Assembly: GCF_002633015.1 (NCBI RefSeq)
Contig: NZ_NSIU01000007.1
Coordinates: 1-64,000, forward strand
Direction: 5' to 3'
DNA from: Sulfuricurvum sp. PD_MW2
Lineage (GTDB): Bacteria > Campylobacterota > Campylobacteria > Campylobacterales > Sulfurimonadaceae
Length of the DNA stretch: 64,000 nt
Position numbers and translations under genes: made by a program. How positions within the stretch are numbered: the first letter of the stretch is position 1; each line of letters starts with the position of its first letter. This document shows, in pieces, positions 1 through 64,000 of the stretch. Under the pieces are notes generated by a model that saw only the letters and a list, made by a program, of their open reading frames with translations, ran no database searches and had not been told where the DNA came from.

Positions 1-143
1 ATGTGTAAGAGACAAGTATCACAGTGTGAATATTACACATTTCAAGAAAATTACGTATATTTTTATGAAATTCAGAAATATTTTAGTGGCATAACAAAGA
101 TTAACACTTAAGCGTCTGGTCAATCTCAAATTATTAAGGTTCT

Positions 144-677
144 CTAAGCGTCTTTGGATAAACTTCTAACTCGGCGACCTTCCTGGTGTGTTGGTCGCTT
201 AGAATTTTCTAATTTTACTCTTTGTGCATGAGTAATAGCTACAGCCATTGCATCCGTTATATCTAACGGCTTGATCTCTTTTGTTATCCCCAATATTTGT
301 TTTACCATAAACGCCACTTGTTCTTTTGCCGCTTTCGCTTTCCCTGTCAACGCTTTTTTCACCTGAAGGGGCGTATATTCCGCAAACATCCCATACTCTT
401 GTAAAAGCTTCAAGGTAATAGCTCCGCGAAACTGGGCAAGTTTTAAAACCGTTTTCGGATTGTGTGCGTAAAAGATATCTTCCATCGCCACTTCGTCTAT
501 TGTATGTGCGTGAAATAGCTGTTCGATTGCTTCGGCGACCTGAGGGATTTGATATTGAAGCGATTCGGCTTTAATCTTTATCAATCCGGCTTCAACCAGA
601 CGAATTTTTTGACCTTCGATAGTAACGATAGCATATCCGCAATTTCGTGTTCCAGGATCGATCCCTAAAATATTCAT
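144..677 (-). CDS. ruvC: Holliday junction resolvase RuvC
   Basis: Endonuclease that cuts Holliday junctions symmetrically with RuvAB at the end of recombination. The 177-aa length is normal for the family. The RNase H-like catalytic acids are visible: D7 in GIDPGT, E66 in VAMEDIF, and D139/D142 in the [12 protein letters not shown] segment. The start ATG at 677 opens directly onto this conserved N-terminus. The gene diverges from dnaA, and the 111 bp between them carries DnaA boxes, so its promoter lies inside the origin region. The basic C-terminal tail ([13 protein letters not shown]) extends past the last catalytic residue. Identification is secure. Confidence 0.96.
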
Positions 678-788
678 TATATTCCTTATTCACATGAGTG
701 AAAAACTTCTATTCACTCCTTCTTTGATCCTAATTATAGGGAAATATCGGTATGATTTGGCAATTTATTCACAGGGGTTGAAAAAACG
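678..788. other. oriC: Upstream part of the replication origin (oriC1-like) with DnaA boxes
   Basis: The ruvC-dnaA gap carries three matches to the Campylobacterota DnaA box (H. pylori form TCATTCACA): TTATTCACA at 686-694, CTATTCACT at 709-717 and TTATTCACA at 765-773, all on the plus strand. A weaker match, the reverse complement of ATATTCACA, sits at 25-33 beyond ruvC. Bipartite origins flanking dnaA are known in Helicobacter. That this half binds DnaA is inference from motif matches. Confidence 0.7.
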
Positions 789-2120
789 ATGAATTCGATC
801 GGTATACAGGTTTTAAATGCTTTAAAAGGTGAAATCAATGAAATTGATTACCTACGATATATTAAACAATTAACCTATGATGAAACCGAATCCAAAAGCA
901 ATCTTGCAATCTACCGTGCCCCAAACGCATTGATTGCCAACTGGGTAAGAACCAAATTTTCCGATAAAATTGCCCATCTTTTTGAAATCAAAACCAATAT
1001 TAAACCGACCGTTTCTATTCTCATACAATCCGCAAGTACATCCGCAGCTCCTGCTCAAAACCAAGCAGTTGTCGTTAATACGGAACGACCAAGCGGTTCA
1101 TTGCTCAACCCTTCTTATACGTTTCAAAACTTTGTCGTCGGTGATTCGAATAACTTTGCCTTCATCGCCGCCAAAAACGTCAGTGAAAAACCGGGAGTCG
1201 TCTACAACCCTCTCTTTATCTACGGAGGGGTAGGATTGGGTAAAACGCACTTGATGCAATCGGTCGGGAATGTTATGCTCGCTCAGGGGAAAACGGTTAT
1301 TTACACTTCAGTAGAACAGTTTCTCAACGATTTTTCCCGTCATTTGAACAACCGTACTATGGATCGCTTCAAAGATAAATACCGCAAATGTGATTTGCTC
1401 CTCATCGACGATATTCAATTTTTGAGCAACAAAAACCAGATTCAAGAAGAATTTTTCCACACATTTGATGCATTGCGTAATGAGAACAAACAAATCATTA
1501 TCACCTCCGATAAACCCCCCAAAAAAATCGGCGGTCTTGAAGAGCGTCTCAAAAGCCGTTTTGAATCAGGTCTTGTTGCCGATATACAGCCACCTGAACT
1601 CGAAACAAAAATTGAGATCATCAAGAAAAAATGTGAAATCAACCGTGTTAAACTCGATCGCGAGGTGATCAACTACGTTGCAACGATTATCGAAAACAAC
1701 ACTCGTGAGATCGAGGGGATTCTCTCCAAACTCAATGCCTATTCACAGCTCATGGGGGTCGACATCACCATCGAATTTGCCCGCAATGTCCTCAAAGAAC
1801 AAATGGCGGAAAAACGTAGCAACATTACCACCGACCTCATTATGGATACCATTGCAAAAGAGCTCAATATCAAACCTAGCGAGATTCGTTCAAAAAGCCG
1901 AAACAGCAATATCGTCTACGCACGCCGTATCGCCATCTATCTCGCCCGTTCACTCACACCGAACTCTATGCCTCAACTCGCTCAATACTTCGGGATGAAA
2001 GATCACACTGCCGTCAGCCATACTATGAAAAAAATTCAAGAACTGATGAAAAACGATGAAGATTTCCGAATGAAAATCGAAGAACTCTCCAATAAAGTCT
2101 CAATTGCTACTCCTGAATAA
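789..2120 (+). CDS. dnaA: Chromosomal replication initiator DnaA
   Basis: AAA+ initiator that binds the origin boxes and melts DNA. At 443 aa it has the normal layout: N-terminal helicase/DnaB-contact domain (about 1-80), a short variable linker, the ATPase domain with Walker A GGVGLGKTH and Walker B LLLIDDIQF, and a C-terminal DNA-binding domain containing the DnaA signature around YFGMKDHTAVSH. The ATG at 789 lies 15 bp after a DnaA box, which suggests autoregulation. DnaA boxes on both sides of the gene match a bipartite origin. Identification is certain. Confidence 0.98.
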   Translation: MNSIGIQVLNALKGEINEIDYLRYIKQLTYDETESKSNLAIYRAPNALIANWVRTKFSDKIAHLFEIKTNIKPTVSILIQSASTSAAPAQNQAVVVNTERPSGSLLNPSYTFQNFVVGDSNNFAFIAAKNVSEKPGVVYNPLFIYGGVGLGKTHLMQSVGNVMLAQGKTVIYTSVEQFLNDFSRHLNNRTMDRFKDKYRKCDLLLIDDIQFLSNKNQIQEEFFHTFDALRNENKQIIITSDKPPKKIGGLEERLKSRFESGLVADIQPPELETKIEIIKKKCEINRVKLDREVINYVATIIENNTREIEGILSKLNAYSQLMGVDITIEFARNVLKEQMAEKRSNITTDLIMDTIAKELNIKPSEIRSKSRNSNIVYARRIAIYLARSLTPNSMPQLAQYFGMKDHTAVSHTMKKIQELMKNDEDFRMKIEELSNKVSIATPE

Positions 2121-2312
2121 CGTTTTATGTTTGTAAAGGGGTTTTAAAAAAGATATAATTCCCATTACGTGAATAGATGTGAATGAAAAAGTATCCGTTC
2201 ATCACATGCTGATAATAGGCGAGATGGGAGTTTTGGAGTGGTTTTCACCCATTCACACCCCCTTATTACTAACTACTACAATTAATGCTTTATATAATAA
2301 AAGGAGTCTTTT
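2121..2312. other. oriC: Downstream origin (oriC2-like): DnaA boxes, GC spacer, DnaA-trio track
   Basis: The 192-bp dnaA-dnaN gap has a perfect H. pylori-type box in reverse (TGTGAATGA, 2178-2186), a neighbour CGTGAATAG (2168-2176) and a forward box CCATTCACA (2249-2257). The last is followed by CCCCC and then TTATTACTAACTACTAC (2263-2279). Read 3' to 5' on the bottom strand this is AAT-AAT-GAT-T-GAT-GAT, the DnaA-trio pattern that guides strand opening next to a DnaA box. AT-rich DNA follows up to the dnaN ribosome site. The layout is seen directly; its role in unwinding is inferred from known basal unwinding systems. Confidence 0.75.
2154..2159 (+). promoter_or_regulatory. Probable -10 box of the dnaN promoter
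   Basis: TATAAT preceded by an A/T-rich stretch and no clear -35, the usual Campylobacterota promoter form. It lies just upstream of the oriC2 DnaA boxes, so dnaN transcription would run through the origin. Confidence 0.45.
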
Positions 2313-3380
2313 ATGAAAATTACCGTTGAAAAATCGGTTTTGGAAAATATCCTTCTACACCTACAACCTTTTTTAGAGAAAAAAGATACATCTCAAATCA
2401 CATCCCATATTTTGCTCTCAACAGACGGTAGAACCTTATTCGCAAAAGCAACCGATTATGAAATCGGTCTTGTGATTCAAACAAACTCCATCAGTGTTGA
2501 AGAGCCTGGATCACTTACTGCTAACGGTAAAAAACTTTTGGATATCATTCGTATTCTCAAAGATGAAGAGGTAGAACTCTCTTTGGAAAAAGAGACGTTG
2601 ATCATTCGACAAAAACGATCCAATTTCAAACTCCCAACCTATAAAAGCTCAGAATTTCCTTCTTTCCCAACAACGGATGGAAAACCGAACATCGCCATTA
2701 ATTCACACTTGTTGATTGAATCATTGAAAAAAATCACACCTGCTGCCGATACCAATAACCCTAAATTTGAACTCAACGGTGCTTTGATCGATATCAAAAG
2801 CAATCAAATCAATTTCGTATCAACCGATACACGGCGCCTAGCACTCGTTCAAATCGACAGTCAAAGCGATGCAGAACTCTCCATCATTGTCCCTAAAAAG
2901 GCGATTATCGAAATTCAAAAACTTTTCAACAACAATATCGAGATTTATTACGATAACACCCATCTCATCATTAAATCAGAAGATTCTCTTTTCTATACCA
3001 AACTGATCAATGGAAAATTTCCTGATTACAGCCGTATTATCCCAAGAGAAGCTCAACGTGTTCTAACACTTCCAAAAAGCGTCATTGTTACTGCAATCAA
3101 ACAGATTACGACGATCTCCAATGATTTGAAACTTACTTTCCAAAGTGATTCCATCTTGTTTGAAAGCTTGAGTGATGATAACATCGAAGCAAAAACAACT
3201 GTTGAAATCGAAAATGGATTTGAATCTCCGTTTATCCTTGCAATCAACAGTCGTTATATTTTGGATTTTTTATCTCAAGTAAACAGCACTGAATTCATCC
3301 TTGAAGCAAATGAATCGAATCAACCTTTTGTCTTGAAAGATCAAAATTTTAAAACAATCGTCATGCCGATTGTTATTTAA
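2313..3380 (+). CDS. dnaN: DNA polymerase III sliding clamp (beta subunit)
   Basis: Ring-shaped processivity clamp for the replicative polymerase. The 355-aa product has the three-fold repeated clamp fold; recognisable segments are the early ILLSTDGRTLFAKATDYEIG stretch, FVSTDTRRLALVQ in the middle domain and the C-terminal end KTIVMPIVI, equivalent to the usual MPMRL-type tail. A good ribosome site (AAAGGAG) precedes the ATG. It follows dnaA across oriC2 and precedes gyrB, the conserved origin order. Confidence 0.97.
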   Translation: MKITVEKSVLENILLHLQPFLEKKDTSQITSHILLSTDGRTLFAKATDYEIGLVIQTNSISVEEPGSLTANGKKLLDIIRILKDEEVELSLEKETLIIRQKRSNFKLPTYKSSEFPSFPTTDGKPNIAINSHLLIESLKKITPAADTNNPKFELNGALIDIKSNQINFVSTDTRRLALVQIDSQSDAELSIIVPKKAIIEIQKLFNNNIEIYYDNTHLIIKSEDSLFYTKLINGKFPDYSRIIPREAQRVLTLPKSVIVTAIKQITTISNDLKLTFQSDSILFESLSDDNIEAKTTVEIENGFESPFILAINSRYILDFLSQVNSTEFILEANESNQPFVLKDQNFKTIVMPIVI

Positions 3381-3465
3381 AAACCCTTCGTCATCCCATA
3401 GTTAAGAGGGGATGGCAATCAAATCTCCATAAAACCTTCTTTTTAGTTTCATTACGGTAAAATAA

Positions 3466-5811
<2,346 letters not shown>

Positions 5812-5817
5812 CTTTTT

Positions 5818-7215
5818 ATGACCTATCCTGAAAAAAAAGAGAGAGAACATCGTTTTGTACTTGCATTACGGATGGGATTACCGATCTTTTTTTTGAGTAC
5901 GGTCTCTCTTTTTGCACTTCTTACACAACACTACACCACATTCTCATCGCTGATTGTCCTATCCATCGCTATTTTGGGAGTAATGATCTATTTTATTTTT
6001 TATCTTATTTACCAAAGCAGTCGGGAAAATATTACCGATCCTATCACACATACATTTACCTCTGAATTTTTTTTCCGATTAGCAACAAAAGCGTTTGCAA
6101 AAAAAACGCACACAATGGTTATGATCAGTGTAGAAAATTTATGGTCGATCAATGAACGCTACGGATTTAAAAATGGAGACGATGCACTTCAAAATACAGT
6201 CTATAAAATAGATCAGTTTTTTCGTGAAAAAGGGGTAGAAAAGCTCCCTATAGGACGTCATAAAGGGGGTGATTTTTTAATTTTGCTCGCGGGTGAAAAA
6301 GAGAAATACACAGCGTTGTTAGAACTGTTTTTGAGTAAATACCAAAATTTTGTTCATAACGAAATTGAGATACGCCTCGAAGCGGTTATGATCGATTCAC
6401 GTTTATCACAAGAGATCGAATTGCTAACAAGCCGTTTGTATGAACTGCACAATGACCGTATTAACAGCGATAGAGAAGAACTTTATTCCATTAGTGATCT
6501 TGAAACCGAAATTTTAAATGCACTAAGTGAAAAACGTTTTTCCATCGGATTTTTACCTGTTTGCTGCGATGAAAATCAAATTTATGATACTACGGTGAAA
6601 CTGATCGACTCGCAAGGGCGTTTCATCCATCAAAGCCGCTATATTCCGGCATTGAACCGACTCAACAAAATGCGTCTGTTTGAAAGTGAAATTCTTGAAC
6701 ATTTGGGATCGCTATGCGATGAATCGACTCGAAATTTTATCGTTACAATTTCATCGGTTACGTTACGAAATCCCCATTTTTTTGAACATGCTTTGACTCT
6801 TTTTGAGCGTTATCCAAAAGCGCGTTATAAAATAACGATGTTATTTGAAGAGAAAGAGTATTGTCACCAATTGGAGCGGTTTGCTCAACAAATCGCACAT
6901 TATCGAAAAGCGGGATACAAAATCGCTTTGGATAAGCTCGGAGGACATCATACCGCTCTTTTATATTTGAAAGAGCTGGAGATAGATGTCGTCCGATTTG
7001 ATACTAACTATAGCCGTAACATTCGAAAAGAAGGGTATCGAAATATTCTCCAGGGGCTTAATCTTAGTGCGCATTTGTGCGGAGCAAATACATGGATTTC
7101 GATGATTGAAGATGAAGAATCGGATCACATTGCCCAATCGCTGAAGATTAATTATCGAGAGGGAAATTATCTGGGTAAAATTTTGAATGAAGAACAATTA
7201 AAAGGAAAAGAATGA
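5818..7215 (+). CDS. Membrane protein with degenerate GGDEF and EAL-like domains
   Basis: 465 aa. Two hydrophobic segments (about residues 21-38 and 43-66) are followed by a GGDEF-type fold (about 75-200) and an EAL-type fold (about 220-460). The GGDEF signature is reduced to KGGDF and the EAL domain lacks the EAL triplet and the usual metal ligands; only weak echoes remain, such as YKITMLFEEKE and YKIALDKLGGHHTALLYLKELEIDVVRFD. It therefore probably neither makes nor breaks cyclic-di-GMP, and may bind a ligand or partner. It starts 6 bp after gyrB and overlaps queF by 4 bp. The family assignment rests on pattern only; function is unknown. Confidence 0.7.
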   Translation: MTYPEKKEREHRFVLALRMGLPIFFLSTVSLFALLTQHYTTFSSLIVLSIAILGVMIYFIFYLIYQSSRENITDPITHTFTSEFFFRLATKAFAKKTHTMVMISVENLWSINERYGFKNGDDALQNTVYKIDQFFREKGVEKLPIGRHKGGDFLILLAGEKEKYTALLELFLSKYQNFVHNEIEIRLEAVMIDSRLSQEIELLTSRLYELHNDRINSDREELYSISDLETEILNALSEKRFSIGFLPVCCDENQIYDTTVKLIDSQGRFIHQSRYIPALNRLNKMRLFESEILEHLGSLCDESTRNFIVTISSVTLRNPHFFEHALTLFERYPKARYKITMLFEEKEYCHQLERFAQQIAHYRKAGYKIALDKLGGHHTALLYLKELEIDVVRFDTNYSRNIRKEGYRNILQGLNLSAHLCGANTWISMIEDEESDHIAQSLKINYREGNYLGKILNEEQLKGKE

Positions 7216-7604
7216 AATACGGTGAACAAATTGTTGAAAATTTTGATGTAGAAAAAGATTTTGAAATTTGGCCGAATCAACATGAACGCGATTATGTGAT
7301 CAAAGTAACACTACCGGAATTTACCTGTTTATGTCCGCGCAGCGGCTATCCCGATTTTGCAACGATTTACGTCGAATATACGCCGGATAAATGGGTAGCA
7401 GAACTCAAAGCGATCAAACTATATATTAATTCATTCAGAAACCGTCATATTTCGCACGAAAACAGTGCAAACGAGATTTACAGCACATTCGAGAAAAAAA
7501 TCGCTCCTAAGCGATTAAAAGTGGTTGCAGACTATTATCCGCGCGGAAATGTTCATACGGTAGTGGAAATTGATAGCGAACAAATGGTAAAAGAGAAAAA
7601 GTAA
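7212..7604 (+). CDS. queF: NADPH-dependent preQ0 reductase QueF (short type)
   Basis: Reduces 7-cyano-7-deazaguanine (preQ0) to preQ1 in queuosine synthesis. The 130-aa single-domain form is the short, YkvM-like type. The catalytic cysteine lies in FTCLCPRSGYPDF and the QueF substrate motif is in ELKAIKLYINSFRNRHISHE. The start overlaps the previous stop by 4 bp, pointing to translational coupling with the degenerate GGDEF/EAL gene, although the two have no known shared function. Confidence 0.95.
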   Translation: MKYGEQIVENFDVEKDFEIWPNQHERDYVIKVTLPEFTCLCPRSGYPDFATIYVEYTPDKWVAELKAIKLYINSFRNRHISHENSANEIYSTFEKKIAPKRLKVVADYYPRGNVHTVVEIDSEQMVKEKK

Positions 7605-7632
7605 TTTCCCGGTAAATCAAAAAGGATATACT
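7600..7632 (+). promoter_or_regulatory. Pho-box-type promoter of the secreted phosphoesterase gene
   Basis: AGTAAT, 5 bp, GGTAAA, 10 bp, then -10 TATACT. The element spacing is identical to the phoU, pstS and porin promoters of this window, although the hexamers are the weakest match of the four. It overlaps the queF stop codon. PhoB control is inference. Confidence 0.55.
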
Positions 7633-7653
7633 TCTCAGCAAAAAAGGTTCATT

Positions 7654-8958
7654 ATGCGCTTTTTTGCCCTTTTGCTCATCCCGTTATGGATGAGTGCTTC
7701 AAACCTCAAAGATAAAATAGACCACATTATCGTTATCTATCTCGAAAACCGCAGTTTCGATAATCTGTTTTATGGTTTTCACGGAGCAGATACCTCGGAT
7801 GCCCCTTTACAATCTTATCCACTTCAAATAAATGGTGAGGGAAAAACCTATTCACATATTGAGATGGGTCCTAATGCAATACAATCGGGATTTCCAAAAC
7901 AGATCAATAACACCCCATTTTTGCTTGACGAGTTCATATCTCAAGAGGGGATGATTCCCGACATGGTACACCGTTTTTACCAAAACATCCTCCAAATCAA
8001 TAACGGAAAAAATGACCGGTTTGCTTATATCAGTAATGAAAAAGCTCTTGTGATGGGGTATCACAATATGCGTGAAAGTCATATGTGGCGATACGCAAAA
8101 GAGTTTACGCTGTGTGACCGATTTTTTGCTGCGGCATATGGGGGGTCGTTTTTAAATCATCAGTGGCTGATTGCGGCGCAAACACCCTATGTTGGAAAAG
8201 AGAGCAATATTTCCCGCTATGAATTGGATGAAAATGGCGAAATTATCAAAGACGGTATATTAACCCCTGATGGATATGCGGTTAATACGATTCAGCCATT
8301 TTACCCGCCTTTTAAAGCTAAATATTCCGATTCGGCATTGCGGTTAAAACCACTAATGCATGATACGATCGGGGATCGGCTGAGTGAACGAAATATTTCA
8401 TGGGGTTGGTACAGCGGTGGCTATCGTAAAGCGCTTGAGGGTAAAGGGGATGAAATTCACTACCAATACCATCACAATCCGTTTTTGTATTTTGAACGCT
8501 ATAAGCCCGGCAGTGAGGGGCGTCGCCACTTGCATGACGAAGAGGAACTGATAAAGCAGATCAATAACTCATTATTGCCGAATGTGGTGTTTTTTAAGCC
8601 TTCTGCCGAAGATAATCAGCATCCTGGTTATGCGAGTGTGAAAGCGGCGGATGAGAAACTCTATCAAATCGTAGAGCTGATTCGTTCAAACAAACCTTTA
8701 TGGGAGAAGTCACTCATTTTGGTTACATACGATGAGAACGGAGGATTGTGGGACCATGTTGCACCTCCTGCGGCAGATCGTTGGGGTCCGGGGACGCGGG
8801 TACCCGCATTAGTCATATCTCCGTATGCAAAAAAAGGGTATGTGGACCATACACTTTATGACACCACTTCTATTTTACGCTTTATCGAATGGCGACACAA
8901 TTTGAAACTTGTTGGAGAACGTCAAAGCGCCAATATGCTTAATGCTTTTGAAGAGTAA
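7654..8958 (+). CDS. Secreted phosphoesterase (phospholipase C / acid phosphatase family)
   Basis: 434 aa with an N-terminal signal peptide (about 1-17, MRFFALLLIPLWMSAS). The family motifs of the phosphoesterase group that includes bacterial phospholipase C and AcpA acid phosphatase are clear: ENRSFDNLFYGF near the N-terminus, a mid-region HPGYASV segment, and TYDENGGLWDHVAPP near residue 365. It probably hydrolyses phosphate esters in the periplasm or outside the cell. The upstream promoter matches the Pho-box layout and the gene faces the pst operon, so phosphate scavenging is the likely role. Whether the substrate is phospholipid or a small ester cannot be told. Confidence 0.85.
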   Translation: MRFFALLLIPLWMSASNLKDKIDHIIVIYLENRSFDNLFYGFHGADTSDAPLQSYPLQINGEGKTYSHIEMGPNAIQSGFPKQINNTPFLLDEFISQEGMIPDMVHRFYQNILQINNGKNDRFAYISNEKALVMGYHNMRESHMWRYAKEFTLCDRFFAAAYGGSFLNHQWLIAAQTPYVGKESNISRYELDENGEIIKDGILTPDGYAVNTIQPFYPPFKAKYSDSALRLKPLMHDTIGDRLSERNISWGWYSGGYRKALEGKGDEIHYQYHHNPFLYFERYKPGSEGRRHLHDEEELIKQINNSLLPNVVFFKPSAEDNQHPGYASVKAADEKLYQIVELIRSNKPLWEKSLILVTYDENGGLWDHVAPPAADRWGPGTRVPALVISPYAKKGYVDHTLYDTTSILRFIEWRHNLKLVGERQSANMLNAFEE

Positions 8959-9009
8959 ATTTGTTATATGGAATATCGTTACTGAATGGATGCAATGTGA
9001 AGCGGTGAA

Positions 9010-9031
9010 GAAAAAAAGGAGCAAAAGCTCC
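9010..9031 (-). terminator. Rho-independent terminator of the pst operon
   Basis: On the minus strand GGAGC-TTTT-GCTCC is followed by a run of T, starting 6 bp after the pstB stop codon. This marks the end of the phoU-to-pstB transcription unit. Confidence 0.85.
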
Positions 9032-9037
9032 GAGGAA

Positions 9038-9823
9038 TCACCCGAATTTACCGGTGATATATTCTTGTGTCAATTTTTCTTTCGGGGTAACGAAGAGTTC
9101 TTCAGTGTGCCCCAACTCGATCAAATCCCCTAAATACATAAATCCGGTGTAATCACTCACACGAGCTGCTTGCTGCATATTATGGGTAACGATGATGATC
9201 GAAACACGCTCTTTGAGTTCAATAACCAGTTTTTCAATTCCTTGGGTTGAAATCGGATCAAGTGCCGAGGTCGGTTCGTCGAAGAGGAGAACTTCAGGCT
9301 CAACCGCAATCGCACGTGCGATACATAAACGCTGCTGTTGACCTCCGGAGAGACCGTTGGCATCGTGTTTGAGGCGGTCTTTTACCTCTTTCCAAATAGC
9401 GGCGTCTTGGAGCGCTTTTTCAACACGCCCTTCCAACTCGGTTTTGTTTTTAATCCCTTGAAGACGCATACCATACGCGACATTATCGAAAATCGACATC
9501 GGAAACGCCGTCGGTTTTTGGAAAATCATCCCGATTTTGGTGCGTAAATGGATCAAATCTTCTTTAGGATCGAGGATATTGCGACCTTCAAACTCGATCT
9601 CACCTTCGTATTTGTTCCCCGGATAGAGATCGTGCATACGGTTGAATGAACGAAGTAAGGTTGTTTTTCCGCATCCTGATGGTCCGATCAATGCCGTAAC
9701 GGAGTGTTTGGCGATCGGCATCGTTACTTTTTTCAAACTTGGCGTAGTAGCACCTTTGTAGGTGAAACTAAAATTACGGACGTGGAGTGAACATTCATCT
9801 TTGATATCGATAATACTTGCCAT
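9038..9823 (-). CDS. pstB: Phosphate ABC transporter ATP-binding protein PstB
   Basis: ATPase that drives high-affinity phosphate import through PstCA. 261 aa from the ATG at 9823; the longer ORF in the track runs back into pstA and is rejected. Walker [10 protein letters not shown], the ABC signature LSGGQQQR and Walker [13 protein letters not shown] are all present, and the 3' part keeps the H-loop (IVTHNMQQA). It starts 2 bp after pstA and ends at a strong terminator, so it closes the pho/pst operon. Confidence 0.97.
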
Positions 9824-9825
9824 AA

Positions 9826-10668
9826 TTATTTCCTTTTTCCGGCTAATAAAATAAGTCGTCCCACAATATTGAGACCTAAAATAAACATTGAGAGGATAAA
9901 TGCTGCCGCCCATCCGAGTTGTTGCCAGTCATCGTAGGGACTGATTGCATAGTTAAACATCGTAACTGTAAGCGAAGGCATTGCTTCATTCAAATCGGTG
10001 GTGAAAAAGTTATCGTTAAATGAAGTGAATAACAACGGTGCCGTTTCGCCTCCGACACGGGCGATACCGAGCAATACACCGGTCAAAATACCCGCTTTTG
10101 CACCGCGATAAACGACATCCATAATCACTTTGTATTTTGGTGCACCAAGTGCAAATGCCGCTTCTCTAAGCGTTCCGGGTACCAGTTGGAGCATATCGTC
10201 CGTTGTACGCAAAATGATCGGAATCATGATAATCGCGAGTGCGATCGCTCCGGCCCATGCACTGAAGTGCCCCATCGGCATAACGACCACAGCGTAGACG
10301 AAAGCTCCGATAACAATCGAAGGTGCCGACATCATGATATCACTGATATCGCGGATTGTGTGGGCAAGTTTTGAGTTTTTACCGTATTCGCTCAAATACG
10401 TTCCCGCCATAATTCCGAGGGGAACACCGATGAGAGTTGCCAAACCGACAAGGATGAGCTGTCCGACAAGAGCGTGTTTAAGACCGCTTTCGGCATAGCC
10501 CGGAGGTGATCCCTCGAACATAAAGATGCTCCAACTCAACGAGTCGACCCCTTTCATCACTAAAACCCCGAGGATCCAAAACAAAAAGGCGAGGGCGATA
10601 ATCGCGCTTAGCGTCGAGAATCCAAGAGCGATGCGGTTGATGATGATCCGTTTTTGGGTTGCGGTCAT
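9826..10668 (-). CDS. pstA: Phosphate ABC transporter permease PstA
   Basis: 280-aa inner-membrane permease with six predicted membrane helices. The cytoplasmic coupling loop that contacts PstB is visible at [22 protein letters not shown]. It overlaps pstC by 4 bp (10665-10668), so translation is probably coupled and equal amounts of the two permease halves are made. Confidence 0.96.
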
Positions 10669-11516
10669 TGTCCTTTCCTCACTTTACGTAAAAAGTAAAA
10701 TTTTGCGATAGCGATGACGACAAAGCTCATTACAAGCAGGGTTAGCGCCAATCCAAACAGGCTCGAGAAATAGAGTGACGAATCGGCTTCGGTAAATTCG
10801 TTTGCCAATGTAACCGGAATCGAAGTCGTCGGATCAAGAATGGTTTTTGGGGTGTGGTGGACATTCCCCATTACAAACGTTACCGCCATAGTCTCTCCGA
10901 TTGCCCGACCCAGAGCGAGAATGAGTGAACCGATAATCCCGGCTTTGGCGTAAGGGATGATGATATCTTTGATCACATCCCACTGGGTTCCACCCAGAGC
11001 GTAGGCCGATTCTTTCAAAATATCGGGAGTGGTGTTCATCGCATCGCGGGTGACAGCTGCCATAAACGGCAAAATCATAATCGCCAAAACGATTCCTGCC
11101 GCCAATAGACCGATCCCCATCCCGCCGAAAATATCACGTAGAATCGGTACGAAGAAAAAGAGTCCCCACATCCCGTAGATAACGGAAGGGATGGCGGCGA
11201 GAAGCTCGACGCTCACTCCGAAGAACCCTTTGATTTTATCGTGAGCAATTTCACTGAGGAAAATAGCAACACCGATAGCCACGGGAATTGCCAATAGCAT
11301 CGCCAAAAACGTCGAAGCGACAGAACCGAAAATCGCCGCATACGCGCCGAATTTTTCGAGGTTCGGTGCCCATTCGTCTTTGGTAATGAAATCAAAACCG
11401 AACGTTTGCATCGCTTCGATCGAGTGATTAAAGAGGACCACAAAAATCCAGGCAACGATGAAAAGGATCAACAGTGCGCTGGTACGGGTCATATTTAGGA
11501 AGATTTTATCAATCAT
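10665..11516 (-). CDS. pstC: Phosphate ABC transporter permease PstC
   Basis: 283-aa permease partner of PstA with six membrane helices and the coupling loop ESAYALGGTQWDVIKDIIIPYA. It starts 46 bp downstream of cca, and no separate promoter with the Pho layout was found in that short gap, so it is probably transcribed from the phoU promoter through cca. The pstS gene for the binding protein is not next to it but lies divergently beyond phoU. Confidence 0.96.
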   Translation of the reverse strand: MIDKIFLNMTRTSALLILFIVAWIFVVLFNHSIEAMQTFGFDFITKDEWAPNLEKFGAYAAIFGSVASTFLAMLLAIPVAIGVAIFLSEIAHDKIKGFFGVSVELLAAIPSVIYGMWGLFFFVPILRDIFGGMGIGLLAAGIVLAIMILPFMAAVTRDAMNTTPDILKESAYALGGTQWDVIKDIIIPYAKAGIIGSLILALGRAIGETMAVTFVMGNVHHTPKTILDPTTSIPVTLANEFTEADSSLYFSSLFGLALTLLVMSFVVIAIAKFYFLRKVRKGQ

Positions 11517-11562
11517 GCCAAGCCCTTGAGCAAAAAATTAGGGCAATTTTATTGCAAGATGA

Positions 11563-12936
11563 TTACAGTTGAGTTACGAGCCACTCAAGTGCTTCTTCAT
11601 GGGTCGAAAAAACTTGATCGAGTTGGGCATGATAGGCCTGTTCCAAAATACCTTTAAATGTCTCCGATGGGGTTAATCCATACGAAATTAAATCCCGTCC
11701 CATAAGTAATGGTTTTGGAGGCTCAAATAAAACATTCAATGCCGATGCACGTTCGTAAAGCCACTCTCCTGCCTCAAAGGTTTTTGGAACAGGGGTATTG
11801 AAAGAGCGTCCGTAAAAATCAGCTTTTGCAACACGTATCAGATCATGAATGCAAACGTGTGTGCTTAAATGTAAAATAGCTCTGTCATCGGCGCTAGAGC
11901 GATAAAGTTTACGCGGGAAACCGTGATAGCGGATGAGAGGAAGAATACGCTCAACCAAATCTTTATCATCGGTTATGCGAGATAACCAATCTCTAGCAAT
12001 TTCGACACCTGCTTCTGCATGTTTCGGGGCATTTAATTGGCCGTTTTCGATGAGCGTGGTCTGAGGTTTTCCGATGTCGTGCAATAGCATCGTAAGCATC
12101 AATACCATATCATCACGCCATTGTCCGCTTCGTAACGATGCCATTGTATCAAGTGCCATTAGGGTGTGATTCCATACCGACCCTTCAGGATGAGACTCTT
12201 TTTCTTGGGGGGTTGTTTCAAGTTGATCCAAAGGAGAAAAGAACTCCAATCCTCCCATTTCTCGAAACAGCGCAAATCCGATGGAGGGGCGGTCACTTTG
12301 TAAAAGAAGTTTTTTTAACTCTTCAAAAATCCGCTCTTTCGGAAGCTCTGCGAGGGCACCTTCTGCAATCATGTTGCGGCAAAGATCAAGGAGTGTTGTA
12401 TCGCATGTGAGCTCATATCGGGCGGCAAACTGTACGGCGCGCAATACTCGCAAAGGATCATCGACAAATGTTTCGGGATCGACACAGCGGAGAATTTTGT
12501 TTTCCAAATCGTTCAAGCCGTCGTAGGGATCCAGTAATTTTTTTTCTATCGGATCGTATCCTATCGCATTGATTGTGAAATCACGGCGACGTGCTGCGGC
12601 TGAAAAATCGAGATGGCTATGCCATGCCATCTCAAAACCTTTGTGTCCAAAGCCCGATTTGGATTCGGTACGAGGAGGAGAAAAATCGATTGCATAGCCC
12701 TCATAGGAGAGTTTTATGACGCCGAAGCTTTTGCCGTAAAGCCCCATTTTTCCGAAAGGCTTTAGGAGTGTTTCGAGTGTTTCGAGAGAGGTGACGCCGT
12801 AGAGTTCGATATCGAGATCTTGAGTCATGTGACCAGTAAAATGATCCCGAACAAATCCACCTACAAAAATGGCTCTGATCCCGTGGTACGAGAGATGTTC
12901 AACCAGTCGTACCAAAGGGAGAGGGAGGTGTATCAT
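11563..12936 (-). CDS. cca: CCA tRNA nucleotidyltransferase with HD domain
   Basis: Adds or repairs the 3' CCA of tRNAs. 457 aa. The class II nucleotidyltransferase head is clear: FVGGFVRDHF, then the DLDIELYG acidic pair, the RRRDFTINAIGYD motif and VDDPLRVLRAVQFAARY. A C-terminal HD phosphohydrolase domain follows (MLLHDIGKP), as in multifunctional Cca proteins. It overlaps the sensor kinase by 4 bp and is followed by pstC, an unusual place for a tRNA maturation gene. A poly(A) polymerase-like specificity cannot be excluded from sequence alone. Confidence 0.88.
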   Translation of the reverse strand: MIHLPLPLVRLVEHLSYHGIRAIFVGGFVRDHFTGHMTQDLDIELYGVTSLETLETLLKPFGKMGLYGKSFGVIKLSYEGYAIDFSPPRTESKSGFGHKGFEMAWHSHLDFSAAARRRDFTINAIGYDPIEKKLLDPYDGLNDLENKILRCVDPETFVDDPLRVLRAVQFAARYELTCDTTLLDLCRNMIAEGALAELPKERIFEELKKLLLQSDRPSIGFALFREMGGLEFFSPLDQLETTPQEKESHPEGSVWNHTLMALDTMASLRSGQWRDDMVLMLTMLLHDIGKPQTTLIENGQLNAPKHAEAGVEIARDWLSRITDDKDLVERILPLIRYHGFPRKLYRSSADDRAILHLSTHVCIHDLIRVAKADFYGRSFNTPVPKTFEAGEWLYERASALNVLFEPPKPLLMGRDLISYGLTPSETFKGILEQAYHAQLDQVFSTHEEALEWLVTQL

Positions 12937-14345
12937 TTTTTTGACTTACCCTTTTTTTCGATCATGGAGACAAGAGAAAATCCAAACGTTGATCCAACCC
13001 CTTGCGTGCTCTCGATCGTAAGAGCCGAATCATGTAATTTGAGGATGTAGCTGACGATAGAGAGCCCTAACCCCATCGAGTTATCCCACCGGTTTTTCTG
13101 GACGCGATAGAATTTTGAGGTTATTTTATCGAGTTCGTTCGAGGCGATACCGATCCCTTTGTCGGTAATGCTGATCGTAGACTCGGTGAGGGTAACACTT
13201 ACTTCTTCTTCGGAGTATTTCAAGGCGTTGTCTATCAGGTTGGTTATGACGAGTTCCAGCATCGTTTTATCTGCAAATACATTTTTGGAGGAACCTTCAA
13301 AACGGATGGAGCGTTCCGGATATTTCGCTTGCAAGATTGAAATAGAATCCAAACAGACGTTAGCCAAGTCAAAGGTGCTCGGCTTGATCGAGAGATCATT
13401 GTTTTCCAGTTTTACCGATAGGGCGAGACGATCGAGCATGAGTGTAACACGATGGGTATTGGAGAGAATTTTTTCCAAAAACTTTTGACGGATTTTCGGA
13501 TCGATATTAATATCATCGCGGAGTGTTTCGGCATATCCCATGATGGCAGCGATCGGATTTTTAAACTCATGGCTGATTGCCGAGAGAATATCGTTTTGCT
13601 GTTTGTTGATCAAGCGGAGTTTGGCCGTGTGTTTGCGTTTTTGTTTATCACGGTTATGGAGTTTTTTGACTAAATTTTTGAGGAGTATCGAGATTTGCAA
13701 AAACTCCCGAAAATATTCGGGTTTGAGTATGGCCCGATAATTCTTAGCCGAAACCTCATCCAGATAGCGGGTAATTTGGAGAATATCGTAACGGGCTTTT
13801 TTGGAGATGTTATAAGCGATAATGAGTGCAATGACCATTAAAAGGATAAAGGCGATAAAAAGCTTGATCCACAGGGAATAAAAGTGTTCCATAACGCTTC
13901 GCAAACTCATTGAAAGCCTGAAATAAACGCTCCCGTCCGGTTTGGAAATTTTTTTGGCAACATAGACAAAATCACTTTTTAATGTCTTGGAATAACGGAT
14001 GGTCATCCCGTAGGGATTTTGCATGGCCTCCATGATTTCGACACGATTGGAGTGGTTTTCCATTTTAGTCTTGTCGGTATCGCTCTCAGCGATTACTGCA
14101 CCGTCTTCAGCAACGACGGTTACTCGTAAATGGGCTTTTTGAGCGATGGAGGATGCAAGAGAATCAAGATTTTTTGATTCGATGATTTGAGGTTCGAGAA
14201 GCTCAATATTCTGGATCAATCGCTCTTTTCCATCTTCGATGATCATACTTTTTAGGGCGAAAAAACTGATGAGTGAAGCGACCAAAAGAGCCGCGATAAA
14301 AAGTCCTAAAATGTTCAGAAAAAAGAGCTGATGAATTCTTAGCAC
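12933..14345 (-). CDS. phoR: Phosphate-responsive sensor histidine kinase (PhoR-like)
   Basis: 470 aa. One membrane helix near residues 8-30, an extracytoplasmic region to about 160, and a second helix at about 162-182. Then comes a linker with a long charged helix and the kinase core: H-box SHEFKNPIAAIMGYAETL, N-box NLIDNALKYSEE, G1 DKGIGI and G2 GLGLSIV. Unlike E. coli PhoR it has a real extracytoplasmic loop, so it may sense a signal there. The 7-bp overlap with the response regulator and the position within the pho/pst operon support the assignment; the phosphate signal is inferred from context. Confidence 0.85.
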   Translation of the reverse strand: MLRIHQLFFLNILGLFIAALLVASLISFFALKSMIIEDGKERLIQNIELLEPQIIESKNLDSLASSIAQKAHLRVTVVAEDGAVIAESDTDKTKMENHSNRVEIMEAMQNPYGMTIRYSKTLKSDFVYVAKKISKPDGSVYFRLSMSLRSVMEHFYSLWIKLFIAFILLMVIALIIAYNISKKARYDILQITRYLDEVSAKNYRAILKPEYFREFLQISILLKNLVKKLHNRDKQKRKHTAKLRLINKQQNDILSAISHEFKNPIAAIMGYAETLRDDINIDPKIRQKFLEKILSNTHRVTLMLDRLALSVKLENNDLSIKPSTFDLANVCLDSISILQAKYPERSIRFEGSSKNVFADKTMLELVITNLIDNALKYSEEEVSVTLTESTISITDKGIGIASNELDKITSKFYRVQKNRWDNSMGLGLSIVSYILKLHDSALTIESTQGVGSTFGFSLVSMIEKKGKSKK

Positions 14346-15013
14346 AGCGTGTATCCGACTCCCCGTACGGTTTTGATATAGTCTTTGTTTTTATCGGGAT
14401 CGATTTTTTCTTTGAGGCGGTTGATAGCCACGTTTACAGTGCGGTCTTGATAGACCTCATCGCTCCCCCACACGTTTTCGAGAAGATAGTCACGATCAAG
14501 CACAACATTTTCATTCACGATAAGAGCATGCAGAAGATCGAATTCTAGTTTTGTTAGTTCTACTGGTTTACCCTCGATAAAAGCACTTCGTGCGCCGAGA
14601 TTGAGAGAGATGTCTCGATAGGTGACATCGCCTGCGGCAGAGAGTTTTTTGGTTCGGCGCAATACCGCTTTCACCCGTAAAATCAACTCTTTCATACTAA
14701 AGGGTTTGGTGATGTAATCATCACCGCCGCGTTCAAATCCCTGTTCGATCTCTTCATCTTTGTGTTTTGCACTCACAAAAATAACAGGGGTGTGAATTCC
14801 CCGCTTGCGGAGTGATTCGACAAACTCGGATCCCTCGGCACCGGGAAGATTGCGATCCATTAAAATCAGGTCGATATGTTCTTCTTCCAATGCTGCCAAA
14901 ACATGTTTTGTATTCAGAAATCCGATGGTTTCAAATCCCTCTTTGGAGAGATGATATTCCATCAGTTCCAAAATATCCTGTTCGTCTTCGACAATCAGTA
15001 TCAACGCATTCAC
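14339..15013 (-). CDS. phoB: Response regulator, OmpR/PhoB family
   Basis: 224 aa from a GTG start at 15013, preceded at 7 bp by AAGGA; this is preferred over the longer ORF from 15040. The receiver has acidic residues at VEDEQD, the phospho-acceptor Asp in LILMDRNLPG, and the Lys in ITKPFSMKEL. The C-terminal winged helix ends in the usual TVRGVGYTLC. Likely binds the 11-bp-spaced repeats at the phoU, pstS, porin and phosphoesterase promoters. It is paired with the adjacent kinase. The name phoB is inferred from operon context. Confidence 0.88.
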   Translation of the reverse strand: MNALILIVEDEQDILELMEYHLSKEGFETIGFLNTKHVLAALEEEHIDLILMDRNLPGAEGSEFVESLRKRGIHTPVIFVSAKHKDEEIEQGFERGGDDYITKPFSMKELILRVKAVLRRTKKLSAAGDVTYRDISLNLGARSAFIEGKPVELTKLEFDLLHALIVNENVVLDRDYLLENVWGSDEVYQDRTVNVAINRLKEKIDPDKNKDYIKTVRGVGYTLC

Positions 15014-15055
15014 GATTGATTCCTTTCTTCGCAGTTTCACGTCTATTCTTTAGAA

Positions 15056-15727
15056 CTAATTGTGTAAATTTAATTCGCCGCCTTTTTGAGCAAAAAGCAT
15101 TAACGATGCGATATTGACGGTACGATCTCCGATACGTTCCAATTTTCGAAGTGTTCCCAATACTCTAACGTACTCTACAGCGAGGTCATCTGCATCGATG
15201 ATGAGATTTAAGAGCTCTTTTTCCATAATAGAGAAAAGATCGTCATTTTTAGACTCTTCAACCATCACTTTGCGGTAAACGTCTTCTGCATCACACGACT
15301 CAATAGAGTCCAAACATTCAGTAATGTATTGTAACGCATTGATGGTCGTTTTATGCAATTGGATGATTGCATTTGTCAGCACGGACATATCACATCCTCC
15401 GATGCAGTGATCATGAAGGCGTTTGCTGTATTTTTTGAGTCCGTCGCCGATACGGTCAATTTCATTGGTCATTTTTAGATACGCAACGAGAAGACGTAAC
15501 TCATCAGCTTCAGGGCCGAAGAGGGCAAACGTTTTGATAATTTCGTTATCGATTTTGTTAGCGTCGCTTTGGAGATTTTTGATATGGGTACGTGATGTTT
15601 CATACAGTTCCATATTTCCTGTTTCAAAAGCGGCGAGAGTCTCTTCGCTCGATTGAATGATTTGAGAGAGGATGGCTGAAATCATTGAGCGGATTTCATT
15701 GAGCTTATTTTCATAGCGTGGTAGCAT
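15056..15727 (-). CDS. phoU: Phosphate signalling protein PhoU
   Basis: 223 aa of two repeated three-helix bundles, with the PhoU metal-binding style motif in MTNEIDRIGDGLKKY and again in LRKLERIGDRTVNIA. It links PstSCAB transport state to the PhoR/PhoB pair. It is the first gene of the minus-strand operon phoU-phoB-phoR-cca-pstC-pstA-pstB, and its promoter with a Pho-box layout lies 31 bp upstream of the start codon. Confidence 0.94.
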   Translation of the reverse strand: MLPRYENKLNEIRSMISAILSQIIQSSEETLAAFETGNMELYETSRTHIKNLQSDANKIDNEIIKTFALFGPEADELRLLVAYLKMTNEIDRIGDGLKKYSKRLHDHCIGGCDMSVLTNAIIQLHKTTINALQYITECLDSIESCDAEDVYRKVMVEESKNDDLFSIMEKELLNLIIDADDLAVEYVRVLGTLRKLERIGDRTVNIASLMLFAQKGGELNLHN

Positions 15728-15757
15728 GGATGTGCCTTTGTATAAATGATGTGCGCG

Positions 15758-15790
15758 ATTATAACGGCGCTTTATAACCGTGAGATTACA
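15758..15790 (-). promoter_or_regulatory. Pho-box promoter of the phoU operon
   Basis: On the minus strand: TGTAAT, 5 bp, GGTTAT, 10 bp, -10 TATAAT. The two hexamers are 11 bp apart, one helical turn, as expected for tandem binding of an OmpR/PhoB-type regulator replacing a -35 box. The same layout occurs on the opposite strand at pstS only 15 bp away. Confidence 0.75.
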
Positions 15791-15804
15791 AACATCGTTT
15801 TATT

Positions 15805-15837
15805 TGTAATCATTTTGTTACCCGCTAATTTTACAAT
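15805..15837 (+). promoter_or_regulatory. Pho-box promoter of pstS
   Basis: TGTAAT, 5 bp (CATTT), TGTTAC, 10 bp, -10 TACAAT. Spacing is identical to the phoU, porin and phosphoesterase promoters. Spacing and hexamers are read directly; binding by the operon's PhoB-like regulator is inferred. Confidence 0.78.
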
Positions 15838-15868
15838 CGCACTATCAAAATTCCAAAAGGATTCCACA

Positions 15869-16870
15869 ATGCTAAAGAGCGTAACAAAAGGTTTGGTCAT
15901 TGCAGCAATCGCAGCAACCTCAATGGTTGCAGCAGATAAAATCAATGGTGCGGGAGCTACATTTCCGGCTCCATGTTATTATGACTGGGCGTATAACTAC
16001 CAAAAAGCGACCCATACACGTGTTAACTACCAAGCTATCGGTTCAGGCGGAGGGGTTAAGCAGATCTCTGAGCGCATTGTTGATTTTGGTGCGACCGATG
16101 CTCCATTGACACCAAAAGAGTTGGATGCGGCAAAATTGACTCAATTTCCGGCCGTTATCGGTTCTATCGTTGTGGCGCATAATATTCCCGGTATTGCGGA
16201 TGAAAAATTAAAACTCAAAAATAGCGTTGTAGCAGAAATTTTTGCGGGTCAAATCACTATGTGGAACGATCCTAAAATTGCTGCGGATAATCCAGGAATC
16301 AATTTGCCGGCACAAAAAATCATCGTTGCACATCGTTCTGACGGATCGGGGACAACATTTGTTTTCACAGATTATTTGAGTGAAGCCTCCAAAATGTGGA
16401 AAAGCAAATTCGGAACCGGTAAAGCGATCGGTTGGGCAACCGGTGTCGGTGGAAAAGGAAATGAAGGGGTAACCAACCTCATCAAACAAACACCATACTC
16501 TATTGGGTACATCGAAAATGCGTATAAAGAGAAGAATAATCTCGCAGCTGCTACGCTACAAACTGCGGAAGGAAAATGGGTGAGTGCGACTCTTCCAAAT
16601 TTCCAAGCAGCGGTAAAACAAGCCAAATGGTCGAAAAAAGATCATTTTTACAGCTCGTTGGTTCTTCAAGACAATGCCTATCCGATCGTAGCAGCAACAT
16701 TTATTTTGATGCCTCGTGATGCCGATAAAGCGGATACACGAAATGACGTGATCCGATTCTTTGATTTTTCATTCAAAAACGGAGATGCGGCAGCTCAAAA
16801 GCTTGGCTATATCCCATTGCCGGTTGAAACGACGAATCTTGTTCGCCAATACTGGAATGAAACCAAATAA
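15869..16870 (+). CDS. pstS: Periplasmic phosphate-binding protein PstS
   Basis: 333 aa from the ATG at 15869, preceded by AAAAGGA; the longer ORF from 15746 runs through the promoter and is rejected. An N-terminal signal peptide (about 1-22, ending MVAA) is followed by the phosphate-binding fold. Contact segments typical of PstS are visible: GAGATFPAP, GSGGGVKQI, DFGATDAPL and HRSDGSGTTFVFTDYL. It delivers phosphate to PstCAB encoded on the other strand. The divergent arrangement lets one regulatory region serve both units. Confidence 0.97.
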   Translation: MLKSVTKGLVIAAIAATSMVAADKINGAGATFPAPCYYDWAYNYQKATHTRVNYQAIGSGGGVKQISERIVDFGATDAPLTPKELDAAKLTQFPAVIGSIVVAHNIPGIADEKLKLKNSVVAEIFAGQITMWNDPKIAADNPGINLPAQKIIVAHRSDGSGTTFVFTDYLSEASKMWKSKFGTGKAIGWATGVGGKGNEGVTNLIKQTPYSIGYIENAYKEKNNLAAATLQTAEGKWVSATLPNFQAAVKQAKWSKKDHFYSSLVLQDNAYPIVAATFILMPRDADKADTRNDVIRFFDFSFKNGDAAAQKLGYIPLPVETTNLVRQYWNETK

Positions 16871-17009
16871 ATTTCTCTCTACCTATCCTTTCTGGATGGG
16901 CACCTTCGTTTCTCTCTTCCTCAACACCTTAAGTTTTATTTCCTCTATCCTGGCGTATGCGTTTAGAGGGTGTTTTCCGTTTATTTCCACTTTTGTAACC
17001 GCTTTGCAA

Positions 17010-17042
17010 TGTAACATTGACGTAATCTATTTTTTCTACAAT
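17010..17042 (+). promoter_or_regulatory. Pho-box promoter of the porin gene
   Basis: TGTAAC, 5 bp (ATTGA), CGTAAT, 10 bp, -10 TACAAT. A further TGTAAC lies at 16994-16999. Same geometry and the same -10 sequence as pstS, so the porin is probably induced under phosphate limitation. Confidence 0.7.
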
Positions 17043-17071
17043 GACAGTACTAAAAAACAGGAGTGATTCTT

Positions 17072-18451
17072 ATGAAAAAAGTTGCATTATCTGCCCTTGC
17101 TGCGGCGATGATTAGCGGAGTTGCATCGGCGGATGCGTTGACTCTCTACAGTGATCCTAAAACAGGTCAAGTATTTACGACTCCGGGTCAGGGTCGTGTA
17201 GAGATGGGCGATTTCATCAGTGCTAAAGATGTTGATATGCAAGTACGTGATTTGGAATCAAAAAATTCTGAATACCAAGACAAAATGTCTAAATATGTTA
17301 ATGTGAAATCAAAAGCAAAAACACTTGAATTCAGCGGTACGCACTATTTTGGATTGACATCTGCTAGTCCTTCAACCTTGAATACCAATGCCGGTGCAGG
17401 TGTTACATCATCGTATCCAGGAACATCAAGCGGGTTTGAACTTCGCCGTAACTACCTCCAAGTAAAAGCGTATTTCAATGATAAAGACTATTTCCGCGTA
17501 ACGATGGATACGACAAAAGAGATCGGTGCCGATGAAACAAAACGTGCGGGTTATGCTAATATGTATGCAAAATATGCGTACCTCTATTTGGACAAAGTGC
17601 TTCCATACACAGGTGTAGAAATCGGTATTGCTCACCGCCCATGGATCGATTATGAAGAACACAATGCATGGCACTACCGTTCATTCAATAAAGTTGTTTT
17701 GGAAGAGAAAAATACACGAACTGAAACAGGGGTTGACCTTGTCAACTCAGCTGACTTAGGGGTAAATTTTCAAACCAAAACAGATGCATTCAGCTCTGAA
17801 ATCGGTATTTTCAACGGTGAAGGGTATCACGCGGATAAAGCAGCGGCTAACCAAGCTAGCGATTCTAAACTTTCCCTTGAATGGCGTTTGACAGGACATA
17901 TTCTTGGAGACGGAACCAAAGTGGGTAAAAACGATCGTACGAAAGACACGTATGCAAATATCTCTACGTATGGATTGATCTCTAAAAACCATAAAGATGA
18001 CGATACCGATCTTCAAGGTACATTGAGTCCGAATGAATACGATCGCAGTATTTATGGACTCCATGCTGTTTATAATCAACCGGAATTCTTGATTGCGGGG
18101 CAGTACTTCACTGCAAAAGACGATAAGCGTACAAAAGATGTTGCAACAACTTTTGATACCAAAGACTACAAAGGATGGTCTATCAATGCCGAGTATCGTC
18201 CGATTAAAGATTGGACTGTTATCGGACGTTATGATAACTATGAAATTGAGCAAGAACTTAACGGCGCGAAGAATTCTAGAATCAAAGGTGATAAAATCAT
18301 TGCCGGTTTAGGATATAACTACAGTAAAAACGTGAATTTTATTGCGTCAGCAAAATTTGCGGATGAAAAAGATGAGTTAGTTGCGGCAAAAGTGAATGAT
18401 ACGGGTGCATCTAAAGATGTTTACATGTTGACAACTGAGGTTAAGTGGTAA
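17072..18451 (+). CDS. Outer-membrane porin, probably phosphate-regulated
   Basis: 459 aa from the ATG at 17072, which has an AGGAG ribosome site; the upstream ATG at 17063 sits in that site. A signal peptide ending near SGVASADA (about 1-22) is followed by a coiled-coil-like segment with MQVRDLESKNSEYQDKM, and then a beta-barrel of alternating aromatic strands that ends in VKW, an aromatic C-terminus suited to barrel assembly. This matches the OprO/OprP-type porin plan in outline. A phosphate role is inferred from its promoter and from lying next to pstS; substrate selectivity cannot be read. Confidence 0.8.
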   Translation: MKKVALSALAAAMISGVASADALTLYSDPKTGQVFTTPGQGRVEMGDFISAKDVDMQVRDLESKNSEYQDKMSKYVNVKSKAKTLEFSGTHYFGLTSASPSTLNTNAGAGVTSSYPGTSSGFELRRNYLQVKAYFNDKDYFRVTMDTTKEIGADETKRAGYANMYAKYAYLYLDKVLPYTGVEIGIAHRPWIDYEEHNAWHYRSFNKVVLEEKNTRTETGVDLVNSADLGVNFQTKTDAFSSEIGIFNGEGYHADKAAANQASDSKLSLEWRLTGHILGDGTKVGKNDRTKDTYANISTYGLISKNHKDDDTDLQGTLSPNEYDRSIYGLHAVYNQPEFLIAGQYFTAKDDKRTKDVATTFDTKDYKGWSINAEYRPIKDWTVIGRYDNYEIEQELNGAKNSRIKGDKIIAGLGYNYSKNVNFIASAKFADEKDELVAAKVNDTGASKDVYMLTTEVKW

Positions 18452-18556
18452 AACCCGCTTAAACAAGCTGCTAGATCCCTTTCGTTGATGCGGAAGGGAT
18501 TCCCCTTCAACTATTTTCCGCTACAATACCTCCATATCACATTAAAAGAAATTATT

Positions 18557-18955
18557 ATGATGACAGCGAATCTAATACTTATGATTGCCGGTTTATTGTT
18601 TCTTTTGGTCGCTTTGGTGGTTCTATACATATGGATCGGAAAAAGCAAACCAGCCCCCATCCCTGCGCAACCGCAAAAAATTGAGACCTTTGAATCACTG
18701 AGTGAAATAATCAAAAACAGATCATCGAGCAGCAGTGATCTCAATCATGCGGTAGAGATTATTTTGAGCCGTTTTGGACAGATCAATTCGCACACTCTCA
18801 GTAAATACCAACATCTATTAGAGGCATTATGCACGCATCCATACACCGACTCGAAACTTATTTTACGGTTTGAAAAAACACTTCGGACGGCGAATCCCGA
18901 CTACACACATGAAATCGAAAAAGCCCTTTCGATAGGGCTTGCTTCCAGAGGGTAG
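18557..18955 (+). CDS. Small membrane-anchored protein of unknown function
   Basis: 132 aa from the ATG at 18557; the longer ORF in the track starts upstream without a ribosome site. One N-terminal membrane helix (about residues 4-27) is followed by a Pro-rich linker (KSKPAPIPAQPQ) and a soluble helical domain of about 95 residues with no recognised motif. It is probably anchored in the inner membrane facing the cytoplasm. It converges with the TonB-like gene, only 1 bp separating the stops. I do not recognise the family. Confidence 0.7.
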   Translation: MMTANLILMIAGLLFLLVALVVLYIWIGKSKPAPIPAQPQKIETFESLSEIIKNRSSSSSDLNHAVEIILSRFGQINSHTLSKYQHLLEALCTHPYTDSKLILRFEKTLRTANPDYTHEIEKALSIGLASRG

Positions 18956-18956
18956 T

Positions 18957-19697
18957 TTATCGGAGTTTATACGAGATAGGGACACTGATCCGTACCGATT
19001 TTTTTGGTTTAGGAAATTCGGAGGAGGAGTTTTCGATTAACTCTTTTGCTGCATCGTCCAATAGCTCAAAACCAGAACTTTGCGTAAGTGTAATCTGGTG
19101 AACCTCTCTTGATGGTTCAAGTGTAAACGTAACAATACATTCACCTTGCTGTTTCAAGCGTTGTGCATTCTTGGGATATTTTAGCCGTTCTGCCAAGATG
19201 GAGCGGATTTTCCCCAAATTCTCTTCTTCATAATTTTCCTCTACTTTGGGAGGTGAGGGTGGCGCTTTAGGAGCAGCAACGATAACGCTCTCAGCAGGTT
19301 TCGGTGTCGGGGGGATAACCGCTTGAGCTGTTTGTACTGCAGGAACAACGGGTTTGGTTTGGATCGGTAAAGGTGTTTTGATTTGCGGTATAACCTCAGG
19401 TTGTTTTGTCAGAGATTGTGGTTGAGATTTTTGTATGGGCTGCTGGATTTGTTGTGGCGCAGCGAAATGTACTACGGGTGACACATCGGCAGGTTCTGGG
19501 GCATTCAACAGAATTTTGAGTTTTGTTTTTTCCGGCACCGTCAATACTTTTTTATGGACAATACTCACTGCCCCTATGAGAAGGGCGGCGATACCAAAAT
19601 GGATACCTACGGAGAGAAAAAAAGATTGAGTTGTGCGCACGTGATCCAAAAACGACTTAGATTTTGATTTCGACTTTTGCGGCAGAACGGAGACCAT
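18957..19697 (-). CDS. tonB: TonB-like energy transducer
   Basis: 246 aa: short basic cytoplasmic N-terminus, one membrane helix (about 28-46), a long Pro/Gln/Lys-rich periplasmic linker (about 65-160) and a C-terminal TonB fold with LKYPKNAQRLKQQGECIVTFTL. It transmits the proton-motive force to outer-membrane receptors, normally with ExbB/ExbD, which are not adjacent here. The listed start overlaps the upstream gene by 41 bp; a GTG at 19640 preceded by GGAT would remove the overlap, leave a shorter N-terminus, and is equally plausible. Confidence 0.85.
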   Translation of the reverse strand: MVSVLPQKSKSKSKSFLDHVRTTQSFFLSVGIHFGIAALLIGAVSIVHKKVLTVPEKTKLKILLNAPEPADVSPVVHFAAPQQIQQPIQKSQPQSLTKQPEVIPQIKTPLPIQTKPVVPAVQTAQAVIPPTPKPAESVIVAAPKAPPSPPKVEENYEEENLGKIRSILAERLKYPKNAQRLKQQGECIVTFTLEPSREVHQITLTQSSGFELLDDAAKELIENSSSEFPKPKKSVRISVPISYKLR

Positions 19698-20181
19698 CGG
19701 TCGTTTTGTTCATAAGCGCTTTAAATTTTTCAACTTTCAAAAATTGTGAAATCTCTTTTTTGGCTTGTTCATAAGGTACTTTTTTATCTCCCTGTTTCAT
19801 TTTATCGCTGTTAGCGTCATAAAAATCTTTGGTTTCTTTGTCGGTAACCGTGATTTTACTCATTTGCTGTTTCATCCACATATCAACCGCTAAGTCATCT
19901 TTGATAGCAGCGTATTGGGCTTTGAATGCAGGAGTGTTTTGCAGACCGCTTTTGAGTACTTGATTTTTGATGAGTGCTTGATTGACAAGTTGATCGACAA
20001 CTTGACGTTTCATTTTAGGATCAAGTTTGTCAAAACTCATCCCAGGGATTGCTTTTGCTAAAAACGCATTGGCATCATTGGTTGTGATCGCAGCTCCGTT
20101 TATGGTAGCAAGGGTAGAGGGCGCGGCTAAAGCAATCGTAGAGCCAAGTACGAGCGAAGCGAGTATGAGGGATAATTTCAT
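19657..20181 (-). CDS. Periplasmic SurA/PEB4-like chaperone lacking the rotamase domain
   Basis: 174 aa with a signal peptide (about 1-19, ending IALA). The rest matches the N-terminal helical chaperone domain of SurA/PrsA/PEB4-type proteins: the ATINGAAITTNDANAFL opening and the QVVDQLVNQALIKNQVLKSG helix. The parvulin isomerase domain is absent and the C-terminal helix follows directly. It is therefore probably a chaperone for outer-membrane proteins rather than an isomerase. It lies upstream of and may be co-transcribed with the TonB-like gene. Confidence 0.75.
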   Translation of the reverse strand: MKLSLILASLVLGSTIALAAPSTLATINGAAITTNDANAFLAKAIPGMSFDKLDPKMKRQVVDQLVNQALIKNQVLKSGLQNTPAFKAQYAAIKDDLAVDMWMKQQMSKITVTDKETKDFYDANSDKMKQGDKKVPYEQAKKEISQFLKVEKFKALMNKTTDGLRSAAKVEIKI

Positions 20182-20270
20182 AATGTAAACATTCCTTTGG
20201 GAAAAAATTACAGCTATTATAGTATGTGTTTGATTCGATTACGTTAATGTAGATCAAATCAAAGAGCAAC

Positions 20271-21458
20271 TTAAAATAAATAGCTTGCAAAAAGTCTAAA
20301 TTGAACCGAATCGGGATCGCTGCCATTTGTAAGATAGATTACGCGCCCCTCTAAAACAATCTCTTCGATGGCTTTTCCTAGAGTTAACGATGTTTCATGG
20401 TAGTGGCTGCCGTGTTCGACAAGATCGGTATGTGCTGTTTTTATGCCAAGATTGTGAAAGGTTTCATCACCCCATTGAGCTTCCACTTTATATCCACGTG
20501 CACCGTGACGGCTATGCGCTGATTCATAATAACCTGAGGTAAAGAGAACATCTCCTGACCCGTAACAAAGATCGGGAGAACCTTGGCTTTGATCATGGCT
20601 TTTTGCCCAAGCTTGATTGTATGCCGCCGTGAATGTTATACCGCTTTCTGGTTCATTCCATGAGCCTTTAATTCCTAAAATAGTATCGTTGATTCCGATA
20701 GCCGAACCCGATTCTCTGTAATTTTTAAGGGCGCCGATCATCTCTTGACGCAATGCTTGAAATGCCACCGATGCGTCATCGAGAGTATATTCGGTTTCAA
20801 AATAAAATTGATTCATAATATTATTGACGTTTCCACCCCATAGTTGCGAGGTTTGATTTTCTAGCTTATAGGTTAATCCAACGATACTTACGGAAGTATT
20901 ATCGGTAGCATACGGCGATGCAAAAAATCCCGGCATCGAACCTGATAGAGCATCAGAAATAGGGGTAAATGAGAATGGATCCCCTCCATTTTCCCATCCC
21001 GCCATTTTTCGGGCATGCCCTAGAGTCAATTCCCATTGCTCCCCATAGCGGGCGTGTATATCAAGCGCTTCAAAGAGATTCGGCATCAACGATACGTCGT
21101 TGGAATTTAAAAGAGGCCAATCCAGACGCATTCTTCCAATTTGGGCAGATACACCCTCATTTTCCGCTTTAATCCATGCCTCTCCTATAACACCGTTTGT
21201 ATGACCGTGAGGCCCGAGAAGTTCACCGGGTGTTGAACGCAACGGTAGCGCTCCGTAGGCGGCGACTCCCACTTTTAGATAGGAGGTCAGTTCAGATTCG
21301 GCCCCGAGTTTTAATATCATGGCACTTTCTGTATGGCGTATATCAGAATAGCGGTCTTGCTGGAGAATCATACGAAGTTCGTTGGAGTATTCGAGTGCAC
21401 TGAGGGAGGATAATGAAAATACACCAGTGCAAAAAAGTAATAAACGGTATTTAATCAT
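20271..21458 (-). CDS. Predicted outer-membrane beta-barrel protein
   Basis: 395 aa from the ATG at 21458 (AAGGGAATC ribosome site); the ORF track extends too far upstream. A signal peptide ends near SSLSA (about residue 20). The mature protein alternates short polar turns and aromatic-rich strands and ends in FRLFASYLF, with the terminal Phe typical of outer-membrane barrels. An internal DIHARYGEQWELTLGHARK segment resembles the strand-turn style of porin-like proteins. No specific family is recognised; substrate is unknown. It stands alone between the SurA-like gene and tRNA-Ala. Confidence 0.65.
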   Translation of the reverse strand: MIKYRLLLFCTGVFSLSSLSALEYSNELRMILQQDRYSDIRHTESAMILKLGAESELTSYLKVGVAAYGALPLRSTPGELLGPHGHTNGVIGEAWIKAENEGVSAQIGRMRLDWPLLNSNDVSLMPNLFEALDIHARYGEQWELTLGHARKMAGWENGGDPFSFTPISDALSGSMPGFFASPYATDNTSVSIVGLTYKLENQTSQLWGGNVNNIMNQFYFETEYTLDDASVAFQALRQEMIGALKNYRESGSAIGINDTILGIKGSWNEPESGITFTAAYNQAWAKSHDQSQGSPDLCYGSGDVLFTSGYYESAHSRHGARGYKVEAQWGDETFHNLGIKTAHTDLVEHGSHYHETSLTLGKAIEEIVLEGRVIYLTNGSDPDSVQFRLFASYLF

Positions 21459-21628
21459 AGTGATTCCCTTAATACAATAAGTTTTTTGAATACTATTATA
21501 GTCAAGAAAATAGAAAATGAAAGAAGTAGTTTGTGTTTCAAATGTATAGATTTGGCACAACGGTGTGATATAACAAAAAGAATCTAGGGGTATAAAATAT
21601 AGATTTAAAATGTTCGTGGTAGAAGATT

Positions 21629-21704
21629 TGGTGGACCCTAGCGGGATCGAACCGCTGACCTCGTCGCTGCCAGCGACGCGCTCTCCCAGCTGAGCTAAGG
21701 GCCC
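21629..21704 (-). tRNA. tRNA-Ala (anticodon GGC)
   Basis: Reading the minus strand gives a full cloverleaf: acceptor GGGCCCT pairing with AGGGTCC, D-arm GCTCAGCTGGGAGAGC, anticodon stem CGTCG/CGACG with loop CTGGCAG (anticodon GGC), T-arm with TTCGATC, and an encoded CCA end. It reads GCC/GCU codons. The surrounding gap 21459-21803 otherwise holds only the flanking promoters. Confidence 0.96.
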
Positions 21705-21803
21705 AAAGTAGATATTTGGATCGAAATTATACGATGCAGGGTCTTAAATGTCAATGTGAACGAAAAAGGTAAAGTTTTAAAAAAATATGACGATATATCG
21801 GAC

Positions 21804-22430
21804 ATGAAAAAGTTAGCCCTAATTATGATGTTTAGTACGATAAGTGTAGTGTTGAGTGCGGAGGAATATACGATTCAGGCGATCAGCGCCCAAAAAGAGG
21901 CATCGATCACTCCCGCTTTTGAGAAAAAAATAGAGAAAAGTGCTCTTCCTGTCACCAAGAAAAAAGAGGGTACCTGCAATATTGTTACTGTAGGGAAGTA
22001 TCCTTCCGTGAAAGCCGCAAAGCAAGATCTTGCAAAAGCAAAAGCGATTAGTAAAGATGCGTTTGTCCGTTCTGTTGAACGTGCTACCCCAAAAGGGTGT
22101 GAAAACACAAATGCTGTAAAAGCAAATGAGAAAAAGGCAAGCGTAGAACAAACGGTTAACAAAACTGTAGCGGTTCAGGTTATGGCAGTACAACCTAAAA
22201 AAGAAGAGGTAGTGGCTGTAGTAACTCCGGTTGTGCAACCGGTCGCTGCTTCTGTAGCACAAGAGAATAAAAGCGAGCCTTGCAAAACAAAACCGTGTGA
22301 AAACGTTGTTAAACCGGTCTATGTGTATGACCGCAATCTTGCACGCAAAAGCGACATCGAAGATGCGATCGAGTATTACAAACGATCACCTTACTATACG
22401 TTTAAGCCGGTTTTGACTCAACGCAATTAA
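21804..22430 (+). CDS. Exported Lys/Val-rich protein with a SPOR-like segment
   Basis: 208 aa from the ATG at 21804, chosen because it opens onto a signal peptide (about 1-19, ending VVLSAEE). A stretch around residues 20-95 (YTIQAISAQKE, GTCNIVTVGKYPSVKAAKQDLAKAK) looks like a SPOR peptidoglycan-binding repeat or a related fold. A low-complexity Val/Lys/Ala linker and a conserved-looking end (RKSDIEDAIEYYKRSPYYTFKP) follow. Four cysteines could form two disulfides. Likely periplasmic. The stop overlaps the converging GGDEF-like gene by 4 bp. The assignment is tentative. Confidence 0.6.
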   Translation: MKKLALIMMFSTISVVLSAEEYTIQAISAQKEASITPAFEKKIEKSALPVTKKKEGTCNIVTVGKYPSVKAAKQDLAKAKAISKDAFVRSVERATPKGCENTNAVKANEKKASVEQTVNKTVAVQVMAVQPKKEEVVAVVTPVVQPVAASVAQENKSEPCKTKPCENVVKPVYVYDRNLARKSDIEDAIEYYKRSPYYTFKPVLTQRN

Positions 22431-22849
22431 GGTTCTTTATTGGCTGCGCTGTAGAGGCAGTCAAGATCGATTAGAAGGCTTTTTCTTGCTTCCGCATGAA
22501 GAGATTCTAGCAATTCGGATGGATTTTCTCCATTTGAGGGATAGCAGACCGCGGCAGAGGGTATAGCTTTCTCGAACAGGTCTTCGATCATTTTTTTAAC
22601 GATTCCGCATCCGTATTTGTCTGTGTAGGGCATGACAAAGAAATAATAGTCATCACAATGGACAATTGAATCGGAAGTACGAAGTAAGCTTTGAAGATTG
22701 GTTTTGACGATGGAGGATTCAAACCCTGTAAAATCGCAAAACAAAATTGTAAAGCTTTCTGAACGGTTTTCATCCAACCGATCTGACATACCGATATTGA
22801 GATCGATGAGCGAAGAAAAATTGTAAAACGAAAACAGTACGCCTGCCAT
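22427..22849 (-). CDS. Stand-alone degenerate GGDEF-like protein
   Basis: 140 aa, no membrane segment. The order FTILFCDFTGFES, LLRTSDSIVHCDDYYFFVMP and a late SLHAEARKSLLID helix follows the strand-helix plan of a GGDEF domain: the R-x-S-D segment precedes where the GGEEF loop should be, but that loop reads HCDDYYFF. Catalysis is therefore unlikely. It could act as a cyclic-di-GMP effector or partner of another protein. It diverges from the HDOD gene over a 117-bp gap. The fold assignment is by eye only. Confidence 0.5.
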   Translation of the reverse strand: MAGVLFSFYNFSSLIDLNIGMSDRLDENRSESFTILFCDFTGFESSIVKTNLQSLLRTSDSIVHCDDYYFFVMPYTDKYGCGIVKKMIEDLFEKAIPSAAVCYPSNGENPSELLESLHAEARKSLLIDLDCLYSAANKEP

Positions 22850-22920
22850 GGGTGACTCCTAAAAAATATAGTACCCTTAGTATAGCGTTAATTTAATCAA
22901 ACTAATCATGGTTTAACAAC

Positions 22921-22936
22921 AGAGTGAGTACACTCT
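22921..22936. promoter_or_regulatory. Inverted repeat upstream of the HDOD gene
   Basis: AGAGTG-AGTA-CACTCT is a perfect 6-bp inverted repeat with a 4-bp centre, about 30 bp before the HDOD start codon. It has no T tract, so it is more likely an operator than a terminator. Confidence 0.3.
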
Positions 22937-22966
22937 AGTTTATAAAGTATCCAAGGAGCTACCCAT

Positions 22967-23755
22967 ATGCTTGAAGAGATAAAAACCCTTCCGCCTTTGC
23001 CTGATTCGGTAGTAAAAATCCAAGAATTATGCATGAAAAGCGATACCAATATTGATGAGCTCTCTATGGTGATCGAGCGTGATCCCATGCTGAGTGCCAA
23101 TATTTTGAAATCGGTCAATTCCCCATTATACGGAATGAGCAAAGAGATATCTTCGATACCCAAAGCGATTATGCTCTTTGGAATCGCAATGATCCGCGGT
23201 TTTGCGGCAGCGAGTGCGATCAAAAAGACAATGACGATCGATTTAACCCCTTATAATACCAATATTGATGGATTGACAAACGTATCATCGGTTCAGTCCG
23301 CTCTCGTGAGAGAGTGGTATCGCAACGTCGATAAGAGTATGCTTCCACTTTTGCAAAGCGGCGCTTTTTTGATGGAACTGGGGAAACTTGCAGGTGCAAT
23401 GAATATTATCAAAAGCGGTAAAACTCAATTGTTTACTGCGGAAATAGCTCAAAAAGGGTCTTCACTTGAAGAGATTGAGCGAAAATATCTTGGATCGAGC
23501 AGTTATGAAATTTCAGCGAGTATGTTTGAACATTGGAATTTTGAATCGGCATTAACCGATGCGCTCAGAGAGATCTCAAGTCCCTCAACGAAAAATCCGT
23601 ATTCACAGGTATTGAGTGTTGTTGCCTGCGCGGTCAATATTCAGGGGATTTTTACCGATGAGGGGCTAAATGAGGCTTTTGAGCTGATCCACACGTTTGG
23701 ATTGGACAAAAAAATATTTGCAGATGCGGTGCGTACTATTAAATTTGCCGAATAA
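22967..23755 (+). CDS. HDOD domain signalling protein
   Basis: 262 aa, almost all one HDOD domain (an HD-related output domain without the catalytic His-Asp pair). It starts with LPPLPDSVVKIQELC, followed by IERDPMLSANILKSVNSPLYG and the characteristic SIPKAIMLFGIAMIRGFA. HDOD proteins act in signalling together with chemotaxis or cyclic-di-GMP pathways. A strong AAGGAG site precedes the ATG. The nearest neighbour is the divergent GGDEF-like gene. Confidence 0.88.
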   Translation: MLEEIKTLPPLPDSVVKIQELCMKSDTNIDELSMVIERDPMLSANILKSVNSPLYGMSKEISSIPKAIMLFGIAMIRGFAAASAIKKTMTIDLTPYNTNIDGLTNVSSVQSALVREWYRNVDKSMLPLLQSGAFLMELGKLAGAMNIIKSGKTQLFTAEIAQKGSSLEEIERKYLGSSSYEISASMFEHWNFESALTDALREISSPSTKNPYSQVLSVVACAVNIQGIFTDEGLNEAFELIHTFGLDKKIFADAVRTIKFAE

Positions 23756-23761
23756 TCAGTG

Positions 23762-24451
23762 TTATATCGGCAAATCAAAAAAGTACGCTAATCCATAATA
23801 AACACTGTAAAGACCGTAGATGAGAATCGCTAATGCCGCGATTCGGTTCATGGTTTGACGAAACGCTATCTCTTTAAAAAAACTCACCGATTGCCCTAGC
23901 GCGAGGAGTGTTGGAACGGTTGCAAGGCCAAAGAGCGCCATAACCATTCCTCCCTCAATAATGGATGCCGAAGCCGCAGCTTTCGCTGCAAAGAAAAATA
24001 CAAATCCGCAGGGAAAGAAACCGTTCATCACCCCAAGGGCAAAAAAACTTCCGATATTTTTACTTTTGATAAGGCGTGAAAAGAGGGTTTTAAAAAGTGA
24101 ATTGCTTGAGAATCCCCGCTCCAACAAATGAATCAGTTTGGATAATCCGAACATCCCCAGTGCAGTGATGATCATAATTATTCCGGCGAGAATGAAAAGG
24201 GCTCCGTGAAATTCCATACTTACACTAAAGAGTGCACCGATTCCGCCGAAAATCATCCCCAAAACGATATAAGAACTCACGCGTCCAAGATTATAGGCAC
24301 TGTGACGAATCAGTTGTGCGGTACGAGACATGGAAGCATCAATTTTAGTAGAACTGTAAGCGACGATAAATCCTCCGCACATACCGACACAATGGCCGAA
24401 ACTTCCGGCAAATGCAATCGAGATTATGAGCCACCATTCGATATCGTGCAT
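23762..24451 (-). CDS. SafE/TauE-type membrane protein with a HCxxxCGG motif (copper handling?)
   Basis: 229 aa, about six membrane helices, in the COG2836-type sulfite exporter TauE/SafE-like family. The first helix carries H20-C21-V-G-M-C25-G-G and a later helix carries NGFFPCGF, cysteines well placed for copper. Related proteins lie near cbb3 oxidase assembly and copper ATPase genes in other Campylobacterota. Here it diverges from a periplasmic MerP/CopZ-like chaperone over a symmetric operator region, which supports a copper export or delivery role. True substrate is not proven. Confidence 0.75.
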   Translation of the reverse strand: MHDIEWWLIISIAFAGSFGHCVGMCGGFIVAYSSTKIDASMSRTAQLIRHSAYNLGRVSSYIVLGMIFGGIGALFSVSMEFHGALFILAGIIMIITALGMFGLSKLIHLLERGFSSNSLFKTLFSRLIKSKNIGSFFALGVMNGFFPCGFVFFFAAKAAASASIIEGGMVMALFGLATVPTLLALGQSVSFFKEIAFRQTMNRIAALAILIYGLYSVYYGLAYFFDLPI

Positions 24452-24493
24452 GCAATAACCTTTTTTAAATAGGGTAATAGTCTAAATTGTTTT

Positions 24494-24546
24494 TGTTACA
24501 AGAGTGTTAAGGCTTAACACTTCTTTAACACTTCTATGAAACAATA
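24494..24546. promoter_or_regulatory. Divergent operator region with 11-bp-spaced TTAACA/TGTTAA repeats
   Basis: TGTTAC-N5-TGTTAA (24494-24510) reads toward the membrane-protein gene, and TTAACA-N5-TTAACA (24514-24530) reads toward the copper chaperone. Each pair has 11-bp spacing, and the two form a near-mirror around TGTTAAGGCTTAACA. This suits dimeric binding of an OmpR-type regulator at each promoter. Confidence 0.6.
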
Positions 24547-24573
24547 GCATGAAATTATTTAAAGGATTCGGGA

Positions 24574-24837
24574 ATGAAAAAAGTTCTATTTTCACTTATG
24601 GCTTTGGGCGCAGTTTTGAGTGCGGATCAGACGATTAAATTGAATGTGAGCGGTATGACATGTCCGGCGTGTGTCAAAAATGTAAAAGGAACGTTGAATG
24701 ATGTTTCCGGAGTGAAAGAGTCTACCGTCTATCTCAAAGAGGGAAAAGCGGAAGTGAAAACTCAAGATGGCACCAAGGCTGAGAACCTTTGTGATGCCGT
24801 AAAAAAAGCGGGATATGGGTGTTCAGTCGCTAAATAA
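24574..24837 (+). CDS. Periplasmic heavy-metal (copper) binding protein, HMA domain
   Basis: 87 aa. A signal peptide (about 1-17, LGAVLSADQ) precedes a single HMA domain with the metal motif GMTCPACVKNV (Cys30 and Cys33), so it is a MerP-like periplasmic form rather than cytosolic CopZ. It probably binds copper or another soft metal and hands it to a membrane partner. It is divergent from the CxxxC membrane protein and shares its operator. Confidence 0.85.
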   Translation: MKKVLFSLMALGAVLSADQTIKLNVSGMTCPACVKNVKGTLNDVSGVKESTVYLKEGKAEVKTQDGTKAENLCDAVKKAGYGCSVAK

Positions 24838-24877
24838 CAGAGTCTAAACTTCGTGTGAGTCTTGCTCCATCGAGCGC

Positions 24878-25849
24878 TTAAATAAAGTATTGCTGCGCAT
24901 CGTTACGGCTTAGATCGCTGAGCGTGGCTAATGCAGTCCCTTCAAAATCGAGGGTTTGCTCCCCTTCAAAGCCCGGTTTGCAATAAGCAAGGATCAATTT
25001 TGCCGCTAAAAGTTTATCTTGGTCGCTCGCATTACGTGAGATCATTGCGTGAGGCCCTACAAGTTCCGTGGTGATATGGAGATATTTAGCGTTATTGACA
25101 CCTTTTAAAATTTCGTTATCTTCCGCATTTCGTCCGATGATGAGTTTCGCTTTATCCGGAAGGCGCAGCTGACGACCGTATTTGATCGTTGGGATATCTT
25201 CGACACTAAAGGTGTCATGGGCAATAAAATCACGAATTTTATTTGAGAAGTTTTCATCGGTGAGCAAACACCCTCCGCCCGGTGCTTCGTAATCTTTTAA
25301 TCCGAATTGGTCTGCGAGTTCCATTTGGCGTTCGCGATTGCGACCGCTAATGTTCTCAAGTTTTTCGCGATCTACCCATCCCTCGATTTCTGGAATGGTC
25401 GGAGCCAGTGATTTCGCAGACATAGGACGGAGCAGCAACCCCTCGCAGTTACTGAGATTGAGTACTTTTTGGAGCGAATCACTATTTTGACTCATGGGAC
25501 GCTGTCCTAAGACTTCGCCGCTAATCAAAAAGCTCGCTCCCCACTCTTCCATAAGCCGTTTTGCCACTTCAAACATTTTGGCATGGCAGTCAATGCAGGG
25601 ATTGAAGTTTTTTCCATAGCCGTATTTAGGGGTGAAAAGAACCTCGCGTATGTACTCGTCTCGTATATCGACGCTTCGGAATTCGGCTCCGATTTGTTGG
25701 CACATATTTTTCATATGAGCAAGACGATCCTTTGTCGAACCAAAGCCTGTGTTGATATTGCAGGCGATCACTTCGATCCCTTGATCGATGATGAGTTTTG
25801 CCGCGAGAGTAGAGTCAAGACCGCCGCTAAAGAGGGCAATAGCTTTCAT
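24878..25849 (-). CDS. PP-loop ATP pyrophosphatase (MnmA/ThiI-like thiolase of unknown target)
   Basis: 323 aa. The P-loop-like motif LFSGGLDSTLAAK at the N-terminus marks an ATP-pyrophosphatase that adenylates its substrate. Cysteines in FNPCIDCHAKMF and in APGGGCLLTD could carry out sulfur transfer, as in tRNA thiolation enzymes. The C-terminal part, with IKYGRQLRLPDKAKLIIGRNAEDN, resembles an NFACT-R-type RNA-binding module, pointing to a tRNA substrate. It is the last gene of a probable MCP-dnaG-PP-loop transcription unit. The exact modification cannot be named. Confidence 0.75.
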   Translation of the reverse strand: MKAIALFSGGLDSTLAAKLIIDQGIEVIACNINTGFGSTKDRLAHMKNMCQQIGAEFRSVDIRDEYIREVLFTPKYGYGKNFNPCIDCHAKMFEVAKRLMEEWGASFLISGEVLGQRPMSQNSDSLQKVLNLSNCEGLLLRPMSAKSLAPTIPEIEGWVDREKLENISGRNRERQMELADQFGLKDYEAPGGGCLLTDENFSNKIRDFIAHDTFSVEDIPTIKYGRQLRLPDKAKLIIGRNAEDNEILKGVNNAKYLHITTELVGPHAMISRNASDQDKLLAAKLILAYCKPGFEGEQTLDFEGTALATLSDLSRNDAQQYFI

Positions 25850-25865
25850 TGAAGTTATCCTTAGA

Positions 25866-27509
25866 TTATGTCAGTGGGACCAGTTCGCCTCGTTTTAAGC
25901 GTTCAATTTTATCCCGATACTGACGTATTAAATACGATTTTTGATCGAATGATACCGTATTTTGGGTTGTCACTTTTTTGAGTTCACGATTATAATGGGC
26001 AATCAAGAAAGTGATAAGCTCCGTTCGGATTCCCTCATCTCCTTCAAACGTTCGGATTCGATCATCCATCATTAATGCGCTGAGCCGGTGATCATCATTG
26101 CGCCCTTGAAGAGCGGCTTCAAACTCACTGGCGTGGTACTGCAATAAGGATGCATCGATAAAATCGAGCAATGTATCGGCAATCTGAGGACGTTCCAACA
26201 GGGTTTTGATAAAACTCAGCTCCCAAATATCATGATGGGAAAAGTTGATCGGCTGCGGCGCCGTATTTTTTTTATGAGCGATTTGTATCAGAGATGGAGA
26301 TATCCCCAGTTTGGAAGCGATAAAGGGGCGATATTCTTCCTGAAGCAGCGGTGAGAGACTTTTTAAAAATGCTATATTTTCATGAAGGGCTGTCTCTTTG
26401 GCTTTGGGATCTTGAAGATCATAGGCGCTGATCATTTCAGAGATGACAAATTCGATAAAGGGGATAGGACGGCGTAGAAGGGTATTGAGTTGTTCGATTT
26501 GAGCGTTTTTAATCATGTCGGCAGGATCAAGTCCCCCTTCAAACAACACTACTCCACCGTCAAACCCTGACATGCTCAGCAGCTTTGATGCTTTGAAGGC
26601 TGCGGCTCGACCCGCTTTATCTCCATCGTAGGCCAAAAATATTTTTGGTTCCCCTTTACGCAGTAGAGGTAAGTGCTCGGCGGTTAGAGCTGTTCCGAGT
26701 GTTGCGACGGCATGGGTAAATCCCGCCTGATGGAGCATGACAACGTCCAAATACCCCTCGGTAACGATGATTTCTTTGCGGCGGTAAATTGCCTCACGGG
26801 CGAGATGGTACGCATACAGTAGACGTGATTTGTTAAAAATGGCACTTTGGGAGGAGTTGACGTATTTTGCCTGATGTCCTGTGATGGTACGACCGCCGAA
26901 TCCGACGATGGCACCGCTGGTGGAGTGGATCGGAAACGTAATCCGTTCGATAAAACGGGCAAAAAGGCGTCCCTCCTCTCCTCGACCGATCGCCCCTTGC
27001 TCAATTGCATCGGCGGTAGGGAATTTTTGCTGTTCTAAGAATCGAAGTGTTTCGGGTGATGTCGGGGCATAGCCTATACCGAAGCGCTCGATACTGGAGG
27101 CATAGATCCCACGTTCATGCAGATAATCTTGCGCGGTTTTGTTTTGCTCGAGAAGCTTTTGATACCAATCATTGAGTGTTTCGAGGAGATTTGAGCGTTT
27201 TTTTTGTTTGGTATCGTCGGTGTAGTGTAGGGTGAAGTTCGTGGATGCGGCAAGTTTTTCAATCGCTTCGGGATAGTTGAGCTTTTCATATTCCATGACA
27301 AATTTGATACTATCACCATGCACACCGCATCCGAAACAGTGGTAGCTTTGGCGAGACGGATTAACGACAAAACTGGGGGATTTTTCATCATGAAACGGAC
27401 AGGGTGCTTTAAAACTGCTGCCTGCACGTTTGAGCTCGATATAAGAGCCGACGATATCGACAATATCAAGTCGGGCTTTCAGCGCCTCAATGGAGTCTTG
27501 GGTTATCAT
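25866..27509 (-). CDS. dnaG: DNA primase DnaG
   Basis: Makes RNA primers for replication. 547 aa. N-terminal zinc-binding domain with CPFHDEKSPSF and YHCFGCGVHGD (CHC2 type), then the polymerase core with ERFGIGYAP, TOPRIM acids in EGYLDVVMLHQ and YDGDKAG, and a helical helicase-binding C-terminus of low conservation. The length is close to the Helicobacter/Campylobacter enzymes. It starts 24 bp after the chemoreceptor gene. Confidence 0.95.
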   Translation of the reverse strand: MITQDSIEALKARLDIVDIVGSYIELKRAGSSFKAPCPFHDEKSPSFVVNPSRQSYHCFGCGVHGDSIKFVMEYEKLNYPEAIEKLAASTNFTLHYTDDTKQKKRSNLLETLNDWYQKLLEQNKTAQDYLHERGIYASSIERFGIGYAPTSPETLRFLEQQKFPTADAIEQGAIGRGEEGRLFARFIERITFPIHSTSGAIVGFGGRTITGHQAKYVNSSQSAIFNKSRLLYAYHLAREAIYRRKEIIVTEGYLDVVMLHQAGFTHAVATLGTALTAEHLPLLRKGEPKIFLAYDGDKAGRAAAFKASKLLSMSGFDGGVVLFEGGLDPADMIKNAQIEQLNTLLRRPIPFIEFVISEMISAYDLQDPKAKETALHENIAFLKSLSPLLQEEYRPFIASKLGISPSLIQIAHKKNTAPQPINFSHHDIWELSFIKTLLERPQIADTLLDFIDASLLQYHASEFEAALQGRNDDHRLSALMMDDRIRTFEGDEGIRTELITFLIAHYNRELKKVTTQNTVSFDQKSYLIRQYRDKIERLKRGELVPLT

Positions 27510-27533
27510 GGAGATATTGTAGCCAAAAGCCCC

Positions 27534-29198
27534 TTATGACAATGTCGTAAATTGTCCGAGTTGGGTATCCAGCGCTTTTGCCGAGGTATCGATAGAGGTG
27601 ACGATTTCAGAGAGTTGCTGCATCGAGAGTTCATTCGATGCGGTCAGTTCCCCCAGAATTTTGATATGGGAAATCATATCGTCAATATGATCGGCAATGG
27701 TTTGGGAATCATTGACGCTTTGGATGGTTCGATCGTTTGTTTGTTCCATCGCTTTGACCGTTTGCGTGATACTGTGATCGACTCTTTCAGAAATAGCCGA
27801 TATCTCGCGTAGCGATTGTGAATTGTGATGCATCTGTTCGGTGGAATCGTTGATGCTTTGAACGATGATATTGATGGTGGCATTGATCTCTACCAAAGAG
27901 TGTTGAGTTTTTTCGGCCAGTTTTCTAACCTCATCGGCTACGACGGCAAATCCTCTTCCGTGTTCTCCGGCTCGGGCTGCTTCGATTGCAGCATTAAGTG
28001 CCAGTAAGTTCGTTTGATCGGCAATATCGTTGATGACACTAAGGACGGCTTTGACTTGTGATGCATCGGCGCTTAGCTGCGTGAGTTTCGTTTCAAGCTC
28101 TTCTTCAAGCTGTGCATTATGCGACAGGGTGGAGAGGAGGGTGGAGAGCTCTTCTCTCCCCCTATGCAGTTGATCCATCGAATTGGTCATATTTTCGAGC
28201 GTGAGTGATAGATTGCTGACACTGTGATCAACGGTCGATTGGACCGAGGAGGCTTTTTCGGAGGCATTTTGTCCGATTGCGTATCCTTGGTCGGCTCTCG
28301 ATTTGACTTCCGCACTGATAGAATCGAGTCGATTCGCGGCCGAAAGATTGTCGGCAGCAATCGATTTTGCATGTGAGATGGAGCGTTCAATTTCTCCGAT
28401 AAATCGGTTGAGGCTGTCCATCATAGTCCCCGTTTCATCACGGGTTGAGCCGGTAAATGATTTGGTGAGATTGAAAATATCGGTTTTGAGATTGAGGTTT
28501 AGATGTTTGATCGGACGGGTTACCTGAGCGACGAGCAGGGAAACGTTAAGAGCGGAGATAGCAATGCCGATAATGCCGATAGCTATGTTTTTGTGCAGAG
28601 CGGTTGCGATATCGGTATGCTGCATCGATAATAATATGACATTGAGCAACCCCATGATTACGGTAATGCCGATTAAGGTGGTGAAAATCGAAAGAGCCAT
28701 TTTTTTCCCAAAAGAGATGAAGGGATAGCGTTCGCTCAGAGCGATAGGAGAAGTCCACTCTTCCAGCCGGATGACGAAGAGGATAAAAACCGGAATAACA
28801 AAAAGCAATAACAGGGGCAAAACGGATGCTTGTGCCAAGATGAACCGCTCTACACTCATGAAAGGTTTGCCCCATAAAACAGCAAGGGGACCCGGCAAAA
28901 TATAAAAGAGCTGTCCGATTAAAAAACGATAGGGCATTTGCGAAACGAGGATAACGGTTTCATTGTATCGGCTAGGAGCGTGAAGGCCTGATTCGATTTT
29001 GCTCAAAAAGGTGTTGAACACAACCAGCATCACCGTTGTGGCAATAGCCATATAAATGAGCATCTGCGGTGAAAATAAGATACTGAAAAGCTCATCAAAC
29101 GTGAACAAAGTAGAATAGTATAAGAAAAGAATCCACGCCATCGGCGGAACCATCATTCCTATAAACACAAGGATCATCAGCCGGGTTTTAGAATGCAT
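27534..29198 (-). CDS. Methyl-accepting chemotaxis protein with multi-span membrane sensor
   Basis: 554 aa. The first 225 residues hold about six hydrophobic helices and no periplasmic ligand domain, so sensing is probably in the membrane. A HAMP-like segment follows ([16 protein letters not shown]), then the signalling hairpin with the near-invariant tip [33 protein letters not shown]. It will couple to CheW/CheA. Lying directly upstream of dnaG, it may share its transcript. The signal cannot be predicted; energy or membrane state is possible. Confidence 0.92.
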
Positions 29199-29314
29199 AT
29201 ACTCTCCGAGCTTATCGTGGAATTTGATAACTTTTAGATAATTTCATTATGGGTATAATATCCTTATAAAATGCTAATATAGCTCTGTAAATAACTATTT
29301 TTTGAAAAATAGGG

Positions 29315-29320
29315 TATAAT
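29315..29320 (+). promoter_or_regulatory. -10 box of the rpsU promoter
   Basis: TATAAT preceded by A/T-rich DNA and followed by TCGCG, about 39 bp upstream of the rpsU start. There is no good -35, as is usual in this phylum. Confidence 0.6.
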
Positions 29321-29358
29321 TCGCGTTCGAAAATTTTAAATAGAAAGTGGGTGATTGC

Positions 29359-29571
29359 ATGCCTGGTATTATCTTACGCCAAGATGATAATTTTGATGCA
29401 GCTTACCGCCGTTTCAAGAAACAAACAGATCGTAATCTGATTGTTACTGAAGCTCGTGCTCGCCGTAACCACGTTACAGAGACCGAAAAGCGTAAACAAT
29501 TCAAAATCAGCGCTCGCAAAAAGATGTTGAAACGTCTTTATATGATGAGACGTTACGAATCGCGCCTGTAA
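29359..29571 (+). CDS. rpsU: 30S ribosomal protein S21
   Basis: 70 aa from the ATG at 29359 ([20 protein letters not shown]), preferred over the ORF-track start 12 bp earlier because it matches the family N-terminus. Lys/Arg-rich, with the ribosomal S21 helix and the end [12 protein letters not shown]. It is a small late-assembly protein of the 30S subunit near the anti-Shine-Dalgarno. It has its own promoter. Confidence 0.96.
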
Positions 29572-29692
29572 TCTCTTGCGCTTCGGCGCTGGGGTTACAC
29601 CTCTTTATTCCTCCAATTTTTCCCTTTGTAACAAAACCTTTACTAACCCTATGATACACTTCGTGTAAACATTTTTGCACAAGGCTCTTGTT

Positions 29693-30856
29693 ATGCTCTT
29701 TAGCGCACCTCTCAAAACCAATTCCAAAAAAATCATGTTGTTAGGCTCCGGCGAACTCGGTAAAGAAGTAGCGATCGAGGCACAGCGTCTCGGTATGGAA
29801 GTGATTGCAGTAGACCGTTATGCGCACGCTCCGGCACACTTGGTTGCGAACCGCTCGCATGTGGTCAATATGCAAGATAAAGAGGCGGTTCTTAAACTGA
29901 TCCGCAAAGAGAAACCCGATTTTATCCTTCCTGAGATCGAAGCGATCAGTATCGATGCGCTGTTTGCCGCAGAAGCGGAAGGATTTTGCGTGATCCCGAA
30001 CGCCGAAGCGGTGAATAAAACCATGAACCGAAAAAATATCCGCCGTTTTGCCGCCGAAGAGTTGGGGCTTAAAACAAGCCGTTATCATTTCGTGAGCACG
30101 TTCGAAGATATGTGTACCGCAGCTGAGGATGTCGGATTTCCGTGTGTGATCAAGCCGGTTATGAGCTCATCAGGGCATGGTCAAAGTATTGCCCGCAGTG
30201 CAGAAGATCTTCCTGCTTCATGGGAGATGGCGAAAGAAGCGCGCGGCGATGCGAGCGAGTTGATCGTCGAAGAGTTCATCCGTTTTGATTATGAGATCAC
30301 GTTGCTAACAGCACGCAATGGTGTCGAGACCGTATTTTGTGAGCCGATCGGACATATCCAAAAAGACGGTGATTATATTTTCAGCTGGCAGCCGATGGAG
30401 ATGTCGAAAAAAGCGCTCAAACGTTCCCAAAAGATTGCCAAAGCGATAACAGATGGTTTGGGCGGCAAAGGGTTGTTCGGTGTAGAATTGTTCGTGAGAG
30501 GCGATGAGGTCTATTTCAGCGAAGTGAGCCCAAGACCTCACGATACTGGGATGGTGACCCTTATCACCCAAAGCCAAAGCGAGTTTGCTCTTCACGTTCG
30601 TGCCGTACTTGGATTGCCGTTAGGCTTCACGTTTTACGGCGACGGAGCAAGTGCTGCATATAAATCAGGTGTCGAATCGCATGAACCGGTGATCGATGTT
30701 GCGGATGAGCTGTTTGATGAGAAAACGTTTGTACGTGTATTCGGTAAACCAGAAGCCCATATCGGACGTCGTATGGCGGTAGTACTCGTATTTGATAAAG
30801 TGAACAAAGCACTCAAAAAAGCAAAAAAATTGATTAAAAAAATCAAGGATGCATAA
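29693..30856 (+). CDS. purT: Formate-dependent phosphoribosylglycinamide formyltransferase PurT
   Basis: ATP-grasp enzyme that makes formyl-GAR from formate and ATP in purine synthesis. 387 aa from the ATG at 29693; the track start at 29675 is a TTG upstream of the AAGG ribosome site. The N-terminal [12 protein letters not shown], the ATP-grasp core around [16 protein letters not shown], and the metal-binding [22 protein letters not shown] block are clear. It uses formate directly. The following dehydrogenase gene starts 4 bp after it. Confidence 0.95.
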
Positions 30857-30860
30857 TCGG

Positions 30861-31790
30861 ATGAAGATTATAATCCTTGATGCACTAACGTATGGTGATA
30901 CTTCGTTAGTTGGTTTTGAAGCGCTGGGGGATGTAGCTGTTTATCAGACCACATCTGCTGATGAAACGATGGAACGTGTACGAGAAGCGGAAGTAATTGT
31001 TACCAACAAAGTGGTGATTAACGATGCCGTGATGGAAGTAGCACGGTCGCTCAAACTGATCTGTGTGGCGGCGACGGGAACCAACAATATCGATCACGAT
31101 GCCGCCGCGCTTCGGGGGATAACTGTCAAAAACGTTGCGGGATATTCGACGGATGCGGTAGTGCAACATACTTTCTCAATGCTCTTTTATCTAATGGGGC
31201 ATAGCCGTTATTACGATGAGTATGTCAAGAACGGTTCATGGCAAAAAGAAGCGGTATTTGCCCACATCGGTCCCTCGTTCAGTGAATTGCGCGGCAAAAC
31301 ATGGGGGATCATCGGACTGGGTGAGATCGGGAGAAATGTAGCACGAATTGCAACAGCATTTGGGGCTAACGTCTGGTATCACTCCACTTCGGGGAAAAAC
31401 GAGAACAGCGAGTATGAGAAAACAACGCTTAGCCGTTTGATCGAAAACAGCGATGTTATCTCTATCCATGCTCCGCTCAATCCATCAACAGAAAACCTGA
31501 TCTCCCACTCCGAATTGCTGCAGATGAAAGATGGTGCCGTATTGCTCAATCTTGGTCGGGGTGGGATCGTCGATGAGGATGCCCTGTCGGTTATCATCGA
31601 TGTGAAACCGATTTTTGTAGGGCTCGATGTTCTTACCAAAGAGCCGATGAAAACGCCTCATCCTCTTTTGGCTGTTAAACATCCGGAGCGTCTTTATATC
31701 ACTCCCCATATCGCATGGACATCCCGTGAAGCGCGGGAACGTTTGATTGTCGCGACGATCGAAAATATCAAAACATTTGTAATAGCGTAG
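30861..31790 (+). CDS. D-2-hydroxyacid dehydrogenase, NAD(P)-dependent
   Basis: 309 aa from the ATG at 30861. The Rossmann nucleotide motif GIIGLGEIGRNVARIA and the catalytic triad pattern of the family are present: Arg in LLNLGRGGIVDE, Glu in LDVLTKEP and His in TPHIAWTSREA. It could be a hydroxypyruvate, glyoxylate or lactate-type reductase; the sequence does not decide. It is only 4 bp after purT. The last 23 bp overlap the AEC transporter gene on the other strand. Confidence 0.85.
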   Translation: MKIIILDALTYGDTSLVGFEALGDVAVYQTTSADETMERVREAEVIVTNKVVINDAVMEVARSLKLICVAATGTNNIDHDAAALRGITVKNVAGYSTDAVVQHTFSMLFYLMGHSRYYDEYVKNGSWQKEAVFAHIGPSFSELRGKTWGIIGLGEIGRNVARIATAFGANVWYHSTSGKNENSEYEKTTLSRLIENSDVISIHAPLNPSTENLISHSELLQMKDGAVLLNLGRGGIVDEDALSVIIDVKPIFVGLDVLTKEPMKTPHPLLAVKHPERLYITPHIAWTSREARERLIVATIENIKTFVIA

Positions 31791-32673
31791 GCAAAAAGAA
31801 AGCAATCCCCAAAAACAGTGTCGAGGTCGTAAAGACTTCCACCGTCACGGTTCGCGGTGCACAGTTATAGAGGGATGCGAGGTTGACGTTCGCTACTGCC
31901 AGCGGGACGATCAGCTCCAAAAACAAAATCCCCTTCACCGCTCTATCCATCTCAATATTCTGCAACGTGATAAAAGCAATCAATGGGATGAGTAGAAATT
32001 TTGTTCCGTTGACCCATGCAGTGAGACGAAGATTGATCTCACGCAATTTAATCCCGTACAAATAGATCCCAAACAATACCAACTGCATGGTCATCGAAGC
32101 ATACGCCCCCATCATCAACGTTTTATCGACGGCCGGGCTGGGCTGATAGCCGATGAGGTTGAGGGCGATGGCGACCATCGCTGCCCAAAGAACAGGAAGT
32201 TTGAGAATATTCATGAGCGAATCACGTGCACTAAATTCACCACGTGAATAATAAAAGACCCCAATGGTATAAACGACAAATACGTTCACGAGATTGATAA
32301 GGGTGAGATAGGGGACGCTCATCTCTCCAAACAGTGCGATTCCTAACGGGATACCGAGATTGCCCGTATTGCCGATAAGTGCGGCAACGGTCGCGATAGA
32401 GCGCTCTTTGGTATCGTGAAATAGCAGTTTTGCTAAGGGGATCATCAATAGAAGGGATAAAAGCGAAATACCCAGATACAAAGCGGGAGCAAAGAGAAGC
32501 TCAGTATCGATAGGACGTTTCAGCAATCCCCAAAAGGTAAGAAATATTTGTAAAAAATAGACACTCAGCAACGTTATGGTTCGGTCGTCAATTTTTTCTT
32601 TGAATGACCATTTGGCTCCATATCCGACAGCGATAAAAAGGTAGATACCCATGATAGAAAAAAGAGTTTGCAT
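31768..32673 (-). CDS. AEC-family transporter
   Basis: 301 aa with about ten membrane helices in two halves, as in auxin efflux carrier-type permeases. Features of the family include the IGNTGNLGIPLGIALFG segment after helix four and the repeat of this motif style in the second half. Such bacterial proteins export or exchange small carboxylates or amino acids, but no substrate can be assigned. It converges with the dehydrogenase gene, and the two coding ends overlap by 23 bp. Confidence 0.85.
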   Translation of the reverse strand: MQTLFSIMGIYLFIAVGYGAKWSFKEKIDDRTITLLSVYFLQIFLTFWGLLKRPIDTELLFAPALYLGISLLSLLLMIPLAKLLFHDTKERSIATVAALIGNTGNLGIPLGIALFGEMSVPYLTLINLVNVFVVYTIGVFYYSRGEFSARDSLMNILKLPVLWAAMVAIALNLIGYQPSPAVDKTLMMGAYASMTMQLVLFGIYLYGIKLREINLRLTAWVNGTKFLLIPLIAFITLQNIEMDRAVKGILFLELIVPLAVANVNLASLYNCAPRTVTVEVFTTSTLFLGIAFFLPTLLQMF

Positions 32674-32804
32674 ATAGTCACTTGGATGTTAGAGTCAATA
32701 AAAAAGGAATTGTAACATGATCAATGCAGGAATTCGATTTAATATGTTATAATCAAAAACAACTATAATTGATGGTTGTATCTTGTTGAAAAAAGGATAT
32801 GAAG

Positions 32805-33338
32805 ATGATAAAGTATGCACTCGTAGCGGGATTATTGACAAGTTCATTGATGGCTGCAGGACCGTATGTCGGTCTTGATATGGGTCGAGTTGATGTTGAT
32901 TATAAGGCGGCAGGGACGTCCAGTAGTGTAGACGATACCGGCGTGACCTTAAAAGGGGGATATTATTTCAACCAAAATAACCGTGTTTATGCATTTTATC
33001 AATACGTTGATCCAAATGTTGATAATGCTTCTTTCAAGCAATACGGTGTCGGTTATGATTATTTGATCGGTGAGGGGCCGCTAAAGCCGTTTGTGGGTGT
33101 CATGATCGGGCGAGCTAACAGCAAAGTCAATAACATACACGATAATTTTGACATTAGCGGAACGCTTGTCGGAGTACAAGGGGGTGTGAGTTATTCATTT
33201 AACTCCAATGTATCAATTGAAGCAGGATATAGATACATCGATTATACCGGTGCAGATGCCTATGAAAGTGTTGATGGTGTCAATGTAGAAGCGACATCGG
33301 CACAAAATTGGTTTGCTGGATTGAACTTTAAATTTTAA
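32805..33338 (+). CDS. Small outer-membrane beta-barrel protein (OmpA-like barrel)
   Basis: 177 aa from the ATG at 32805, which has AAGG at 8 bp; the alternative ATG at 32799 is too close to that site. A signal peptide ending at LMAAG is followed by an eight-stranded barrel pattern: GLDMGRVDVDYK, GGYYFNQNNRVYAFYQYV, YGVGYDYLIG, PFVGVMIG and so on, ending in GLNFKF with the terminal Phe. This is the outer-membrane protein beta-barrel class; no enzymatic motifs are present. Confidence 0.8.
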   Translation: MIKYALVAGLLTSSLMAAGPYVGLDMGRVDVDYKAAGTSSSVDDTGVTLKGGYYFNQNNRVYAFYQYVDPNVDNASFKQYGVGYDYLIGEGPLKPFVGVMIGRANSKVNNIHDNFDISGTLVGVQGGVSYSFNSNVSIEAGYRYIDYTGADAYESVDGVNVEATSAQNWFAGLNFKF

Positions 33339-33350
33339 CTACAACTTCTC

Positions 33351-33371
33351 GGGTTCCTCACTTAGGAACCC
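33351..33371 (+). terminator. Hairpin after the outer-membrane barrel gene
   Basis: GGGTTCC-TCACTTA-GGAACCC is a perfect 7-bp stem starting 12 bp after the stop codon. The T tract that follows is poor, so termination may be weak. Confidence 0.5.
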
Positions 33372-33486
33372 TCTATGCATATCTGTCTTTGATTATTCTC
33401 ACAATAAATAAAACTAACATATCCTTTTTAGTCGCCTAAGAGTGGGAATAAAGTACAATTGCTTTTAATGTAAAGGAGTTATGCGT

Positions 33487-35088
33487 ATGTCAAAAGTATT
33501 GATTATCGGTAGCGGTGGTGCCGGTTTGGTGAGCGCGTTATCGGCTCATGAATCGGGTGCCGAGGTGATTGTCGCTTCCAAAACGCTTCCGACCCGCTCG
33601 CAAACCTCGATGGCGCAAGGGGGGATGAATGCGGTATTGGATTCAAATGACAGCATCGAAAATCATATTGCTGACACCCTAAAATCTTCCGCAGGTCTGG
33701 GAGATGAAGATCAAATCAGAGTGATGTGCGAAAAAGCCGAAGATGCCATACGGTGGTGTAACCGTATCGGACTTCCCTTCAGCCGTGATGAAAACGGAGA
33801 GATTGCCCGTCGTCGTCTGGGCGGAGCTTCGGCTCCCCGAGCGTGTTATGCGCAAGATTATACGGGACTCAAACTGCTTCACACGTTGTATGATCAATGT
33901 CTCAAAGCGGGGATAGTGTTTAAAAACGGGCGGTATCTGCTCAATCTGATTATGGATGATGAGACTAACCGTGTGTTAGGGGCTACATTTTTGGTGATCG
34001 AGAGCGGTGAAGTAGAAGAGATCCGTGCCGATACCGTGATTATGGCGACAGGCGGTTATGGTGCACTCTATGGCAAACATTCGACAAACTCGACGCAAGC
34101 AACCGGCGATGGGTTAGCCGCTGCAGTTCGTGCAGGGGCAAAGCTTGCCGATATGGAATTTATCCAGTTTCATCCTACCGCACTCAAAAACTCTTCGATT
34201 CTGATCTCTGAGAGTGCTCGGGGTGCGGGGGGATATTTGCTCAATGCGCAGTTAGAGCGATTTACCGATGAGCTGGCTCCACGCGATATCGTCGCACGCG
34301 CAATCCATGACGAGATGGCTGCAAGCGGAGCTGTTTATCTTGATATTCGCCATTTGGGTGAAGAATTTATTGCGCATGAACTCCCGCAAGAACGTAAGCT
34401 TGCACAGATCTATGAAGGGATCGATCCGGTGCATGAGCTGATCCCGATCAAACCCTCTGCCCATTACAGTATGGGAGGGATCGCAGTTAACGCTCAGTGC
34501 ATGAGTGCGGTGAATGGATTATTTGCCGTAGGTGAATGTGCAAATCACAAAACGCATGGAGCGAATCGTCTGGGAGGCAATTCGTTGCTCGAACTTGTAG
34601 TTTTTGGTCGGGAATGCGGTCGAAATGCGACGGAATACGGAGCAAAATATCCAGTGCCTATCGTTGAAAATTCACAATACACTAAAGATACCAATTTTAT
34701 TCGAGGGGTGATGTACTTCACCAACCAGATCGATTTTTACCAAAAACAGGAGATGTTAGCGAATATTTTCTATAACAACGTCGGTTTGGTGCGTGATGAC
34801 ATGGGGCTCAAAGCGGTTCTCGGAGCGATACGTCAGATGCAAAAGGAATTGCCGTTTATGGGACCGCGTGATAAATCCAAAGGATGCAATACCAATCTTG
34901 TCGAGTTTATCGAGTTTGGAAACAAAATTGAGTTAGCGGAGATGATTGTAGTGAGTGCTATCAGCCGCGTGGAGAGCAGGGGCGCTCATTATCGTATTGA
35001 TGCCCCGCAGCGAAATGACATGATGTTCGGTGGCCATACGATCACATGGAAAGAGGATGGAGTACTATGCGCCGATTTTATGAAATAA
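33487..35088 (+). CDS. Fumarate reductase / succinate dehydrogenase flavoprotein subunit
   Basis: 533 aa from the ATG at 33487, which has GGAG at a normal 8-bp distance; the ATG at 33481 is only 2 bp away. The FAD-binding N-terminus reads IIGSGGAGLVSALSA. The SDH/FRD family segments are SMAQGGMNA, FIQFHPTA, ISESARGAGGYLLN, the RDIVARAI capping helix and GANRLGGNSLLELVVFG. No Tat signal is present, so it faces the cytoplasm, unlike MfrA-type periplasmic reductases. It interconverts fumarate and succinate with the iron-sulfur partner downstream; direction is not readable. Confidence 0.88.
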   Translation: MSKVLIIGSGGAGLVSALSAHESGAEVIVASKTLPTRSQTSMAQGGMNAVLDSNDSIENHIADTLKSSAGLGDEDQIRVMCEKAEDAIRWCNRIGLPFSRDENGEIARRRLGGASAPRACYAQDYTGLKLLHTLYDQCLKAGIVFKNGRYLLNLIMDDETNRVLGATFLVIESGEVEEIRADTVIMATGGYGALYGKHSTNSTQATGDGLAAAVRAGAKLADMEFIQFHPTALKNSSILISESARGAGGYLLNAQLERFTDELAPRDIVARAIHDEMAASGAVYLDIRHLGEEFIAHELPQERKLAQIYEGIDPVHELIPIKPSAHYSMGGIAVNAQCMSAVNGLFAVGECANHKTHGANRLGGNSLLELVVFGRECGRNATEYGAKYPVPIVENSQYTKDTNFIRGVMYFTNQIDFYQKQEMLANIFYNNVGLVRDDMGLKAVLGAIRQMQKELPFMGPRDKSKGCNTNLVEFIEFGNKIELAEMIVVSAISRVESRGAHYRIDAPQRNDMMFGGHTITWKEDGVLCADFMK

Positions 35089-35195
35089 AATGCACGGGTG
35101 ATGATAAAGCGTGGGAAGAGGATTCAGAGCACGAAGGCTGCTGTGAAGACCCTTATGATGATGACGAAGAGTATGAGAAAGAGTGGTGTGATTAA
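35067..35195 (+). CDS. Acidic Cys-containing microprotein between the Frd/Sdh-like subunits
   Basis: 42 codons, too short for the ORF track. ATG at 35067 overlaps the 3' end of the flavoprotein by 22 bp, and its stop overlaps the iron-sulfur subunit start by 1 bp (TAATG), so both junctions look translationally coupled. The product starts MRRFYEIKCTGDD and is dominated by Asp/Glu, with four Cys (one at 9, a CC pair near 25, one near the end). No known subunit matches. It could be an assembly factor or a metal-binding accessory, or a mere overlap. Only comparison across genomes can decide. Confidence 0.5.
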   Translation: MRRFYEIKCTGDDKAWEEDSEHEGCCEDPYDDDEEYEKEWCD

Positions 35196-35902
35196 TGAAT
35201 ATTTCAATACAGCGTTCGCAAAACAATGAATACCAAACCTATAACGTCGAGTTAGAGAACGTTACGTTATTAACCATTATCAATCACATCAAAACAAAAA
35301 TGGATCCGACTCTGACCTATTCACATGGATGCCGAAGTGGTGTATGCGGCAGCTGCGCTGTTCGTGTGAATGGTCGTGAACAACTGATGTGTGAGTATAA
35401 ACCTTCCGATGGTGATACGATTGAGCCGATTCGTAATGCCCGAGTGATTCGTGATTTGATAGTCGATAGCTCAATGGTGGATAGCTGTAACGCAACTGCA
35501 ATAGCGTGGAGCGAATCAACAAAAGAAGAGGGTGTTAGTAATCATGAGATGGAACGGATTGAGACGCAGAGCGATTGTATTTTGTGTACATCGTGTTATA
35601 GTGCATGTCCGGTCTATAGTGTAAACCCTCAGTTTATCGGTCCGTTTGCGTTGACGCGGGTATGGCGGTATGTGAACGATCCTCGCGAACAGGAATCATC
35701 AAGTAAAATGGCTGCGATCCAAACCAACGGCATTTGGGATTGTACCCTTTGCGGTGAGTGTGTTCCGGTTTGTCCGCAGGGGATTGCTCCGAAACAGGAT
35801 ATTTTAATGTTGCGAACAAAAAGTGTCATGATGGGATACAGCGATCCGAATGCTGCAGCTGCTTTTGGAGGCGGTTTAGACTTTGGAGCTCCGATCTTTT
35901 AA
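35195..35902 (+). CDS. Fumarate reductase / succinate dehydrogenase iron-sulfur subunit
   Basis: 235 aa. The N-terminal ferredoxin fold binds a [2Fe-2S] cluster (CRSGVCGSCAVRVNG, then C in EQLMCEYKP). The C-terminal domain holds two further cysteine motifs, CILCTSCYSACPV and CTLCGECVPVCPQGI, for the [3Fe-4S] and [4Fe-4S] clusters. It passes electrons between the flavoprotein and the quinone side. No membrane anchor (subunit C, D or the CCG-type E) follows here; the next gene is yajQ. Confidence 0.9.
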   Translation: MNISIQRSQNNEYQTYNVELENVTLLTIINHIKTKMDPTLTYSHGCRSGVCGSCAVRVNGREQLMCEYKPSDGDTIEPIRNARVIRDLIVDSSMVDSCNATAIAWSESTKEEGVSNHEMERIETQSDCILCTSCYSACPVYSVNPQFIGPFALTRVWRYVNDPREQESSSKMAAIQTNGIWDCTLCGECVPVCPQGIAPKQDILMLRTKSVMMGYSDPNAAAAFGGGLDFGAPIF

Positions 35903-35963
35903 AACATTAAGGTGTTGTTGTGTTATACTAACTGTTATAAAAAAATAATTTTTAGGACGTGGT

Positions 35964-36461
35964 ATGGCATCTGAACACTCTCTCGATATTTCTGCAAAAA
36001 TTGATCTCCAAGCATTTAAAGATGCGATTGCTCAAGCTGAAAAAGAGGTAATCGGACGCTACGATTTCAAAGGGATTACCTATGAAATCAACTATCGTGA
36101 AAAAGAGAAACAGCTCATCCTTTTGGCTTCAAGTGATAACAAACTCGATGCTCTCAAAGATATCGTCGTTGCAAAATTAATCAAACGCGGACTCTCCTCC
36201 AAAGCGCTAAACGAACTTAAAACCGAAGATGCAAGCGGCGGAACCCGTAAAGCCACGTATAAAATCGTCGATACCATCGATGCCAAAGAGGCAAAGAAAA
36301 TTGTAGCCGAAATCAAAAACCTCAAAACCAAAGCAACAGCTCAAATTGAGGGGGAACACATTCGCGTGAAATCAAAACAAATCGACGAACTCCAAAAAAT
36401 CATGGGGGCGATCAAAGCGATGGAGTGGGAAGCTCCATTGGTCTTTGATAATTTCCGATGA
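35964..36461 (+). CDS. yajQ: YajQ family nucleotide-binding protein
   Basis: 165 aa, the normal family length, with the typical opening SEHSLDISAKIDLQAFKDAIAQAEKEV and the GRYDFKG segment. The conserved end IMGAIKAMEWEAPLVFDNFR completes it. Family members bind cyclic-di-GMP and act on transcription in Xanthomonas; here the following HD-GYP gene would be able to change the level of the same molecule. The next gene's start at 36472 is 10 bp past the stop. Confidence 0.9.
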   Translation: MASEHSLDISAKIDLQAFKDAIAQAEKEVIGRYDFKGITYEINYREKEKQLILLASSDNKLDALKDIVVAKLIKRGLSSKALNELKTEDASGGTRKATYKIVDTIDAKEAKKIVAEIKNLKTKATAQIEGEHIRVKSKQIDELQKIMGAIKAMEWEAPLVFDNFR

Positions 36462-36471
36462 AAGCGGACGC

Positions 36472-37425
36472 ATGAAGGCAAAAAAATATAAGCGGATTGA
36501 TAAGCGGCTCATTACAGAGGGGTCTCAAATCGATTTTAACCTTTTTTTGCCCGATGAAACCAAAACGGCAATGAGTCTCTTTTTGCAGAGTGATACGGCT
36601 GTTGATGGGACAGCAAAAGTCAAACTGCGCGAAATCGAAGGGCTTTACATCAGCGAAGAAGATGAAGCGTTGTACCAAGAGTACGTTACACGGCATCTTC
36701 AAAGTATTGCCAGAAACAGTGATATTCCTACCGATCAAAAAGCAAAAATTGTCTACGAAAAGGCGACAGAGACGATTGATGCGATGTTTAAAAATCCTGA
36801 ATCGCTTGAAAATGTGAAGAGCGCACAGGATATTGTTCACAGCACCTTGGAGATGATCCTGAACGATGACAGTGCTGTTGAGTCGTTGATGAAGATTACC
36901 GCGCATGACTACTATACTCATACCCACTCCCTAAACGTCAGTATTTATACCCTTAGTCTAGGGGCTTTTTTGGGGATTGCCGGAAAAGATCTGGAAACTC
37001 TTGGGATGGCAGCCGTATTGCATGATTTAGGGAAGAGCAAAATCGATTACGAGATTATTAATAAAAACGGCAAACTCACAAATGAAGAGTTTGAACAAAT
37101 GAAGCTCCATCCTACTTTCGGACATGAAATCGCATTGCATCTGGGCATTGATGATGAGAGGGTACTCAGCGGTATTCGCCATCACCATGAAAAGATTCGA
37201 GGGGGAGGATATCCTGATAACCTTCAAGGAGATCAAATCAGCTATTTTGCCCGTATTATCGGTGTGTGCGATGTTTTTGATGCGCTCTCAACGAAGCGCT
37301 CCTATAAAGATCCTATGAGCTCATTTGAATCGCTTTTGTTGATGAAACAGCAGATGTCCGAGCATTTGGATATGGATATTGTCAATGCGTTTATTAAGAT
37401 GTTACACAAACAAGGAAAATCATGA
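36472..37425 (+). CDS. HD-GYP domain cyclic-di-GMP phosphodiesterase
   Basis: 317 aa from the ATG at 36472; the track ORF starts 27 bp earlier, inside yajQ. The N-terminal 130 residues form an unrecognised sensor-like region. The HD-GYP domain follows, with the HDLGKSKID metal site, HHEKIRGGGYPDNL and the C-terminal DVFDALSTKRSYKDPM helix. It should hydrolyse cyclic-di-GMP. It lies between yajQ and an HTH gene that overlaps it by 4 bp, a compact nucleotide-signalling cluster. Confidence 0.9.
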   Translation: MKAKKYKRIDKRLITEGSQIDFNLFLPDETKTAMSLFLQSDTAVDGTAKVKLREIEGLYISEEDEALYQEYVTRHLQSIARNSDIPTDQKAKIVYEKATETIDAMFKNPESLENVKSAQDIVHSTLEMILNDDSAVESLMKITAHDYYTHTHSLNVSIYTLSLGAFLGIAGKDLETLGMAAVLHDLGKSKIDYEIINKNGKLTNEEFEQMKLHPTFGHEIALHLGIDDERVLSGIRHHHEKIRGGGYPDNLQGDQISYFARIIGVCDVFDALSTKRSYKDPMSSFESLLLMKQQMSEHLDMDIVNAFIKMLHKQGKS

Positions 37426-38048
37426 AAAAGATGACGATTGCGGATGCTGCAGAGTATTTCAATGTCTCTAAAGAGGCTATTCATAACCGTATCCGACGGG
37501 GCAGTTTGGATTGTATTGTCGATAACGGTGTTAAATATGTCGCGGTAGCATCGGCAAAAGGAAATAACGATTCAACTAACATCGCAAACGATAACCGCTA
37601 TACGCACTACATCGAACAAGAGAACGAACGGCTTCGCGAAAAAGTGGATGTGCTCGAAAAAGAGACGACCCGATTGCGTGATCAGCGAGAACAGATGCTC
37701 ATTGATGAGCGGATAAAAGTGGAGCAAATCTATAAAGAGCGCGATGCACAGTTGCGAAGCGTACTGCATGTTGTGGCGACAAAATTCCTTTCTCATGTGA
37801 ATACGGAAACCGTGATGGAAGAGGCCAATGCGATAGATGCTATCAATGCGGATGTTGTAGAGGGGACGATTGATGAGTGGGTAGCTTTGAAGTCGTTTCT
37901 AAAACTCAAGCGCTACAGTGACAAAGAGAGAAAAAAGATCAAGAACCGTTTTGAAGCGATAGCGGATCAAGACACCCGCCTGCATCTCCGTAACGGGAAA
38001 ATTTATTTGAACCCCTCCGAATACGATTATTCGGATTTACTGCGATAG
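37422..38048 (+). CDS. Helix-turn-helix protein with coiled coil
   Basis: 208 aa. The first 40 residues look like a MerR/excisionase-type winged helix (TIADAAEYFNVSKEAIHNRIRRG), followed by a long heptad-rich segment (about 63-115, KVDVLEKETTRLRDQREQM) and a C-terminal helical domain with LKRYSDKERKKIKNRF. It may bind DNA and dimerise through the coil. It overlaps the HD-GYP gene by 4 bp, so the two probably act together. No family name is certain. Confidence 0.6.
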   Translation: MKKMTIADAAEYFNVSKEAIHNRIRRGSLDCIVDNGVKYVAVASAKGNNDSTNIANDNRYTHYIEQENERLREKVDVLEKETTRLRDQREQMLIDERIKVEQIYKERDAQLRSVLHVVATKFLSHVNTETVMEEANAIDAINADVVEGTIDEWVALKSFLKLKRYSDKERKKIKNRFEAIADQDTRLHLRNGKIYLNPSEYDYSDLLR

Positions 38049-38052
38049 GGGA

Positions 38053-40875
38053 TTATCGCCGTTTTGGAGGATGACGTTTTTCTCCTCCCAATAGACGTGA
38101 TTGCTGTGCTTTGGCTCGGTTGAGGTTATTGAAACAACTTTGGCAAATCGCAAATTCGGCATTCGGCGCCAATGGTTTGCCGCATGTTTTGCATCGCGGA
38201 ACGAAATGGCTTTGTTGGAGTGAGTTTTCGATAAAACGATTGAGCTCCCCACGAAACGTACGTGCTTTTTCGGCATCGACGAAAAATTCCCCCATTCGAT
38301 AAGATAGCCACAGATATAAACTGATCTCTTTGATCCGATCTTCCGCATCCTGAAGTTCATCCATTGATAATGCGTAGTTTCCTAACCGCTGTGGCGGGAT
38401 ATAGGCAATCGGTTTTTTCTGCTCCAACGCACGTACATATCGTTCGAACGCCGCCATTACCAGCGGTGATGAGGTGGAGAGGGGTGCTGTGGCGAGGGTA
38501 TATTTGGTGCGCATATCCAGATCGTATCGATCCACAATAGCCGAAGCCTCTTGCATCGATTCGAGATTCGCGGCACGGAACGGCCCTTCAAATTTCATAT
38601 TTCGGACAAAAAAATCGATGATAGCTGAGAGGGATCTCTCTTCCAAGATATTCGAGACGAGCATGATATGATCGAAGTTCGCCATGACGTTAAATGGCAA
38701 TGCTATCGGTTCGATATTTTTCGTAAAAAGGGACGAGACGGTTCGCAGTACATCGGGGGTGAGTGCTCCGACATACCCTTTTTCACTCAGTCCGTAGCGT
38801 CCCGCCCGTCCGGCGATTTGGCGTACTTCGGTCGCGGTGAGATTGCGCTGATTTTGACCGTCGAATTTATCGGCTTTGGAAAAGAGGAGTGTTTTGATGG
38901 GGAGGTTCAGCCCCATACTGATCGCGTCGGTAGCGACGAGAATATCGGTTTCTCCCTCACGGAAACGACGAGCCTCTTCACGGCGTACCTCAGGGCTGAG
39001 ATTGCCGTAGATGACACTGGTGCGATAAGTTTTAGAAAGTTGTTGTTTGAGCCGCAGGGCATTGGAACGGGTAAATGCGATCACAGCAGTCTTCGGCTCG
39101 ATGGCGTTGATCGGTGTGGCGGTTTTGAGCAGTTCCAGAGAATTTTTACGTTCAAACTCGACAATCTCCAACGGTTCACCGAGATATTCCGCTAACGCAA
39201 CAATTGCTTCACGAGCATTTGGTGATCCCGTCATAATGACTGTTTTTGCAGGAGCACCGATGATGGCATTCGCCCATGCCCATCCACGATCACGATCATC
39301 GATCATCTGTACCTCATCGATGACACAGCAATCCACTTCAACTTCGAAGCTGAGCATCTCAATGGTGGAACTGATGTGGGTGGCATCTTCATCGAGGAGC
39401 TGTTCTTCTCCGGTGATGAGTGAAGCATTGACACCATTTTCTCGTAGTGTCTCATACCCCTCTAACGCCAACAAACGTAATGGCGCGAGATAGTATCCCG
39501 TCCCCGCTTTTTTGAGGTGCTCAAATGCAGTGTATGTTTTACCGCTGTTAGTCGGTCCCGTGTGAAAAATGAGTCGACGACGCAGGGATCGTGCGAGGGG
39601 GAAGAGATTTTTAAAATCGCGTACCGTTCGGGCTAATAGTGCTTGACGTTGACGCTTGAGGAGTTCTCCTGCAATCCGTTGATCAAAGGAAAACAGTACC
39701 CGACGAGAGGTCTTAGCGCTGATATGAGGTGCAGCAGCGAGATAAGGTAAAAGCAATTCATATACGATGCTATGCAAATAGACGTTATCCATCTCTAAGA
39801 GTTTGGAGCGCTCTCGACACTCATCAACGAGATGAGCCAACTCGCTCAAAAAGGCACGCTCTTCGTGTGCACTTTGTTCCTCAATCATCGATGCAATAGT
39901 GAGTTCTTCTTCGCTCCATATTTGGCGGCTCAGTTCATGAGCATCGAGATGCAGTGCTAGGGTATACTCAATCGGAGAATCTCGGTAGGGGAGTGAGAGT
40001 GATTTGTCGATTTCGATGATCAAATCATCGCTTCCGACCGAGGTGAGGGGAGTATGCAGATGGCGTGCCAAAACATCCCGCACGATCTCTGTACTGAGTA
40101 TTCCGTACGTTTGGGTTGAGGGGGGAGCGCTTTTGAGTGAAGCAATGATCTGATCAGAGGTGAGATAGCGGTGAGTAGCAAGATTGAGTGAAGCTAAAGA
40201 TGCATTGGTTTGTTCTTGTTTTTGATGTGTTAGTGCCGATTTTAGCTCAGTTATTTCTCTAACTAGTACGTCGATGTTCTCTTCGTGGAGCCGTTTTTCG
40301 TTTAGCGGTGGAGTTTTAAGGACATGGATCTTGGTAAAATTTTCACCACCGATGTCATAGGCAATAGGGGCATAATATTCCAGTGAATCATCGTAGTTAA
40401 ATTTTCCCTCGAGAGCTTTTTCTAAAATTTCTCGTTTACGAGTATAGCGGATGTACTCAAGTTTGGCAGCGATTTTCTCAGGGGTGATTTTACGGGTGCG
40501 GATATCGATAAACGCTGCATGCAGATCACGTCGTTCTGCATCGGTAATATCAAATGCTTCTAATAGCTCATCAATTTTTTCTTCGCGCTCATGAGGTTTT
40601 TCACGCGGCTTTGGATTGGGATAGATTTTTCCCTCATGTTTGAAGAATGTCACAATCATTTCACGGTTGTCGGTCTCACCCTCCGACCACAAACGACGAA
40701 AGGTTTTTATCAATGTTGTCTTATCGGTTGTTCCGTTAAATATTCCGAGTGTGTGCGCGAGGGCGATAAGTACCTCGGTCGGGACTCTTTCAATACCCTC
40801 GTCAAATCCCTCATCGCCGAAAAAATGGCGAATGGACTGGTTGAGTTTGATCATTTTTTTCTTTTTCTTTGCCAT
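38053..40875 (-). CDS. SUV3-like DExH-box RNA helicase with C-terminal zinc motif
   Basis: 940 aa from the ATG at 40875. The first 450 residues are charged and of unknown fold. The helicase core resembles mitochondrial SUV3: FHTGPTNSGKTYTAFEHL, the motif II sequence DEVQMIDDRDRGWAWANAI, GNLSPEVRREEARRFREGETDILVATDAISMGLNLPI and QIAGRAGRYG. The very C-terminus has a four-cysteine ribbon, CKTCGKPLAPNAEFAICQSC. It probably unwinds RNA in degradation or quality control. The neighbouring genes do not explain it. Confidence 0.85.
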   Translation of the reverse strand: MAKKKKKMIKLNQSIRHFFGDEGFDEGIERVPTEVLIALAHTLGIFNGTTDKTTLIKTFRRLWSEGETDNREMIVTFFKHEGKIYPNPKPREKPHEREEKIDELLEAFDITDAERRDLHAAFIDIRTRKITPEKIAAKLEYIRYTRKREILEKALEGKFNYDDSLEYYAPIAYDIGGENFTKIHVLKTPPLNEKRLHEENIDVLVREITELKSALTHQKQEQTNASLASLNLATHRYLTSDQIIASLKSAPPSTQTYGILSTEIVRDVLARHLHTPLTSVGSDDLIIEIDKSLSLPYRDSPIEYTLALHLDAHELSRQIWSEEELTIASMIEEQSAHEERAFLSELAHLVDECRERSKLLEMDNVYLHSIVYELLLPYLAAAPHISAKTSRRVLFSFDQRIAGELLKRQRQALLARTVRDFKNLFPLARSLRRRLIFHTGPTNSGKTYTAFEHLKKAGTGYYLAPLRLLALEGYETLRENGVNASLITGEEQLLDEDATHISSTIEMLSFEVEVDCCVIDEVQMIDDRDRGWAWANAIIGAPAKTVIMTGSPNAREAIVALAEYLGEPLEIVEFERKNSLELLKTATPINAIEPKTAVIAFTRSNALRLKQQLSKTYRTSVIYGNLSPEVRREEARRFREGETDILVATDAISMGLNLPIKTLLFSKADKFDGQNQRNLTATEVRQIAGRAGRYGLSEKGYVGALTPDVLRTVSSLFTKNIEPIALPFNVMANFDHIMLVSNILEERSLSAIIDFFVRNMKFEGPFRAANLESMQEASAIVDRYDLDMRTKYTLATAPLSTSSPLVMAAFERYVRALEQKKPIAYIPPQRLGNYALSMDELQDAEDRIKEISLYLWLSYRMGEFFVDAEKARTFRGELNRFIENSLQQSHFVPRCKTCGKPLAPNAEFAICQSCFNNLNRAKAQQSRLLGGEKRHPPKRR

Positions 40876-40959
40876 AGTGTAAGTGTAGCCTAAAATCCTA
40901 AGGCTAAAGCCTTTATAGTTTTGATAAACTTTCGCAAAATGACAAAACAGGGGATAAAA

Positions 40960-41268
40960 ATGGTCGATCTTAGCGTCGATGAATGGACCCAAGAAGAATT
41001 TTTACGAAACAAAAAAGAGCTCGAAGAAAACGGAATCAAAGTGTTGCTGATCGATACGATTCTGAACTCTATCGATGGTGCTGAGACAACTCTCTACGCT
41101 CCGCCGCTTCTCAAAAATGAGCCGGAGGGGAGTGTGTTTGTTTTCTATTGTGACAGCGGAAAATCAACCAAAGCACGACTGGGTGAGTTTCGTTCCAAGT
41201 TTCCAAACCATGTGTGTATCAGCTTGCGTGGAGGGAGAGGGTATTGGCGCAAGAATCTACGGGTATAA
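40960..41268 (+). CDS. Rhodanese-like domain protein
   Basis: 102 aa from the ATG at 40960 (AGGGGATAA site). A short domain with the presumed active-site loop VFYCDSGKSTKARLGEF, where Cys starts the loop, matches the rhodanese fold; the C-terminal end SLRGGRGYW also fits. It could transfer sulfane sulfur or act in a regulatory way. It diverges from the helicase gene and overlaps the next gene by 25 bp if that starts at 41244. Confidence 0.75.
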   Translation: MVDLSVDEWTQEEFLRNKKELEENGIKVLLIDTILNSIDGAETTLYAPPLLKNEPEGSVFVFYCDSGKSTKARLGEFRSKFPNHVCISLRGGRGYWRKNLRV

Positions 41269-41585
41269 CCGAAGCGTGTGAGGCGTTTGTCCGATCTATT
41301 TGCGAATCACGTTATTACGATGCGCATGAAGATTTTGAGCGGTTATGGTATCCTCGTCGGTTTGAGGAAAACCACGAGATAAAACTTTGGAAGGGTTTTA
41401 TCAATGCTGCGGTCTCATTTGAACTGATCAAACGAGGACGTTATGAAGCTTCGCTTAGAGCATGGCAAACGTATCTCAAATATAAACCTTTTTTGGATCA
41501 TTGTGTTGCTCCGAATAAAGAACTCTACGTTAAAATAGTACAAACAATAGAACAAGAAAGAGGTAGAGTATGTCCGAGTTCTTAG
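41244..41585 (+). CDS. DUF309 family protein
   Basis: 113 aa from a TTG at 41244 preceded by GGGAGAGGG; the track ORF begins upstream without a ribosome site. The DUF309 signature is clear: YYDAHEDFERLWYPRR, then LWKGFINAAVSFELIKRGRYEASLRAW. The family is a small helical fold of unknown role, and the His-Glu pair in DAHEDFE may bind metal. It overlaps the rhodanese-like gene by 25 bp and the nitroreductase by 16 bp, so the three form one tight unit. Confidence 0.8.
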   Translation: MAQESTGITEACEAFVRSICESRYYDAHEDFERLWYPRRFEENHEIKLWKGFINAAVSFELIKRGRYEASLRAWQTYLKYKPFLDHCVAPNKELYVKIVQTIEQERGRVCPSS

Positions 41586-42190
41586 AAGCAATGGCATTTC
41601 GTCATGCGTGTAAAGCATTCGATGCCGAAAAGCAGATTCCATCAGAGCAATTTGAATCGATGTTGGACGTGGTACAAAAATCCCCTTCATCTTTTGGAAT
41701 GGAGCCGTGGAGAGTGATTGTAGTACGCAATCCAAACTTGCGAAAAGCACTCAAAAGTGCGTGCTGGAACCAAAATCAGATTACGGATTGTTCCGAACTG
41801 GTGATTTTTACCACCGATAACGATACGGTACGCAGCGGTACACCGTATGTACGAAAGATGTTTGAACGTCGGGGACTCCCTTCTGAAGCGGTCGATACGT
41901 ACATGGGGGTCTATAAAAACTATTTGGAACCGATCGAAGCCGATGAGGTGCTGTTGGAAAACTGGACAGCCAAACAATGTTATATCGCGATGGCGAACAT
42001 GATGACCTATGCAGCTACGCTCAAAATCGACAGTTGTCCGATCGAGGGGTTTGACAAAGAAGAGGTTGAGGCAATTTTGGATCTAGAATACGGACACAGC
42101 GTTGCGGTGATTTGTGCCTTTGGATATCGCGCTAAAGCACAAAGTGAGCAAAAACGGCTTGAGTTAAAACAAATCGTCGAGTATCGTTAA
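41570..42190 (+). CDS. NAD(P)H-dependent nitroreductase family FMN protein
   Basis: 206 aa. Nitroreductase fold with the phosphate-binding style opening AFRHACKAFDAEKQIP, the PSSFGMEPWRVIVV segment and the later SCPIEGFDKEEV block near the FMN. It reduces nitro compounds, quinones or flavins in the cytoplasm; the natural substrate is unknown. It overlaps the DUF309 gene by 16 bp. Confidence 0.9.
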   Translation: MSEFLEAMAFRHACKAFDAEKQIPSEQFESMLDVVQKSPSSFGMEPWRVIVVRNPNLRKALKSACWNQNQITDCSELVIFTTDNDTVRSGTPYVRKMFERRGLPSEAVDTYMGVYKNYLEPIEADEVLLENWTAKQCYIAMANMMTYAATLKIDSCPIEGFDKEEVEAILDLEYGHSVAVICAFGYRAKAQSEQKRLELKQIVEYR

Positions 42191-42198
42191 AAGGGAAA

Positions 42199-43047
42199 AT
42201 GATGTTACAAAAAATCGAACACGTTGAAACCAAAATCGAGCACTACACCGATTTGGCAATAAACTACACTACCGAGTACGGCTTAAAACTTCTTGGTGCG
42301 TTAGCCATCTTTTTTATTGGAAAATGGATTGTTCGAAAACTCCTAGTATTGATGCGTAAAGGGATGGTGAAGTCCCATGTCGATGAGACGCTGATCAGTT
42401 TTGCTTCCAATGCCATTTACGTAGCGTTGATGGTTGCCGTTTTGGTTGCTGCAGCCAGCAATTTGGGGATCAACACCACCTCATTCGTAGCGGTATTCGG
42501 TGCGGCAGGTTTGGCTATCGGGTTGGCGCTCAAAGATACATTGGCCAACGTTGGTGCGGCGGTACTGATTATCTTTTTCCGACCGTTCAAAGTGGGTGAT
42601 TTTATCGAAGTATCCGGAGTAATGGGGACCGTGAAAATTATCAATCTTTTTTCGACGACACTGACTACTTCGGATAACCGTTCAATCATTATTCCTAACG
42701 GAGCGCTAATTGCCGGAAATATTATCAACTATACGGGAAATGAATCACGCCGCATTGATATGACATTTGAAATCGACTATAAAGATGATCTGAAATTGGC
42801 GAAATCGATCATTATGGATATTTTGGTTGAGCACAAGATGGTATTGAGCGATCCTGAGCCTCTCGTAGCCGTAGGTGCATTGGGACAAAATGCGGTCGAG
42901 TTGGTAGCCCGTCCATGGGTCAAAGTCGACGATTACTGGAACGCTAAATTTGAGATTACCGAAGCGGTTAAATTAGCGTTCGATGAACATCATATTACCG
43001 TGCCGTTTCCTCAGATGGTGACACACGTTAAACGTGAGGATGGTTAA
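42199..43047 (+). CDS. mscS: Small-conductance mechanosensitive channel MscS
   Basis: 282 aa. Three membrane helices, the last lining the pore (FGAAGLAIGLALKDTLANVGAAVLI, the alternating Gly/Ala pore helix), then the beta-rich vestibule with FRPFKVGDFIEVSGVMGTV and IIIPNGALIAGNIINYT. It opens on membrane tension during hypo-osmotic shock. The second ATG at 42202 is a possible alternative start. Its 3' end overlaps the converging MFS gene by 20 bp. Confidence 0.93.
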   Translation: MMLQKIEHVETKIEHYTDLAINYTTEYGLKLLGALAIFFIGKWIVRKLLVLMRKGMVKSHVDETLISFASNAIYVALMVAVLVAAASNLGINTTSFVAVFGAAGLAIGLALKDTLANVGAAVLIIFFRPFKVGDFIEVSGVMGTVKIINLFSTTLTTSDNRSIIIPNGALIAGNIINYTGNESRRIDMTFEIDYKDDLKLAKSIIMDILVEHKMVLSDPEPLVAVGALGQNAVELVARPWVKVDDYWNAKFEITEAVKLAFDEHHITVPFPQMVTHVKREDG

Positions 43048-44194
43048 CGCGGTTATTGAGTACAAACGCAATCGTCGCACCCGCAGCGGCGATTGAGCCT
43101 GCAATAAAAAGTGTAGATGGGGCATATTGATAGACAAATCCTGCCCCGATAGCCCCGATAAATCCCCCTAGACCATATGAAATTCCGAAGAAAAACTGCT
43201 GTGCCAAACGACGAGCCTTGTAGAGCGAGAATAAGACACTGATGGCTGCGGTATGAAACAGGGCAAAACTAAAGGCATGAAGGCTTTGGGATGCGAACAA
43301 TACGAACAATGAACTTGGAAACAAAGCAACTAAAATCCATCGCAATGAGGTGACTGCAGCAGTTATCCACAATAGAGCATGTAAATTATTTTTGAGTAAT
43401 TTGCCTTGATAATAGAACATGATAATTTCGGCAATGACACCAAAGCTCCATAGCCATACCGTAGTGTCCAAGGAAACCCCGTGATCGGTTGCATAAATCG
43501 TGAAAAAGTTATAAAACGGTCCAAAGCTCACTTGCATCATAAAAAAACCGATCCAGAGCGGAATATGGTTACGAATGGAAAACCCACATTCATCTTCTAA
43601 AGCGTTACAGTCATGATGTCTCGAATGATGCTCTTTTTGTCCGATCCAAGCTCCAAAAAAGAGCGTCATGGATGCCATAGCAATCAAAAAGACAATTCCG
43701 ATATGGGGAGTGCTGAGGTATTTGACCAATATCAGAGCAATAGCAATGAATCCGAATGAACCGAAAAGACGGATTTTTCCATAGCGCTCTTTTCCGATAT
43801 GTTCAAGGGCGATCACTTCGATAAAAGGGAGAATGAGAGCAATTCCGATCCCAAAGAGAATATTGACAAGCAATAAAGGCCAAAAAAAATCGAGTGCCGG
43901 ATAAAATCCGATGGCTCCCAGAGTCATAAGTGCTAACGCACTAAAAAACGTTTTTTGATCGAGCTGAAACCCTTTGAGGAATAAAAACGGTATGGCAAAG
44001 CGCACAAGCGGTGCAGATGCTAGGATCAGTCCGATATCGGAGGGTACATAACCTACCATAGAGAGGATTTTTGGGACAAAAATCACGTGTACCCCGATAA
44101 GGGCAAAATAGAAAAAATAAAACGATGCGATTAAAACAGCCACGTTAGGGGACGCGTATAACGGCTGTGCCGCTAATGAGATCGTGCAGCGCAC
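43028..44194 (-). CDS. Major facilitator superfamily transporter (nucleoside/sugar-symporter-like)
   Basis: 388 aa, twelve predicted membrane helices with a cytoplasmic loop holding a His-rich stretch (KEHHSRHHDCN) between helices six and seven. The topology and the IRLFGSFGFIA segment fit the MFS_1-like group (HcaT/LacY-type). The listed start overlaps the upstream RDD gene by 50 bp; a GTG 2 bp after the RDD stop (near 44142) is an alternative. The substrate is unknown. Confidence 0.8.
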   Translation of the reverse strand: MRCTISLAAQPLYASPNVAVLIASFYFFYFALIGVHVIFVPKILSMVGYVPSDIGLILASAPLVRFAIPFLFLKGFQLDQKTFFSALALMTLGAIGFYPALDFFWPLLLVNILFGIGIALILPFIEVIALEHIGKERYGKIRLFGSFGFIAIALILVKYLSTPHIGIVFLIAMASMTLFFGAWIGQKEHHSRHHDCNALEDECGFSIRNHIPLWIGFFMMQVSFGPFYNFFTIYATDHGVSLDTTVWLWSFGVIAEIIMFYYQGKLLKNNLHALLWITAAVTSLRWILVALFPSSLFVLFASQSLHAFSFALFHTAAISVLFSLYKARRLAQQFFFGISYGLGGFIGAIGAGFVYQYAPSTLFIAGSIAAAGATIAFVLNNRVNHPHV

Positions 44195-44648
44195 GTTTGT
44201 CTTTTCTAAAGAGGCCGATAAAAAAACCGATCAGAGTAATAAACGAGAGAAAATATCCGATAAATCGGAGAATCAGTTTCCAATAGGGGGCATTCTGAAG
44301 CGTTGTGATATCGACGACGCGGATGCGGGCAAGTTTTTTTCCCGGAGTTTGACCGCTCCTGTGCCAAAACCATACATATGTGATTAGAAAAAGGGTAACT
44401 TGCACGAGCGAGGCAATCGGATTTGGGGGATTTGTTTGTGCTTTCGGATCATGAACTAAAACATCGAGCCCGCTTGCACTGTGCATTTGATCGTAGCCAA
44501 ACAAGCTCATGGCAATGAGTGATATAGGAATTCCGATCATAAAAATATCGGTTGCAAATCCTGCTGCACGTGACCAAAATGGGGCAAATAGGGTAAGTGG
44601 TTTGGAAAGTTTGGGTTGTTTTTTGGTTTTAAGGGTTCGCCATCTCAT
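44145..44648 (-). CDS. RDD family membrane protein
   Basis: 167 aa. Opens with a basic segment, then RAAGFATDIFMIGIPISL (the R-D spacing that names the family), a second helix, and a third region with GKKLARIRVVD and LILRFIGYFLSF. Three to four membrane helices. The role of RDD proteins is mostly unknown; some relate to ion or osmotic stress. It has no ribosome site, and a -10 box ends 7 bp before the ATG, so the transcript may be leaderless. Confidence 0.8.
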   Translation of the reverse strand: MRWRTLKTKKQPKLSKPLTLFAPFWSRAAGFATDIFMIGIPISLIAMSLFGYDQMHSASGLDVLVHDPKAQTNPPNPIASLVQVTLFLITYVWFWHRSGQTPGKKLARIRVVDITTLQNAPYWKLILRFIGYFLSFITLIGFFIGLFRKDKRALHDLISGTAVIRVP

Positions 44649-44655
44649 GAGTGGA

Positions 44656-44661
44656 AGTATA
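44656..44661 (-). promoter_or_regulatory. Possible -10 box giving a leaderless RDD transcript
   Basis: TATACT on the minus strand ends 7 bp before the RDD ATG; a normal start site would fall at or next to the A of the start codon. No Shine-Dalgarno sequence is visible. Confidence 0.35.
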
Positions 44662-44698
44662 ACGTTATTACTGTTGGTTTACCAAGTTGATTCATAAT

Positions 44699-44806
44699 GT
44701 CGTTATCCCAAACGACAGCAGCAGGTCATGGGTAACCTTTTCTCATTCATCACTCCTTAAGTTTCAAAGTTCCGGCGTTCATCCTTCTCGCCGGATCCTT
44801 TTTCTC
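44699..44806 (+). ncRNA. Candidate small RNA with C/U-rich terminator loop
   Basis: An otherwise unexplained 185-bp gap holds a 5' hairpin (GTCGTT-ATCCCA-AACGAC, 44699-44716), a C/U-rich single-stranded stretch with CATCACTCCTTAAG, and an intrinsic terminator on the plus strand: CCGGCG-TTCATCCTTCT-CGCCGG, ATCC, then TTTTT (44772-44803). A CATAAT -10 box lies just before it (44693-44698). ATCACTCCT is complementary to the ribosome site of the porin gene at 17 kb. No transcript is proven; the minus strand could instead carry a structured leader. Confidence 0.4.
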
Positions 44807-44834
44807 AAATAATGACTGTATAAATTTTATGAAC

Positions 44835-44859
44835 TTTTTTGCCTCACAGAGGCAAAAAA
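44835..44859 (-). terminator. Terminator of the flagellar hook operon
   Basis: TTTTTTGCCTC-TGT-GAGGCAAAAAA: a near-perfect palindrome with T runs on both strands, 2 bp beyond the flgE stop codon. It would stop transcription in both directions. Confidence 0.88.
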
Positions 44860-44861
44860 TA

Positions 44862-47024
44862 TTAACGTTTGATACCCAACAGTGTTTCAAGGAGGGTATC
44901 AGAAGTAGTAATGGTTTTACCGTTTGCCTGATAACCGCGTTGAATGATAATGAGCTGTGTCAGCGCTTTTGAGAGGTCGACGTTAGAAGCTTCCAATGCA
45001 GAGGATTGCATAAAACCCCGCCCTGCGGTTGCAGCAGTACCGATGATCGGATCCCCCGAGTTCGCCGATTGCAAATAGACGTTACCGCCATCGGTGACCA
45101 ATCCTTCGTTATTTGAAAATTTCGCCATACCGATTTGTGCCAAACCGAATGAACGGCCGTTCGAGAATGATCCGATCAATGTACCGCTTTGATCGATTCG
45201 GATACCGACGAGGTCTCCCCCCGGATAACCGTCTTGACTGATACCGCTGGTTCCGGATGGATTATCAAAACTGGTCATTCCATCAAATGCATTGATCGTA
45301 CCGAAGTTCAAATTGATCGTTTGATTCGGTGCAGAACCATTGTTCGCCGTATAGGTGAGACTCGGGATTGTTGCCAACGCGAGGGCTCCGGTATTGGTAA
45401 AGCTGATGCGACCGGAATCCAAGTTTGTCAATTCATTTTTATTGATGGATCCCCCGATGTCACCCGGTGCAGGAACGCTGATTTCATAGGTCCATTCTGT
45501 TCCTCCGCTTGAAGAGAGGGATGTTTTACGAAAGTCAAGACGAAGTGTATGTTTTGTTCCCAGTGAATCGTACACGTCGATACTCGCTGAGTGGGTAGCG
45601 GCATTAAATGCTTGGCTCAGACGTGTCGTTGCTGAACCGGTTGTCAATGTTCCAGATAAAGTTTGGAGGTTTTGAGTGAATCGGGTATTTTCAGTGACAC
45701 CCGCTGAGGTGAGACCGGTTACGGCAATACGTAGATCGTATTCATCCGTTCCCGCACTTCCTGGATTTTTAATCTGAAATTGACCTTTGTCATTGATCTC
45801 TACGGTAATAGCACTGTCAAAGACATTGTTGTTAGCAACGGTATGATCATCCCCTATAAGACGGGCGTCATGCTGCATTTGAGCACGCAAATCTTCGGTG
45901 GTTGTAAATTGGCGTTGAGCGGTTGTCGCATTTGTTTCACCAATCGGTACCGCTCCTGCGTTCACAAAGGTATATTGAAATGCTGTGATATCGCCACCAT
46001 TGGTTAGACCGGTAGCAGCAACGTCTGAGGTTACGACGAAGTCGATATTTTTGCTTGCCGCAGTTGTCCCTCGGGTATTGTCATTCGTAAAAATTAAATT
46101 TGCGGGATTGGTTGGATCGGGTGCTGCACTGACGCCTGTCGTTGCTGTTTCCGCATTGATTTTTGCTGCAATCATACTGGTAGCTTGGGAGGCTGTTTCC
46201 GTCCCTGCAAACGTCATAGACATCGCTACACCGTTGATCGTGAAAGATAAAGCACCGGCTCCGGGTGCTGCAACTGATCGAGTAATGGTTGATGGCTTAT
46301 AGCTCGTCCACATCCCCTGTCCCGATTGGAGGTTCAAAGCACTTCCGCTTGCGTCGAACAAAACATTGAAAAACTCAGCCCGATCGTCATCGGATGTATT
46401 GGCGAGACCATCCACACCCGTCGTATTGAGGCTATTGGTATCAAGTGTATAAATAGGTTTGAATTGTGTTACTTTATCACCCGAACTAAGATTCGCTTTA
46501 ATGGTTACTTCTGAGGTCTGTTGTGCCGGAGTAGTGAGTCCCGGTGGAATTTGGATATTAGAGATCGGAGCGGTTGAATCAACGAGTCCCGTTTTCTCAT
46601 CGCGCACCCATCCTTGAACGATAAATCCGTTGTTATCAACAAAGTTACCGGCTGCGTCAAATTTAAAGTCGCCTGAACGACTGTATTTATAGGTATTTCC
46701 ACCATCGGCACTGACGATAAAAAATCCGTCCCCTTGGATCGCGACGTCGGTATTTTTGTCGGTATTTTGGATCGAACCTTGTGAATGGATACGGGTAATA
46801 GAGCTGACCGTTGTACCCAGTCCGATTTGAACGGCATTTTTACCACCGATTTGACCTTGCGGAGCAGTCGCGATTTGATTGGTTTGTGCGAGCAAATCTG
46901 AAAAGTTGGCACGTGAGTACTTATATCCGATAGTATTTACGTTAGCAATATTGTTAGATTCAACGTCCATTGCGATCTGATGCGATTGCAATCCGGTAAC
47001 ACCTGCGAAAAGTGATCGTAACAT
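44862..47024 (-). CDS. flgE: Flagellar hook protein FlgE
   Basis: 720 aa, longer than enteric FlgE (about 400) but near the large hook proteins of Campylobacterota. The rod/hook N-terminus (LFAGVTGLQSHQIAMDVESNNIANVNTIGYK) and C-terminus (ALTQLIIIQRGYQANGKTITTSDTLLETLL) are conserved and pair in the hook filament core. The middle is Thr/Asn/Ser-rich surface domain. It has its own sigma54-type promoter in the 51-bp gap upstream and a strong terminator downstream. Polymerises into the hook outside the cell. Confidence 0.93.
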   Translation of the reverse strand: MLRSLFAGVTGLQSHQIAMDVESNNIANVNTIGYKYSRANFSDLLAQTNQIATAPQGQIGGKNAVQIGLGTTVSSITRIHSQGSIQNTDKNTDVAIQGDGFFIVSADGGNTYKYSRSGDFKFDAAGNFVDNNGFIVQGWVRDEKTGLVDSTAPISNIQIPPGLTTPAQQTSEVTIKANLSSGDKVTQFKPIYTLDTNSLNTTGVDGLANTSDDDRAEFFNVLFDASGSALNLQSGQGMWTSYKPSTITRSVAAPGAGALSFTINGVAMSMTFAGTETASQATSMIAAKINAETATTGVSAAPDPTNPANLIFTNDNTRGTTAASKNIDFVVTSDVAATGLTNGGDITAFQYTFVNAGAVPIGETNATTAQRQFTTTEDLRAQMQHDARLIGDDHTVANNNVFDSAITVEINDKGQFQIKNPGSAGTDEYDLRIAVTGLTSAGVTENTRFTQNLQTLSGTLTTGSATTRLSQAFNAATHSASIDVYDSLGTKHTLRLDFRKTSLSSSGGTEWTYEISVPAPGDIGGSINKNELTNLDSGRISFTNTGALALATIPSLTYTANNGSAPNQTINLNFGTINAFDGMTSFDNPSGTSGISQDGYPGGDLVGIRIDQSGTLIGSFSNGRSFGLAQIGMAKFSNNEGLVTDGGNVYLQSANSGDPIIGTAATAGRGFMQSSALEASNVDLSKALTQLIIIQRGYQANGKTITTSDTLLETLLGIKR

Positions 47025-47059
47025 GATATGTCCTTTTTATGACAAAGTAAAATTTACAA

Positions 47060-47074
47060 GCAAAAATTATTCCA
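47060..47074 (-). promoter_or_regulatory. Sigma54-type promoter of flgE
   Basis: On the minus strand TGGAATAATTTTTGC keeps the GG and GC dinucleotides exactly 10 bp apart, as in the TGGCAC-N5-TTGC form. The same pattern precedes fliK. Hook genes use RpoN in other Campylobacterota. Confidence 0.7.
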
Positions 47075-47075
47075 A

Positions 47076-48413
47076 TTAACGGTGCATCTGCAACGCTTTT
47101 TGAATTAATTCATCTCCGGTAGTGATCGTTTTAGCATTAGCCTGATACGCACGTTGCATAATAATCATATCGGTAAGACCTACGTCTAGGCGAACATTGG
47201 AGTTCTCAAGTTGTCCGCTGTTGATAATAGCTCCGGTAATGACATTTCCCGAAGCATCAGTCCAAAAGAGTGGTTTTCCGCTACCGCTGCTCTCTTGAAA
47301 TTCTGTGTTCCCGATGCGGTTGAGTCCTTGATCATTTTGGAAATGATAAATGGCAATTCGTCCGATGGCACTTTGGCGGCCGTTGGAAAAATCGGCAACA
47401 ATAACGCCGTTTGGATTGATACCGTATTTGGTGAGGGTTCCACCCGAAACGCCATCTGAGCGGGATGATCCGCTTGCTTGAAGTCCATCAATGGAGATAA
47501 CCCCATTGAAACTGCTTCCCAAATCGACGGCTACAGGCATACCGTCATTGTCCATGGACGTGATACTGCAGCTGCTGAGCCCTCCGCTTCCATCGAAAAT
47601 TGCTTGGCCTGTCTGTGTATCGTATACTTTGCTTCCATCATTGGAGGTAACGGTAGCGGTAACATCCCATGCAACACCCGTAGTCGGTTGAACGGCGCTT
47701 TGAGTAAACGTCAATTTTAAACGGTTTCGTTCATTGTTGCCGCTGATAACATCGGCACTGATTGTATGCACCTGATTATCCGGTGGCAAATTACCGAAAA
47801 ACTGCGCTTTAGTTGTCGGTTCGACCGGATAAGCCAGACGCGTTGGAAATTCTAGTTTTCCTTGCGAATCAACATCTTTTAACTCTGCTTCGTTGGTCGC
47901 ATCGGTTACGACGTATGCACCGGTTACACCGTTAACCGTTTTATCACCGTAATCAAATTTCTCGTTATAGGAGTAGTTGGTAAGCATCGTACCGGTAACG
48001 TATTTTCCATCGGTAGTGGTAAGGCGTGCGACCGAAGAATTTACATCTCCTGCCGTTTTTTGATATTCATCAAAAACAAAATTCCCCGCACGAGTATACG
48101 AAGTCTCTTTTCCTGAGACGATTCCAAACCATCCGTTTCCGCTGATGGCCAGGTCGTTAAAACGCTCAGATGCCAATAATGAGCCGTTTTGCATTTGAAC
48201 CGTGGTACTTTGAAGGCGTGATCCGATCCCTATATCATTGGCTGTGGGAGTTTTCCCTGCACTTGTGAGTACTTCGGAAAAAAGATTGGCAAATTCGGCG
48301 GTTGAACCTTTGAATCCTACGGTGTTGACGTTGGCAATGTTATCAGATACGACATCCAGCCCTAGCTGGTAGGTCATAACCCCCGATATCCCTGTAAAAT
48401 AAGCCTGATTCAT
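47076..48413 (-). CDS. Second FlgE-like hook/rod protein
   Basis: 445 aa with hook-family ends: FTGISGVMTYQLGLDVVSDNIANVNTVGFKG at the start and LTDMIIMQRAYQANAKTITTGDELIQKALQM at the end. The middle differs from the 720-aa hook protein downstream. It follows FlgD by 10 bp and so may be a hook-basal-body subunit such as a minor hook or rod protein. Two FlgE-type proteins in tandem are also annotated in related flagellar loci. Which one builds the main hook is inferred from size and order only. Confidence 0.88.
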   Translation of the reverse strand: MNQAYFTGISGVMTYQLGLDVVSDNIANVNTVGFKGSTAEFANLFSEVLTSAGKTPTANDIGIGSRLQSTTVQMQNGSLLASERFNDLAISGNGWFGIVSGKETSYTRAGNFVFDEYQKTAGDVNSSVARLTTTDGKYVTGTMLTNYSYNEKFDYGDKTVNGVTGAYVVTDATNEAELKDVDSQGKLEFPTRLAYPVEPTTKAQFFGNLPPDNQVHTISADVISGNNERNRLKLTFTQSAVQPTTGVAWDVTATVTSNDGSKVYDTQTGQAIFDGSGGLSSCSITSMDNDGMPVAVDLGSSFNGVISIDGLQASGSSRSDGVSGGTLTKYGINPNGVIVADFSNGRQSAIGRIAIYHFQNDQGLNRIGNTEFQESSGSGKPLFWTDASGNVITGAIINSGQLENSNVRLDVGLTDMIIMQRAYQANAKTITTGDELIQKALQMHR

Positions 48414-48423
48414 TTTAGAGCCT

Positions 48424-49101
48424 TCAATTTGCCGATACTTCTTTGATCGTGCTGAAATCTACATAACCTGATCCAAGTTTTGCATAGGTTTTTCCGCTGT
48501 CAAATTTGATCGATTCGATCGGATAGGTTCCGACGCGGGAAGAGCCACTGGTTCCATCTGCTTTCGTATACGATGCTTCAACGTAGTAAACTCCTTCATC
48601 GAGGGCTTTTCCGCTTGCATTTAAACCATCCCATGAATATTGAGCAACACCGGCATTGGTAGCTCCAATTGTCATGCTGCGGAGGACATTTCCTTTATTA
48701 TCGAGAATATTCACGCTTCCTCTGGTCAAATTGTCTGGAAAGTAGAGTTCAAAATCAGCGGTTTTTCCAGCTTCTTTCAAGATCGCATTACTTCCGGTAT
48801 CGGCAATTTTTCCGATAGCCGAAATCCCTTGATATTGCATAGAAGAGCTGAGAGACGCAGCTAATGTTTCAAGCGCTGTATTGGTGTTTTCGGCAGATTC
48901 GAGTGTTGCCAATTGCGATGTTTGAGATAAAATTTTCTCACTGTCCATCGGTTGAGTCGGGTCTTGGTATTTTAGTTCCAACATCAATAGTTTTAGAAAG
49001 TCATCTTTGCTCAGACTTGTTTTATCGGCAACGGTTGTTGTTGTCGTATTGGTAGTTGTTGAAGTAGTTTTGGCGGTATTACCGTATGCATCAATAGCCA
49101 T
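48424..49101 (-). CDS. flgD: Flagellar hook assembly cap protein FlgD
   Basis: 225 aa. The N-terminal cap motif LSKDDFLKLLMLELKYQDPTQPMDSEKILSQTSQLATLES is typical of FlgD, and the later Ig-like half (GSVNILDNKGNVLRSMTIG, YSWDGLNASGKAL) is the FlgD/Vpr-type domain. It caps the growing hook and is removed later. It lies between fliK and the FlgE-like gene, in the classic hook order. Confidence 0.94.
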   Translation of the reverse strand: MAIDAYGNTAKTTSTTTNTTTTTVADKTSLSKDDFLKLLMLELKYQDPTQPMDSEKILSQTSQLATLESAENTNTALETLAASLSSSMQYQGISAIGKIADTGSNAILKEAGKTADFELYFPDNLTRGSVNILDNKGNVLRSMTIGATNAGVAQYSWDGLNASGKALDEGVYYVEASYTKADGTSGSSRVGTYPIESIKFDSGKTYAKLGSGYVDFSTIKEVSAN

Positions 49102-49111
49102 AATAATCTCC

Positions 49112-50542
49112 TTATGCGTAGTGTGGGATAATGATTTCTAGAGCACTTAATTGCTCTTCGTTGAGTTGAAGTTCTTCGAACGACTCATAGGCACGGAAGC
49201 GGTTATGCTGCCCTTGCTGCTGCTGTTGACCTTGTTGCTGGTTATTTTGACCATCGCCTCCCGACATAAAGTTCATGGTTGCATTGGTGATCCCTTGGGA
49301 TGCAAGTTGTGCTTTGAGCTCCGTAGCATTGTGAGCTAAAAAGGCAACGCTGTTGGTATTGTTGGATTGAATATTGACATGAACGTTATTGCCGCGTTGA
49401 ACAAGCGTCACTTCAACCTCTCCCAATTTCTCTGGATTGAGTTTCATTGTGAGGCGGGTAAATGGAGGCTTGTACTCTTGAACTGCCTCTTTTAAATCAC
49501 TTGCAAAATAGCGCATGCTTTGAGCCGCTTCTTTCGATTTTACTTCCAAAGATTCGGCTTTGGGAATATGAGCGGTTCGTTGTGCTTCGCCATCGATTTT
49601 TGAGAGACTGGCTGTTTCGCTTTTGGTCTCTTTTGTCTCATTCGAGCCTTGTAAAAGGGAAATCAACAGATCGCTTTTCGGTGTTGTGGCCGCTGTTGTT
49701 AGCGGAGTAAGGTTGCTCTCTGTTTTCTCCGTTACTGTCGAGCTATTTTCAGGAGTATGTTTAAGCGGTTGCTCAATGGTTTGTAAGAGCGCTTTTAGTG
49801 GCTCTTTTTCATTTTTTTCCGCTTTTTCAGATCCAGCCTCACTTACGGAAGATGTGGAACCTTTTTGCTCTTTGTTTTTAAACTCACTTAAAAGCTGAGT
49901 AATCGTTTCCATCGTTGCCGTATCTTCGGTATTTTTTGTTGGCAGTACTGCGATCGCTTTTGCATCGAAAAGAGGTTTGGAGAGAATTTCGGGTGCTAGA
50001 GCAACTTTTTCTTCCGGTTCCGTGATAAGTGTTGAAAGGGTGATTTTTTGAGGTTCAAGTCCTAGCTTATCGGCGAGTTGAACCAATCCTCCTAACGTTT
50101 TCGGAAGAGGTTTGGCGTCATTTTGATACTCCGGATTCTTGGCGGTGATCTCATTTTTAAGATAATCTTTCGCCTTTTGGATCAGCGTTTTGATCTGATT
50201 TTCGGAGAGAGTGCCAAATGCTTCTTTGGAGATAAGAAGCGTCTCTTTCTCTTCAGTCGCGCCTAAAAGAGATTGCAGTTCTTTGAGTTGAGATACTTTG
50301 GTGTCACTGTTTTTTGTCTCTACGGTTTTTGTAGAGGTATTTTTTGGATCGATAATCGCTTTGAAATCATTGCTTTTGTGTGTTTTAGTATCATCGGTTT
50401 TTGTTTGCATTCCGAATGAGTTCAGCAGTTTGGCAAAGAGATCGTTCGATTTTGAATTCGAAGAAGCGGCTTTTTTTGTAGAGCCACCCAACAGATCGAT
50501 TAGGGATTGTTGAGTTTTTGTCTCTTTTGTTTGTACGATCAT
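49112..50542 (-). CDS. fliK: Flagellar hook-length control protein FliK
   Basis: 476 aa. A long Lys/Thr/Glu-rich N-terminal region of low complexity acts as the molecular ruler. The C-terminal Flg_hook domain is clear: FTRLTMKLNPEKLGEVEVTLVQRGNNVHVNIQSNN, and a Gln/Gly-rich stretch (GQNNQQQGQQQQQGQ) follows. It measures hook length and switches export specificity. First gene of the fliK-flgD-flgE-like-flgE unit; a sigma54-type promoter precedes it. Confidence 0.88.
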   Translation of the reverse strand: MIVQTKETKTQQSLIDLLGGSTKKAASSNSKSNDLFAKLLNSFGMQTKTDDTKTHKSNDFKAIIDPKNTSTKTVETKNSDTKVSQLKELQSLLGATEEKETLLISKEAFGTLSENQIKTLIQKAKDYLKNEITAKNPEYQNDAKPLPKTLGGLVQLADKLGLEPQKITLSTLITEPEEKVALAPEILSKPLFDAKAIAVLPTKNTEDTATMETITQLLSEFKNKEQKGSTSSVSEAGSEKAEKNEKEPLKALLQTIEQPLKHTPENSSTVTEKTESNLTPLTTAATTPKSDLLISLLQGSNETKETKSETASLSKIDGEAQRTAHIPKAESLEVKSKEAAQSMRYFASDLKEAVQEYKPPFTRLTMKLNPEKLGEVEVTLVQRGNNVHVNIQSNNTNSVAFLAHNATELKAQLASQGITNATMNFMSGGDGQNNQQQGQQQQQGQHNRFRAYESFEELQLNEEQLSALEIIIPHYA

Positions 50543-50600
50543 TGATGATCCTTAGGTGAGCGGACAGAATACGCTCTTTGGTTTAATGTAAGAGCATAAA

Positions 50601-50615
50601 GCAAAAAATATTCCA
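50601..50615 (-). promoter_or_regulatory. Sigma54-type promoter of the fliK operon
   Basis: On the minus strand TGGAATATTTTTTGC has GG and GC at the required 10-bp separation. It lies 58 bp upstream of fliK and is nearly identical to the flgE site. Confidence 0.7.
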
Positions 50616-50655
50616 CTATAGTGATTTTAATAGAATGAAAGCATATTGTTTTGCC

Positions 50656-50688
50656 TTAACATTTCCTTAACATAATATAAGATATAAT
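50656..50688 (+). promoter_or_regulatory. typA promoter with 11-bp TTAACA direct repeat
   Basis: TTAACA, 5 bp, TTAACA, 10 bp, TATAAT. Geometry equals that of the Pho boxes, but the hexamer is the one seen at the copper chaperone promoter. Suggests activation by an OmpR-type regulator. Confidence 0.55.
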
Positions 50689-50723
50689 CCGCGAAAATCT
50701 TTGCCCTAATTTAAAGGACAGCA

Positions 50724-52526
50724 ATGCAAAAAATTCGTAATATTGCCGTTATCGCGCACGTTGACCACGGTAAAACAACTCTAGTTGACGGATTGCTCAA
50801 ACAATCTGGAACATTCGGTACACACGAACAAGTAAATGAACGAGCCATGGACTCTAACGCCCTTGAAAAAGAGCGCGGGATTACCATTCTTTCTAAAAAT
50901 ACTGCAATCCGCTACGGTGAGCACAAAATCAACATCATCGACACTCCGGGCCACGCCGATTTCGGTGGAGAGGTTGAGCGTGTTTTGAAAATGGTTGACG
51001 GTGCGTTGTTGCTCGTCGATGCGTATGAAGGGGTTATGCCTCAGACAAAATTCGTTGTTAAAAAAATGCTCGGGCTTGGAATCAAACCGATCGTTGTTAT
51101 CAACAAAATCGATAAACCATCCGCAGATCCTGAGCGTGTAGTCGATGAAGTATTCGATCTTTTCGTAGCGATGGACGCGACCGAAGATCAACTCGATTTC
51201 CCGATTATTTACGCCGCAGCGCGTGACGGTATCGCGAAAATGGATATGTCTGAGCCGGACGGTGACTTCACATGTATGTTCAACACTATTTTGGAAAAAG
51301 TACCTGAACCGACCGGTGATGCTGAAAACCCGACTCAATTGCAAGTTTTCACACTTGACTACGACAACTATGTTGGTAAAATCGGTATCGCTCGTATCTT
51401 CAACGGTAAAATTGCAAAAGGGGACAACATCCTTCTTGCAAAAGCGGACGGAGAGATGGTCAAAGGGCGTATCTCTAAATTGATCGGATTCTTGGGTCTT
51501 AACCGTATGGAAATCCAAGAAGCGGAAGCAGGTGATATCGTTGCGGTAGCAGGTATTGAGACGGTAGACGTAGGAGACACTATTTGTGATCCTAACAACC
51601 CGATGCCGCTTGATCCGATGCACATCGAAGAGCCGACATTGACAGTTGTTTTCTCGGTTAACGATTCTCCGCTTGCAGGTCAAGAGGGTAAACACGTTAC
51701 GGCAAACAAAATCCGTGAGCGTTTGGATGCTGAGATGAACACCAACGTAGCAATGCGCTATGAGACGGTTGGAGAGGGTAAATTTATCGTTTCCGGTCGT
51801 GGTGAGCTTCAAATCACCATCCTTGCAGAAAACATGCGCCGTGAGGGGTATGAGTTCGGTATCGGACGTCCTGAAGTTATCGTTAAAGAGATCGAAGGGG
51901 TCAAATGTGAACCGTTCGAGCACCTTGTTGTTGACCTTCCGGCAGATTTCGCTGGAACCATCATCGAGCGTCTGGGTCGCCGTAAAGCGGAAATGAAAGC
52001 AATGGTACCAATGGGTGAGGGCTTTACTCGCGTAGAGTTCGAAATCCCTGCGCGCGGTTTGATCGGTTTCCGTGGACAATTCTTGACCGATACCAAAGGT
52101 GAGGGGGTTATGAACCACTCATTCTTGGAATTCCGCCCTTACACAGGGAACGTTGAGAGCCGCCAGTACGGAGCATTGATCTCTATGGAAGATGGTGTTG
52201 CCCTTGCATACTCATTGTTCAACCTTCAAGATCGCGGTGTCCTTTTCGTAGCACCGCAAACGAAAGTGTACAAAGGGATGATTATCGGTGAGCACAGCCG
52301 TTCAAACGACCTTGACGTTAACCCGATCAAAGGGAAAGCGCAATCAAACGTCCGTTCTTCTGGAGCAGACGAAGCGATTAAACTTGTCCCACCACGTGAT
52401 ATGAACCTTGAGCGTGCGTTAGAGTGGATCGAAGACGATGAACTTCTCGAAGTTACTCCGTTGAATATCCGTATGCGTAAAAAATGGTTGGATCCGACCG
52501 ACCGTAAACGTTACGCGAAAAAGTAA
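50724..52526 (+). CDS. typA: Ribosome-associated GTPase TypA/BipA
   Basis: 600 aa, the normal family length. Translation-factor GTPase with G1 [10 protein letters not shown], switch [22 protein letters not shown] in [10 protein letters not shown], and the BipA-specific C-terminal domain ending [20 protein letters not shown]. It associates with 70S ribosomes or 50S assembly and is important under stress and at low temperature. It diverges from the flagellar operon across a gap holding both promoters. A 445-aa antisense ORF is a coding shadow. Confidence 0.97.
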
Positions 52527-52533
52527 TCTTTTT

Positions 52534-52598
52534 CCGTTCGTGGTAAGCCTGTCGAGCCATGAACGTCCGTACCCTGAGCAAATGCGAAGGGTGAACGG
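52534..52598. repeat. 65-bp palindromic repeat element (REP/MITE-like), degenerate
   Basis: Two imperfect hairpins back to back: CGTTCGTGG...CCATGAACG, then CCGTACCCTGAGC...GAAGGGTGAACGG, with the ends CCGTTC and GAACGG inverted to each other. It is GC-richer than its surroundings. The CCTGAGC/GAAGGG wording resembles small repeats that I recall from many unrelated bacterial genomes. The 2-bp gap in the second stem marks it as a decayed copy. It may also end the typA transcript. Confidence 0.6.
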
Positions 52599-52622
52599 AA
52601 TATAGCTTTTTACTTCTCTTCT

Positions 52623-52922
52623 TTATTGTCCTTTTTCGCACATAAATTGACTTGCTTGCTCACACCCACCTAAGCATTTTACAACACCCAAGTTGGATAC
52701 GGCTGATCCCCCACCTTGAATTGTCGAACAATAAATAATTCCAAGGCTATTTTGCTTACATTCGCCTTTTCCACACACTACTGTACCAAATTGGTTTACT
52801 TCAGCACCACCAGAAGGATACTTTGAGCAATAGATAGTACCAAATGAATTTTCTTTGCATGTTGCATTTGCTTGATTTGAAAACAACAAGAGGTTTAAAA
52901 TAAAAACTAAAATTTTAACCAT
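52623..52922 (-). CDS. Small exported protein with two Cys-rich tandem repeats
   Basis: 99 aa with a signal peptide (about 1-20, ending NQANA). The rest is two copies of about 33 residues: CKENSFGTIYCSKYPSGGAEVNQFGTVVCG and a second starting CKQNSLGIIYCS. Each copy has three cysteines and a GG turn; extra cysteines lie at the C-terminus. It suggests a small disulfide-bonded secreted fold. I do not know its function. AT-rich codons and a place in the island suggest transfer. Confidence 0.65.
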   Translation of the reverse strand: MVKILVFILNLLLFSNQANATCKENSFGTIYCSKYPSGGAEVNQFGTVVCGKGECKQNSLGIIYCSTIQGGGSAVSNLGVVKCLGGCEQASQFMCEKGQ

Positions 52923-52936
52923 AATCTTTATTTTCC

Positions 52937-53371
52937 TTATTTATTAAATTTTTTACTAAAATTTTCTATGCGAACACTTCTGTTATTTTTCACCCAAAAC
53001 ACTTCTATTTCAATTGATTGTAAAGTCTTTTGAATGTCTTTAATTATTGCAAGATGTTTTGTTGTTTCAGGTAAAGCAATCCCAGCATAAGCATTGTTTT
53101 GGTCTTTCATTTTTATAGCTCGATACAGTGCTCTTGAAACATGTGATAACTTTTGAGAATCACTGAATTCTTTTCCAAAAGATTTAGTGTATATTTTGGA
53201 TGATGTTTGACCTTTTGCTTCAATATAGAAATATTCACCTCGATTATTCACGGCAATAATGTCATCCCCACGTTCCTGCTCATTTAGTTGTTGTTTAATC
53301 ATGTAATTGTGATTTTGTAAAAAATCACATACAGATTCTATTACATCAGATTCCGTCAGCATATAACTCAT
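52937..53371 (-). CDS. Predicted PD-(D/E)XK nuclease-like protein
   Basis: 144 aa, AT-rich. The core GDDIIAVNNRGEYFYIEAKGQTS fits the PD-(D/E)XK pattern: an Asp (in GDD), then E-A-K after a beta-hairpin, as in restriction and repair nucleases. An acidic residue in the opening TESDVIESV helix could be the fourth ligand. It overlaps the upstream partner gene by 4 bp. Substrate is unknown: it might act on DNA, in defence or in repair, or be inactive. Confidence 0.6.
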   Translation of the reverse strand: MSYMLTESDVIESVCDFLQNHNYMIKQQLNEQERGDDIIAVNNRGEYFYIEAKGQTSSKIYTKSFGKEFSDSQKLSHVSRALYRAIKMKDQNNAYAGIALPETTKHLAIIKDIQKTLQSIEIEVFWVKNNRSVRIENFSKKFNK

Positions 53372-53820
53372 TCAAAACCTTTGATAAATTTTTCAAAATC
53401 TTTCACTAAAACTGCTTCGACATTTCCTAGTAAATCTTTGCTATCATACTTGAAAGGTTTTTGATAAATTTCTCCACCAATAACCCTTATAGCATTTATG
53501 ATCGCTAAGTAAAGGGCTATTTGTTCATTCATCGCATAAAACCCTACATTTTTTGTTACTTCATCGCGCACAGAGATATATCCATTTTCTCTAATTTCTA
53601 CATATACGGGATGAACATCCCAATTCATTTGATTACGAAGTCTCTCATATTTACTTGCTAGAATAGTATTTAATCCATCGGAGATAGTTTGACAAAATTC
53701 ATCTTTATTCTCTAAAAAAACAGGATCAGATTCGAAAAGCTCAACAAGCTCATTCCAACTGCTTCTTCCTGATGGCAAATTATTTCCAGAGAACGGATAT
53801 TGATAAACCCAATCTTGCAT
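53368..53820 (-). CDS. Unknown protein, partner of the nuclease-like gene
   Basis: 150 aa, AT-rich, no signal peptide, no membrane helix. Mixed helices and strands with WDVHPVYVEIRENGYISVRDEV as the most ordered stretch. Its stop overlaps the start of the nuclease-like gene by 4 bp, so the two are probably translated together and may form a pair, for instance an inhibitor or targeting partner. No family recognised; any system role is speculation. Confidence 0.55.
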   Translation of the reverse strand: MQDWVYQYPFSGNNLPSGRSSWNELVELFESDPVFLENKDEFCQTISDGLNTILASKYERLRNQMNWDVHPVYVEIRENGYISVRDEVTKNVGFYAMNEQIALYLAIINAIRVIGGEIYQKPFKYDSKDLLGNVEAVLVKDFEKFIKGFE

Positions 53821-53871
53821 ATTCTACCCCCTTTTCATTATACACACACATTTATGTACGCTAACAAATAT

Positions 53872-55092
53872 TTACTTTGCTATCTCTTTTCCAGCAATCA
53901 TACCACTAGCCCACGCAAAGTTAAAATTATAACCACCACGTTTGCCGACAATATCGAGCACTTCACCTGCAAAATAAAGCCCCTCTACGAGTTTTGATTC
54001 CATTGTTTTAGGATTTACTTGTATTGTACTGACACCGCCGCCACTCACTTCGGCATGTTTGAATCCATGCGTATCGGTAACGTCAAATTTCCATTCCCCG
54101 ATCAAGTAGGCAAGTTTTTTGATCTCTTTTGGATTTAGCGTCGATACACGTGCAGAGAGTGCTATTGCTGCATCTTCGAGTAGATAGGTGACAATCTTGG
54201 CAGGGAGTAGACCGCATAGGGCATTTTGGATCGTTTGTGTCGGAATGGAAGTAAAGAGTTTTTCAAGTGTATTTGTAAGTGTCTGTCTATCAAATTGCGG
54301 TAAAAGATTGAGAGTGAGGCTAACACGCTGTTTGTGAAGTAGTGCGTACGAAGCTTTCTGGCTGATGTCGAGGATTGCCAGTCCTGAAATACCGTAGGAT
54401 GCAAAGAGGATATCTCCTGTTACTTTCGTGTTACTTTTTCCATCGATAACGAGCGTAACTTCGGCTACCGTTTTTACCCCTGCCATTTTAGGAGCGTGCT
54501 TGGAAGAGAGATGGAGCTGCACAAGGCTCGGATAGGTAGGGATAATCTCATGTCCGAAAGAGCGTGCGAATGCGTATCCATCCCCTGCCGCACCAAGTTG
54601 AGGAGCGGCTTCAGAACCCGTAGCGATTAAAACGTTATCATAACGGCGTTTGTCATGAGCAGATGCGACAATAAAACCGTTTGAATCTTTTGACAGGGAC
54701 GTTACGGCACATTCTGTGAGTATTTTCACACCTGCATCGACTATTGCCCCTTTGAGAGAGATTAGAACCGATTTGGCTTCATTGGAGAGAGGGTAACATC
54801 TTCCGTCGTCTTTAACATCGAGGAGAAGCCCTATAGAGCTGCAAAAACTCTGAAAATAGTGAAAATTCATCTGTTTGAGTGCATAGGTTACAAATTGAGG
54901 ATCACTTCCTGCATAATCAGCATGAGTGGCCGTAGTATTGATGATATTGCATCGACCGTTACCGGAAGCCAATATCTTTTTCCCTACGCTGGTATTGTGT
55001 TCGTAAAGGGTGACATTTGCACCCGAACGTGCGGCAAAAAGCGCCGCCATAAGTCCTGATGCACCGCCACCGATAATTGCTATATGTTTCAT
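53872..55092 (-). CDS. BaiN/RdsA (HI0933-like) FAD-dependent oxidoreductase
   Basis: 406 aa from the ATG at 55092; the track ORF adds 14 residues upstream. It starts with the FAD dinucleotide motif AIIGGGASGLMAALFAARSGANVTLYE and the LASGNGRCNIINT motif of the HI0933/YhiN family. A C-terminal EVSGGGVSTIQVNPKTMESKLVEGLYFAGEVLDIVGKRGGYNFNFAWASG segment closes the fold. Family members include RdsA/YhiN-type proteins; the physiological substrate is not readable. It stands between the island and ccoG. Confidence 0.88.
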   Translation of the reverse strand: MKHIAIIGGGASGLMAALFAARSGANVTLYEHNTSVGKKILASGNGRCNIINTTATHADYAGSDPQFVTYALKQMNFHYFQSFCSSIGLLLDVKDDGRCYPLSNEAKSVLISLKGAIVDAGVKILTECAVTSLSKDSNGFIVASAHDKRRYDNVLIATGSEAAPQLGAAGDGYAFARSFGHEIIPTYPSLVQLHLSSKHAPKMAGVKTVAEVTLVIDGKSNTKVTGDILFASYGISGLAILDISQKASYALLHKQRVSLTLNLLPQFDRQTLTNTLEKLFTSIPTQTIQNALCGLLPAKIVTYLLEDAAIALSARVSTLNPKEIKKLAYLIGEWKFDVTDTHGFKHAEVSGGGVSTIQVNPKTMESKLVEGLYFAGEVLDIVGKRGGYNFNFAWASGMIAGKEIAK

Positions 55093-55161
55093 GTTGGTAT
55101 TGTAGCTAAATGCAAAGGAGTAGAGGAAGGACAAAGAGGGATAGACCCTCTTTGAGTAAGA

Positions 55162-56604
55162 TTATTTAAGCATATCCGCGCGCGGGAATGTAAAGGTAGA
55201 TTGTCGGAGAACAACCACTTTATCTTTGGCATCAACCGCATACGCTTTGATGGTAATAGGGATAACGGTATCTTTACGATCATCATTGACCAAGAGCTCA
55301 TCGGTATACAAAACAACAACTTTTTTCTTTACTACACCCGGTTTTACGGTAAACGCTTTTTCAGGTTCAAGAATTTTGATTTTACCTTCCATACCTGCTG
55401 GGGCAATAACGTCAAAATAGTACTCATGATCTTCGTTCAGCGTATTTTGGAGCAAGAACGTATACGCGTTATCAACTTGCGTTTTCCCTTCATCAGTGGT
55501 GCTGATAGAGTACAAGCGGTTCTCCTTATTGATATTAAGGAGCATATATTCTTTTTTGCTTCCCATCATCGCCAAAATAACGCTGACAATAATCAAAATA
55601 GCGGCATAACCCATGATTTTCGGACGGAAATAATGTGTTTTCCCTTTTTGGAATAATGTTTCTTTTTCACTTGACCACTCTACGAGTGTCGGTTTACCGA
55701 GATTGCCCATGACTTCTGTACAAGCATCTACACATTCAAGACAGTTGATACACTCAAGTTGCAGCCCTTTACGGATATCGATATGGGTTGGACATACGGT
55801 CACGCAGCTTTCACAGGTTGTACATTCGGCATTTGTATTGACTGCAAGAAGATCTTTTTGTTTTGTAAACATCTTCTCTTTGTGTTCGTTATAGATCTCT
55901 CCCCCACGGTTTGGATTATAGATAGCCATAACGGTGTCATCATCGTACAATACTGATTGTATACGTGAATACGGGCATACATAGACACAAAAGTTTTCTT
56001 TTAGGAAAATGACATCATAAACCAAGAAAAGGACGATACCGATAATTGTTCCCACAAGAACAGTATGTTCCATAGGGTTTTGGATATAAGCGAGAAAATC
56101 TTCCGGCGGTACGAAATACCACATTAAATCCGCAGCTGCGATGAATGCCAACCCCGTCCAGAGTAAAAGTGCAACGACGCGTTTGATTTTGTTTTCAGCG
56201 AGAGAATAATCCGGCTCTTGTTGTTTGTTTTTAATCCGTTTGCGAAGACCCAAAAGTTTTGTTTCGATCAAATCACGGTAGACGACACGGAAAATCGTTT
56301 GAGGACACATCCATCCGCAGAATACACGCCCTCCGAGTACGGTGATACCAAAGATACCGATGAAAAGGATCATCAACAAAAATGGCATCAAATAGAGCTC
56401 TTGCATATCGAACTGCACAAACATCAAATGGAGTTTGAGTTTATCAAAGCTCAATAAAAAAAGGTGATTTCCTTCAATTCTAATCCATGGAATGACCAAT
56501 GCGGCTACGGTCACCAATCCATAGAACCAGTACCGTTTGATCCGCCAAGGAGTCCATCCCGCTAAATATTCTTTCCCTTTTTTGGAAACTGTTTCTTCAC
56601 TCAT
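55162..56604 (-). CDS. ccoG: Cytochrome c oxidase accessory protein CcoG
   Basis: 480 aa from the ATG at 56604, which has a perfect GGAGG site; the longer track ORF begins inside the previous gene. Five to six membrane helices, a CGWMCPQTIFR segment, a VYVCPYSRIQS segment, and an [4Fe-4S]x2 ferredoxin block (CTTCESCVTVCP, CINCLECVDACTEVMG), then an Ig-like periplasmic C-terminus. CcoG (FixG/RdxA) reduces Cu(II) for cbb3 oxidase assembly. The ccoNOQP genes are not in this window. It follows the recombinase-derived gene by 13 bp. Confidence 0.93.
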   Translation of the reverse strand: MSEETVSKKGKEYLAGWTPWRIKRYWFYGLVTVAALVIPWIRIEGNHLFLLSFDKLKLHLMFVQFDMQELYLMPFLLMILFIGIFGITVLGGRVFCGWMCPQTIFRVVYRDLIETKLLGLRKRIKNKQQEPDYSLAENKIKRVVALLLWTGLAFIAAADLMWYFVPPEDFLAYIQNPMEHTVLVGTIIGIVLFLVYDVIFLKENFCVYVCPYSRIQSVLYDDDTVMAIYNPNRGGEIYNEHKEKMFTKQKDLLAVNTNAECTTCESCVTVCPTHIDIRKGLQLECINCLECVDACTEVMGNLGKPTLVEWSSEKETLFQKGKTHYFRPKIMGYAAILIIVSVILAMMGSKKEYMLLNINKENRLYSISTTDEGKTQVDNAYTFLLQNTLNEDHEYYFDVIAPAGMEGKIKILEPEKAFTVKPGVVKKKVVVLYTDELLVNDDRKDTVIPITIKAYAVDAKDKVVVLRQSTFTFPRADMLK

Positions 56605-56617
56605 TACACGACCTCCA

Positions 56618-57268
56618 TTATATGGTTGATTCATCGACTGGACACCGAATGGTTCCAATCACGGTTGCTTCGGCATCGGCATCGTCTCCGATATTGCTGA
56701 TACCGCTTACGACTTCTTTGAGTTCACGTGATTCAATATAATCTTTAAGTGAGCTTCGACTCACACCAAGAACACGTGCAATCTCGCTGACACTTTTTCT
56801 TTGTTTTAATAATTGGATAATCTCTTCCAAATAAATATCAAATTTTGATGATGATTTGGAGCCTTTAGGACGACCAATCCCTTTTTTGGCATCATCTTGC
56901 AGAATTTGGCGCAATTGATCAATGAGACCTAAAACGACCATTGTATCACTTTTGCGATCGATTACGACCCCCGGTTTGACAAAATGGATCGTATTATTAT
57001 TTTTGAGAAGGCAGCTAAACATTTGGACAACATCTTCAATGTAGCTGCTTAATGTCCATGTATCATAAACGATTAGGGTATCGCCGTCTAATGAACGAAA
57101 AAATCGGACAACTTCATGACGATCTGTAAGCCGTTTATTTTGCGAGGTTTGATCTACCATCTCTTCATTGATAGTAAGCTCTTTTTGAGCAGCATAACCG
57201 TTGATTAGCTTAAGTTGCTCATAAACACCGTCAAAATCTTTATCGGGACGGATATAACTAACAATCAT
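56618..57268 (-). CDS. Recombinase-derived HTH protein, catalytic residues lost
   Basis: 216 aa from the ATG at 57268. The N-terminal half has the serine resolvase fold order (VSYIRPDKD..., then DTLIVYDTWTLSSYIEDVV), and the C-terminal half has the resolvase linker and HTH: KKGIGRPKGSKSSSKFD, then SVSEIARVLGVSRSSLKDYI. The catalytic serine (R-V-S-T) is replaced by Asp, and the two Arg of D-R-L-x-R-S are gone, so it cannot cut DNA. It probably acts as a transcription regulator of itself or of ccoG. Confidence 0.75.
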   Translation of the reverse strand: MIVSYIRPDKDFDGVYEQLKLINGYAAQKELTINEEMVDQTSQNKRLTDRHEVVRFFRSLDGDTLIVYDTWTLSSYIEDVVQMFSCLLKNNNTIHFVKPGVVIDRKSDTMVVLGLIDQLRQILQDDAKKGIGRPKGSKSSSKFDIYLEEIIQLLKQRKSVSEIARVLGVSRSSLKDYIESRELKEVVSGISNIGDDADAEATVIGTIRCPVDESTI

Positions 57269-57304
57269 TGTATGTTGTAATCCTTTACAATATTTTAGTT
57301 TCAT

Positions 57305-57327
57305 CGTCATTTTAACGAAGTATGACG
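57305..57327. promoter_or_regulatory. Inverted repeat at the recombinase-derived gene promoter
   Basis: CGTCAT-N11-ATGACG overlaps a minus-strand promoter (TTGACT, 18 bp, TAAAAT). A further ATGACG lies beyond the -35. It may be the operator of the HTH protein itself. Confidence 0.45.
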
Positions 57328-57358
57328 ACTAAAGTCAATATAAAAGATTATTTTTTCG

Positions 57359-58144
57359 TCATATGTTTTTATCGATGATAACAACTTCACATTGTAAATC
57401 GATGTCAAACTCCCGTTTTATGCGACTTTGTGCTTCATGTATCAATGTAAGTGCGTCATTGTATGTTCCACCGCCGGTATTGACGAGAAAATTGGCATGA
57501 ACATTACTAAATGACATGGCTCCTTGAAAAAGCCCTTTGAGCCCTACCGCTTCGATAAGTCTCCCCGCGTAGTCGTTTGGCGGGTTTTTAAAACAGCTTC
57601 CGGCACTTGGATCACTCGGCTGATTGGATCGCATTTGATTGAACATTTCATAACGATCCTGAGAATAGCCCTGTTTAGCTTCAAACACCGCTTCGAAAAC
57701 AACTTCATTGATAGAGGTTTTACGATAGCCGTGCTCGATCTCTTCTTTTTTCTTCCATCCGCTTTGTGTCCGTATCGCAATAAGATGGTTGAAAATCTCA
57801 TACTCTTTGAGCCCTGCATTCATCTTCAGCATCCCGCCGAGTGTTCCGGGGAGTTTTGAGAGATATTCAAAGTGAGCGATATCGTGTTTTTTGCAAAACG
57901 AGACGACTCGTCCGCCGGGTGTTGCGGCACCGATATGGAGTCCGTCGGATTCCAGAGCGATAAAATCATACTCTTTAGAGAGGATCATGAGCGGCGGTGG
58001 GGTGGGTGAGACAAGAATATTGTTCGCTGCACCTATGATCGTGTGCCCTTGCGGAACAACATCATTTTCGATGAGAGCAACCTCGACGATCGGACCGATA
58101 CGAAGTGAACTGAATTTTGAAAAATCGATAGTTTTTGATTTCAT
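57359..58144 (-). CDS. murB: UDP-N-acetylenolpyruvoylglucosamine reductase MurB
   Basis: 261 aa, the short type found in Campylobacterota. FAD-binding (KLPGTLGGMLKMNAGL) and catalytic (PSAGSCFKNPPNDYAGRLIEAVGLKG) segments are clear, and FLVNTGGGTYNDALTLI holds the end of the active site. It makes UDP-N-acetylmuramic acid for peptidoglycan. The 4-bp overlap with fliQ couples the two genes although their roles differ. Confidence 0.95.
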   Translation of the reverse strand: MKSKTIDFSKFSSLRIGPIVEVALIENDVVPQGHTIIGAANNILVSPTPPPLMILSKEYDFIALESDGLHIGAATPGGRVVSFCKKHDIAHFEYLSKLPGTLGGMLKMNAGLKEYEIFNHLIAIRTQSGWKKKEEIEHGYRKTSINEVVFEAVFEAKQGYSQDRYEMFNQMRSNQPSDPSAGSCFKNPPNDYAGRLIEAVGLKGLFQGAMSFSNVHANFLVNTGGGTYNDALTLIHEAQSRIKREFDIDLQCEVVIIDKNI

Positions 58145-58410
58145 TGCATAAAGGTTGGTATCATATTAAACATACGGATAGTGAAATCTTGCATTTCGTT
58201 CATCATCCAGGGCATGGTGAGGATGATAATGATAACGATACCGATAATTTTAGGGATAAAACTGAGGGTCATCTCATTGATCTGAGTGGTTGCCTGGAAG
58301 ATACTGACTGCAAGTCCCAAAAACATCCCCACGAGCAATGCGGGTAGAGAGAGGATGAGAGCGATTTTAAACGTTTCGATTCCGAGCCCGATGAGTTCTG
58401 ACTGCATCAT
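58141..58410 (-). CDS. fliQ: Flagellar export apparatus protein FliQ
   Basis: 89 aa, two membrane helices, with the family pattern ALILSLPALLVGMFLGLAVSIFQATTQINEMTLSFIPKIIGI. It is part of the export gate of the flagellar type III secretion system. It starts 1 bp after mqnD and overlaps murB by 4 bp, so mqnD-fliQ-murB form one unit. Confidence 0.96.
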   Translation of the reverse strand: MMQSELIGLGIETFKIALILSLPALLVGMFLGLAVSIFQATTQINEMTLSFIPKIIGIVIIIILTMPWMMNEMQDFTIRMFNMIPTFMQ

Positions 58411-58411
58411 G

Positions 58412-59266
58412 TTAGCTGTACCTCAATTCGGTATATTCAAGAGGAATCATAAAATCTTTCGGATCAATCTTAGCATCAAAAAATCCGTTTTTATACCCTA
58501 GCTCGAATAAGAGTTCAATCGCTTTATATTGTATCTCGCTTAGGGTAATGGACTCATCGTTGGCATAGAGTTCGAGATATTTCTCTAATGTCGGAGCATC
58601 GATGCGGACAAGGCTGCGTTCCATCAACATTTTCGAGAGATTCTCTTTGTGATCCCGTGCGATTTGAACCGCTTTGGTCAAAATATTTTCATATTCGATG
58701 GCTGAAGTGAGTGGAAGAGAACGTCGTATTGCCATACCGCCTAACGGTAGCGGCAACCCTTCTCCCCCCAGTTCACACCATACATCCCAAAGTTCGCGTT
58801 CAACCTCCAATGAATCATCATATCCCAAAATCGATTCATGGATCAATACTCCTGCATCGACAATGCCGTCTAAAACGGCTTGTTCAATCTCTAAAAAATT
58901 CATGTAAACAATTTTGGCATCAGGATACGCGATTCGAAATAACAAAGCATTGGTCGTATATTTACCGCTCAAAGCCACTTTGAACCGCTTTTTGAGGATA
59001 GTTTCTTTTTTGCGAATCAGTTTTGGGCCGTATCCTTGACCGAAACTGACCGCTGTGCGCAAAAGTGCGTAGTCGTTTCGAATATGGGGATAAAGACCGA
59101 AACTGATGGCGGTGATATCATATGTCCCCTTCAGTGCTTCGGTATTGAGTGTCTCGATGTCCAAAGCAATATTGTCAAAGGTCGTATTCTCTTTTGTAAC
59201 CCATCCGAATTTGATGGCGTAATACATAAAGATATCATCAGCATCGGGGGAGTGGGCAATCACCAT
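58412..59266 (-). CDS. mqnD: 1,4-dihydroxy-6-naphthoate synthase MqnD
   Basis: 284 aa from the ATG at 59266 (MVIAHSPDADDIFMYYAI). Periplasmic-binding-protein-like fold used as an enzyme; the segments ALDIETLNTEALKGTYDITAISFGLYP, TTNALLFRIAYPDA and DAGVLIHESILGYDD are typical. It completes the naphthoate ring in the futalosine route to menaquinone, which Campylobacterota use instead of the classical Men route. It is the first gene of the unit with fliQ and murB. Confidence 0.92.
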   Translation of the reverse strand: MVIAHSPDADDIFMYYAIKFGWVTKENTTFDNIALDIETLNTEALKGTYDITAISFGLYPHIRNDYALLRTAVSFGQGYGPKLIRKKETILKKRFKVALSGKYTTNALLFRIAYPDAKIVYMNFLEIEQAVLDGIVDAGVLIHESILGYDDSLEVERELWDVWCELGGEGLPLPLGGMAIRRSLPLTSAIEYENILTKAVQIARDHKENLSKMLMERSLVRIDAPTLEKYLELYANDESITLSEIQYKAIELLFELGYKNGFFDAKIDPKDFMIPLEYTELRYS

Positions 59267-59369
59267 ATTTTTCACATAAAATCCTATTGTAAACGACAAA
59301 TCAATTAAATTTTAACCAAATAACGCTAAAATATCTCTATTCCAGAATGCGAATTATTAATATTGCAAT

Positions 59370-59407
59370 TTGTCATATTTTGAATATATATTTCAAATTG
59401 TCATATT
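59370..59407 (+). promoter_or_regulatory. Direct and inverted repeats upstream of recA
   Basis: TTGTCATATT occurs at 59370-59379 and again at 59398-59407, 28 bp apart; between them lies TTTGAA-TATATAT-TTCAAA (59379-59397). No SOS box of the E. coli type is visible. Confidence 0.4.
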
Positions 59408-59449
59408 ATGACGCAACTTTAAAACATTTTAGTCTCAGGAGAGCACCGC

Positions 59450-61754
<2,305 letters not shown>

Positions 61755-61755
<1 letters not shown>

Positions 61756-62042
61756 TGCATCACGATGATCAAGAGCTACTTCATCATGAAGAAAGGGGAG
61801 GATTGACCGAACGCTATTTCGGTTTGTCTACCCTGAAATTTTTCATTGCTGTTAGTATTGTTCTTGTTGTCGGCGTGTATATGGGATTTATATTCTTTGG
61901 AGACAACTCTCTAAGTGTTCTTTTGGAGCTTGAAGAACATCAAAATTATCTGAGTGATGATATTGAACGGCTAAAAGCCGAAAATGCTTCTTTGCAAAAA
62001 CAGTATTTTGAGCTAAAAGAGCTTGATGCTGATTCACAATAG
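61755..62042 (+). CDS. FtsB/DivIC-like septum protein
   Basis: 95 aa: a short His/Glu-rich cytoplasmic N-terminus, one membrane helix (about 28-50, FFIAVSIVLVVGVYMGFIFF) and a periplasmic heptad coil (LELEEHQNYLSDDIERLKAENASLQKQYFELKEL). This matches the plan of FtsB/DivIC cell-division proteins, which pair with FtsL and FtsQ. The start codon overlaps the eno stop (TAATG). Identification is by architecture and the eno neighbour, a common place for ftsB. Confidence 0.75.
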
Positions 62043-62055
62043 TGACTGGGGATGT

Positions 62056-62664
62056 ATGAAATATTCACTTTATCTCTCAATATTGCTTCTCTTGCCTCTT
62101 TCGGCGCGTGAAAATCCATTTTTTCCTGCAGATGAATTAAAAAAACAAAAAGTTACTTCAAATATTCCGGATACGCGTCCGCGTATCGGCACTATAAATT
62201 ATACGTTTCCTGATCAAGCCCGTATACTCAAAGAGGTTACATTTACAATCCAAAATTTGGATGGTAGTTTTGAAGAGAAAAAAGTTCAAATCGATCAAAG
62301 TATTGATTGGCACCGCCCTATCACTCTTTCGCAGGGGGGAGCCGTATCACAGCCTGCAGGAGCTAAATCATCCTTTGCAAATTTTGGTTTTGTTCAAGCT
62401 TCGACGCAAGGAAAAATTATAACTATTAAGACTTCGGATATACTGACACGTCATTTCGCACTTAGCGATCCGAATCGTATAATTATTGATTTTAAGCATT
62501 CGGGGATTTTTAAAAGTGAACAAAAAAGTTTGAATAGCGCTCCCTATTCGAATATAAGCATAGAGAATCATGGTGATTTTGCGCGTGTTACAATCGGGTT
62601 GGATGGAAGATACAGCTATGTCCTTAATAATAAAGGCGGCATGATCACAATAACGTGTAATTGA
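62056..62664 (+). CDS. Periplasmic AMIN domain protein
   Basis: 202 aa from the ATG at 62056 (GGGGATGT site). Signal peptide ends near LPLSARE (about 1-17). The C-terminal 95 residues look like an AMIN domain: IITIKTSDILTRHFALSDPNRIIIDFKH, then NISIENHGDFARVTIGLDG and YVLNNKGGMITITCN. AMIN domains target proteins to septal or cell-wall sites. It follows the FtsB-like gene, so a division or cell-wall role is plausible. No amidase domain is attached. Confidence 0.78.
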   Translation: MKYSLYLSILLLLPLSARENPFFPADELKKQKVTSNIPDTRPRIGTINYTFPDQARILKEVTFTIQNLDGSFEEKKVQIDQSIDWHRPITLSQGGAVSQPAGAKSSFANFGFVQASTQGKIITIKTSDILTRHFALSDPNRIIIDFKHSGIFKSEQKSLNSAPYSNISIENHGDFARVTIGLDGRYSYVLNNKGGMITITCN

Positions 62665-62680
62665 TAGATTGCGAGAATGT

Positions 62681-62701
62681 TTCTCTCCGATTTGGAGAGA
62701 A
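62681..62701. terminator. Bidirectional hairpin between the eno unit and tpx
   Basis: TTCTCTCC-GATTT-GGAGAGAA is a perfect 8-bp stem between two converging genes, with A/T-rich flanks. Confidence 0.6.
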
Positions 62702-62709
62702 TCGAGAGA

Positions 62710-63213
62710 TTATTTTACAGCAGCCAATGCAGCTTCGTAATTTGGTTCTTCAGTAATTTCTGGAACGATCTCTTTGTATGTTACGATACCTTCTTCGTTT
62801 ACTGCGAAAATTGCACGACATGTTACACCTGCAAGTACTGAACCGCCAAGCAATACACCGTATGCATTTGCGAAATCTTTGTTACGGAAATCTGAACATA
62901 CTGTCAACTTATCGATACCTTCTGCTTGACAGAAGCGTCCTGCTGCGAATGGTAGGTCCAAAGATACGATAGTCGCTTTAACACCTTCGATTGAAGCCGC
63001 TTTAGCATTGAAGTTACGAGTTTCGGTAGCACATACACCAGTATCCAATGAAGGAACAACGATGATAAGTTGTTTTACCCCTTGAGCTCCACCAACAACA
63101 ACATCACCTAAACCTGCTGAATTAACTACAGTTACCTCTGGCGCTTTGTCTCCAACTTTAACTTCATTTCCGAGAAGTTCTACGTCTGTACCTTTGAATT
63201 TAGTAGTTGCCAT
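62710..63213 (-). CDS. tpx: Thiol peroxidase Tpx
   Basis: 167 aa, an atypical 2-Cys peroxiredoxin. The peroxidatic cysteine is in SLDTGVCATETRNFN and the resolving cysteine in KLTVCSDFRNKDFANAYG. The opening KFKGTDVELLGNEVKVGDKAPEVTVV is typical of Tpx. It reduces hydrogen peroxide and lipid peroxides using thioredoxin in the periplasm or cytoplasm. The ribosome site AAGGAG precedes the ATG. Confidence 0.96.
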   Translation of the reverse strand: MATTKFKGTDVELLGNEVKVGDKAPEVTVVNSAGLGDVVVGGAQGVKQLIIVVPSLDTGVCATETRNFNAKAASIEGVKATIVSLDLPFAAGRFCQAEGIDKLTVCSDFRNKDFANAYGVLLGGSVLAGVTCRAIFAVNEEGIVTYKEIVPEITEEPNYEAALAAVK

Positions 63214-63311
63214 ACTGGCTCCTTATTCTGTATTTTGTTATGTGAGAAGTATATTTTAAATCGGATAATTTAACTCTGAATTATCAAGGAGGCAAATGTG
63301 GTTAAGAAAAT

Positions 63312-64000
63312 CTAAAGCTTAGAGCGTGGATTGACAGATACTGACAGGTTTGATTGCATGTGTCCGTATTGGTATGCCTCTATTGCGGCGCGACCGATCA
63401 TAGCTGCGTTATCAGAGCAGTAGGCTAACTCAGAGAGGAGTAGATTGGCTTTATAATTGGAAAGCAATTTTGTAAGACTTTCACGTAAATAGAGGTTGGC
63501 ACTTGCCCCTCCGACAATCGCAAAACGTTTTGGCGGGAAAGATTTGAAATATTTTTTTAGTTTTTGAAGCAGATGTTCGGTGGCAACGTGCTGAAACGAT
63601 GCCGCGATATCAGGGTACACAGAGCTATCATTGGCTTCAATGGCCAGTCGCACCTGATTTTTGAGTCCGGAATAGCTGAATGCGATCAAGGGAGATTGCC
63701 ACAGCGGAACCGTAAAATCAAAACGGCTTTGATCGCCGGACAATGAAAGTTTCTCAATCAATGGTCCGCCGGGATATCCAAGAGACATCATTTTAGCTAC
63801 TTTATCAAAGCTTTCGCCATAGCTATCATCCATCGTTGTCGCTACGGTACGCATATCCTCGTAGGAGGTTACTTCGATGACTTGGGTATGACCCCCTGAA
63901 ACCAATAAAACCGTGATAGGCAATAGAGATTCTTTTTCGATAAAAAGGGAATAAATATGCCCTTTTAGATGATTAATCGGGATGATCGGGATGTTGAGCG
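63312..64000 (-). CDS. tsaD: tRNA threonylcarbamoyladenosine transferase TsaD (5' part outside window)
   Basis: The gene runs off the right edge, so only the C-terminal 229 residues are seen; the ORF-track start at 63923 is an internal TTG. The frame continues upstream to [12 protein letters not shown], which holds the HxxxH-type metal-binding motif of TsaD/Kae1, then [40 protein letters not shown] and [19 protein letters not shown]. It adds the threonylcarbamoyl group to A37 of ANN-reading tRNAs with TsaB/TsaE. Confidence 0.95.

Follow-up and report, generated by a model that had tools for sequence, protein, structure and literature searches.

Putative Pho boxes of the TGTAAYC type at the pst/pho locus of Sulfuricurvum sp. 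PD_MW2 and in other Campylobacterota

Described phosphate-response operators and the phoU-pstS boxes

The repeat recognized by the Campylobacter regulator PhosR is reportedly GTTTC-like, in agreement with the pst promoters of family f3 considered below. The PhoP box of Bacillus subtilis, a member of a distant phylum, is composed of 11-bp direct repeats of TT(A/T/C)ACA; read on the opposite strand this repeat gives TGTWAA, which resembles the TGTAAY encountered here, although the two boxes differ in repeat number and in position relative to the promoter. In E. coli the repeat of the PHO box is CTGTCAT (PMC4415409; PMC4832192). The PhoP site of M. tuberculosis, TCACAGC-N4-TCACAGC (PMC4832192), shares a 7-bp tandem repeat and a 4-bp gap with the box described here but differs from it in core.

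The window analyzed here, a 64-kb stretch of the Sulfuricurvum sp. PD_MW2 genome, carries two outward-facing arrays in the intergenic region between phoU (15056-15727, minus strand) and pstS (from 15869, plus strand). Each consists of a hexamer, 5 bp, a second hexamer, 10 bp and a -10 box. The array directed toward phoU-phoB-phoR (15790-15758, minus strand) reads TGTAAT-CTCAC-GGTTAT-AAAGCGCCGT-TATAAT, and that directed toward pstS (15805-15837, plus strand) reads TGTAAT-CATTT-TGTTAC-CCGCTAATTT-TACAAT. Direct reading and pattern search agree with the letters and coordinates that an earlier note on this DNA had given for both arrays and for their span of 15758-15837. The hexamer-N5 unit proposed in that note has the correct spacing; the repeat is described better by 7-bp units separated by 4 bp, since position 7, usually C (C or A), is not free. 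From the sites collected, the box is best described as TGTAAYC-N4-YGTWAYC-N9-TANAAT, which combines the geometry of E. coli with another core.

Like the E. coli PHO box, the TGTAAYC box has 7-bp direct repeats separated by a 4-bp gap, lies about 10 bp upstream of the -10 element and precedes pst genes. Its two repeats give an 11-bp period (7 + 4 bp), the likeness to PhoB sites that the earlier note had pointed out; the proximal repeat takes the place of a -35 element, and the box stands before pst and other phosphate genes while being rare elsewhere. The core, by contrast, is TGTAA here and TGTCA in E. coli, a difference of one base. The window boxes read TGTAA/GGTTA and TGTAA/TGTTA, with TGTCA in neither, which bears out the distinction drawn in the same note between its hexamer and CTGTCAT. 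Judged by sequence, the TGTAAYC box would thus work like a PHO box, sharing every testable defining feature apart from the E. coli core. No description of a TGTAAYC Pho box was found in the open-access literature searched, subscription papers lying mostly outside the search.

The genes flanking the boxes are those of a phosphate-uptake and phosphate-signaling locus. PstS (15869-16870, plus strand) matches TIGR00975 at 350 bits, above its cut-off, as do PstC (10665-11516, minus strand; TIGR02138, 283 bits) and PstB (9038-9913, minus strand; TIGR00972, 377 bits). An open reading frame between the latter two (9826-10668, minus strand) is assigned to pstA by its place, which its homologues share in relatives. 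PhoU matches TIGR02135 at 92 bits, below the 130-bit cut-off. The presumed box-binding protein is a PhoB/PhosR-like response regulator of the OmpR family (14339-15040, minus strand; start at 15013 or 15040), in which a receiver domain (Response_reg, PF00072) is joined to a winged-helix domain (Trans_reg_C, PF00486); its best NCBIfam match is PhoB (TIGR02154) at 194 bits, below the 296-bit cut-off for that equivalog. A PhoR/PhosS-like histidine kinase with a weak sCache-like sensor region follows (12933-14345, minus strand). A tRNA nucleotidyltransferase-like gene, cca (11563-12936), separates phoR from pstC in the window and in most Sulfuricurvum relatives. Near pstB lies a gene of the acid phosphatase/phospholipase C family (7654-8958; TIGR03397); considered as a member of the Pho regulon, this gene has no Pho box in its upstream 170 bp.

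Further boxes in the genome and their conservation

In the window, the pattern TGTAAYN5BGTWAYN10TANNNT matches three times, against none in 100 dinucleotide shuffles. Across the 2,255,500-bp assembly it recovers only the same three sites, all at the pst/pho locus, and its reversed control has no match in the whole assembly. The third site lies at 17010-17042 on the plus strand (TGTAAC-attga-CGTAAT-ctattttttc-TACAAT), ahead of an outer-membrane porin-like gene (17072-18451, plus strand). At least 11 Sulfuricurvum-type relatives have it at the same place, about 32 bp ahead of the start codon, and direct reading reveals an additional upstream repeat pair, TGTAAC-cgctt-TGCAAT (16994-17010, plus strand), which is shifted by 16 bp relative to the main porin box. 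The porin-like protein has no match in Pfam or NCBIfam; its homologues are found 3' of Pho boxes across the phylum, which suggests, from gene context, that it may be a phosphate-uptake porin.

A looser pattern, NGTWAYN6GTWAYN10TANNNT, has six matches in the whole genome against none for its control, five of them before phosphate or porin genes. It adds a site before pstC, one before a PHO4/PitA phosphate transporter gene on another contig and one near msrA (locus L082), the last probably a chance match. The pstCAB box (11546-11578, minus strand; CGTAAC-tcaac-TGTAAT-N10-TAAAAT) overlaps the end of cca and contains a third repeat, TGCAAT (11551-11556), within its spacer; boxes also precede pstC in many relatives. 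The pitA array, outside the window (contig C23 near 61145; locus L081, 1489-1527), sits 32 bp before its gene and comprises four perfectly phased repeats, TGTAAT-aattc-CGTAAC-ctttt-TGTAAT-ggttt-CGTAAT. Because the fourth repeat falls inside the spacer before the likely -10 element TATTAT (L081, 1527-1532), its occupancy might block the promoter, and repression of PitA in low phosphate is possible on this arrangement. The porin, pstC and pitA arrays had been missed in the earlier note.

Seventy-seven relatives were retrieved via phoU and their gene order was mapped. Nearly all of about 40 divergent pstS/phoU regions have retained the box of pstS, and many that of phoU; in one Sulfuricurvum subgroup (for example L021-L031) the phoU-side array is degenerate by pattern. 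The relatives keep the cores of the window boxes. In the aligned sites from these regions, the invariant positions of the repeat cores carry about 2 bits each, a value due partly to the gathering of sites with a pattern, and the DNA between the boxes mostly carries 0.05-0.4 bit. The consensus is TGTAAYC for the distal repeat and YGTWAYC for the proximal; the latter has GTTA in the majority of training sites and mostly GTAA elsewhere. A weight matrix built from these sites locates further boxes: pstC has one in Sulfurimonas and Sulfurospirillum, porin genes are preceded by one in at least 11 loci of Sulfuricurvum type, and so are some homologues of phoB. A relaxed scan adds loci of the named genera Arcobacter (L078) and Sulfurospirillum (L080). 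The box accompanies its genes through rearranged orders, such as the divergent pstS and phoU of Sulfuricurvum and the pstCAB-phoU arrangement of Sulfurimonas.

Range across Campylobacterota and the TGTWTCC spelling

The pattern TGTAAYCN5GTWAYN10TANANT was searched in 298 Campylobacterota genomes of at least 90% completeness, and the first downstream gene was assigned by BLAST to the window proteins together with Pfam and NCBIfam. Matches (about 125, against 7 for the reversed pattern) occur in 74 of the 298 genomes and in 28 of 58 genera. More than half of the 122 distinct matches (64) precede pst or phoU genes, namely PstS (28), PstS-like proteins of the TIGR02136 type (11), PstC (19) and PhoU (6). 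If as many as 2% of promoters belonged to phosphate-uptake genes, such a count would have a probability near 1e-74, a figure that serves only as a yardstick, related genomes not being independent. Porins are downstream of 26 matches, and about 10 precede other phosphorus genes. The assignments outside the pst, phoU and porin groups are PhnF-like (3), PhnD (2), metallophosphoesterase (2) and single cases, one each, of PhnS-like, PhoX, PhoH, GlpR-like and an OlsF-like acyltransferase-GNAT fusion. The remaining 20 have no recognizable phosphorus link, and some of these will be chance matches. In 48 of the 51 cases at pstS and porin genes, the -10 element lies 27-39 bp from the start codon, as expected if the boxes are promoters. 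The enrichment before phosphate genes that the earlier note had proposed as a check of its box is thus present both in its own genome and among these 298. Since the pattern was built from the pst/pho locus and requires a -10-like element, the scan says little about other variants.

Porins of the PF16930 family elsewhere in the phylum likewise lie 3' of Pho boxes. The acyltransferase-GNAT fusion (L137:13861-15501; PF19576 + PF13444), which in a relative from the same family (G129) starts 27 bp downstream of a Pho box, resembles bifunctional ornithine-lipid synthases, and a role in phosphorus-free lipid remodeling is possible from its domains.

The TGTAAYC box occurs in about nine families (f1, f2, mainly in one genus, f4, f7, f8, f9, f10, f12 and one genus of f3), as well as in named Sulfuricurvum, Sulfurimonas, Arcobacter and Sulfurospirillum loci. 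By pattern, this form is common to most of the non-Campylobacter families of Campylobacterota sampled. The suggestion of a phylum-level or genus-level box is supported: the range extends far beyond a genus, although the box is not uniform in the phylum, as most f3 genomes lack a strict match.

Family f3, probably Campylobacteraceae, has no match to the strict pattern in most of its roughly 100 genomes; its genus g54 carries a TGTAAT/CGTAAC form before phoU. The f3 genomes with pst genes that were examined have mostly TGTWTCC or mixed TGTTTTC/TGTAAT repeats in unchanged geometry. The pst promoters read TGTATCC-aaaa-TGTTTCC in g14 and TGTTTCC-attt-TGTTTCC in g15, and the mixed TGTTTTC-aatt-TGTAAT in g19 and g20, all with the same -10 spacing. 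A scan with TGTWTYN5TGTWTYN10TANNNT recovers the pst sites of g14, g15 and one g8 genome, the pattern being noisy against its control, and the Sulfuricurvum sp. PD_MW2 genome has no match to this Campylobacter-type pattern. The PhosR-type box derived from these promoters resembles the TGTAAYC box in its 7-4-7 repeats, -10 spacing, gene set and homologous regulator, and differs from it in the TGTWTCC repeat and in Ile or Thr at residue 197 of the regulator.

Regulator specificity and proposed mechanism

E. coli PhoB contacts bases through T194, V197, R201 and the wing residue R219, while D196 makes no DNA contact (PMC3264566). Set against the E. coli sequence, the window regulator has the same letters at the four contacting positions, and D196, H198, R200 and R203 are replaced by N, A, N and K. 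The recognition helix TVNVAI-RLK is nearly invariant among users of the TGTAAYC box. Replacement of D196 by Asn, paired with the change of C to A in the core, was considered as a sufficient cause of the altered specificity and rejected: N196 also occurs in users of TGTWTCC, and the E. coli residue does not touch DNA. As N196 is almost invariant across the phylum, it is not enough by itself to account for the split between the two box spellings.

Residue 197 (E. coli numbering) correlates with this split better than residue 196. All 17 regulators of the tree from TGTWTCC or mixed genera have Ile or Thr at this position, and all 39 other Campylobacterota regulators of the tree have Val, in a comparison for which the box was read in only part of the tree's genomes. 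On the maximum-likelihood tree this label needs at least two changes, and the long branch of the g14 regulators leaves the second of them insecure. We tentatively raise a PhoB specificity series in which Val versus Ile or Thr at residue 197 might set TGTAAYC versus TGTWTCC, regulator and operators having changed together at least twice; the odds are somewhat against it. Genus g6 of the same family (G190, G287; L277, L301, L278, L302) has two PhoB paralogues about 5 kb apart, both of which keep Asn196 and Val197.

The boxes and their geometry, their conservation, their genomic specificity and the correlation with residue 197 can be read from the genomes themselves. Very probably, the arrays are Pho boxes, the operators of the adjacent phosphate-starvation two-component system (regulator 14339-15040, kinase 12933-14345). 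Against this reading weigh the regulator and PhoU scores, both below their NCBIfam cut-offs, the 20 of 122 matches that lack a phosphorus link and the absence of a box at the acid phosphatase gene. On the model of E. coli, from which the identity of the binding protein and its phosphorylation are carried over, the kinase would phosphorylate the PhoB/PhosR-like regulator in low phosphate, and the phosphorylated regulator would occupy the two 11-bp repeats as a head-to-tail dimer. Because the downstream repeat stands in the -35 place, 10 bp before the -10 box, the regulator would be expected to recruit RNA polymerase as E. coli PhoB does. The boxes would drive pstS, phoU-phoB-phoR, pstCAB and the porin gene and mark pitA, with induction at low phosphate and, through phoU-phoB-phoR, positive feedback.

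Binding by another OmpR-family regulator, in place of the neighbor at 14339-15040, is improbable. Each genome encodes several such regulators, in some relatives the best PhoB homologue lies far from the pst genes, and two genomes have close PhoB paralogue pairs; yet the neighbor is itself the best PhoB match, is linked to the box by synteny in Sulfuricurvum relatives, and varies at residue 197 with box type across the phylum. Less probable still is that both arrays form one palindromic operator (ATTACA-N14-TGTAAT) at which an unrelated dimeric repressor controls the divergent promoters. In most of the Sulfuricurvum relatives that were measured, the outer repeats are indeed inverted copies separated by 14-16 bp. 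Two relatives, however, have them 63 or 424 bp apart, the inner repeats match the outer ones in conservation, and single one-directional boxes precede the pstC, porin and pitA genes. That the repeats are plain sigma-70 promoter elements without a regulator can hardly be maintained, despite their -35-like distance from good -10 boxes, given that they occur mostly before phosphate-related genes and are 11-bp direct repeats, with tandem sets of three or four at pstC and pitA.

Taken as Pho boxes of the neighboring two-component system, these arrays provide a definition of the Pho box that is usable and specific in a phylum of mostly unstudied chemolithotrophs. With it, the Pho regulon may be recognized in genome sequences, down to its porins, PitA, phosphonate uptake, PhoX and possible lipid-remodeling genes. 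The residue-197 split would further offer a compact example of joint change in a regulator and its operator, open to single-residue swaps.
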